Virus record (IMG/VR): IMGVR_UViG_3300037504_000494
Coordinates: 1 to 23,509 of that record
Source: a virus
Direction: 5' to 3' (one strand)
Length of the DNA stretch: 23,509 bases
Position numbers and translations under genes: made by a program. Positions 1 through 23,509 of the stretch are shown one piece after another. Each line of letters starts with the position of its first letter. The first letter of the stretch is position 1. The notes below the pieces were generated by a model that was given only the letters and a program-made list of their open reading frames with translations, was not told where the DNA came from and ran no database searches.

Positions 1-290
1 GCGTAGCCCGGCTGCGCGGTGGGCATGTTGGCGAACTGCAGAAACGAGCCCGCCTCGCCGTTGCCGCCAGCCGGAGTTGCCGGAGGAGATTGCTGCGATG
101 GCATGCCACCCATCTGGGGCACAACGGCCGGCCTGGCGATGCCCGCCGCGGACTCAACCGCTGGCGTGGCGGCCGGGTTGGTCGAGCCCAAAGCTGGCTG
201 TGCGGACGGCGAAGGCGACTTCGGCGAAGCGCCCTGGCTGCCCTTGCTCAACTTGCCGTAGATGGCGTTTTTGATGTAGTCCGACGGCAT
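1..290 (-). CDS. Unknown phage protein with Pro/Ala/Ser-rich linker (partial, C-terminus beyond window)
   Basis: The reading frame starts at an ATG at 290 and is open to the window edge (96 residues seen). AGGAGG lies six bases before the ATG. It opens with a short polar segment (MPSDYIKNAIYGKLSKG) and then becomes a long low-complexity stretch dominated by Pro, Ala, Ser, Gly and Gln, typical of a disordered linker. The frame follows the previous structural gene by eight bases on the same strand, so it belongs to the virion operon. A role such as a tail, internal or connector protein would be inference from position only; no family is recognised. Confidence 0.7.
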   Translation of the reverse strand, partial: MPSDYIKNAIYGKLSKGSQGASPKSPSPSAQPALGSTNPAATPAVESAAGIARPAVVPQMGGMPSQQSPPATPAGGNGEAGSFLQFANMPTAQPGY

Positions 291-298
291 GGCCCCTC

Positions 299-841
299 CT
301 ATGACTTATGAGGCACCTTGAAGTACAGCGAGACGTTGATGCCCTTGATTGCACCGCCGGTCGCCGTGTTCTTGAGTTCGATGGTGTCCTTCGACGAAAA
401 CGAGCTGGTCGTAAACGCCGACTGCATGGTGGCGTAGATCGGTGACCCGACAGATCCATGCGAAATCGATGCCGCGATGGCGGTGCTGTTATTCACCCAC
501 AGGCGGCTTCTGGCCACGGAGCAGCCGGTCTTCACGGAAGTGACGGTATACATCGCCCCCACCAATTGCGCTCCGCTGGCGTAAAGAACCGCGTTGCGCG
601 CCTGGACTGAGGAGCCGGCCGATGACATGGTGGCGCCGGCTGCCACGGAATGGGCCTTCAGCTCGACAACCAGCAGGGAGTTCGGGTTCTTGAGGTTGGC
701 ATTCGCGACCACCGCCGTGGTCGCCGGAAAGTTCGACGAACCGATGTTGTTCAGGTTGTCGATCTGGTCGATCAGGTTGTTGAAAACCGACGCCGTGATG
801 ACCTGACCAGCAGTCACATGCGAAACGCTAAAGGTGCCCAT
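299..841 (-). CDS. Putative phage structural protein, beta-rich, fibre- or decoration-like
   Basis: This 180-residue protein starts at ATG 841, with GGGAGG about nine bases upstream; the preceding gene ends one base before the start. The N-terminus (AGQVITASVFNNLIDQIDNL) resembles the opening segment often seen in phage tail or fibre-type proteins, in which a short T/S-A-x-x-x-N helix precedes a beta-rich part. The remainder is rich in Ser, Thr, Ala and Val with alternating hydrophobic residues, consistent with a beta sandwich exposed on the virion. It follows the nozzle-like gene and an 87-residue gene, which fits a late structural protein. No catalytic motif is seen. The exact role is not established. 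Confidence 0.6.
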   Translation of the reverse strand: MGTFSVSHVTAGQVITASVFNNLIDQIDNLNNIGSSNFPATTAVVANANLKNPNSLLVVELKAHSVAAGATMSSAGSSVQARNAVLYASGAQLVGAMYTVTSVKTGCSVARSRLWVNNSTAIAASISHGSVGSPIYATMQSAFTTSSFSSKDTIELKNTATGGAIKGINVSLYFKVPHKS

Positions 842-842
842 A

Positions 843-1106
843 TCACGTCCTCCCGTAATCGGTCAGATCGGCGAAGGTGTCGCTGAACCCCTCGGCTCGG
901 ATGTTGCCACCGCGGCTGATTTCAAACACCGAAACGTAGCGCGTCTGGCTCTGGTCCATGACCTGGAACTGCAGCACGTCGCCATCCCGCGAGTAGCGGA
1001 TGCGCCACGGCCCAAGATGGATCTTGTCCAACTGCTGCTCGACGCCACGCTTCCATGCGCCTGGCGCGTGGCTCGATCCTCTTGATTCTCCGTATGGCTG
1101 CGTCAT
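843..1106 (-). CDS. Small phage protein of unknown function
   Basis: An 87-residue product beginning MTQPYGESRGSS. I chose the ATG at 1104-1106 because it overlaps the TGA of the upstream gene (ATGA) and has a GAGG-type ribosome site just before it; a GTG at 1139 would add 11 residues inside the upstream gene. The C-terminal two thirds are mixed charged and aromatic and look like a small beta-type domain (PWRIRYSRDGDVLQFQVMD). The gene is translationally coupled to the large nozzle-like gene and ends one base before the next gene, so it is probably a virion or assembly component. No family is recognised. Confidence 0.6.
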   Translation of the reverse strand: MTQPYGESRGSSHAPGAWKRGVEQQLDKIHLGPWRIRYSRDGDVLQFQVMDQSQTRYVSVFEISRGGNIRAEGFSDTFADLTDYGRT

Positions 1107-3121
1107 CTCGGCCTCAGTGTTCTCAGCGGGCGGACCCACAGGGCCCAGCCTTCGATCTCCATGGGTATTGTATCACCCGACAGCCAAAGCCCGAAATGCT
1201 TTGCGACGATGTTTGTCGGGGCGTTGATCTCCTCGGCCCGCGGCTGCTCGAAATACCCCGGCGCCGTGTTGTTGATTATGGGTCCGGCGAAGTCTACCGC
1301 GTAGCTACTGGCCGAAGAGGCGGCAAACATGGACTCGGCGCCCATATCTTCGATGCCCATGTCGGCCACGTCCTCTTGCATCACCAGCTGGTGTCCGTCG
1401 CCGTAGCTGGTGTGGGAGTAAGCACTCGAAAACTTGATGCGACCCAGGCCGGCCGTCGCCAGGCCGTGCGAATCAACCAACTTGCGGAAGGTGCGAATAT
1501 CCAGCACGTCCACCGGGCCATCATCCGGAGTGCGGAAGTCATACCCGGCCGTCACCGGCGCAATGAAGTGCGCGTCGCTCGCGGCCTCATCGGCGATGAA
1601 CGTCCACTTCTGCCCCGCCTTGCGCCGCAGTGCGTGGACCAGGGTGTCGTCCTGGTCGGTGTAGGCCAGCATGTAGAGGTCCCAATCTCCGGTCTTGGTT
1701 GCCTTCACCAGCCCGTAGCGCAGCAGTTTGTCGTGGTCGTCGTCCGCGAAATAGCGGTGGGTCTTGATGAACCAATAGATATCGTAGCTGCTAAAGGTCG
1801 GATGGCTTGAGAAGTCTGCCGGCCCATCCAGGTGCACAACCCAGTCCTCAGAGCAAAACACAAACTTCGGATTGTCGAACATGGAGTGCGACACCAGACC
1901 GTGCCACATGGCGATGTGGCTATCCGGGTCGTATCCAGAAGAACCAGACCAGGAGCCCCATCGTGACCAAGATCCGCTTGGGATATGGTAAACAAGGACG
2001 ATGTCTGGGTAGGGGCCAACACCAATTCCGTTTGACCCGCAGGTGGTCGAAAAATACACCTGCTGCCGCTCCGGGTCATAAAAAGCCGCGTTGTGTTCGC
2101 TATTTGTCCGCAGTCCTGGCCACAAGTCATTGAGCGCCGGGTGGGACACCCTGACCGTCTTGGCAAGGTTTGTCCTGTAAACGCCGCCGTGGTCCATGAA
2201 AAATACCGAGTCACCGACATTCACCGCACATCGCGGCAGCGCTCCAGCATCAGCAAAGAGCGGATCAAGCCGGTACTGCGAATCGACGCCAGACCCGGAC
2301 AAAACGTAGACCTGACGGTCTGTAAACACAAGAAGCACGTCCTTGTATGGCACCAGGTCGGTGATGGTTTCGCCTGCCGTCCCGATAGCCAAAAACCTAC
2401 CGGCGGGCCAGAAATTGCAAACTGGAATGCCGGCCGCATCGAACCCGGTCCACTGCAGGACGTTGGTTCCCTCTTCAGTGTTGCCCATGAAAAGGCAGCC
2501 CTGGAACACAGCAAGAACAGCACCCTTAGGCGGCTCATCCAGTGTACCCAAGTCAAGCGCCGACAAGCCGGCGTCATCGCTTGAAATGCTATCCAGATCC
2601 GCCATGTCCGATGTGCTGTCGGGCAGCTGGTAGTAGTAAAACGGCGGGTCGATGCCGTTGGAGAAAACCTGCACAGGGGCGTAGGTCACGATCCCGGTGT
2701 CTGGGTGGTAGTTCCTGCGCAGCATTCTAGCCGACTGGTAGGTCGAGTGGTAGGCGTTTTTTTGCGAGTCCGGCAGGACTCCGACGGTCCTGGCCTTCTC
2801 GGCCGGGTTGAAAAGCTCGGCCATGTACTGAAATGCGCTCGATGTGGTGATTGCCAAAATGCAACCACGAACCGAAACTGGGTCGCTGTCGTAAAAATCG
2901 TGCGAAGCATACCGATTGTCGGCCATGTATTCGGTAAGGTGGGCCACTCTGTCTGGATACGCTGAGATGTCGAGCAACCTTTTCGTGCCCGGCCTCGTCG
3001 CCCACGTCCCCCGCGACAGGTCGATGTTGCACATGTCTTCGACCGTATTCGACGGCGGGTTTGGCCCCTGGTAAATGCCACCAGGGCGCCCGCTAATCTT
3101 GACAGGGCGGATGTCCGGCAC
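1103..3121 (-). CDS. Putative tail nozzle / head-completion stabilisation protein (P22 gp10 or T7 gp12-like)
   Basis: A 672-residue protein starting with GTG at 3121, preceded by an AGGAGAG site; no closer ATG preserves the N-terminus. Visible features are an N-terminal arm (PVKISGRPGGIYQGPNPPSN) leading to VEDMCNIDLSRGTWATRPGTKRL, and a long beta-rich body with repeated blade-like strands (KGAVLAVFQGCLFMGN, DLVPYKDVLLVFTDRQVYVL, DSVFFMDHGGVYRTN, QQVYFSTTCGSN, IPSGSWSRWGSWSG). This pattern, an arm listing gene-position residues followed by propeller-like blades, is typical of podovirus stabilisation or nozzle proteins. Position downstream of the adaptor supports a role in closing the portal channel or forming the tail tip. 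The family assignment is by pattern only; another large tail protein is the alternative. Confidence 0.6.
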   Translation of the reverse strand: MPDIRPVKISGRPGGIYQGPNPPSNTVEDMCNIDLSRGTWATRPGTKRLLDISAYPDRVAHLTEYMADNRYASHDFYDSDPVSVRGCILAITTSSAFQYMAELFNPAEKARTVGVLPDSQKNAYHSTYQSARMLRRNYHPDTGIVTYAPVQVFSNGIDPPFYYYQLPDSTSDMADLDSISSDDAGLSALDLGTLDEPPKGAVLAVFQGCLFMGNTEEGTNVLQWTGFDAAGIPVCNFWPAGRFLAIGTAGETITDLVPYKDVLLVFTDRQVYVLSGSGVDSQYRLDPLFADAGALPRCAVNVGDSVFFMDHGGVYRTNLAKTVRVSHPALNDLWPGLRTNSEHNAAFYDPERQQVYFSTTCGSNGIGVGPYPDIVLVYHIPSGSWSRWGSWSGSSGYDPDSHIAMWHGLVSHSMFDNPKFVFCSEDWVVHLDGPADFSSHPTFSSYDIYWFIKTHRYFADDDHDKLLRYGLVKATKTGDWDLYMLAYTDQDDTLVHALRRKAGQKWTFIADEAASDAHFIAPVTAGYDFRTPDDGPVDVLDIRTFRKLVDSHGLATAGLGRIKFSSAYSHTSYGDGHQLVMQEDVADMGIEDMGAESMFAASSASSYAVDFAGPIINNTAPGYFEQPRAEEINAPTNIVAKHFGLWLSGDTIPMEIEGWALWVRPLRTLRPR

Positions 3122-3167
3122 GGGGGCTCTCCTGCCAGCAGGTTTTCACCACCCGGCCGGTGGCTGG

Positions 3168-3920
3168 CTAGCCGGTCGGGTCGACGCGGCTCTTGCGCGC
3201 CTTGGCGTCGCGAACTTTCTCCTTCGGCCACAGAATTCGGTCCCGGTCGGCGTTGAAGCGCACCGGGCAATCGAACTCCGTGTCCCACAGCACGACGTTG
3301 CGCTTCGCGAGCCGCTCGGACAGGCGCCTCACGATGCGAAACGCTCGGTCATACAGGGGCTCGATGTCCTGGTTCGTCGAGGCGGTTCCGCCCTCGGCGA
3401 TGACCCAGTTGTAGATGTCCATCTTGTCCCAGTCGACCTCGGGCGCGATGCCGAACTTGGGCATCGCGATCTCTTCCCGCTCGCGGACGTCGTCCTCCTC
3501 GAGGTCCACGTCCTTGCCGTACTCCTTGATGGCCTTTTCGAACTCGGCCATGCCACTTTTGGTGGTCAAGTCCACCACCGGGTCGTAGGGCCACGGCCGG
3601 GTCTTGGGTGGCAGGCCGTCGTCGGGGTTGACGAACTTGCGCTTCGCCAAGGCGATGGCGCCCAAGTCGTCCTTCCTGCTCGATAATTCCCGGTACTGAT
3701 CTTCTTCGGCCTGGGCCTGGATAGCCGCCATGCGCTTCGACTCGGCGGCGAAGGACAGAACCTGCTTCGCCATGTGGCTCGGCATGCGCTTGCGCCTGAA
3801 CGGCTCAAACTTGATGTCGTGCCGCTTGCCGTTGTCGTAGACGGTCGCCTTGAACGGGCGACCGTCGTTCGGGTTGACCAACAAGCGCGGCTTGTCCACC
3901 ATGACGTCTTCGTAGCTCAT
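3168..3920 (-). CDS. Unknown charged phage protein between adaptor and nozzle genes
   Basis: A 250-residue, highly charged protein starting at ATG 3920 with a GGGAGAGG site. The N-terminal third is basic (KPRLLVNPNDGRPFKATVYDNG, EPFRRKRMPSHMAKQVLSFA), with two short N-P-(N/D)-D-G motifs near residues 17 and 98. A long helical, acid- and lysine-rich middle follows (EKAIKEYGKDVDLEEDDVREREE). No signal peptide or membrane segment is visible. It lies between the head-tail adaptor and the nozzle-like gene on the same strand, so a head-completion or internal-virion role is possible, but that is inference from position. I do not recognise the family. Confidence 0.6.
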   Translation of the reverse strand: MSYEDVMVDKPRLLVNPNDGRPFKATVYDNGKRHDIKFEPFRRKRMPSHMAKQVLSFAAESKRMAAIQAQAEEDQYRELSSRKDDLGAIALAKRKFVNPDDGLPPKTRPWPYDPVVDLTTKSGMAEFEKAIKEYGKDVDLEEDDVREREEIAMPKFGIAPEVDWDKMDIYNWVIAEGGTASTNQDIEPLYDRAFRIVRRLSERLAKRNVVLWDTEFDCPVRFNADRDRILWPKEKVRDAKARKSRVDPTG

Positions 3921-3963
3921 GTCCTCTCCCTTGGCTCTTGGCCGTGGGCCTTTGGGGCCTCAA

Positions 3964-4647
3964 TCAAAAGTCGCTATAGTCGTAGCGGACACCATCGGTG
4001 CCCTGCTGCGACATTTCCATCAGGCGAGCCTCTCGCTCGGCCTGTGCGAACTCACGCCGCAACTCGGAAGTCAGGGCGTTGTTTTGGTCCTGCATCGAAG
4101 CGCGTATTGCCGCCTTGAGGATGATGGCCGACTCGTGTTGCGGCATCAAAAGCGTGTCGGTCGTCGATGCACTGATGGTCAGGTTGCGCCAGTCCGGCGT
4201 GTAGAACGCGCGCAGCGTCACTTGCTCACTTGGCCTCGGGGCCAGGGCAGTTAGGATATACATCACGCTTGAGCTTTCGGTGACGTAAATCCAATAGTGC
4301 GTCGGCGACCCTTCGGCAACCTGCAATTCTGCGATGTGGTCCAGGCTTTCGGCTGGCTCCAGCTCAATTGGATCGTCCGCGTCGGTGATGTCCTCAAGGC
4401 GCTGGAGGTAGGTCGGCACTGTATCGCCGGAACCGATGGTTGACATGACGTTCGTGGTTGCTGCCGGATAGGTGTATTCCCCTGTGGTGGAGTACATCAC
4501 CGTGTGTCGGCGTTGCCATGCTGACAGCAGATCCCTGCCGGCCCGCGTCAGATACCGATATAGCTGAGCGTCGGACCAGAAGTTCGCCACTGGCTCGTTG
4601 AGCTGATCGCGAAGCTCCTGCAGCATTTCGGGGCCGGTCATGCCCAT
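3964..4647 (-). CDS. Head-tail adaptor (connector) protein, podovirus type
   Basis: A 227-residue protein whose N-terminus (TGPEMLQELRDQLNEP..FWSDAQLYRYLTRAGRDLL) has the two-helix layout of phage head-to-tail adaptors (the P22 gp4 / T7 gp11 / HK97 gp6 type), which bind the portal after packaging and form the next ring of the connector. A beta-rich insert in the middle (TTGEYTYPAATTNVMS) and a long C-terminal helix (LKAAIRASMQDQNNALTSELRREF) also fit. The gene overlaps the end of the preceding one. Two starts are possible, ATG 4647 or the in-frame ATG 4641 that overlaps the upstream TGA; neither has a clear ribosome site, suggesting coupling. Order (capsid, two unknowns, adaptor, nozzle) agrees with the call. 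Confidence 0.7.
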   Translation of the reverse strand: MGMTGPEMLQELRDQLNEPVANFWSDAQLYRYLTRAGRDLLSAWQRRHTVMYSTTGEYTYPAATTNVMSTIGSGDTVPTYLQRLEDITDADDPIELEPAESLDHIAELQVAEGSPTHYWIYVTESSSVMYILTALAPRPSEQVTLRAFYTPDWRNLTISASTTDTLLMPQHESAIILKAAIRASMQDQNNALTSELRREFAQAEREARLMEMSQQGTDGVRYDYSDF

Positions 4648-5168
4648 GGTATCGTGAACCCATCGTTGCCGAAGTCAGGCGTCCACACTTCGCCGGTTCG
4701 GTCTTCCTGTTCGTAGATTTTGCGCATTGGGTCGCGAACACCCGGAATCCGGTGGTCCCTGTACTGCCGCTTCATCATCCAGTGTCCGCGGTCAATCACG
4801 TAGTCCTCGATGTAGTTCTCCCAGCGCTCGTCCGCCTCGCGTTGCTTGGCCCGAATGTCGACCATGGGATCCCATGAGTCGGACGAAATGTGGTTCTCTC
4901 GCAGTATCTGCAGCCAGCGGCGGTCCCACTCCTGTCCGCCGTTCCGGCCTGCCGGCAGAATCGGGAACCAAACACGCTTGAAGTGCCAATACCCACCACC
5001 GAGGCCCTCGGCTTCGACGTAGACCTGGGCGATCAAGTACCGGGTGTCGTCGTCGTAGCAGTCGCGCTCCTTGTCCCAGTTTTCCATCCAGTTCGGGTTG
5101 TAGACCATCGTCAGCGTAGGGTCGAACCTGCGCAGCTCGTCGATGATCCACTGTTGCGGCTCGATCAT
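4638..5168 (-). CDS. Unknown phage protein downstream of the capsid
   Basis: A 176-residue protein beginning MIEPQQWIIDELRRFDP. I chose ATG 5168 because GGGAGG sits seven bases upstream; a longer GTG start at 5234 would read through a strong hairpin and looks wrong. The protein is rich in Trp, Tyr, Arg and Asp, with long amphipathic charged helices (QREADERWENYIEDYVIDRG) and no membrane segment or signal peptide. It is the first gene after the hairpin that follows the capsid block and overlaps the adaptor gene by a few bases, so it is probably a head-completion or connector-associated protein. The family is not recognised. Confidence 0.65.
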   Translation of the reverse strand: MIEPQQWIIDELRRFDPTLTMVYNPNWMENWDKERDCYDDDTRYLIAQVYVEAEGLGGGYWHFKRVWFPILPAGRNGGQEWDRRWLQILRENHISSDSWDPMVDIRAKQREADERWENYIEDYVIDRGHWMMKRQYRDHRIPGVRDPMRKIYEQEDRTGEVWTPDFGNDGFTIPWA

Positions 5169-5193
5169 TTCGGGCCTCCCTGGGCCTCGCAAA

Positions 5194-5248
5194 GCCCACC
5201 CACTGGGAGTGACCAAGGAGGTAGCGATGGTCACCCCAGCGGGTGGGC
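5194..5248 (-). terminator. Strong hairpin between post-capsid gene and next gene; terminator or processing site
   Basis: Two arms, 5194-5214 and 5229-5248, pair over about 19 positions with one mismatch and one bulged base (GCCCACCC at the outer end with GGGTGGGC, TGACC with GGTCA inside), around a 14-base loop. Read on the minus strand, the stem is followed by TTTGCG, so the U run is short for a strong intrinsic terminator. It is the only sizeable gap in the head-gene block and lies directly after the capsid pair. It could cut down read-through to the less-needed downstream genes or protect the 3' end of the capsid messenger. Confidence 0.6.
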
Positions 5249-5261
5249 ACGTTGTTCCGGG

Positions 5262-5639
5262 CTAGACTGCGCCCTCCCAGCCCACGAAGTCGCAGGCCAC
5301 CCCCCTTACGCCGTCGCCGGCGCTGGAGACCTTGACTCGAAGGGAGAACACGTCGCCCTTGTCGTACATCACCTCGCCGCCCTTGATCGACGCATCGTAG
5401 GTCGCCCCGGTCGTCGCGATGCTGATGGACGTCGACAGCGCGGTGCTGCCTCTCAGGTAGAGCAGGGCGGTTCCGCCGTTGCCGTCCACTGCGATCACGC
5501 TGAACGACGCGCGTCGCAGGCGTCCGCCGGATTGTGCCACGCGCTGGGCGTAGACCACGCCGACGGTGCTCGCCGCATCGATGGACGTGTAGTGCTCCAG
5601 GCGAAATTCCTGCTCTCTCAGGCCCTTGTCACCGGCCAT
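5262..5639 (-). CDS. Small post-capsid protein, possible head decoration protein
   Basis: A 125-residue product starting at ATG 5639 with an excellent AAAGGAGG site, in the 27-base gap after the capsid gene. Most of the sequence is beta-rich (ASFSVIAVDGNGGTALLYLR, ISIATTGATYDASIKGGEVMYDKGD, VFSLRVKVSSAGDGVRGVACDF), consistent with a compact beta sandwich. Its size, strong ribosome site and position right after the capsid would fit an abundant head decoration or stabilising protein, but this rests on context. No catalytic motifs, signal peptide or membrane segments are visible. The strong hairpin after this gene ends the capsid block. Confidence 0.65.
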   Translation of the reverse strand: MAGDKGLREQEFRLEHYTSIDAASTVGVVYAQRVAQSGGRLRRASFSVIAVDGNGGTALLYLRGSTALSTSISIATTGATYDASIKGGEVMYDKGDVFSLRVKVSSAGDGVRGVACDFVGWEGAV

Positions 5640-5666
5640 GACTCACCCTCCTTTCAACCACCTCCA

Positions 5667-6989
5667 CTACAGCTGGATGGTGTCGACGTCGAGGTCGGAG
5701 ATCAGGGCACTCGAGTTGCGCTTCAGGATGCCCATGTTGCAACCCCACCAGTACTTCAGGCGCAGGTTGGTCTTGTTCGAGACCTGCTCGAACACCTTCT
5801 GGTTGTCCGGCCACAGACCGATGGGCCGGCTGTTGACGAACAGCAGGGCCTTCGGGTCCAGCAGGAACCAGTACTTGGGCGCGTAGTAGTCGAGGCGCAC
5901 CTCGATGTTCACGCCGTTGATCATCAGCGCCATCGGCTTGAAGCCGAACTTGAACTCCGTCGGCTTGTAGGTGACGTTGGGCTCGAACAGCCGCAGCATG
6001 TCGCTGTAAACGTCCGGGCAGGTCCACGCCACCGGCTTGTGCTTCACGCTGCCGACGTTGCGTCCCGCCTTCCACCAGGCGTTGTAGAGCAGGCTGGTCG
6101 TCTGCGGCCTGGCGGTTCCGGAGTTGTGGGCGCGCACGCAGTCCCACTGCGAATATGTCGTCGCGTGGATTCCGCAGGCGTTCTCCATGAAGTCCGAGCT
6201 GAGCAGGCCCAACAGGCCCATGGGGCCGGGGTATGCCGAGAACTGCTGGCCCGATGACAGCTCACCGTGGTTGGTCAGCACACCGGCGGTGGCGATGCTG
6301 GATGCCGCCGACAGGGTGATGGACGTGTCGCTCAGGATCTTTGAGATGCGGGTGGTCGACGCGATGCTGCAGCCAGCCTCGCTGGCCGACGCGGTCCGAC
6401 TCGCGGCCGAGGTGAACGCATCCAGCCGCTGGCCGACGTGCAGCCACCGGCTGCCCGGCCGACAGGTGTTGTAGTCCTCGGTGGCCTGCAGGGTGACGTT
6501 GGCCGTGCCGCCTGCGGCGGCCGAACCGGCCAACTGCGCCAAGATGCCCGAGCCGTCGGCCCAGAACGCTGGTCCGGACAGCCGCTCGACGGTGTACTTG
6601 CAGGCGCGTGCCGACTGCTTCATCACGTTGGCGAAGACGTTGGCGTTGCCCTTGCCGTACTCCATGGCCTCGGCGCTGATCTCGAACTGGCCCTTGAAGC
6701 CCCTGGCGTAGTCGATGTTGCCCTGCACGCCGGACGGGTTGTCCGAGGTGGGGATGGTGCCGTTCTCGCCGACCGCGGCGCCGTTCGAGCCGGCATGCAT
6801 CTCGGCATAGAAGGTCCAGTATTTGCCGCCCAGCTTCTTCTTCTTGATCTGGCCGCTCTCCTTCATCCAGGCGGTCAACGGGTTCCAGTCGGAGTACTGC
6901 TTCTGGATCCCGTCGTCGAATCGCTCCTTGAAGTCTGCGTCGAAAGTGGCGCTTAGGCCACTCCCTGCGGTCTGCATCAGTCTCGGCAT
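5667..6989 (-). CDS. Major capsid protein
   Basis: A 440-residue protein directly downstream of the scaffold gene, the standard place for the major capsid protein. The N-terminus (SATFDADFKERFDDGIQKQYSDWNPL) begins as the helical arm of a capsid subunit. The body (KSGVQ-type turns, GFKGQFEISAEAMEYG, SARACKYTVERL) and the C-terminal part (NGVNIEVRLDYYAPKYWFLLDP, NSRPIGLWPDN) have the mix of long helix and beta strands expected of the HK97 fold. A Ser/Ala/Thr-rich segment at about residues 155-240 could be an inserted surface domain. Start ATG 6989 has GGGAGG upstream. I assign the role from position and general shape rather than a named family, and the fold is not proven here. Confidence 0.8.
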   Translation of the reverse strand: MPRLMQTAGSGLSATFDADFKERFDDGIQKQYSDWNPLTAWMKESGQIKKKKLGGKYWTFYAEMHAGSNGAAVGENGTIPTSDNPSGVQGNIDYARGFKGQFEISAEAMEYGKGNANVFANVMKQSARACKYTVERLSGPAFWADGSGILAQLAGSAAAGGTANVTLQATEDYNTCRPGSRWLHVGQRLDAFTSAASRTASASEAGCSIASTTRISKILSDTSITLSAASSIATAGVLTNHGELSSGQQFSAYPGPMGLLGLLSSDFMENACGIHATTYSQWDCVRAHNSGTARPQTTSLLYNAWWKAGRNVGSVKHKPVAWTCPDVYSDMLRLFEPNVTYKPTEFKFGFKPMALMINGVNIEVRLDYYAPKYWFLLDPKALLFVNSRPIGLWPDNQKVFEQVSNKTNLRLKYWWGCNMGILKRNSSALISDLDVDTIQL

Positions 6990-7018
6990 GACGTGGGGCC
7001 TCCCTAGCCCCTAGCCCA

Positions 7019-7849
7019 TCACCCTTCGCCGAAGTACTCCTGCGCAAGCTCGTCTGCCATTGCGTCGAAGTCGTCCATGTTGCTGATCTCGCGCTTCTTG
7101 CGCCCGGGCTTCGTCGGTGACGCATTCTTGGACGGACCGCCGGGCTTCGCTTTCTGCTTGGCGGCCGCCTTTTTCTTGGCGGTCTGGTGCGCCACCTTGC
7201 GCTCTTGCAGCATGTCGGCCAGCGCTTTGACCTCGTTGTCGAAGTTGAGCCGGTAGGGGTCGCCGCCTTCGGGCATCATCGTATAGGTGCCGACGATGAT
7301 TTTGTCCACCAGCGGCTTTGCTCCTTCCGGCAGATCGTGCTTCGACATGAGGCTTTCGCGCTGGGACTCGAAATGCCTGCCCAGCCGGTCAGCCTCGACC
7401 CGGTTCTGCACATCGCGCAGCTGCTCCTGGAACTGGCTCTGCATCTGCTGGAACTGGGTGCGATAGCTGTTGCCGAGCGACTGGAAAAACCGCGCCGTCT
7501 CCGCATTGGCGCCATCTTCCACCATCTTGAGCGGGTCGGTGGCCCACGGGTGCGGCTCCGGACCCTTCGGTCGTTGGGCTCTGGGTTGCTGTTGGTTTTG
7601 CAGCATCCGCTGCTGCATCTGCTGCATCCTCTGGTCGAACTGGTCCTGCATCTGCTGAGCCATACCGCTGAGCATCCCCTCGATGTCCTGACGGCCGAGC
7701 GGCTCTGGCTGGGGCTCGGGCTCCGCTTCGGAACCGGGTTCCGCTTCCAACTCGGGCTCTGCCTCGGGTTCCTCGTCCTCGGGGCCTTCGGGCTCCTCGT
7801 AGTCGGGTTCCGTCGGCTGCTCTTGCTCGAGCTCTTCCTGGTCGGGCAT
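7019..7849 (-). CDS. Capsid scaffolding protein
   Basis: A 276-residue hydrophilic protein, immediately upstream of the capsid gene, with the composition of phage scaffolds. The first ~50 residues are almost entirely Glu, Pro, Asp and Gln, an acidic disordered tail. A Gln/Met-rich coiled-coil stretch follows (GMAQQMQDQFDQRMQQMQQRM), then a mixed helical middle (residues ~115-210) and a strongly basic, Lys/Ala-rich C-terminal part (KKKAAAKQKAKPGG), ending in an acidic tip. Basic C-termini of scaffolds commonly bind the coat protein. It would direct shell assembly with the portal and then leave or be degraded; no protease domain is visible. The ATG at 7849 has AGGAGG seven bases upstream. Confidence 0.8.
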   Translation of the reverse strand: MPDQEELEQEQPTEPDYEEPEGPEDEEPEAEPELEAEPGSEAEPEPQPEPLGRQDIEGMLSGMAQQMQDQFDQRMQQMQQRMLQNQQQPRAQRPKGPEPHPWATDPLKMVEDGANAETARFFQSLGNSYRTQFQQMQSQFQEQLRDVQNRVEADRLGRHFESQRESLMSKHDLPEGAKPLVDKIIVGTYTMMPEGGDPYRLNFDNEVKALADMLQERKVAHQTAKKKAAAKQKAKPGGPSKNASPTKPGRKKREISNMDDFDAMADELAQEYFGEG

Positions 7850-7859
7850 TTCATGCCTC

Positions 7860-8090
7860 CTATGGGGTGGCCTCGGCGGGCCTGCTGATTACCTGGGCCT
7901 CATCGGGCCTCTTTTTTTCCTTTACCCGCGCCAGTGGCGGGATTGGATTCGGTGTCCCACACCGGGGGCAGTACTCGGTCGAGATCACAACCACGGCTCG
8001 GCGCTTCTTGTGCTTCACCTCGTAGCGGCCATCCTCCAGCCTTTTGGCCAGGTGTTTGCCGCAATCGGTGCAGTTGAGCCAATCGGTCAT
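7860..8090 (-). CDS. Small two-CxxC zinc ribbon protein, Com-like
   Basis: A 76-residue protein with a CTDC knuckle at residues 7-10 and a CPRCGTPNP knuckle at 41-44, the four-cysteine arrangement of a zinc ribbon. The spacing and the CPRC-x-T-x-N ending resemble the phage Mu Com translational activator family and related small phage zinc proteins; that resemblance is a family-level impression. The basic segment KHKKRRAVVV between the knuckles could contact nucleic acid. It lies between the portal and scaffold genes (one base from the portal stop, nine bases from the scaffold start region), so a role in late gene regulation or virion assembly is possible. Start ATG 8090 has a GGAGAG site. Confidence 0.7.
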   Translation of the reverse strand: MTDWLNCTDCGKHLAKRLEDGRYEVKHKKRRAVVVISTEYCPRCGTPNPIPPLARVKEKKRPDEAQVISRPAEATP

Positions 8091-8091
8091 G

Positions 8092-10137
8092 CTACTCTCC
8101 GACGCTTGGGCCTGGCTGACCCCTTTCGTACATCTCGCCGCTCATGCCGCCCTCGGGCGAGCCCATCTTTTCATCCACCGGCTGTTGCGCTGGAGCGTCC
8201 GCCTGCTGTCTTCCGGGCAGCGCGGCGCCAACCTCTTCCATCGCCTGCTGTGGCGGGATTTCACCACGGATGGACAGCGACTTGCGAATGTCCTCGGCGG
8301 GCTGCGGAATGGCCTTGCGATGGTCTTCCATGTGCCGAAGGACGTTCATGACGTCCGGCGGGTATTCGCCGCCAGCGGCCCGCGCCTCGATGATGCGCTT
8401 CCACTGCTCGGGCCTGTTGATCCAGTTGCGGTGCTCTTCGATGTGCACCTCGTGCTTTTCCGTGCCCACGGGCTGGAAGTAAGCCTCGGCGAGTATGTCA
8501 TTTTCGGCCCTGGCGTTGATGCGCTCGGTCTGCTCGGTCTCGTGAAGCTCGTCAACCAGAGGCTGGCGCAGCCTGGCCTTCAGCTCCGCGGCGTCGATCA
8601 GGCCCTGCTTGTAGAGCACCAAGGCCTGTTGCCGCATCGCCTCCTGGTCCCAGGGCATCTGGCTGACGATTTCAAACTTGATGTCGCACTCTTCGTCCAG
8701 ATCGGCGCCGCGGAAGGCCACCGTCTCGGTGTCGTGCGTGCGGCCGGTGATGGTCATCAGCCGCTCATCTTCGAGGTTGCGGCGAAGAATCTTGACCATG
8801 TACTTGCCGAGGTCTTTCAGCGCATGCTCGACCATGATCATCGTCGGCAAGAACCGCTTGTTGTCGCTGCCGAGCAGCAACTCGCCGTGCTTGCCCGACT
8901 TGACCGACGACGACGTCTCGCCCTGCGATACCTCGTGGCGCGAGGTTACGTCGTTGATTTCCTCATTGGTCAACTGCAACTCGCTGAAGTCCGACTGGCT
9001 GTTGGCCACCGGCTTGACGACGATTGGGTCGTGGCCCTGGGCGATGACCGGGTCGTAGGGCACAATCTCGCCAGGCCTGGTAGTCCAAGAGCCAGCGCGA
9101 ATGCAGCCCTCTGGGGCAAGTATCTTCGGCCTGCCCATAAGGCGCCGGTTTTCCACCATGTCGGACCGCTGCCGGTTGTATTCGGCCTGCAGCGGAACCG
9201 ACTGGATGACCGGACTGGAACCCAGAAGCTCATCCACCAGCTTGATCGACTGCATGTGGCAGATTTCGATCTCGCCGTCCGGCAGAGTTTCAACGGCCAG
9301 CTTGCGGTTGTAGGTCGAGTAGACCAGACGGCCGTCCGGAAACTTCTTGGTCGGCCGTTCGTACATCTGGTAGAGGTCGACCCGCTCTCGGTTGTCGACC
9401 TCTTCGCCCGTGAGGCTTTTTGGCGAGTAGACCGGCTTTTCGAGGTCGTCCGGGCCGACCAGGTCCTGCTCGTCCAACTCCACGTCGAACCGCTTTTCAA
9501 CCTCGTGGCGCCGCAAGGACTGAACCACGATGACCCAGGCTGCGTCGCTGAACTCAGACGCGCCGGGCTCGATGACCACCGACGAGTAGGGCAGCACGTC
9601 GACCACCAAGTCACCCAACGCGCGCTCTTCCTCCACCTCGTCGGTCTCGATCTCCTCGCCGGTTTCTTCGTCGATCTCGGTCTTGTAAATCTCGACCTTG
9701 GGCCCAGCCCGAGGGTCCCATCGTGGGCGCAGCCAGCAATTGCCGTGGATCAGGATGTACCGGATGGCGTCCGGCAGCTTGATCTCCATGTCGGCCTTTT
9801 GCCAGTAGGCCCGAAGGGCCTTCTTGGTCAGTCTGGACGCCTTGCGGTCTTCGTCCTGGTCGCTGGCCGGCACCGTCTGGATGATGGGCTCGACCGACAG
9901 CATCGTGGCCATGATGGACTCGACGATGGTCGGCAGCTTGTTGATGGTGAGCTGCACCTTCCACTTCTTGCGCTTGGGCTGGACGTAGCGGCCGTTGTAG
10001 TAGCGGGCCCACTGTTGGCCCTTGAAGTAGAGCCCAGCCTGCTCGGCCTCGATGAAGTAGCCCCAGTGGTTCTTGCAACCGCGGCTGTAGCGGTCTCGGA
10101 CCAGCGATACGACATCTTTGCGCTCTGTCTCGCCCAA
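8092..10137 (-). CDS. Portal protein (podovirus / P22-like)
   Basis: A 681-residue protein starting with TTG at 10137; no in-frame ATG lies near the N-terminus, and a GGAG site is ten bases upstream, just after the previous stop. The beginning (RDRYSRGCKNHWGYFIEAEQAGLYFKGQQW) and the conserved body (NKLPTIVESIMATMLSVEPIIQTVPAS) match portal proteins of short-tailed phages of about this length (P22 gp1 is 725). It forms the dodecameric vertex through which terminase pumps DNA. The gene lies between two small genes and the zinc ribbon plus scaffold, consistent with a terminase - portal - scaffold - capsid order. The C-terminal part is charged and Gln/Pro-rich, as is usual for portal tails. Confidence 0.85.
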   Translation of the reverse strand: MGETERKDVVSLVRDRYSRGCKNHWGYFIEAEQAGLYFKGQQWARYYNGRYVQPKRKKWKVQLTINKLPTIVESIMATMLSVEPIIQTVPASDQDEDRKASRLTKKALRAYWQKADMEIKLPDAIRYILIHGNCWLRPRWDPRAGPKVEIYKTEIDEETGEEIETDEVEEERALGDLVVDVLPYSSVVIEPGASEFSDAAWVIVVQSLRRHEVEKRFDVELDEQDLVGPDDLEKPVYSPKSLTGEEVDNRERVDLYQMYERPTKKFPDGRLVYSTYNRKLAVETLPDGEIEICHMQSIKLVDELLGSSPVIQSVPLQAEYNRQRSDMVENRRLMGRPKILAPEGCIRAGSWTTRPGEIVPYDPVIAQGHDPIVVKPVANSQSDFSELQLTNEEINDVTSRHEVSQGETSSSVKSGKHGELLLGSDNKRFLPTMIMVEHALKDLGKYMVKILRRNLEDERLMTITGRTHDTETVAFRGADLDEECDIKFEIVSQMPWDQEAMRQQALVLYKQGLIDAAELKARLRQPLVDELHETEQTERINARAENDILAEAYFQPVGTEKHEVHIEEHRNWINRPEQWKRIIEARAAGGEYPPDVMNVLRHMEDHRKAIPQPAEDIRKSLSIRGEIPPQQAMEEVGAALPGRQQADAPAQQPVDEKMGSPEGGMSGEMYERGQPGPSVGE

Positions 10138-10141
10138 GACC

Positions 10142-10489
10142 CTACTCCGAGTCGGAATCGTCGAAGCCGTCGACCGGCCCGCGCCTTACTGGCTCGTAGC
10201 CGTCGTTGACTTCGCCGCCGCCAGCCTCGGGGGCCTGTTGGCGCACCTCTTCGATTTCAGACTGAAACGCCTTCATGTAGCGTTCGTTGAGTTGATCACG
10301 CAGCTTCTTGACCGTTCTGCGGTTCCACCCGCTGGCGCGCTTTCGCGCGTCGTCAAGCGCCAAGTCTGCCACCTCGCGCATGGTCCGATGGCTGCTTCGC
10401 ATGACGCCGATCAGCACCCATGACAGGTAGGAGTTGAGTAGCACAAGGGCGCCGATAGTTGCCACCAGCGCGATGACGGGTCCCGTCAT
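10142..10489 (-). CDS. Small single-pass membrane protein of unknown function
   Basis: A 115-residue product with one hydrophobic stretch (residues ~4-28, PVIALVATIGALVLLNSYLSWVLIGVM) followed by a long basic and then acidic soluble tail. The start at ATG 10489 overlaps the TGA of the previous gene (ATGA), which favours it over an earlier ATG in the same frame. The C-terminal part (residues 40-80) is Arg/Lys-rich and probably helical; the end is acidic (DGFDDSDSE). It lies between an unknown and the portal gene; a membrane anchor here is unusual for a head gene. It could be a lysis-type or membrane-associated protein, but there is no specific evidence. Confidence 0.6.
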   Translation of the reverse strand: MTGPVIALVATIGALVLLNSYLSWVLIGVMRSSHRTMREVADLALDDARKRASGWNRRTVKKLRDQLNERYMKAFQSEIEEVRQQAPEAGGGEVNDGYEPVRRGPVDGFDDSDSE

Positions 10490-10974
10490 CCTTCGCCAAA
10501 CCTCCAGTCGGCGCCCATGTTGCGCGGTGCGGCGCTGCGCTTTTCTGGAAACGCCGGTGCCCCGCCGAGGCCCTGGTTCCACTGCCGCACCAGTTCGCGG
10601 ATGATCTGCTGCTGCTCTGGGGTGGTTGGCTCCTGGGTCATCACGTTGGCGCCCGAGATGTCGAGCGGCACGTTCTCGTACTTCTCGTAGACGTTCGGCT
10701 CGGCCTGCTGGAATAGCACGGAGTCGTCGAACAAAACCGGCTCGAGCCCGGGTGGCATCTGACCCTGGTCCTGATGTCGCAGGAAGTTGTAGAAGGTCTG
10801 CCCCTGAACCGGGGGCGCGCTCATGGTCGGGCCCTGCGGGGAGATGTCCATGGCCGGCAAGCTGCCCTTGGGCCCGGACTCTGCCATTTTCAAGTCGGCT
10901 TCACGCTGACCGGCGGCCAGCGGCGTGTTCATCGCGTACTGAACGTACTCGAAGGGGCTCAATCGATTCGGCAT
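10486..10974 (-). CDS. Unknown phage protein, Gln/Pro-rich, upstream of portal
   Basis: A 162-residue polar protein starting at ATG 10974 with GGAGG six bases upstream. Composition is Gln, Pro, Met and Gly heavy (SGPKGSLPAMDISPQGPTMS, FLRHQDQGQMPPGLEPVLFDD), with no obvious fold, membrane segment or signal. A short helical stretch near the end (TTPEQQQIIRELVRQWNQ) could be an interaction helix. It is the first gene after the palindromic promoter candidate at 10998-11027 and is coupled to the following membrane gene. A virion-internal or portal-associated role is possible from position alone. Confidence 0.55.
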   Translation of the reverse strand: MPNRLSPFEYVQYAMNTPLAAGQREADLKMAESGPKGSLPAMDISPQGPTMSAPPVQGQTFYNFLRHQDQGQMPPGLEPVLFDDSVLFQQAEPNVYEKYENVPLDISGANVMTQEPTTPEQQQIIRELVRQWNQGLGGAPAFPEKRSAAPRNMGADWRFGEG

Positions 10975-10997
10975 CAGAACCTCCGCGCGGTTATTTC

Positions 10998-11027
10998 AGA
11001 CTACCGCGTCGGAATTCCGACTGTCAA
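10998..11027 (-). promoter_or_regulatory. Promoter-like and operator-like site upstream of the portal block
   Basis: On the minus strand TTGACA (11022-11027) is followed after 18 bases by TAGTCT (10998-11003), a weak -10. The spacer contains a perfect 14-base palindrome, GTCGGAATTCCGAC at 11008-11021, lying immediately downstream of the -35 in the position of a repressor site. A nearly identical palindrome is at 16424-16437. CTTGACAGTC, ten bases shared with the 13517-13526 control region, includes this -35. The site sits in the 57-base gap between the GroES-like and unknown genes. Confidence 0.45.
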
Positions 11028-11031
11028 GCCT

Positions 11032-11310
11032 CTAGCTGAAGATTTCACACCTGCACAGAAGTTCCTGTTCTTGAACAAGTATTCCCCGGCCTGACACGAT
11101 TTCCATTGTTCGTGGCACGAGGACCAAGTCGCCGGTGGCATAATCCGAAGCCCGGCAGTCGGGCCCGCAGGCGCGCACTCGGCACAGCTTCGACTCGTCC
11201 TTGTAGAACTCCGGCGGAAGCTCGATGATCGAGTCCTTGCGCACCGCGTTGCGCTCTTCGTCGTCCAGAATTTCGAGATGCACCAAGTCCCTCAGTGGTC
11301 TCAAGTTCAT
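11032..11310 (-). CDS. GroES-like (Cpn10-type) co-chaperonin
   Basis: A 92-residue protein that matches the GroES pattern end to end: MNLRPLRDLV at the start (GroES: MNIRPLHDRV), a loop at residues 25-36 (KDSIIELPPEFY) where GroES has its mobile IVL loop, a GVVxAxG-like strand (CRVRACGPDC), TGDLVLVPR where GroES has VGDxVxF, and a closing EQELLCRCEIF for the EExLIxxExDI end. Length is that of GroES (~97). Known phage precedent: T4 gp31 replaces GroES for folding its capsid protein. It lies between the terminase and portal genes, in the operon encoding the capsid, which suggests it helps the host GroEL fold a phage protein. AGGAGG seven bases upstream of ATG 11310. It is a distant match and the family call is by eye. 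Confidence 0.7.
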   Translation of the reverse strand: MNLRPLRDLVHLEILDDEERNAVRKDSIIELPPEFYKDESKLCRVRACGPDCRASDYATGDLVLVPRTMEIVSGRGILVQEQELLCRCEIFS

Positions 11311-11318
11311 GCTACCTC

Positions 11319-13277
11319 CTAGTCTTCATCTCCGAAAATGGCGTCCATGCCAGGCTGCCATTCGTCGTCCGGCTCTGGCACGAACTGCCTGGTTGCCTCT
11401 TGCTGCGCCACCTCAGCCTCTCGCCTCAGCTTGGCGAGCCGCGGTTCGGCCACCACGCCAGCGACCAGCTTGGCCATCTCCCGGTCGTCGTGGCCCCGGG
11501 CTGCCGCAAACTTGTTCTCCCCGATCTGGCTAAACGACTTCATCTCGTTCAGTGTCGATGCGTCGACAATCTCCATCTCGCGGTTGTGGATGAGCATCTG
11601 CCCCACCGACACCATGTAGGGCTTGGTCCGCCCGGTGGTCTTCCATCCTGGAATAGACGCCGGACGCCGGGCGATGCGGTCGGTGTCCTCTCGCATGTAG
11701 ATGTTCCTGTAGCCGCAGTGGTCCAAAATGGGCCCCTTGAGCGCAGAGCCAACACCGTTGGCCTCCCAGGCCAAAAACGCCCAGTTGTAGAGTTGCGCCA
11801 CGGCCACCATCAGGTAGCCGAACAGGTGGGGGTCGCAGTTGCCGTGCCAGCAGGCCACCTGGCGCAGCAAGTATCCAGTGCGCCGGATTTCGTCCGTCGT
11901 GCATACCTTGAACACCTGGCCGCACGAGAAATCGTATTTCGACTGGTCTTCGCTGACGCCTTCGGATGCGCGCCCTTCGGCGATGTCGGCGCCGATGATG
12001 TAGCGCATCGACTCCTGCGGGTATTCCCAAATTTTGAAACGGCCGTAGTCGAACGGCGTCATGCTGATCTCGAGCTGCACGCCGTAGCGGTCGAAGTCTG
12101 CGGACTTTTTGAAGCGCTCGCTGACGATGTTCAGGTTGCCGCGCCATGTGGGCTCGCGGACCATGGTCTCGATGCGGCTCAGCTCGGTGGTTTTGTAGAC
12201 CGACTGGCCGCTGAACCGGAACGCCTCTTCGGCGTAGCTTGGGTAGTACTGGCAAAACTCGTCGACGTCGCCCTGGTACTTGTGACTCAGGGTAAATCGG
12301 CGCCAGAACAACTTGTGCCACACCCGGTCTTCCGTCAGGTCCGGGTCCAACTCGCGCCAAAGCTGCTTGTCGTCCATGATGCGCCGATAGAGCGCCTCTT
12401 CGGCCTGGTCGACGAACTGCTGGTCGCCCTCGACGTCCATCTCGTACTTCGCGTCCCAATACCAGGGCACGAACACGTTCTGCCAGTCGTAGGGCACTTT
12501 CAGCTTGCCGATGGTCCGGTGGTTCCACATGTCGTAGAACTCATTCATCCCGAACGCGGTCGACTCCAGAAAAACGCTGGTCTCGGGCACGTCGTGGCAT
12601 GCGGCCAACAGTGCAGCGAGGGATTTGCGTAGCTGGGGCCAATCGGCCACCTCGGAGCCGTGCACCGTTTGCCAGGTGCCCGCCTTACCGAGCGCTCCTT
12701 TTTTCTCGGCTGAGGCGATGCGGATTTTGGAGTTCAAGTCTATCCACCACTCGTTACGGTTCGACTTGAACTTCTTGACCCTTTCGGAGGGCTTTTTGAA
12801 CCAGATATTGTTGGCGGTGAACGACGAGATGTGGAACCGCGGCAGGCGCAGCTCATTGACCGGCATCTCGTCGTACATGCGCTGGGTCATCTCGAAAATC
12901 AGCCTCGCCTGGTCATCGTCCGTAGCGACCAGGATGGTGTTCCACTCGTCATGCCCGAGCGTACACCACAGGGCGAAGGCCTCGATGAGAGTCGAAAACC
13001 CCATCTGCCGTGCTTTGAGAATAATCACTCGGATGGGGTAGCCCTGCTTGTAGTTCGGAATGACGAACCGACGGACGAACCACAGCTGAATGGGGTTCAG
13101 TTTGAAGGGTATGACGCGGCCGCCCTCAATGGGTCGAATGCGGACGACCTTTTCACACCACTCGGCAAACCGCTCGACGTCGGTGTAGAGCGCGCGAACC
13201 TCGTCGCGCATCAAGCGCTTTGCCCGCCGGCGCCTGTGCGCTTCGGTCTCGCTTTCCTTGCGCTTTGGTGATGCCAC
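11319..13277 (-). CDS. Terminase large subunit
   Basis: The packaging motor ATPase and nuclease, about 652 residues from the GTG at 13277; a later ATG at 13211 (630 residues) is the alternative. Motifs visible: an ATPase Walker A-like KARQMGFST (residues ~88-96), a Walker B-type VHGSEVADW (~205-213) as in terminase ATPase domains of this type, and a C-terminal RNase H-like nuclease with GADIAEG (~429-435) and GHDDRE (~595-600), whose acids would bind metal. It cuts concatemeric DNA and drives it into the portal. No terminase small subunit is recognised nearby. The GTG start follows the zinc-ribbon stop by two bases; extending the frame to 13358 would overlap that gene. Confidence 0.9.
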   Translation of the reverse strand: MASPKRKESETEAHRRRRAKRLMRDEVRALYTDVERFAEWCEKVVRIRPIEGGRVIPFKLNPIQLWFVRRFVIPNYKQGYPIRVIILKARQMGFSTLIEAFALWCTLGHDEWNTILVATDDDQARLIFEMTQRMYDEMPVNELRLPRFHISSFTANNIWFKKPSERVKKFKSNRNEWWIDLNSKIRIASAEKKGALGKAGTWQTVHGSEVADWPQLRKSLAALLAACHDVPETSVFLESTAFGMNEFYDMWNHRTIGKLKVPYDWQNVFVPWYWDAKYEMDVEGDQQFVDQAEEALYRRIMDDKQLWRELDPDLTEDRVWHKLFWRRFTLSHKYQGDVDEFCQYYPSYAEEAFRFSGQSVYKTTELSRIETMVREPTWRGNLNIVSERFKKSADFDRYGVQLEISMTPFDYGRFKIWEYPQESMRYIIGADIAEGRASEGVSEDQSKYDFSCGQVFKVCTTDEIRRTGYLLRQVACWHGNCDPHLFGYLMVAVAQLYNWAFLAWEANGVGSALKGPILDHCGYRNIYMREDTDRIARRPASIPGWKTTGRTKPYMVSVGQMLIHNREMEIVDASTLNEMKSFSQIGENKFAAARGHDDREMAKLVAGVVAEPRLAKLRREAEVAQQEATRQFVPEPDDEWQPGMDAIFGDED

Positions 13278-13279
13278 GC

Positions 13280-13477
13280 TTAGGGCATCCACTGCACCGT
13301 CATGCGCGCCGCCGGACCCGACACGTCCTTGCGAAACGTGGTGCTGCCGCACTTGCACTTCTTGTTGGGAATGGCGACCTCGTCGCCAAACGCCAACACG
13401 CGCTTGACCGGGTCAGACCAAAGAATTTCTCCCAGGGGCCTGTCGCACTTCGCACACTTGAACGAATAGGTTGGCAT
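13280..13477 (-). CDS. Small FmdB-like zinc ribbon protein
   Basis: A 65-residue protein starting MPTYSFKCAKCDRP, the classic FmdB-family opening, with CxxC at residues 8-11 and a second CKC knuckle at 41-43. It should bind one zinc. The role in this family is poorly known, with suggested links to regulation. The ATG at 13477 has a perfect AAGGAGG site with a short spacer and lies just after the promoter at 13500-13528, making this the first gene of the leftward late operon; it ends two bases before the terminase. It could be an unrecognised small partner of the terminase, but nothing in its sequence shows a terminase small-subunit fold. Confidence 0.75.
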   Translation of the reverse strand: MPTYSFKCAKCDRPLGEILWSDPVKRVLAFGDEVAIPNKKCKCGSTTFRKDVSGPAARMTVQWMP

Positions 13478-13499
13478 GTCGCCTCCTTGGTTGGATGAA

Positions 13500-13528
13500 A
13501 TTGTCCGACATTCCTTCTTGACAGTCAA
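13500..13528 (-). promoter_or_regulatory. Promoter for the leftward packaging/structural operon
   Basis: On the minus strand TTGACT (13523-13528) is separated by 17 bases from GACAAT (13500-13505), close to the -35 and -10 consensus. Transcription would start about 16 bases before the ribosome site of the zinc-ribbon gene. The -35 lies in the perfect inverted repeat CTTGAC-A-GTCAAG (13517-13529), so the same element also reads TTGACA (13518-13523) on the plus strand toward the DUF115 gene, but no plus-strand -10 is visible. A TGTCGGAC half-site lies across 13503-13510 at the minus-strand -10. Confidence 0.55.
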
Positions 13529-13545
13529 GTGCCGGCTTGGCACTC
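13528..13545 (+). promoter_or_regulatory. Leader hairpin or operator before the DUF115 gene
   Basis: AGTGCC (13528-13533) and GGCACT (13538-13543) form a perfect six-base stem around a five-base loop, ten bases before the AAAGGAGG ribosome site and the ATG at 13565. In RNA it would be a short leader hairpin; on DNA it could be a repressor site for the divergent promoters. Confidence 0.35.
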
Positions 13546-13564
13546 AACTTCCAAAGGAGGACAC

Positions 13565-15208
13565 ATGTCCAGCAGGCTCAAAAGAGCAACCAAGGACGCA
13601 AGCAAAGGATTCACCATCCACCACAACATCAAGGGCGACGTGGTCAAGTCCGACTTCGTCCGCGGCGGGCTGAGCACCCAGCCCGAGTTCTTCATCTACC
13701 GCACCCCGAAGGGCGAGAACGCCCTGGTGGTTAGCGGCATAATGATGCACCCCACCGAAAAACCCAGCGAGGCAGCCCTGGAGTACGCTCAAAAGACCGC
13801 CAACGACTTCCGTCGAATTGGCGGCACGGTAGCCCTGGTCATCGGAGGCGAGCTGGGCTACTTCGTGTCGTACCTGTACGATGAGCTGAGTTCCGACGGC
13901 AACGATGTTCCGCCCGTCATCTGCTACGACGAAATGGTCGGGCTGCAGGACGACCTGGTCGAAAACCGAGACGCCATTCGGTGGGTCCATACCCCAGAGG
14001 ACCTGGACCAGGCCATTCAGCCCTACATCGACGGCGAGGACGAGCACATCGCCGTTTTCATCTGCCCGCACGGCTCCGAGACCTACCGGTTCGAATCGAA
14101 CTACACCCAGAACATTCTCGATCGCAACCTGAACGTCGACTCGATGATGCCCCAGCACATGATCAAGTCCGCCAGGGCGGTGTCGGTTCTCGAGCGCATG
14201 GGCAAAATGCACTTCATTGACGAGCTGTTCGGCACCGTCGAGCCGGACCACATGTGCATCATGTGCACCGGCGGGCCGTCGATGGACCCCGAGTTCGTCG
14301 GCTCGCTCATCGCAGGGCACCCGGACTGCACCCTGGTCGCCGCCGCCCAGTCGCTCGAAAAGCTGAACGGCGTCGGCATCGTGCCAGACTACGCCGTCAT
14401 CGCTGACGTTTCCGACCAGGTGGCCCAACACGCCCTCGACGGCACAGCCGACGGCCTGTGGGCCGAGGCCATGACCAGCCCGAAATTACACGAAAAATAC
14501 GGCAATTCGGCCTACTACTACGCCATCAAGGGCGCCCACATGCACTACCCCCTCTGGCGGGATCTGGGCCTGTGGGTCATGCGAGACACCCCCGCCATGG
14601 CCACCGTCACCGAAGTCATGGTGCTCATCGCTACCCGCATCGGATTCCGCAAAATCCTGCTCGTGGGCGCCGACTACTCCCAGCCCGAAATCGGCGGCAT
14701 GTGCATCATGCCGGCTCTCGGAAACCACGGCGAGCGAGTGTTCACCTACACGCACTACGTCCACGGCGCCCGCTATCTCGACACGTTCGTCGCCCGCAAT
14801 CCGCAGCTCGACTTGGTGCGCTACTCCCCCCGGGGACTTCCCACACCCCACATCCCAGGGCCCGGCAACACCAAGCCTCTGCCGAGAACTCACCGCGAGT
14901 TCGACCCCGAGGAATGGGAAAAGCTCACCGGCGAGCGCTACACCGAAGAGGACTCGCTGGCCAAAACCTCCCGGCCCAAGCTGCTCAGCCTGATCGACAG
15001 GTTTTCAGTCGAAACGCTCATGGCCTGCAGCGGCATGTGCAACCCCAACCATGGCAAAAAGGAACTCGACAGTGTGCCCCAAATCAACAGGCACGTCTTG
15101 ACCCCCCTGGGTAAAAACGAGGGAGCCAAACTAATGCGCGAGGCGGCCAACCGTGTTCGCGCCAGAACACCCCGCATCTGGATGCCGGGGGAAAGGCTTG
15201 ACAAATGA
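13565..15208 (+). CDS. DUF115 / MptE / Maf-like protein (putative glycosyl or phospho-transferase)
   Basis: A 547-residue protein starting at ATG 13565 with an AAAGGAGG site four bases away. Its core matches the DUF115 family (6-hydroxymethylpterin diphosphokinase MptE-like and flagellin-modification Maf proteins): CTGGPSMDPEF with GGPS at residues 236-239, then LNGVGIVPDYAVIADVSDQ with PDY at 274-276, and ILLVGADYS at 364-370 followed by the GxY-type strand. In Maf proteins this core attaches nonulosonic acids to flagellin. It is on the plus strand against the leftward late operon, followed by tiny membrane genes, so it looks like an accessory cargo gene, perhaps modifying a surface structure or a nucleotide-like substrate. 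The substrate is unknown. Confidence 0.75.
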   Translation: MSSRLKRATKDASKGFTIHHNIKGDVVKSDFVRGGLSTQPEFFIYRTPKGENALVVSGIMMHPTEKPSEAALEYAQKTANDFRRIGGTVALVIGGELGYFVSYLYDELSSDGNDVPPVICYDEMVGLQDDLVENRDAIRWVHTPEDLDQAIQPYIDGEDEHIAVFICPHGSETYRFESNYTQNILDRNLNVDSMMPQHMIKSARAVSVLERMGKMHFIDELFGTVEPDHMCIMCTGGPSMDPEFVGSLIAGHPDCTLVAAAQSLEKLNGVGIVPDYAVIADVSDQVAQHALDGTADGLWAEAMTSPKLHEKYGNSAYYYAIKGAHMHYPLWRDLGLWVMRDTPAMATVTEVMVLIATRIGFRKILLVGADYSQPEIGGMCIMPALGNHGERVFTYTHYVHGARYLDTFVARNPQLDLVRYSPRGLPTPHIPGPGNTKPLPRTHREFDPEEWEKLTGERYTEEDSLAKTSRPKLLSLIDRFSVETLMACSGMCNPNHGKKELDSVPQINRHVLTPLGKNEGAKLMREAANRVRARTPRIWMPGERLDK

Positions 15209-15369
15209 AAGCACTATGGCTTTCCAAGCATCTTTTCTGGTTCGGGTGCTTGTGGAATTCCACCTGGGCAATCATCAGGTGCTCCGAGTTCAACTTGCTG
15301 CTCGCCGCCATGTGTCTCGCGGGGGCAGTGTCGGTCGGCCGAATGCGAAAGGAGCAAGACAATGCGTGA
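15205..15369 (+). CDS. Very small membrane protein (54 residues)
   Basis: MKALWLSKHLFWFGCLW... with a start ATG that overlaps the TGA of the DUF115 gene (ATGA) and a stop that overlaps the next ATG, so it is translationally coupled on both sides. Two hydrophobic segments, residues ~2-25 and ~31-45, flanked by lysine and arginine, suggest a hairpin in the membrane. It contains many Trp, Phe and Cys. No holin or spanin signature is clear. It is part of the DUF115 transcript. Confidence 0.55.
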   Translation: MKALWLSKHLFWFGCLWNSTWAIIRCSEFNLLLAAMCLAGAVSVGRMRKEQDNA

Positions 15370-15589
15370 CGGATTCCTGTTGATGATGGTCGCCATCACC
15401 ATGCTGATCACCGGCCTCGTCGGAGGCATCCTCCTCGGGGGAAGCACCGCCAAGTGCAACTGCACCGACGAAATCGCAGAGGCCCGCTCCAGTGCCCTCC
15501 AGGCATCATCCAAGCGCTGCGGCGAAATGATGGCCGTTCTGGCGCGAGTCAAGGAGCACGACAAAAAGCATGGCTACCCCCACCAGTAA
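15362..15589 (+). CDS. Small membrane-anchored protein
   Basis: A 75-residue protein starting at ATG 15362, with an AAAGGAGC site and overlapping the end of the preceding coding region by eight bases. Residues ~4-28 (GFLLMMVAITMLITGLVGGILL) form one transmembrane helix or uncleaved signal; the rest is a polar helix with two cysteines in CNC at ~32-34 and a charged C-terminus (RVKEHDKKHGYPHQ). An N-terminal anchor plus periplasmic helix layout recalls inner-membrane spanins, but the soluble part is shorter than usual. It overlaps the next gene in another frame. The role is not established. Confidence 0.55.
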   Translation: MRDGFLLMMVAITMLITGLVGGILLGGSTAKCNCTDEIAEARSSALQASSKRCGEMMAVLARVKEHDKKHGYPHQ

Positions 15590-15917
15590 GCCCCCCTACG
15601 TCCTGCCGGAAGACGTCCGGCGCCTGGCCCACATGTTGCTCCACATGACCTACGTCCAGGGCATGGAGGCCGCCCTCGAGGGCATCGCCTCCGAGGGCAG
15701 GGATCTAGCCCTGGAGGTGCTCGAGAACCACTGTTCTCCAGGGTTTGTTGCTCAACTCGTGGTTTCCGAGTCCATCGACCAAGCCGAGCCAGAATCTCAC
15801 GACGAGCGGGTGGCTTTGCACCTACTTCGTGGGCTCTCCATGGGCGAAAAGAACGATGTCCTCTCCAGAGCCCATACAAGCCTCTCTGAGGGCTTTCGCG
15901 ATCCGGGCAATGCCTGA
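15570..15917 (+). CDS. Unknown protein at end of the DUF115 block
   Basis: A 115-residue, mostly helical, acidic protein (LPEDVRRLAHMLLHMTYVQGMEAALEGIASEG) with no recognised domain. The start ATG 15570 lies inside the previous coding region and has only a distant AAGGAG, so translation is probably coupled. No membrane segment or cysteine cluster is visible. It is the last gene of the plus-strand block; the long gene-free region follows. Confidence 0.5.
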   Translation: MATPTSKPPYVLPEDVRRLAHMLLHMTYVQGMEAALEGIASEGRDLALEVLENHCSPGFVAQLVVSESIDQAEPESHDERVALHLLRGLSMGEKNDVLSRAHTSLSEGFRDPGNA

Positions 15918-16144
15918 CAAGCGCCCACGCCGTGAGACCGCTCAGGGCGGCTCATATGGACTCTCAGGGCGTATCCAACATCCCAACCCCGCGCAAGTCG
16001 CACCAGGCGGGCAGTTCCGTGAACGGGCGACGTCAGCGAGAGTGGCGCGGGGGCATTCAAAACCTTCGCGTCGGGAATTTTTCCACAAACCCCCTTCCCA
16101 AGACCCCCCCCCAGGGGTATTTTCACATGAATAACAACGGGGTG

Positions 16145-16252
16145 GAGGGGTGCCGGCCTCGCACCCAGCGCCGTATCCCATGGGCTGCATTCAGTGCTTG
16201 GGCTACACCTGCCGCAGCGCTTCGCTCAGCCGAGAGGAATGCCGGCCTCGCA
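16145..16252. repeat. Direct repeat pair, GAGGRRTGCCGGCCTCGCA
   Basis: Two copies, 16145-16163 and 16234-16252, match at 17 of 19 positions and share a 13-base identical core, TGCCGGCCTCGCA, 89 bases apart. They lie in the gene-free region. Possible roles are protein-binding sites or a remnant of recombination; no third copy was seen. Confidence 0.6.
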
Positions 16253-16422
16253 TAGCCGCCAGCAGAGCGGGTTTGCGGCACGGTCCGATAACCGTGTTTA
16301 TGTAAACTTTTCTGGAATAAGCTGATAATCTGGGCTGTTAGGCTGTATTTCCTAGACTCATTCTAGCATGTGTGCTGCGGGCTACGCTCCAATATGGTGC
16401 AGCTAGAGCTCTCTTGAGGGGG

Positions 16423-16458
16423 TGTCGGAAATCCGACAGTGGGTGCGAAACTACCCAC
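16423..16458. promoter_or_regulatory. Operator-like palindrome followed by a hairpin
   Basis: TGTCGGA-AA-TCCGACA (16423-16438) is a perfect inverted repeat with seven-base arms. Its inner 14 bases differ at one position from GTCGGAATTCCGAC at 11008-11021, which lies in a promoter-like region. Directly after it, GTGGGT (16439-16444) and ACCCAC (16453-16458) form a six-base stem with an eight-base loop. Together they suggest a regulatory node about 50 bases ahead of the AT-rich island. Confidence 0.5.
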
Positions 16459-16555
16459 CCAAGTAGCACGCTTCCCACACTTTGTGCCATCGGTTTGGGC
16501 CGTGGCTTTAATATATACTATTAATAGAAGGAAGGAAGTAAGGAAGGGAAGGACT

Positions 16556-16717
16556 ATGCAAATAGGTCTACTTTGCACAGCAAAATGTACATTTTGCATA
16601 GCACGGAGGGAAGCCACTGCCTGTAAGTGCTTGATTTTACGTGTCCGCTTACCTGGCATGCTATGTGCTACGTATGCAAGGCAGCTAGGATGGACGGGCT
16701 GGTTGGACGGGAGATAG
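16556..16717 (+). CDS. Possible 53-residue Cys-rich small protein
   Basis: ATG 16556 is preceded by a long purine tract with GGAAGG close by, a strong ribosome site, and by an AT-rich island 40 bases upstream. The product starts MQIGLLCTAKCTFC and holds seven cysteines. However, it contains the 18-base palindrome at 16580-16597 and ends within the G-rich tract, so the sequence may be regulatory DNA that happens to be open. I cannot decide; treat it as a candidate leader peptide or small gene. Confidence 0.3.
   Translation: MQIGLLCTAKCTFCIARREATACKCLILRVRLPGMLCATYARQLGWTGWLDGR
16580..16597. promoter_or_regulatory. 18-base perfect palindrome with flanking TGCAAA repeats
   Basis: GCAAAATGTACATTTTGC is a perfect inverted repeat. 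TATGCAAA at about 16555-16562 and TTTGCATA at 16593-16600 form a further inverted pair, and TTTGCA at about 16573 adds a related copy. This cluster of TTTGC/GCAAA words is AT-rich against the surrounding GC, consistent with binding of a dimeric regulator or an origin-type protein. It begins 54 bases downstream of the AT-rich island. Confidence 0.5.
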
Positions 16718-16738
16718 GGAGAGACGGGCTGGGACGGG
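16709..16738 (+). other. G-quadruplex-type tract of five GGG runs
   Basis: On the plus strand GGG runs at 16709, 16717, 16726, 16731 and 16736 are joined by loops of 5, 6, 2 and 2 bases, which satisfies the usual G3N1-7 rule. The tract ends 25 bases before the ATG of the first right-arm gene and is followed by a run of five T. GACGGG is repeated through the stretch (16693, 16706, 16723, 16733). In RNA it would lie in the leader of the early operon. Confidence 0.5.
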
Positions 16739-16763
16739 TTTTTGATGCAGAAAGGGGACGGAC

Positions 16764-16895
16764 ATGGAAGGCATTTACTGGAGCGAGCTGGCCGCGATCG
16801 TGGATATCCTGCCGTGGGCGGGCGGGATTTGCTGCGCCGCGCTGGGGTGCACAGTGGCACTGTTTAGCGGTGCGCGTCGGAAGGGGGGTCGATGA
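16764..16895 (+). CDS. Small single-pass membrane protein (43 residues)
   Basis: MEGIYWSELAAIVDILPWAGG... with a hydrophobic helix at about residues 11-36 and a basic end (GARRKGGR). The ATG at 16764 has AAAGGGG eight bases upstream, and the TGA overlaps the ATG of the next gene (ATGATG), so the two are coupled. It is the first gene of the rightward block. No family is recognised. Confidence 0.55.
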   Translation: MEGIYWSELAAIVDILPWAGGICCAALGCTVALFSGARRKGGR

Positions 16896-17170
16896 TGAGC
16901 CGGCACGAAGACATCATCGAGGCGTGCGAGGCACTCAGCCCGGGCACGCCAGTGCAGGACGTCGTGACGGTCCAGATGGACCAGCCGCACGACGAGCACA
17001 GCCTGGACCCGTGCGACGTGTGCGAGACACGGACGCACGGGGCCCGCTACCGGGTGACCCTGGACCGGACCGGAGACACGCTGTCAGTGTGCGCCGATTG
17101 TGCAGACTACCTGCACACCGGCGAGATCGACCCACTGTACGGACCGCAGCCGGAAGGGGGCGAGGAATGA
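16892..17170 (+). CDS. Small four-cysteine zinc-binding protein
   Basis: A 92-residue acidic protein with CDVC at residues 41-44 and CADC at 67-70, a zinc ribbon or treble-clef spacing with a beta-rich intervening part (ARYRVTLDRTGDTLSV). The N-terminal third is a probable helix (DIIEACEALS). Two adjacent ATGs (16892, 16895) are usable, with a GGGGGG-rich site before them. It is coupled at both ends to its neighbours. This type of small zinc protein is common in phage early regions; a DNA- or protein-binding regulatory role is the likeliest inference. Confidence 0.6.
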   Translation: MMSRHEDIIEACEALSPGTPVQDVVTVQMDQPHDEHSLDPCDVCETRTHGARYRVTLDRTGDTLSVCADCADYLHTGEIDPLYGPQPEGGEE

Positions 17171-17403
17171 AAGCCGCGATTCCAATCGAATGGACAGAGG
17201 TCGCCGACAACGCATGGGAGCATAACGGCGGCTGGTACACAGTACAGGTTGTCGGATGCCCCGATCGCCCATGGATTGTGGACATCACCACTGATGATGA
17301 CACCGAGACGGTCAGCGCGAAGATCGCCGAGCCCACCCTGGGAGGCGCTCTGGAGCGGGCCGGCGCATTTTTGCTTGACTGGCTCGAGTCGCGAGCCGAA
17401 TAG
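17167..17403 (+). CDS. Unknown small early protein
   Basis: A 78-residue product beginning MKAAIPIEWTEVADNAWEHNGGWYTVQV. The ATG at 17167 overlaps the previous stop (ATGA) and has GAGGA just upstream. The first half is beta-like with Trp and Tyr residues, and the second half is an amphipathic helix (LGGALERAGAFLLDWLES). The frame stays open upstream to 16627, but that part has a shifted, arginine-rich composition and overlaps the zinc gene, so I start here. No family is recognised. Confidence 0.55.
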   Translation: MKAAIPIEWTEVADNAWEHNGGWYTVQVVGCPDRPWIVDITTDDDTETVSAKIAEPTLGGALERAGAFLLDWLESRAE

Positions 17404-17405
17404 CC

Positions 17406-17463
17406 GGCAGTAGTCCAGTCGAGGCGTCCGAGTCCGCTCGGGCGTCTCTGCGGGCCTACTGCC
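17406..17463 (+). repeat. Nested inverted repeats between two early genes
   Basis: An outer pair, GGCAGTAG (17406-17413) with CTACTGCC (17456-17463), encloses an inner pair, GAGGCGTCCGAG (17421-17432) with CTCGGGCGTCTC (17437-17448), which pairs at 10 of 12 positions around a four-base loop. The region lies in the 77-base gap before the next gene and could fold as a strong hairpin in RNA. There is no T run, so it is more likely to separate or stabilise the transcripts than to terminate them. Confidence 0.5.
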
Positions 17464-17480
17464 CGAGAAAGGGACGGGAA

Positions 17481-17996
17481 ATGACACGGACACGGACACA
17501 GACGATCGCAAGACAGTGGGTGGACAGTGGGACAGACGTGCTGGAGATGGTCGCCCGGGTGGGAGCAGAAGAACGCGCCGGCTACGAGCTGGACCTGTGC
17601 CTCGAGGTCGCCGAGCGCGACCCGGTGTGGCAGGAGATGCGGGAGCTCGTGGAGCACCACGGCTACAACGAGGCCGAGCAGGCCATGGCCGAGGCGCTGT
17701 CCGAGGCGTTGGCCGACTACGGCGAGCGCATCGACGTGACCGACACGGCCGAGATGCTGGTCAGCCAAGACATCGATCACCAGGACCTCGAGGCCGATAC
17801 CCGCCCCGAAGACATTAGCTCGGCCGAGGCGCTCGCTCGGCTGGATACGAGCAAGACCCTTGCGCAGTGGCGGCGCGAGGCGGTCGAGGCGGGCGACGGT
17901 GAGCTGCTGACTGAGTTCGCGGCCCTCGAGGCGGCCGACCGGATGGACGCCCTTGTCGCGGCCTACGACGCGGCCGTGGCCAAGGCGCAGGACTGA
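17481..17996 (+). CDS. Unknown acidic, helical early protein
   Basis: A 171-residue protein beginning with Thr/Arg-rich MTRTRTQTIARQWVDSG, then strongly acidic and helical (DPVWQEMRELVEHHGYNEAEQAMAEALSEALADYGER, DISSAEALARLDTSKTLAQW). Two to three long amphipathic helices are likely; no cysteines cluster. A GAAAGGG-type site precedes the ATG. It follows the nested hairpin. A role as a phage host-takeover or antirestriction-type acidic protein is speculative; I do not recognise the family. Confidence 0.55.
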   Translation: MTRTRTQTIARQWVDSGTDVLEMVARVGAEERAGYELDLCLEVAERDPVWQEMRELVEHHGYNEAEQAMAEALSEALADYGERIDVTDTAEMLVSQDIDHQDLEADTRPEDISSAEALARLDTSKTLAQWRREAVEAGDGELLTEFAALEAADRMDALVAAYDAAVAKAQD

Positions 17997-18009
17997 GAGG
18001 AGGCGGGAC

Positions 18010-18312
18010 ATGAGCCAGCGAGTGCATTACGACGCGTGGGGGCGGCTATCTCGCGTGGTCGATCTCCCTGACTACGCGATGCGAAAGGCCGGCGAGTGGC
18101 CCATCGGGGCCGTCTGCAGGGCCATCGCCCGCAAGACCGGGCTGACGGTCGTTACCTGCCGGTCGGATGGCTACCGGCTGGAGCAGGATAAGCCAATCGA
18201 GGCCCACTATCAGCTCACTCTCGGCAGCCGCATCGACAAGCGGTTTGGCGGCGGCTACAGCGTCGAGGGCGAGCTATGGGTCGCCGTGCCCATCGGCGGC
18301 TCCCAGGACTGA
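18010..18312 (+). CDS. Unknown early protein, ~100 residues
   Basis: A 100-residue protein beginning MSQRVHYDAWGRLSRVVDLP. The ATG at 18010 has an AGGAGG site seven bases upstream; an in-frame ATG at 17953 would lie in the previous gene. The sequence is mixed alpha/beta with a conserved-looking C-terminal strand pattern (RFGGGYSVEGELWVAVPIGG) and a short helical middle. It lacks cysteines beyond two and has no membrane part. The spacing of 13 bases to the previous stop suggests one operon. The function is unknown. Confidence 0.55.
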   Translation: MSQRVHYDAWGRLSRVVDLPDYAMRKAGEWPIGAVCRAIARKTGLTVVTCRSDGYRLEQDKPIEAHYQLTLGSRIDKRFGGGYSVEGELWVAVPIGGSQD

Positions 18313-18328
18313 GGGGGGAGGGACCACC

Positions 18329-18733
18329 ATGGACAGGTTTAGGAAAGCGCTGGAAATGACGCGAGGCAAGCTAAAGTCTACATTGGAGATAGCGCGAGGC
18401 TACCTGGAGCTGGAGACTGCACTGTCTGCCGCGAGAGCCCAAGGCGCCACCCCATCGGATATGCTGGTGATACTGATAAGTTCTCCGGGCTGCGGCTTTT
18501 GCCGCTATTACTGCTGTGGTCATGGGGGAGGCCTGCCAAATAGATCGAAAGCGTCGCCCTGCCCAGTGGGCGACGTGATAAACGAGGAGACGCCATGCGG
18601 CGCATTCAGCGGAGCTTGTGACGCGGTCGAGGATTACTACAGATCGACCGGCCGCTTGACCTGGACTCATATCGCCGATCTGTGCAGCTACGGCCTGGAT
18701 CTGCTGGATGCGACGGAAGAGAGCAGAGCGTAG
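18329..18733 (+). CDS. Cysteine-rich early protein of unknown function
   Basis: A 134-residue protein starting at ATG 18329, with GGGGGGAGGG upstream. A helical N-terminus (RFRKALEMTRGKLKSTLEIARGYLELE) precedes a cysteine cluster at residues 55-63 (CGFCRYYCC), and further Cys residues lie at about 78, 90, 97 and 116. This pattern could bind zinc or an iron-sulfur cluster, but the spacing is irregular and no family is recognised. DNA at 18552-18575 encodes a short region inside a perfect eight-base-stem hairpin. The neighbouring genes are small early-type genes. Confidence 0.5.
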   Translation: MDRFRKALEMTRGKLKSTLEIARGYLELETALSAARAQGATPSDMLVILISSPGCGFCRYYCCGHGGGLPNRSKASPCPVGDVINEETPCGAFSGACDAVEDYYRSTGRLTWTHIADLCSYGLDLLDATEESRA

Positions 18734-18740
18734 ACCCACC

Positions 18741-18789
18741 GCCCGGGCAGGTGGTGGGGCGGTCGCCCTGCACAGCCGCCTGCTCGGGC
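18741..18789 (+). terminator. Inverted repeat between two early genes, terminator-like
   Basis: GCCCGGGCAGG (18741-18751) and CCTGCTCGGGC (18779-18789) pair at 10 of 11 positions and enclose a smaller GGGC/GCCC stem at 18757-18768. The second arm is followed by only TTTGAGG, so termination would be weak. It may partly separate the Cys-rich gene from the ribbon-helix-helix-like gene. Confidence 0.45.
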
Positions 18790-18812
18790 TTTGAGGTCAG
18801 ACAGAGGGAGCC

Positions 18813-19016
18813 ATGAAAAAGACAGAGAACATTTCAATGAGAGTAGAACCAAGGCAGCGCGAGATCCTTGAGGGACTCGGAAGGGGCTCATACGCCAAGG
18901 GCCTAAGGCGCTTGCTGCGGGCCTGGGAAGAGTTGGAGCGGGGGGCTGAGAACCCAGAAACGGCTACGATGTCCGTGCGGACATTCGTCAGTCTGGTACA
19001 GAGGCTTGTGCCATGA
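18813..19016 (+). CDS. Putative ribbon-helix-helix DNA-binding protein
   Basis: A 67-residue protein with the MKKTENISMRVEPRQREILEGLGRG-SYAKGLRRLLRAW arrangement: one beta strand (ISMRV) with an N-terminal basic part, then two helices with a turn at GRGSY. This is the Arc/MetJ/CopG ribbon-helix-helix pattern, and dimers of this type bind palindromic operators. It would be a candidate to act on the palindromes seen elsewhere in the window, but that link is untested. GAGGGAG precedes the ATG, and its stop overlaps the next ATG (ATGA). Confidence 0.55.
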   Translation: MKKTENISMRVEPRQREILEGLGRGSYAKGLRRLLRAWEELERGAENPETATMSVRTFVSLVQRLVP

Positions 19017-19363
19017 ATGGCGAGACACCGCTGGACCTGCTAGCTGACGTCTGGCGCGAGTACATCATCAATCACGCAGCGCACATCATGAAGCGCGCCC
19101 AAGAGGGCGATCCGGAAGCGAAAAAGGTCCTCGACGCGCACTTCCGGGCCTTTGACGACGTGGGCACGAGCAGGCAGGGGAAGTCAATCCTGCTGCTCGA
19201 GGCGGCATTGCGCTGCCACGATGTAGCCACACACGGACAGACGAAAACGTGTGCCTGGTGTGGTAGGGTGCTCAAAGAAGGAACACCGCGGGTCATATCC
19301 CACGGTATTTGCGACGAATGCGCGGCCGAGCAGTTTCCCGCGGATTCGCCCTTGACAAGCTGA
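19013..19363 (+). CDS. Unknown helical protein with C-terminal four-cysteine zinc site
   Basis: A 116-residue protein. Residues ~1-70 look helical (LLADVWREYIINHAAHIMKR). The C-terminal part has CAWCGRVLKEG at 80-83 and SHGICDEC at 96-103, giving C80, C83, C100 and C103, with H97 nearby. This CxxC-SHGICxxC shape recurs in small phage and bacterial proteins and should bind zinc. It is coupled to the ribbon-helix-helix-like gene by an ATGA overlap, so the pair may act together as regulators. The substrate or partner is unknown. Confidence 0.6.
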   Translation: MNGETPLDLLADVWREYIINHAAHIMKRAQEGDPEAKKVLDAHFRAFDDVGTSRQGKSILLLEAALRCHDVATHGQTKTCAWCGRVLKEGTPRVISHGICDECAAEQFPADSPLTS

Positions 19364-19368
19364 CCATC

Positions 19369-19489
19369 ACCGGGCACTGACCCGGTATGCTGCACCAGGG
19401 GACACCTAGATCCGCAAGCGACATACGCCCCGGCAGGGCCTGACCACCATCCCCGTCCCCTGGTGTGTTGGGCCCTGCCGGGGCCTTTT
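19369..19489 (+). promoter_or_regulatory. Structured leader with interleaved inverted repeats before the exonuclease gene
   Basis: A short stem ACCGGG/CCCGGT (19369-19374, 19381-19386) comes first. Then arm A (CACCAGGGGAC, 19393-19403), arm B (GCCCCGGCAGGGCC, 19427-19440), arm A' (GTCCCCTGGTG, 19455-19465) and arm B' (GGCCCTGCCGGGGC, 19471-19484), in that order, each pair perfect. A-A' and B-B' interleave, so they can form a pseudoknot or, if exclusive, alternative folds. B-B' is followed by CCTTTTG, like an intrinsic terminator. The ATG of the exonuclease gene is 15 bases after this. Confidence 0.65.
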
Positions 19490-19503
19490 GCGTGGAGGTG
19501 CGC

Positions 19504-20472
19504 ATGCTGAGCGAAGAACAGTTGGCCATTCGGAAGACCGGGGTGTCGGGCAGCGAGGTGGCCGCCGTGGCCGGCCTGAGCCCCTGGAAGAGCCCGCAAG
19601 ACGTATGGGCTGACAAGCTGGGGCTATCGGAACCCCTCGAGCAGAACGAAGCGATGGAGCGCGGTAATTACCTCGAGTCGGCCTTGCTGCGGTGGATGGC
19701 CGACCGCGAGGGGGTCATCATCGACACAGACCAGCAGACCATCCGGTCGCCGGACCACGATCTGGTCATCGCCACACCGGACGGCTTATGCTACCTGCCG
19801 ACGGACGACACGGGACCGGTGGCCGTCGCCGAGGTGAAGTCGCCCGGGTGGCGGACAGCTCGAGACTGGGCCGATCCGCAAGCAGTTCCGGACGGAATTC
19901 CCACGTACTACCTCCCGCAGGTGACGTGGGAAATGGCGGCGGCCAACCTGGACCAGGCCATCGTCGGCGCGCTGTTGGGCGGCAAGCTGCAGACGTACCG
20001 GGTGGACTTCAATCCGGACCTCTACCAAGCCCTGCTGGGGAAGGTGGAGCCGTTCTGGGAGTACGTGCTCAGGCGCGAGCCGCCGCCGGTGGCGCCCGGC
20101 ACGGCCGACCCCGGCCGGTGGCTGCGTCAGTTCTACTCGCAGCAGACCAGCGACGAGGTGCTCGAGCCGGAGGGCGAGCAGCTCGAGCGCATCCAGCGCT
20201 ACGTCAGCGACTACGACGACGCCCGCGAGCTGGAAAAGCGGGCCAAGGAGAAGAAAAACCTGGCTGCCGCACGGCTGCAGGAGATCATCGGCGAGCGGCA
20301 GGGGATAGCCGGCGGCAAGTTCAAGGTCACCTGGAAGCAGTCGAAAGACCGAGAGGTCGTCGACTGGAAAGCCGTGGCGGCCGACGCCGACGTGGCCGAG
20401 ACGCTTATCGAGCAGCACACCGAACGCAAACCGGGGTCACGGCGCTTGACCGTCACCCTGAGAAAGGACTGA
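19504..20472 (+). CDS. YqaJ-type viral recombinase / 5'-3' exonuclease
   Basis: A 322-residue protein with the YqaJ (lambda exonuclease-like) nuclease pattern: GVSGSEVAAVAGLSPWKSP near the start, E58 in GNYLE, D93 in TPDG, E110-V-K112 in AEVKSP, and PQVTWEM (Q139). These are the metal and DNA-end residues of the PD-(D/E)XK superfamily. It would chew one strand from double-strand ends to expose a tail for the adjacent annealing protein. The last third is helical (ELEKRAKEKKNLAAARLQE). I start at ATG 19504 with GGAGG upstream; a longer frame from 19465 would translate the structured leader. It is the first gene of the recombination cassette. Confidence 0.85.
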   Translation: MLSEEQLAIRKTGVSGSEVAAVAGLSPWKSPQDVWADKLGLSEPLEQNEAMERGNYLESALLRWMADREGVIIDTDQQTIRSPDHDLVIATPDGLCYLPTDDTGPVAVAEVKSPGWRTARDWADPQAVPDGIPTYYLPQVTWEMAAANLDQAIVGALLGGKLQTYRVDFNPDLYQALLGKVEPFWEYVLRREPPPVAPGTADPGRWLRQFYSQQTSDEVLEPEGEQLERIQRYVSDYDDARELEKRAKEKKNLAAARLQEIIGERQGIAGGKFKVTWKQSKDREVVDWKAVAADADVAETLIEQHTERKPGSRRLTVTLRKD

Positions 20473-20476
20473 ACCG

Positions 20477-21487
20477 ATGGAGCCGACCGAGATCATGACC
20501 GCCGGGCAGAGCCCGGCAGTCGCACAGCAAATCACCCAGGCAGAAGTCGACATGCAGGTGGCCACCGCCAAGAAGTTCCCCCGGTCGCTGGACCGGGCCG
20601 TCAAGGCCGCCAAAACAATGGCGACGAAAAGCCAGCAGATCGCCGAGGGGTGCTTCTACGTGCTGCCGCGGGCGGGCAAGAAAATCCAGGGCCCCTCGGT
20701 ACGCCTGGCGGAAATCCTGGCCAGCACCTGGGGCAACCTGCGGGCTGAATCGCGCATCGTGGAAGAGGGTGCCCGGCACGTCACTGCCCAGGCGACCGTC
20801 TGGGATATGGAGACGAACGTGCTGGTGCGCCAGGAAATCCGTCGGCGCATCACCAACCGCGACGGCAAGCGCTACAACGACGACATGATCAACACCACGT
20901 GCCAGGCGGCGACGTCCATCGCGCTACGCAACGCCATGTTCCGGGTGGTGCCGCGCTCCATCATCGACGAGGTCTACCAGACCGCCCGGCAGGTGGCCGT
21001 CGGTGACGCCCAGACGCTGGACAGCAGGCGCACCCGCATGGTCGAACAGTTCAGCAAGCTGGGCGTCGACCAGGAGCGCCTGCTCGCTCGCATCGGCGTA
21101 GGCGCCTTGGCCGACGTCGGCCTGGACAAGCTGGAGGACCTGATCGGCCTGTTCAACGCCATCCGCGACGGCGAAATCACACTGGATGACGCCTTTCCGG
21201 AGCCGCAGGCCACCGACAAGGACGACGAAAAAGAGACCTCGAAGCCCAGCAAGAGCCGCAGCCAGGAGGTGGCCGAGGCCATCGGCGGTGGGGCGAAGTT
21301 GAGCTTCGGCGACGTCGAAAAGCAGGCCAAGGCGGCCAAGGTGCCAGACGAGGCCATGGCGGCATTCATGTCCAGCTGCGACATCAACCCGCAGGACAAG
21401 CGCACCTTTACGGCGAAGCGGCTCGAGGCACTGGCGGCCATGATCGACGACTTCGCCGAAAACGGCGCCTCGCAGGACGGTGACTGA
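20477..21487 (+). CDS. Putative single-strand annealing protein (recombination partner of YqaJ)
   Basis: A 336-residue protein four bases after the exonuclease. A family often found with YqaJ in phages is recognised by the N-terminal core: ATAKKFPRSLDRAVKAAKTMAT, GCFYVLPRAGKKIQGPSVRLAEI, TAQATVWDMETNV, RRRITNRDGKRYNDDMI, and ATSIALRNAMFRVVP. The likely role is to coat and anneal single-strand DNA at the ends made by the exonuclease, as in RecT/ERF-type systems; I infer this from pairing, not from a named domain. A helix-turn segment (LGVDQERLLARIGVGALADVG) and a lysine/acidic linker precede a C-terminal helical tail. Confidence 0.65.
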   Translation: MEPTEIMTAGQSPAVAQQITQAEVDMQVATAKKFPRSLDRAVKAAKTMATKSQQIAEGCFYVLPRAGKKIQGPSVRLAEILASTWGNLRAESRIVEEGARHVTAQATVWDMETNVLVRQEIRRRITNRDGKRYNDDMINTTCQAATSIALRNAMFRVVPRSIIDEVYQTARQVAVGDAQTLDSRRTRMVEQFSKLGVDQERLLARIGVGALADVGLDKLEDLIGLFNAIRDGEITLDDAFPEPQATDKDDEKETSKPSKSRSQEVAEAIGGGAKLSFGDVEKQAKAAKVPDEAMAAFMSSCDINPQDKRTFTAKRLEALAAMIDDFAENGASQDGD

Positions 21488-21765
21488 TGGACTACTACAA
21501 CCTAGCGACGCCCATTGAGAAAGACGGCAAGACGTATTGGACCCGCTGCGGGGTGATGTTCGAGACCAAAAGCGGCAAGGGATTCAACATCATCCTGAAC
21601 AGCTTCCCGGTCAACGGGAGGCTGGTGGCGAACAAAAACATCCCCAAGAACTACTACCGCACCAGCCACGGCGGCGACGAGGACTACGAGCGCGGCTACG
21701 GTCGGCCCCAGGGCGAGTACGGCAACGACGACCAGCCCATCAACGAGGAAGACATCCCGTTCTAG
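21487..21765 (+). CDS. Small protein with SSB-like acidic tail, putative single-strand DNA-binding protein
   Basis: A 92-residue protein whose ATG shares one base with the upstream TGA. The N-terminal ~50 residues (NLATPIEKDGKTYWTRCGVMFETKSGKGFNIILNSFPVNGRLV) look like a small beta-barrel with a K-x-Y-W-x-R start, of the kind seen in small DNA-binding folds. A flexible Gly/Tyr/Asp region follows, then the ending INEEDIPF. Bacterial SSB proteins end in D/E-D-I-P-F, which recruits partner enzymes. The tail, plus position in the exonuclease, annealing and initiator cluster, suggests a phage SSB-type protein. It is shorter than normal SSB and the OB fold is not proven. Confidence 0.65.
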   Translation: MDYYNLATPIEKDGKTYWTRCGVMFETKSGKGFNIILNSFPVNGRLVANKNIPKNYYRTSHGGDEDYERGYGRPQGEYGNDDQPINEEDIPF

Positions 21766-21878
21766 GGCCCGGGGTGGTCCCGGGTGGCCGGCATAGCCAG
21801 AAAATGGTGTTCGTCTGCGACTCAGGGGCGCCGCTGGCCCGCCCCGTTTTGAAAAAAAATTGTGTTTGGCGGTGACGA
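21766..21878 (+). promoter_or_regulatory. Gap before the initiator gene, with an inverted repeat and A-rich tract
   Basis: The 113-base gap starts with a GGGCCCGGGGTGGTCCCGGG stem (CCCGGG at 21768-21773 and 21779-21784). It then holds GTTTTGAAAAAAAATTGTG at about 21846-21864, which is unusually A/T-rich for this genome. GGTGA at 21871 may be the weak ribosome site of the next gene. It could act as a terminator plus the opened region of an origin; neither is proven. Confidence 0.4.
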
Positions 21879-22730
21879 ATGAAGAACGGCCATCTTCTGA
21901 AATCCAGCAAGCTTGTGCGCTCCAAAAAGTGGAGGCAAATTCCAGACGACACCACGCGTTGGGTCTACTGCATCTTGGTCGGCGCAGTTGATTCGTGGGG
22001 TATGCTCCCGGCAGATCCGGGAACCCTGAAATCCACACTGGCGCCATTCTCCGACCACTCCGTACAACTCCTGACTAGGTCCGTACAACTCCTGACTAGG
22101 ATCGGACTTGTACGGTACTGGAAGCACCAGGGAGATCCATGGATTTACATTGAGGGGCACGACGAAAACCAGCGACTTAGAAGAAGAAAAGGCTCACCGG
22201 ACGTCCCAAGACCAGACAAGTCCAGTACAACTCCAGACCAAGACGGGAGTACTCCAGCACAACTCCCGACTAAGATCACCTATGACTTAGACTTTGACTT
22301 GGACTGTGACTGTGACGCGGACAGCGCGCGAGCACGCAAGCACGACCCGATGTTCGACACCACGCCACCACCACCAGACACACACACACCAGCCTACACA
22401 GTTCCGGACGGACACGAGCAGACCATCCAGCGCCTTCGGGAGCACCACGCCAAGCTGCACAACCTCAAGCCGAGGGGTTTCCTGCAAGACCCCGACCTGC
22501 TGATTCGCATCTCAAAGGTGCTGACCGAGTACGGCGAGCACGGCGCCACGCGCATCATCGACGAGCACCACCGCCAGGTGGTCAAGGGCGACATCCCGAA
22601 GAAGGCCCGCGGGTTCAAGTTCGTCTTTCCGGGCCTCAAGGACCGGCCCCAAGAGCCTGATTGGGATTGGCTGGCCGAACGCGAGGGCGGGCAGAGCCCC
22701 GTCGACAGCTGGACGGGGGGGTTGGTTTGA
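21879..22730 (+). CDS. Putative replication initiator / helicase loader
   Basis: A 283-residue protein just before a DnaB-type helicase gene. The N-terminal ~95 residues resemble the winged-helix N-terminus of phage replication initiators: KKWRQIPDDTTRWVYCILVGAVDSWGMLPADPGTLK, a recognition-type helix region, and IGLVRYWKHQGDPWIYIEGHDENQRLR. A middle part (residues ~105-175) is low complexity, with DLDFDLDCDCDAD, and the C-terminal part is helical and basic (DLLIRISKVLTEYG..., KKARGFKF). It would open the origin and deliver the helicase. Residues 61-67 and 68-74 are identical (SVQLLTR), from a 21-base tandem repeat; see the iteron entry. The lower-GC DNA of this gene differs from its neighbours. 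Confidence 0.7.
   Translation: MKNGHLLKSSKLVRSKKWRQIPDDTTRWVYCILVGAVDSWGMLPADPGTLKSTLAPFSDHSVQLLTRSVQLLTRIGLVRYWKHQGDPWIYIEGHDENQRLRRRKGSPDVPRPDKSSTTPDQDGSTPAQLPTKITYDLDFDLDCDCDADSARARKHDPMFDTTPPPPDTHTPAYTVPDGHEQTIQRLREHHAKLHNLKPRGFLQDPDLLIRISKVLTEYGEHGATRIIDEHHRQVVKGDIPKKARGFKFVFPGLKDRPQEPDWDWLAEREGGQSPVDSWTGGLV
22059..22274. repeat. Iteron-like repeat cluster inside the initiator gene (candidate origin)
   Basis: A 21-base unit is repeated exactly in tandem at 22059-22079 and 22080-22100. Its core, GTACAACTCCTGACTAGG, recurs with 15 of 18 matches at 22225-22242 and at 22257-22274, and TTGTACGG (22108-22115) is an inverted copy of part of it. The copy at 22225 is read in a different frame from the first two, so the conserved thing is DNA. 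GGGAGT (22245-22250) and ACTCCC (22262-22267) add a small stem. This layout recalls lambda, in which the origin iterons lie inside gene O. Confidence 0.6.
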
Positions 22731-23509
22731 GGCTCGACCGGCAAGACCGCGAGGTGGCGATTGTCGCAGCGCTGCTCATCGGCGAGATGATGGGCCAGGG
22801 CACGATGGACTCCCACGCCATCGAGCCCAGCGAACTGCGCAACCGCGACTTGGCGGCCCTGCTGAGTTCCATGCAGGCGCTGAAAGCGGACGATAAGCCA
22901 GTCGACCCGCTTACCGTCAGCGATGAGCTTGGCGAAGAAAAACTGAAAAACCTAGCATTTTCAATAACCGACGGACAAATACTTCCCGGCGATGAGGTTA
23001 TTGAGGGGTGGATTGAGCAGCAGCGCGAGGAGAACTCGGCCCGGACGTGGACCGAAATGCTCCACCGGGCCGCGAAGGGGCTGGAGCAGGGAACTCACAC
23101 CGTGGCCGAAATTTTGGCCTCTGTGGACGATTTCAGAGCCGCTGAGGCTCTTCGCGGGGCTGAGGTATGCCCGCATAAGGATGCGATGTCAGAAGCCCTC
23201 AGAACCATCGAGAGCGCGTCTGAGGGGAAAAGTGTGCCAAGTGTGCCAACTGGTTGTGTCGATTTTGACACACATGGTCTGCTCGAAGGCGAATTGACCT
23301 ACATCGCAGCCTATCCGTCGGTTGGCAAGACTGAGTTGGCGCTGACCATGGCAACTGGAGCGGCCAAGGCTGGCAGCGGGGTGCTGTTTGTCACCGCGGA
23401 GATGTCCAAACAGATGCTTATCATCCGGGAGCTGAGCGCAGCGAGCGGAGTGGACGCCGACCGCATTGTGCGGGCAACCATGGGTAGCTACGAATTCGAC
23501 AAGGTAATC
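22727..23509 (+). CDS. DnaB-type replicative helicase (partial, C-terminus beyond window)
   Basis: The frame is open to the window end (261 codons). I start at TTG 22727, which overlaps the TGA of the initiator gene and follows a GGGGGG tract; a GTG at 22754 is another option. The N-terminus (DREVAIVAALLIGEMM) is the alpha-helical domain seen in DnaB; the RecA-like core begins GLLEGELTYIAAYPSVGKTELALTM with Walker A YPSVGKT (K at residue 201) and continues GVLFVTAEMSKQMLIIRELS, the DnaB-type helix/strand region with an acidic residue (E) at the expected place. The complete Walker B and later motifs are outside. It would form the ring helicase at the fork with the upstream initiator as loader. 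Confidence 0.85.
   Translation, partial: MRLDRQDREVAIVAALLIGEMMGQGTMDSHAIEPSELRNRDLAALLSSMQALKADDKPVDPLTVSDELGEEKLKNLAFSITDGQILPGDEVIEGWIEQQREENSARTWTEMLHRAAKGLEQGTHTVAEILASVDDFRAAEALRGAEVCPHKDAMSEALRTIESASEGKSVPSVPTGCVDFDTHGLLEGELTYIAAYPSVGKTELALTMATGAAKAGSGVLFVTAEMSKQMLIIRELSAASGVDADRIVRATMGSYEFDKVI

Follow-up and report, generated by a model that had tools for sequence, protein, structure and literature searches.

Early genes of phages are usually considered in terms of repressors and protein antiterminators, though several RNA leaders bear comparison with the element described here. In attenuators of the trp type and of the pT181/pIP501 type, the antiterminator shares bases with an arm of the terminator. 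The put RNAs of phage HK022 are sited at PL and PR and are nested stem-loops of conserved sequence with no pseudoknot. In the C4 antisense RNA of phages P1 and P7, and in the CI RNA and seqA-seqC leader of satellite P4, interleaved complementary segments are present in a phage leader and the outcome is premature termination or occlusion downstream. The leader of T4 gene 32 has a small pseudoknot that marks the start of gp32 binding, in a case of translational autoregulation by a DNA-recombination protein.

The locus considered here is within 23,509 nt of metagenomic viral DNA (IMG/VR record IMGVR_UViG_3300037504_000494, positions 1 to 23,509), the whole of which is termed the window. An intergenic gap of 140 nt (19364-19503) contains two inverted repeats arranged as A B A' B', whose loops measure 23, 14 and 5 nt; the whole is approximately 92 nt long (Table 1). 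An earlier note on this DNA had described two perfect interleaved inverted repeats at 19393-19489, and that description is exact, with A matching A' at 11 of 11 positions and B matching B' at 14 of 14. The tail that it gave after B-B' as CCTTTTG does include a T run, but the C with which it opens still belongs to B', as the final base, and the tail is CTTTTG. B' is followed by C, TTTT, GCGT, the Shine-Dalgarno core GGAGG (19494-19498), which starts 9 nt beyond the end of B', and the ATG at 19504. The placement upstream of a recombination module also holds, as the element directly precedes a gene for a RecE/YqaJ-type exonuclease. It is probably a real and uncharacterised RNA control element, more specifically a structured leader RNA that is a variant of the phage cis-acting leaders; its structure is well supported, and its regulatory function is what we infer below.

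Table 1. Features of the element and its surroundings in the window, and the two copies in the related phage IMGVR_UViG_3300033149_001862 (L001)
Feature	Position	Strand	Detail or basis
116-aa ORF upstream of gap	19013-19363		
TTGACA, perfect -35 hexamer	19352-19357	+	41 nt upstream of A; sequence
Perfect 6-6-6 palindrome	19369-19386	.	ACCGGGcactgaCCCGGT; spans expected -10 of TTGACA 19352; sequence; hairpin in fold
TATGCT, candidate -10 (4/6)	19386-19391	+	28 nt from TTGACA; sequence; inference
Arm A	19393-19403	+	CACCAGGGGAC; 11/11 match to A'
Loop L1	19404-19426	+	23 nt; holds GCAAGCGACA
Arm B	19427-19440	+	GCCCCGGCAGGGCC; 14/14 match to B', 14 bp
Loop L2	19441-19454	+	14 nt; 3' end is TCCCC
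Arm A'	19455-19465	+	GTCCCCTGGTG
Arm B'	19471-19484	+	GGCCCTGCCGGGGC
T4 run, weak intrinsic-terminator-like tail 3' of B hairpin	19486-19489	+	sequence
Shine-Dalgarno GGAGGTG of exonuclease gene	19494-19500	+	buried in nested MFE
RecE/YqaJ-type recombination exonuclease, 322 aa, first gene downstream of element	19504-20472	+	Pfam YqaJ 9.7e-20; PHROG 434 6.3e-65
Next module gene, 336 aa	20477-21487	+	PHROG 3657 (function unknown)
Copy P1	L001 1509-1590	+	A GCTATGCGGG, B AAGTCGCCGCCCGG
Copy P2	L001 517-438	-	A GCAATGGC, B CCTCCCCCTGGTCG

The closest exonuclease found, with 42-45% identity, is encoded by phage IMGVR_UViG_3300033149_001862. The element is absent directly upstream of that gene, and a topology scan of the same contig revealed two A-B-A'-B' copies elsewhere on it, copies P1 and P2. 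Copy P1 precedes a 209-aa ORF that starts at 1614 and is 1.4 kb upstream of the exonuclease gene, while copy P2 precedes a 221-aa ORF whose likeness to replication initiators was judged by eye only; the ORFs behind the two copies lie in the early region of this phage. Though the arm sequences of the window copy, P1 and P2 are unrelated to each other, every copy has a B stem of 14 bp (with one G-U pair each in P1 and P2) and has TCCCC at or near the 3' end of L2, for which the chance expectation given composition is about 5% each. CAAGC in L1 is common to the copies, L1 of those in the related phage holding CAAGCAACA and CAAGCATACA. Behind each of the three there is a run of four T residues and then a Shine-Dalgarno sequence with ATG, the distance from the end of B' to the Shine-Dalgarno sequence being approximately 9-15 nt.

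Copies P1 and P2 are preceded by TTGACA-17-CATGAT or TTGACA-17-TATGAT, and that genome has just three places where TTGACA is accompanied, at a spacing of 16-18 nt, by a -10 hexamer of at least 4/6, these two among them. Arm A begins 7 nt past the -10 in both, so that from promoter sequence A is predicted to be at about +1, and a location at the very start of early transcripts is predicted for both. TTGACA is 36 nt upstream of A in P1 and P2, versus 41 nt in the window copy, where there is no good -10 at 16-18 nt (the best is 2/6 and the 17-nt spacing lacks one). Were TATGCT to serve as the -10, transcription would start near 19398 and A would be cut to approximately 6 bp. The palindrome across the expected -10 is possibly an operator or a small hairpin.

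A chance origin of the arms is excluded. When the whole window was shuffled 100 times with dinucleotides preserved, interleaved pairs with both arms at least 11 long did not occur, and inverted repeats with arms of at least 14 occurred at 0.04 per window. When both strands of 1.30 Mb of viral DNA were ranked for interleaved pairs, the window copy was the strongest, and the others at the top were P1, P2 and an AT-repeat stretch; with summed arms of at least 19 there were, besides the window, the two in the related phage and one AT-repeat artefact and no others, and the GC-rich viral DNA within the 1.30 Mb held nothing comparable except those two copies. The question of compensatory change in relatives, raised by the earlier note, is answered in part by the presence in another phage of two copies that have this architecture and arms of other sequence. 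Because P1 and P2 were found by seeking complementary arms, the pairing of those arms does not count as independent evidence that they covary. The promoter surroundings of P1 and P2, and the base rate in the 1.30 Mb, are independent support.

Since no base belongs to both the A core and the B core, A-A' and B-B' can coexist as a pseudoknot and their exclusion is not obligatory. The two crossing helices are compatible in the manner of an H-type pseudoknot in all three copies, with loops of 23/14/5, 16/18/0 and 27/7/2 nt. A crude estimate, in which duplex energies were summed and a single penalty of 9.6 kcal/mol was added, gave -56.6 kcal/mol for the window pseudoknot versus -52.8 for the best nested fold, and -46.5 versus -36.8 and -41.6 versus -37.8 kcal/mol for the two copies in the related phage; by this crude measure the pseudoknot is better by 4-10 kcal/mol in each of the three, which shows only that coexistence is energetically possible. 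The mutual exclusion of A-A' and B-B' on which the proposed switch depended is therefore unsupported, the cores being disjoint and the pseudoknot being favored by the crude estimate in every copy.

With nested-only folding the RNA is strongly structured, with -49.2 kcal/mol and z = -6.4 for 19420-19492, and z = -6.0 for 19387-19505. The nested fold is a long hairpin with a B-B' core that also takes in GGUGU of A', and this apical extension of B-B' is the sole part that competes with part of A'. When a growing transcript is folded in the same nested-only manner, A-A' is present at 3' ends 19460-19476 (complete from 19466) and B-B' from 19478. Of the idea that the two pairings form a competing switch, the kinetic order of A-A' and then B-B' is thus retained in nested-only folding, while obligatory exclusion is not. 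The window Shine-Dalgarno sequence (19493-19499) has a mean unpaired probability of 0.02 versus 0.33 in shuffles of the 5' flank, of which 14 of 500 were as low. Only the window copy shows this burial in full, the other two showing it in part or not at all; occlusion of the Shine-Dalgarno sequence as a function common to all copies was rejected, as it is strong in the window alone. A third helix common to the copies, between L1 and the T run, was also discarded, being no better than shuffles (P 0.32, 0.05 and 0.39).

The reading that we tentatively prefer, while putting it at somewhat below an even prospect, is that the element is the pseudoknotted, structured 5' leader of an early-gene transcript of a tailed phage and works as a cis-acting attenuator that is close to its promoter and has a weak terminator. 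The leader RNA would fold as an A-B-A'-B' pseudoknot, in which 8-11 bp of A-A' are crossed by the 14 bp of B-B', and B-B' with its short T run would stand directly upstream of the ribosome-binding site. As polymerase leaves the promoter, A-A' would form first and enclose arm B. Then either B' would complete the pseudoknot, in which case release at the weak U tract would be hindered and polymerase would read on, or A-A' would be displaced and B-B' would fold as a long nested hairpin that favors pausing or release, and that in the window copy would also cover the Shine-Dalgarno sequence. The balance might be tipped by polymerase speed, by a phage or host protein, or by a ribosome. For the window copy we infer transcription itself as well as pseudoknot formation, termination and regulation.

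The 14-bp hairpin is followed by CTTTTG in the window and by CCTTTTG and TTGGCTTTTA in the other copies, that is by four consecutive T residues that are 1-5 nt from the stem. With the run that short, and 5 nt away from the stem in one copy, strong intrinsic termination is doubtful. The earlier suggestion that B-B' is a terminator is accordingly sound as to resemblance, a hairpin with a short T run being present, and doubtful as to strength; a scan for consensus terminators, limited to loops of 3-8 nt, did not include the B hairpin among its results. As in trp-type and pT181/pIP501-type attenuators there would be a promoter-proximal leader, a hairpin with T residues before a gene, and an upstream pairing that forms first. 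In contrast to them the element has A-A' and B-B' cores that cross without sharing bases, and there is no alternative pairing that excludes the terminator hairpin, as A-A' uses no base of the 14-bp B-B' core. No leader peptide with a Shine-Dalgarno sequence was found in the window element; an 18-codon ORF over A and B (19387-19443) was rejected as a candidate, as it lacks such a sequence and its length is unremarkable.

The main rival to an attenuator is that the pseudoknot protects the transcript or sets its translation, with no role for termination, which we regard as rather unlikely. If A is at +1, the triphosphate on the 5' end would lie buried next to the junction of A-A' and B-B' and 5'-end-dependent decay would be blocked, and the compact fold just upstream of the Shine-Dalgarno sequence would tune ribosome access. 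That A begins 7 nt past the -10, and so at about +1, in both copies of the related phage is in keeping with this, as are the weakness of the T runs, the ending of B' within approximately 9-15 nt of the Shine-Dalgarno sequence in all three copies, and the strong burial of that sequence in the nested fold of the window. However, the window transcript may not start at A, and the burial, besides being partial or absent in the other copies, is only weakly above chance in the window (14/500). If instead the leader belonged to an independent RNA, with the promoter-to-T-run piece of approximately 80-95 nt being a pseudoknotted phage small RNA and the gene being read by leakage or from another promoter, the promoter-like sequence of two copies, the compact fold and the T run at the 3' end of all three would be explained. 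But the T runs are poor, and since the Shine-Dalgarno sequence starts within approximately 15 nt of the hairpin in every copy a leader fits better, so that this is very unlikely.

Antitermination in cis in the manner of HK022 put, with the RNA acting on polymerase so that later terminators are ignored, is less likely than protection or tuning and is quite improbable overall. Its attraction is the position right behind a predicted promoter, which in the related phage applies to two transcripts that run in opposite directions and resembles the position of put at PL and PR, together with strong structure and little sequence conservation; the features in common would be those of a structured cis-acting RNA with which early transcripts begin, possibly on both of the early arms. 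Put RNAs, however, are two conserved stem-loops, nested and with no pseudoknot, whereas the element has crossing helices and a T run after its hairpin, and antitermination by it is hypothetical. It is also highly improbable that B-B' is an ordinary long terminator hairpin around which A-A' occurs by chance or for unrelated reasons, with no function for a pseudoknot. The nested fold is already very stable without A-A', and terminators are common between phage genes, but such interleaved arms were never seen in shuffles and recur twice in the related phage with similar geometry. Action at the DNA level, as an origin or recombination site, is disfavored relative to an RNA role by the start of the related-phage element at a predicted transcription start.

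The element shares interleaved complementary segments with the C4 and P4 CI systems and differs from them in being only approximately 92 nt long, with arms that pair as one compact unit; the C4 model RF01695 was not among the Rfam matches at E up to 10. Like the T4 gene 32 leader it would be a 5' leader pseudoknot upstream of a recombination or replication gene, but its stems are 11 and 14 bp, it adjoins the Shine-Dalgarno sequence and it has no Rfam match. Searches of Rfam with the window and the related phage gave no match above the gathering score, with only implausible weak matches at E up to 10; with no riboswitch family matched there, a riboswitch-type reading is not sustained. Among the papers listed in literature searches on phage leader pseudoknots and attenuators, which were reviews and unrelated work, no title or abstract describes an A-B-A'-B' arrangement, and a search on antitermination by the put RNA of HK022 yielded nothing.

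No close relatives of the window virus were found, and scans with the portal, helicase and PHROG 3657 proteins yielded no close relatives with the exonuclease. BLASTN of the element region against phages and plasmids gave no homologous element, and the exact arm pattern did not occur in viral contigs. When viral and bacterial genomes were scanned for the promoter with CAAGC, the related phage alone passed the topology filter among the matches listed, and when TCCCC was added and IMG/VR was scanned together with 84,980 bacterial and archaeal species genomes, P1 and P2 were the only convincing cases after that filter. Two phages are the known carriers, and no further member came up among the matches listed in the other scans. 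The exonuclease family is present in approximately 5% of sampled genomes (22/399) of the order of an Alcaligenaceae MAG. The element is absent both from the 1.5 kb flanks of 20 Burkholderiales exonuclease loci (E 1e-30 to 1e-43) and from the gene-dense DNA immediately upstream of the G001 exonuclease. Either the element is rare, or its members have diverged beyond the reach of the scans used.

It is a rather doubtful proposition that the element represents a new class of leader RNA in phages, namely a pseudoknot at sigma-70 early promoters that has the 5' end of the transcript in the knot and gates the entry of polymerase or ribosome into replication and recombination genes, with arms that change freely in sequence under a constant architecture. 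If it is correct, a compact and self-contained RNA module located between the promoter and the ribosome site would add to the known means of setting early expression. With its shape kept and its sequence not, it would be invisible to sequence-based searches, which would explain the empty Rfam and BLAST results.

Some other phage sequences seen in the course of this work merit mention in their own right. In Gordonia phage NHagos (L011 1055-1143) the gap upstream of gene 71 has two inverted repeats that are interleaved, their arms being 9 and 18 long, which overlap by one base with G-U allowed and are without a T run; this is possibly another pseudoknot leader. L036 1735-1870 (IMGVR_UViG_3300028277_000427) has a TTGACA-TATGAT promoter, a small hairpin CATCGTCGCTTCCCCAAGCGATG, a strong terminator CCCCGGTC..GACCGGGG with T7 and then an ATG, and looks like an attenuator leader without interleaving. 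On the minus strand of L077 (approximately 498-590; IMGVR_UViG_3300028802_000008) there is a cluster of alternating GTCAACA/TGTTGAC boxes that is iteron- or operator-like.

Within the window itself there is no convincing second copy of the element upstream of a putative replication-initiator gene (21879-22730), and inside that gene is a perfect tandem 21-bp direct repeat (22059-22100) that could be origin iterons within an initiator gene, as in lambda O. The approximately 1 kb of 15900-16890 has no convincing genes, its GC content drops to approximately 50% and GC skew changes sign near 16.2 kb; it includes inverted repeats CTATGCAAA/TTTGCATAG near 16554-16601 and is possibly an origin or early control region. 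Imperfect 18-bp tandem repeats (7715-7767) are present in the minus-strand gene at 7019-7849, which encodes an acidic Pro/Glu-rich N-terminus.

Follow-up and report, generated by a model that had tools for sequence, protein, structure and literature searches.

What are repeated DNA sequences doing inside the gene of a phage replication initiator? The question is raised by a 23,509-bp virus contig (IMGVR_UViG_3300037504_000494; hereafter the window, to which all positions refer), in which an earlier note had pointed to iteron-like repeats within a gene lying just before a helicase, and had likened them to the lambda origin in gene O. We examined the gene, its repeats and its distant relatives, and weighed an origin against other functions that such repeats might serve.

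The initiator gene and its neighbours

Four features define the protein-coding context.
21879..22730, plus strand: phrog_1408-type replication initiator gene, 283 aa, assigned by homology
21879..22199, plus strand: N-terminal winged-helix domain (codons for aa 1-107)
22053..22100, plus strand: codons of predicted helix 3, aa 59-74, containing iterons 1 and 2 (low-confidence model and alignment)
22661..23509, plus strand: ORF of the DnaB-like helicase, running off the end of the window, its true start probably near 22727-22733

The initiator ORF matched phrog_1408 (E=2e-5) and phrog_2149 and no other PHROGs family, and its aligned motifs agree with the N-terminal winged-helix domain of phrog_1408-type proteins. 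When a family profile of N-termini was built with the window protein left out, it recovered this protein as the sole match among 280 six-frame stretches (E=6.5e-9). Searches with the initiator returned no Pfam family at E<=0.1 and, by sequence, no relative in the PDB. Together with the DnaB-like helicase encoded directly downstream, recognized by homology, the two family matches bear out the earlier suggestion of a replication initiator gene placed just before a helicase. Upstream of the initiator gene lie a YqaJ/RecE-like exonuclease gene and one for a phrog_3657 protein; an inverted repeat with 12/12 complementary arms (19425-19486) surrounds the start of the exonuclease gene (19465) and is possibly a hairpin or an operator. 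Farther away, a 559-aa ORF on the plus strand (13529-15208), flanked by the terminase region on one side and the early genes on the other, may resemble DUF115/MptE-like proteins.

A single-sequence AlphaFold model of the initiator (mean pLDDT of 41) placed secondary-structure elements in the order H-E-H-H-E-E across aa 24-93, which fits a winged helix, and in the same low-confidence model a helix at residues 59-74 falls where a winged helix has its helix 3, which is often the recognition helix. Between the conserved P and GLV, the alignment shows a stretch equal in length to that of relatives such as L048, and the tandem unit encoded here therefore replaces ordinary helix residues rather than forming an insertion.

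Repeats on both strands and in two reading frames

The repeats and the sequences between and beyond them are arranged as follows.
22059..22079, plus strand: iteron 1, TCCGTACAACTCCTGACTAGG
22080..22100, plus strand: iteron 2, the same 21-mer as iteron 1 (TCCGTACAACTCCTGACTAGG), in perfect tandem
22104..22115, minus strand: inverted core copy, GGACTTGTACGG, an 11/12 inverted match to CCGTACAACTCC
22161..22190, plus strand: A-rich tract between the two iteron clusters
22212..22223, plus strand: weak and uncertain core-like site, CCAGACAAGTCC, 9/12
22222..22242, plus strand: iteron 3, TCCAGTACAACTCCAGACCAAG, one base out of frame
22253..22274, plus strand: iteron 4, TCCAGCACAACTCCCGACTAAG, sharing its frame with iterons 1 and 2
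22269..22308, no strand assigned: the 40 bp with the lowest stability in 21840-22320, just past copy 4, and a candidate for the unwinding region
22283..22316, plus strand: short tandem array TGACTT x5.7, the equivalent of the 4-8-bp arrays found in other members of the family

The two perfect 21-base units and two diverged copies described in the earlier note were all recovered, copies 3 and 4 each matching the 18-mer GTACAACTCCTGACTAGG at 15/18 positions; the tandem pair at 22059-22100 is the top-scoring tandem repeat of the window (score 84; runner-up 64). The core, GTACAACTCC (in copies 3 and 4, GTACAACTCC or GCACAACTCC), runs in frames 0, 0, 1 and 0 through copies 1-4, and copy 3 alone is thus out of frame, as had been proposed. 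The inverted TTGTACGG mentioned alongside is also present and extends further than described, forming part of the 11/12 inverted core at 22104-22115. Copies 1 and 2 fall inside the predicted DNA-binding domain and copies 3 and 4 in the linker; the two copy-bearing regions share one core and sit 142 bp apart, with spacings within the clusters of 21 and 32 bp, or 2.0 and 3.05 helical turns.

Every core copy in the 23.5-kb window is confined to one 215-bp stretch of the initiator gene, and a search of both strands of the 23,509-bp window for the 12-mer core with at most one mismatch found none outside the iteron stretch. Within 22051-22271, 28 pairs of 12-mers agree at 11/12 or better, against nine in the next best 220-bp stretch. 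We compared these patterns with synonymous shuffles, in which the protein was kept and codons were shuffled from either own-codon or pooled-codon sets (1000 each). The inverted match arose in 0/1000 shuffles with own codons and 0/1000 with pooled codons, and so did the joint match of copies 3 and 4 at 16/20 (0/1000 and 0/1000); the core pair of copies 3 and 4 appeared in 0.5% of own-codon and 0% of pooled-codon shuffles. The repeats, present on both strands and in two frames, therefore exceed what the protein can account for, in agreement, for copy 3, with the earlier claim that protein sequence cannot explain its conservation.

Repeats of this kind might have arisen neutrally, through recent tandem duplication and slippage in a loosely constrained linker, with copy 3 as a frame-shifted leftover. 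Copies 1 and 2 are identical, as expected after recent duplication, and the linker is low in complexity and tolerant, but slippage cannot yield an inverted copy, and helix 3 is equal in length to that of ungapped relatives such as L048, which argues that the repeat was not simply inserted. The recurrence of one core in two regions 142 bp apart, and of similar layouts with unrelated sequences elsewhere in the family, likewise speaks against neutrality, which we consider very unlikely. Still more improbable, in our estimate, is a function in RNA, whereby copy 2 and the inverted copy would form an mRNA hairpin regulating translation or termination: 22081-22115 does fold at -13.9 kcal/mol (z -3.7), but such a hairpin needs one copy only and leaves copies 1, 3 and 4 unexplained, 16000-23509 holds no Rfam match, and no terminator-like site was found at the hairpin. 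Lambda iterons likewise form potential hairpins (PMC7466680), a further point against reading this one as an RNA element.

The A-rich tract to which the earlier note had drawn attention is present at 22161-22190, but within 21840-22320 the stability minimum over 40 bp falls at 22269-22308 instead, and the TGACTT array sits among the least stable coding DNA of the window. An array of equal score at the equal place was found in 1/500 and 8/500 shuffles; some 6-bp array at this site, often a weaker one, emerged in 156/500 own-codon shuffles, as part of the array is implied by an Asp-Leu repeat in the protein. Taking lambda's unwinding region and the A+T-rich regions known from iteron plasmids (PMC5043065) as models, we propose the array after copy 4, and not the A-rich tract, as the likely unwinding element. 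The single-strand TnnT code of the DnaD type (PMC10201434) was considered for this array, which by eye does not show it.

Distant members of the initiator family

Searches of viral contigs with the initiator, its N-terminus, the helicase and the terminase found no close relative. Against phages, tblastn gave no match for the whole initiator and only an unconvincing one for the N-terminus (E=1), and the only match among 398 whole genomes reached 32% and contained four stops. Distant family members were therefore gathered from whole genomes by family, together with named phages, giving a survey of 30 members from phages and prophages plus the window; this modest sample includes some near relatives and is not phylogenetically independent, and for prophage members the ORF start was picked automatically. 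Two further leads were set aside. A scan of viral DNA for tandem GTACAACTCC returned 11 viral contigs, none encoding the initiator and mostly carrying protein-coding repeats; in two of them (L018:3733-3800 and L019:3577-3604), a phage integrase gene bears at its 5' end direct GGTACAAC and inverted GTTGTACC copies that resemble sites of a recombinase or repressor and are unrelated to the protein of the window. Among fecal records, the relatives of the helicase were for the most part bacterial-type DnaB genes with no initiator alongside.

The same plan, built from unrelated sequences, was found in the distant members, many of which carry linker repeats past the winged helix. These repeats commonly have a period of 10-11 bp, which rotates the reading frame, and their copies are often out of frame or inverted; the earlier expectation that repeats would persist at the DNA level with shifting frames thus holds in many of the 30. 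Clusters beyond synonymous shuffles were found in ten family genes (L045, L049, L052, L056, L057, L061, L063, L065, L066 and L085), in the initiator-like genes L002, L006 and L010, and clearly among the named phages F10, JBD44, PapayaSalad, Gsput1, Louie, Acinetobacter SR, VvAW1, Nitzel, ct4oC223, Vibrio 1.131 and Sahara, with the qualification that in L006, L063, L085, VvAW1, F10 and JBD44 the short array, not the iterons, supplies all or most of the signal. Examples of iterons are an 11-bp GATACCGGTCC in L061, a 10-bp GCACGTGCAA in L057 and a palindromic GCGGAAnTTCCGC in mycobacteriophage Nitzel. The cluster signal was weak in HK639, Mx8 and Hum25, and no significant cluster was detected in L048, L051 and L055, whose open frames are short, or in L050, L068, L084 and L086. 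Annotation places a DnaC-like loader, a DnaB-like helicase or another DNA helicase directly beside the family gene in members that include F10, Louie, Mx8, JBD44, Hum25 and Gsput1.

A tandem array of 4-8-bp units is present in 27/31 family genes (window included), compared with 67/620 synonymous shuffles and 31/362 control ORFs. Its units include GGAAG, CTGATTC, GGAACAG, AAGGA and others, and it usually lies directly 3' of the iterons. Across L065, L066, L068, L052 and L086 and the phages JBD44, F10, HK639, Louie, Aurca01 and Bordetella IFTN1, a CTGATTC array (protein SLIPDSLIPDS) is shared by many of the initiator genes; actinophages and others carry GGAAG or GGAACAG arrays, apparently making two classes of element. 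Linker repeats and the short array are features of this survey, outside the published family definition, and the literature covered consisted of open-access papers, so a prior description of the short tandem array is possible.

The iterons in the window's helix 3 codons have counterparts in some other members. Copies of the linker iteron occur in the codons of residues about 59-76 in Nitzel (GCGGAACTTCCGC, 0/200 shuffles), Acinetobacter SR (p=0.005), PapayaSalad (p=0.05) and Sahara (p=0.065), and the in-domain copies of the window were matched in 0/200 shuffles. Pooled over 31 genes, an in-domain match was seen in 15 genes against 10 expected; because this excess is small, we claim in-domain iterons for individual phages only and regard them as a lead for the family. 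By the alignment, the helix at about 59-76 is a variable part of the domain, and possibly the protein just accommodates DNA sites at two places, this helix being one of them. Tentatively, and with more doubt than confidence, these observations can be read as a widespread, sequence-independent layout of phrog_1408-type genes, in which linker iterons that are palindromic or have a 10-11-bp period would be followed by a 4-8-bp array for unwinding or helicase loading, and to which some phages (the window, Nitzel, Acinetobacter SR and possibly Sahara and PapayaSalad) would add iterons in the codons of the predicted recognition helix, tying protein and site together in evolution.

A probable origin within the gene of its presumed binding protein

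The repeats might alternatively be sites at which the initiator, or another DNA-binding protein of the phage, autoregulates the replication operon, with initiation elsewhere, for example in the unstable region between the gene blocks (16289-16705). Operators too occur as direct and inverted repeats, and 16506-16705 is the least stable region of the window and holds the GAAG array at 16527-16553. The repeats, however, are situated some 180-400 bp into the gene, 21700-22760 yielded no sigma-70-like promoter, the 16.3-16.7 kb region is free of core copies, and the plan recurs inside the initiator genes of many phages, all of which makes purely operator function improbable. Considered in itself, 16289-16705 lies between leftward structural and rightward early genes, has the lowest duplex stability of the window and carries GAAG x6.5 as a purine array (16527-16553) without copies of the iteron core; it is possibly a promoter region or a second unwinding site. 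GC skew of the window was uninformative.

As a whole, the locus is best explained, and we think with high probability, by 22059-22316 being the phage replication origin or its main part, inside the gene of its presumed binding protein; the alternatives of a purely regulatory operator, neutrally duplicated repeats and a hairpin in RNA are each less likely. From the sequence patterns we infer binding by the initiator, melting, helicase loading and origin activity, which could proceed as follows. The winged-helix domain would bind the GTACAACTCC iterons, two in tandem and one inverted in the first cluster, and two helically phased in the linker in the second. Several assembled initiators would then distort the DNA and open the low-stability TGACTT array 3' of the last iteron, where the C-terminal part of the initiator, or a loader that the window did not reveal, may place the DnaB-like helicase encoded downstream.

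In its best reading, this design — iterons and a putative unwinding element within the initiator gene — is lambda-like. The lambda origin and its Stx-phage versions have iterons in the middle of gene O and an adjoining AT-rich, easily unwound tract, with a helicase-loading gene downstream in lambda (PMC7466680). The window differs from lambda in its iteron sequence, its inverted copy, the location of one cluster inside the predicted DNA-binding domain and a presumed unwinding element that is a 6-bp tandem array in GC-rich DNA. Family-level searches of Pfam (E<=0.1), PHROGs and the PDB gave no match to the lambda O family; the resemblance drawn in the earlier note thus stands for design but not for descent, and we describe the locus as one that would work like ori-lambda and do not file it as a lambda O member. 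In layout it may also be likened to SPP1 oriL, whose direct repeats and AT-rich unwinding element lie inside gene 38, which encodes the origin-binding protein (PMC6316719); SPP1 has a second origin, oriR, and none was seen in the window fragment. For lambda and SPP1 oriL alike, an origin of this design is proven.

The phrog_1408-type phages F10, JBD44, HK639, Mx8, PapayaSalad, Nitzel, Sahara and Acinetobacter SR share with the window a winged helix, repeats near its end, a short array and, often, a helicase or loader downstream; the window protein is very diverged from theirs (a profile match only) and the iteron sequences are unrelated. Plasmid iterons typically lie outside rep, and the window initiator matched no plasmid Rep family in Pfam. 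Iteron plasmids with Rep initiators nonetheless resemble the window in having repeats that are usually helically phased, next to an unwinding region (a predicted one in the window), and the A+T-rich region of lambda is strand-asymmetric (PMC5043065). For mycobacteriophage repA, which is outside this family comparison, an origin has been argued to lie in or next to the gene (PMC7157519).

Most phage origins are unmapped, and iterons past the winged helix followed by a short array offer a simple sequence rule for predicting them. The rule applies across a large family of initiators from phages and prophages, where synonymous recoding separates origin from protein. Where iterons lie inside the domain, one may ask how a site co-evolves with the helix that possibly reads it, both being written in the same bases. 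If the reading of these iterons is true, the DNA encoding the protein's specificity would itself be one of that protein's binding sites.
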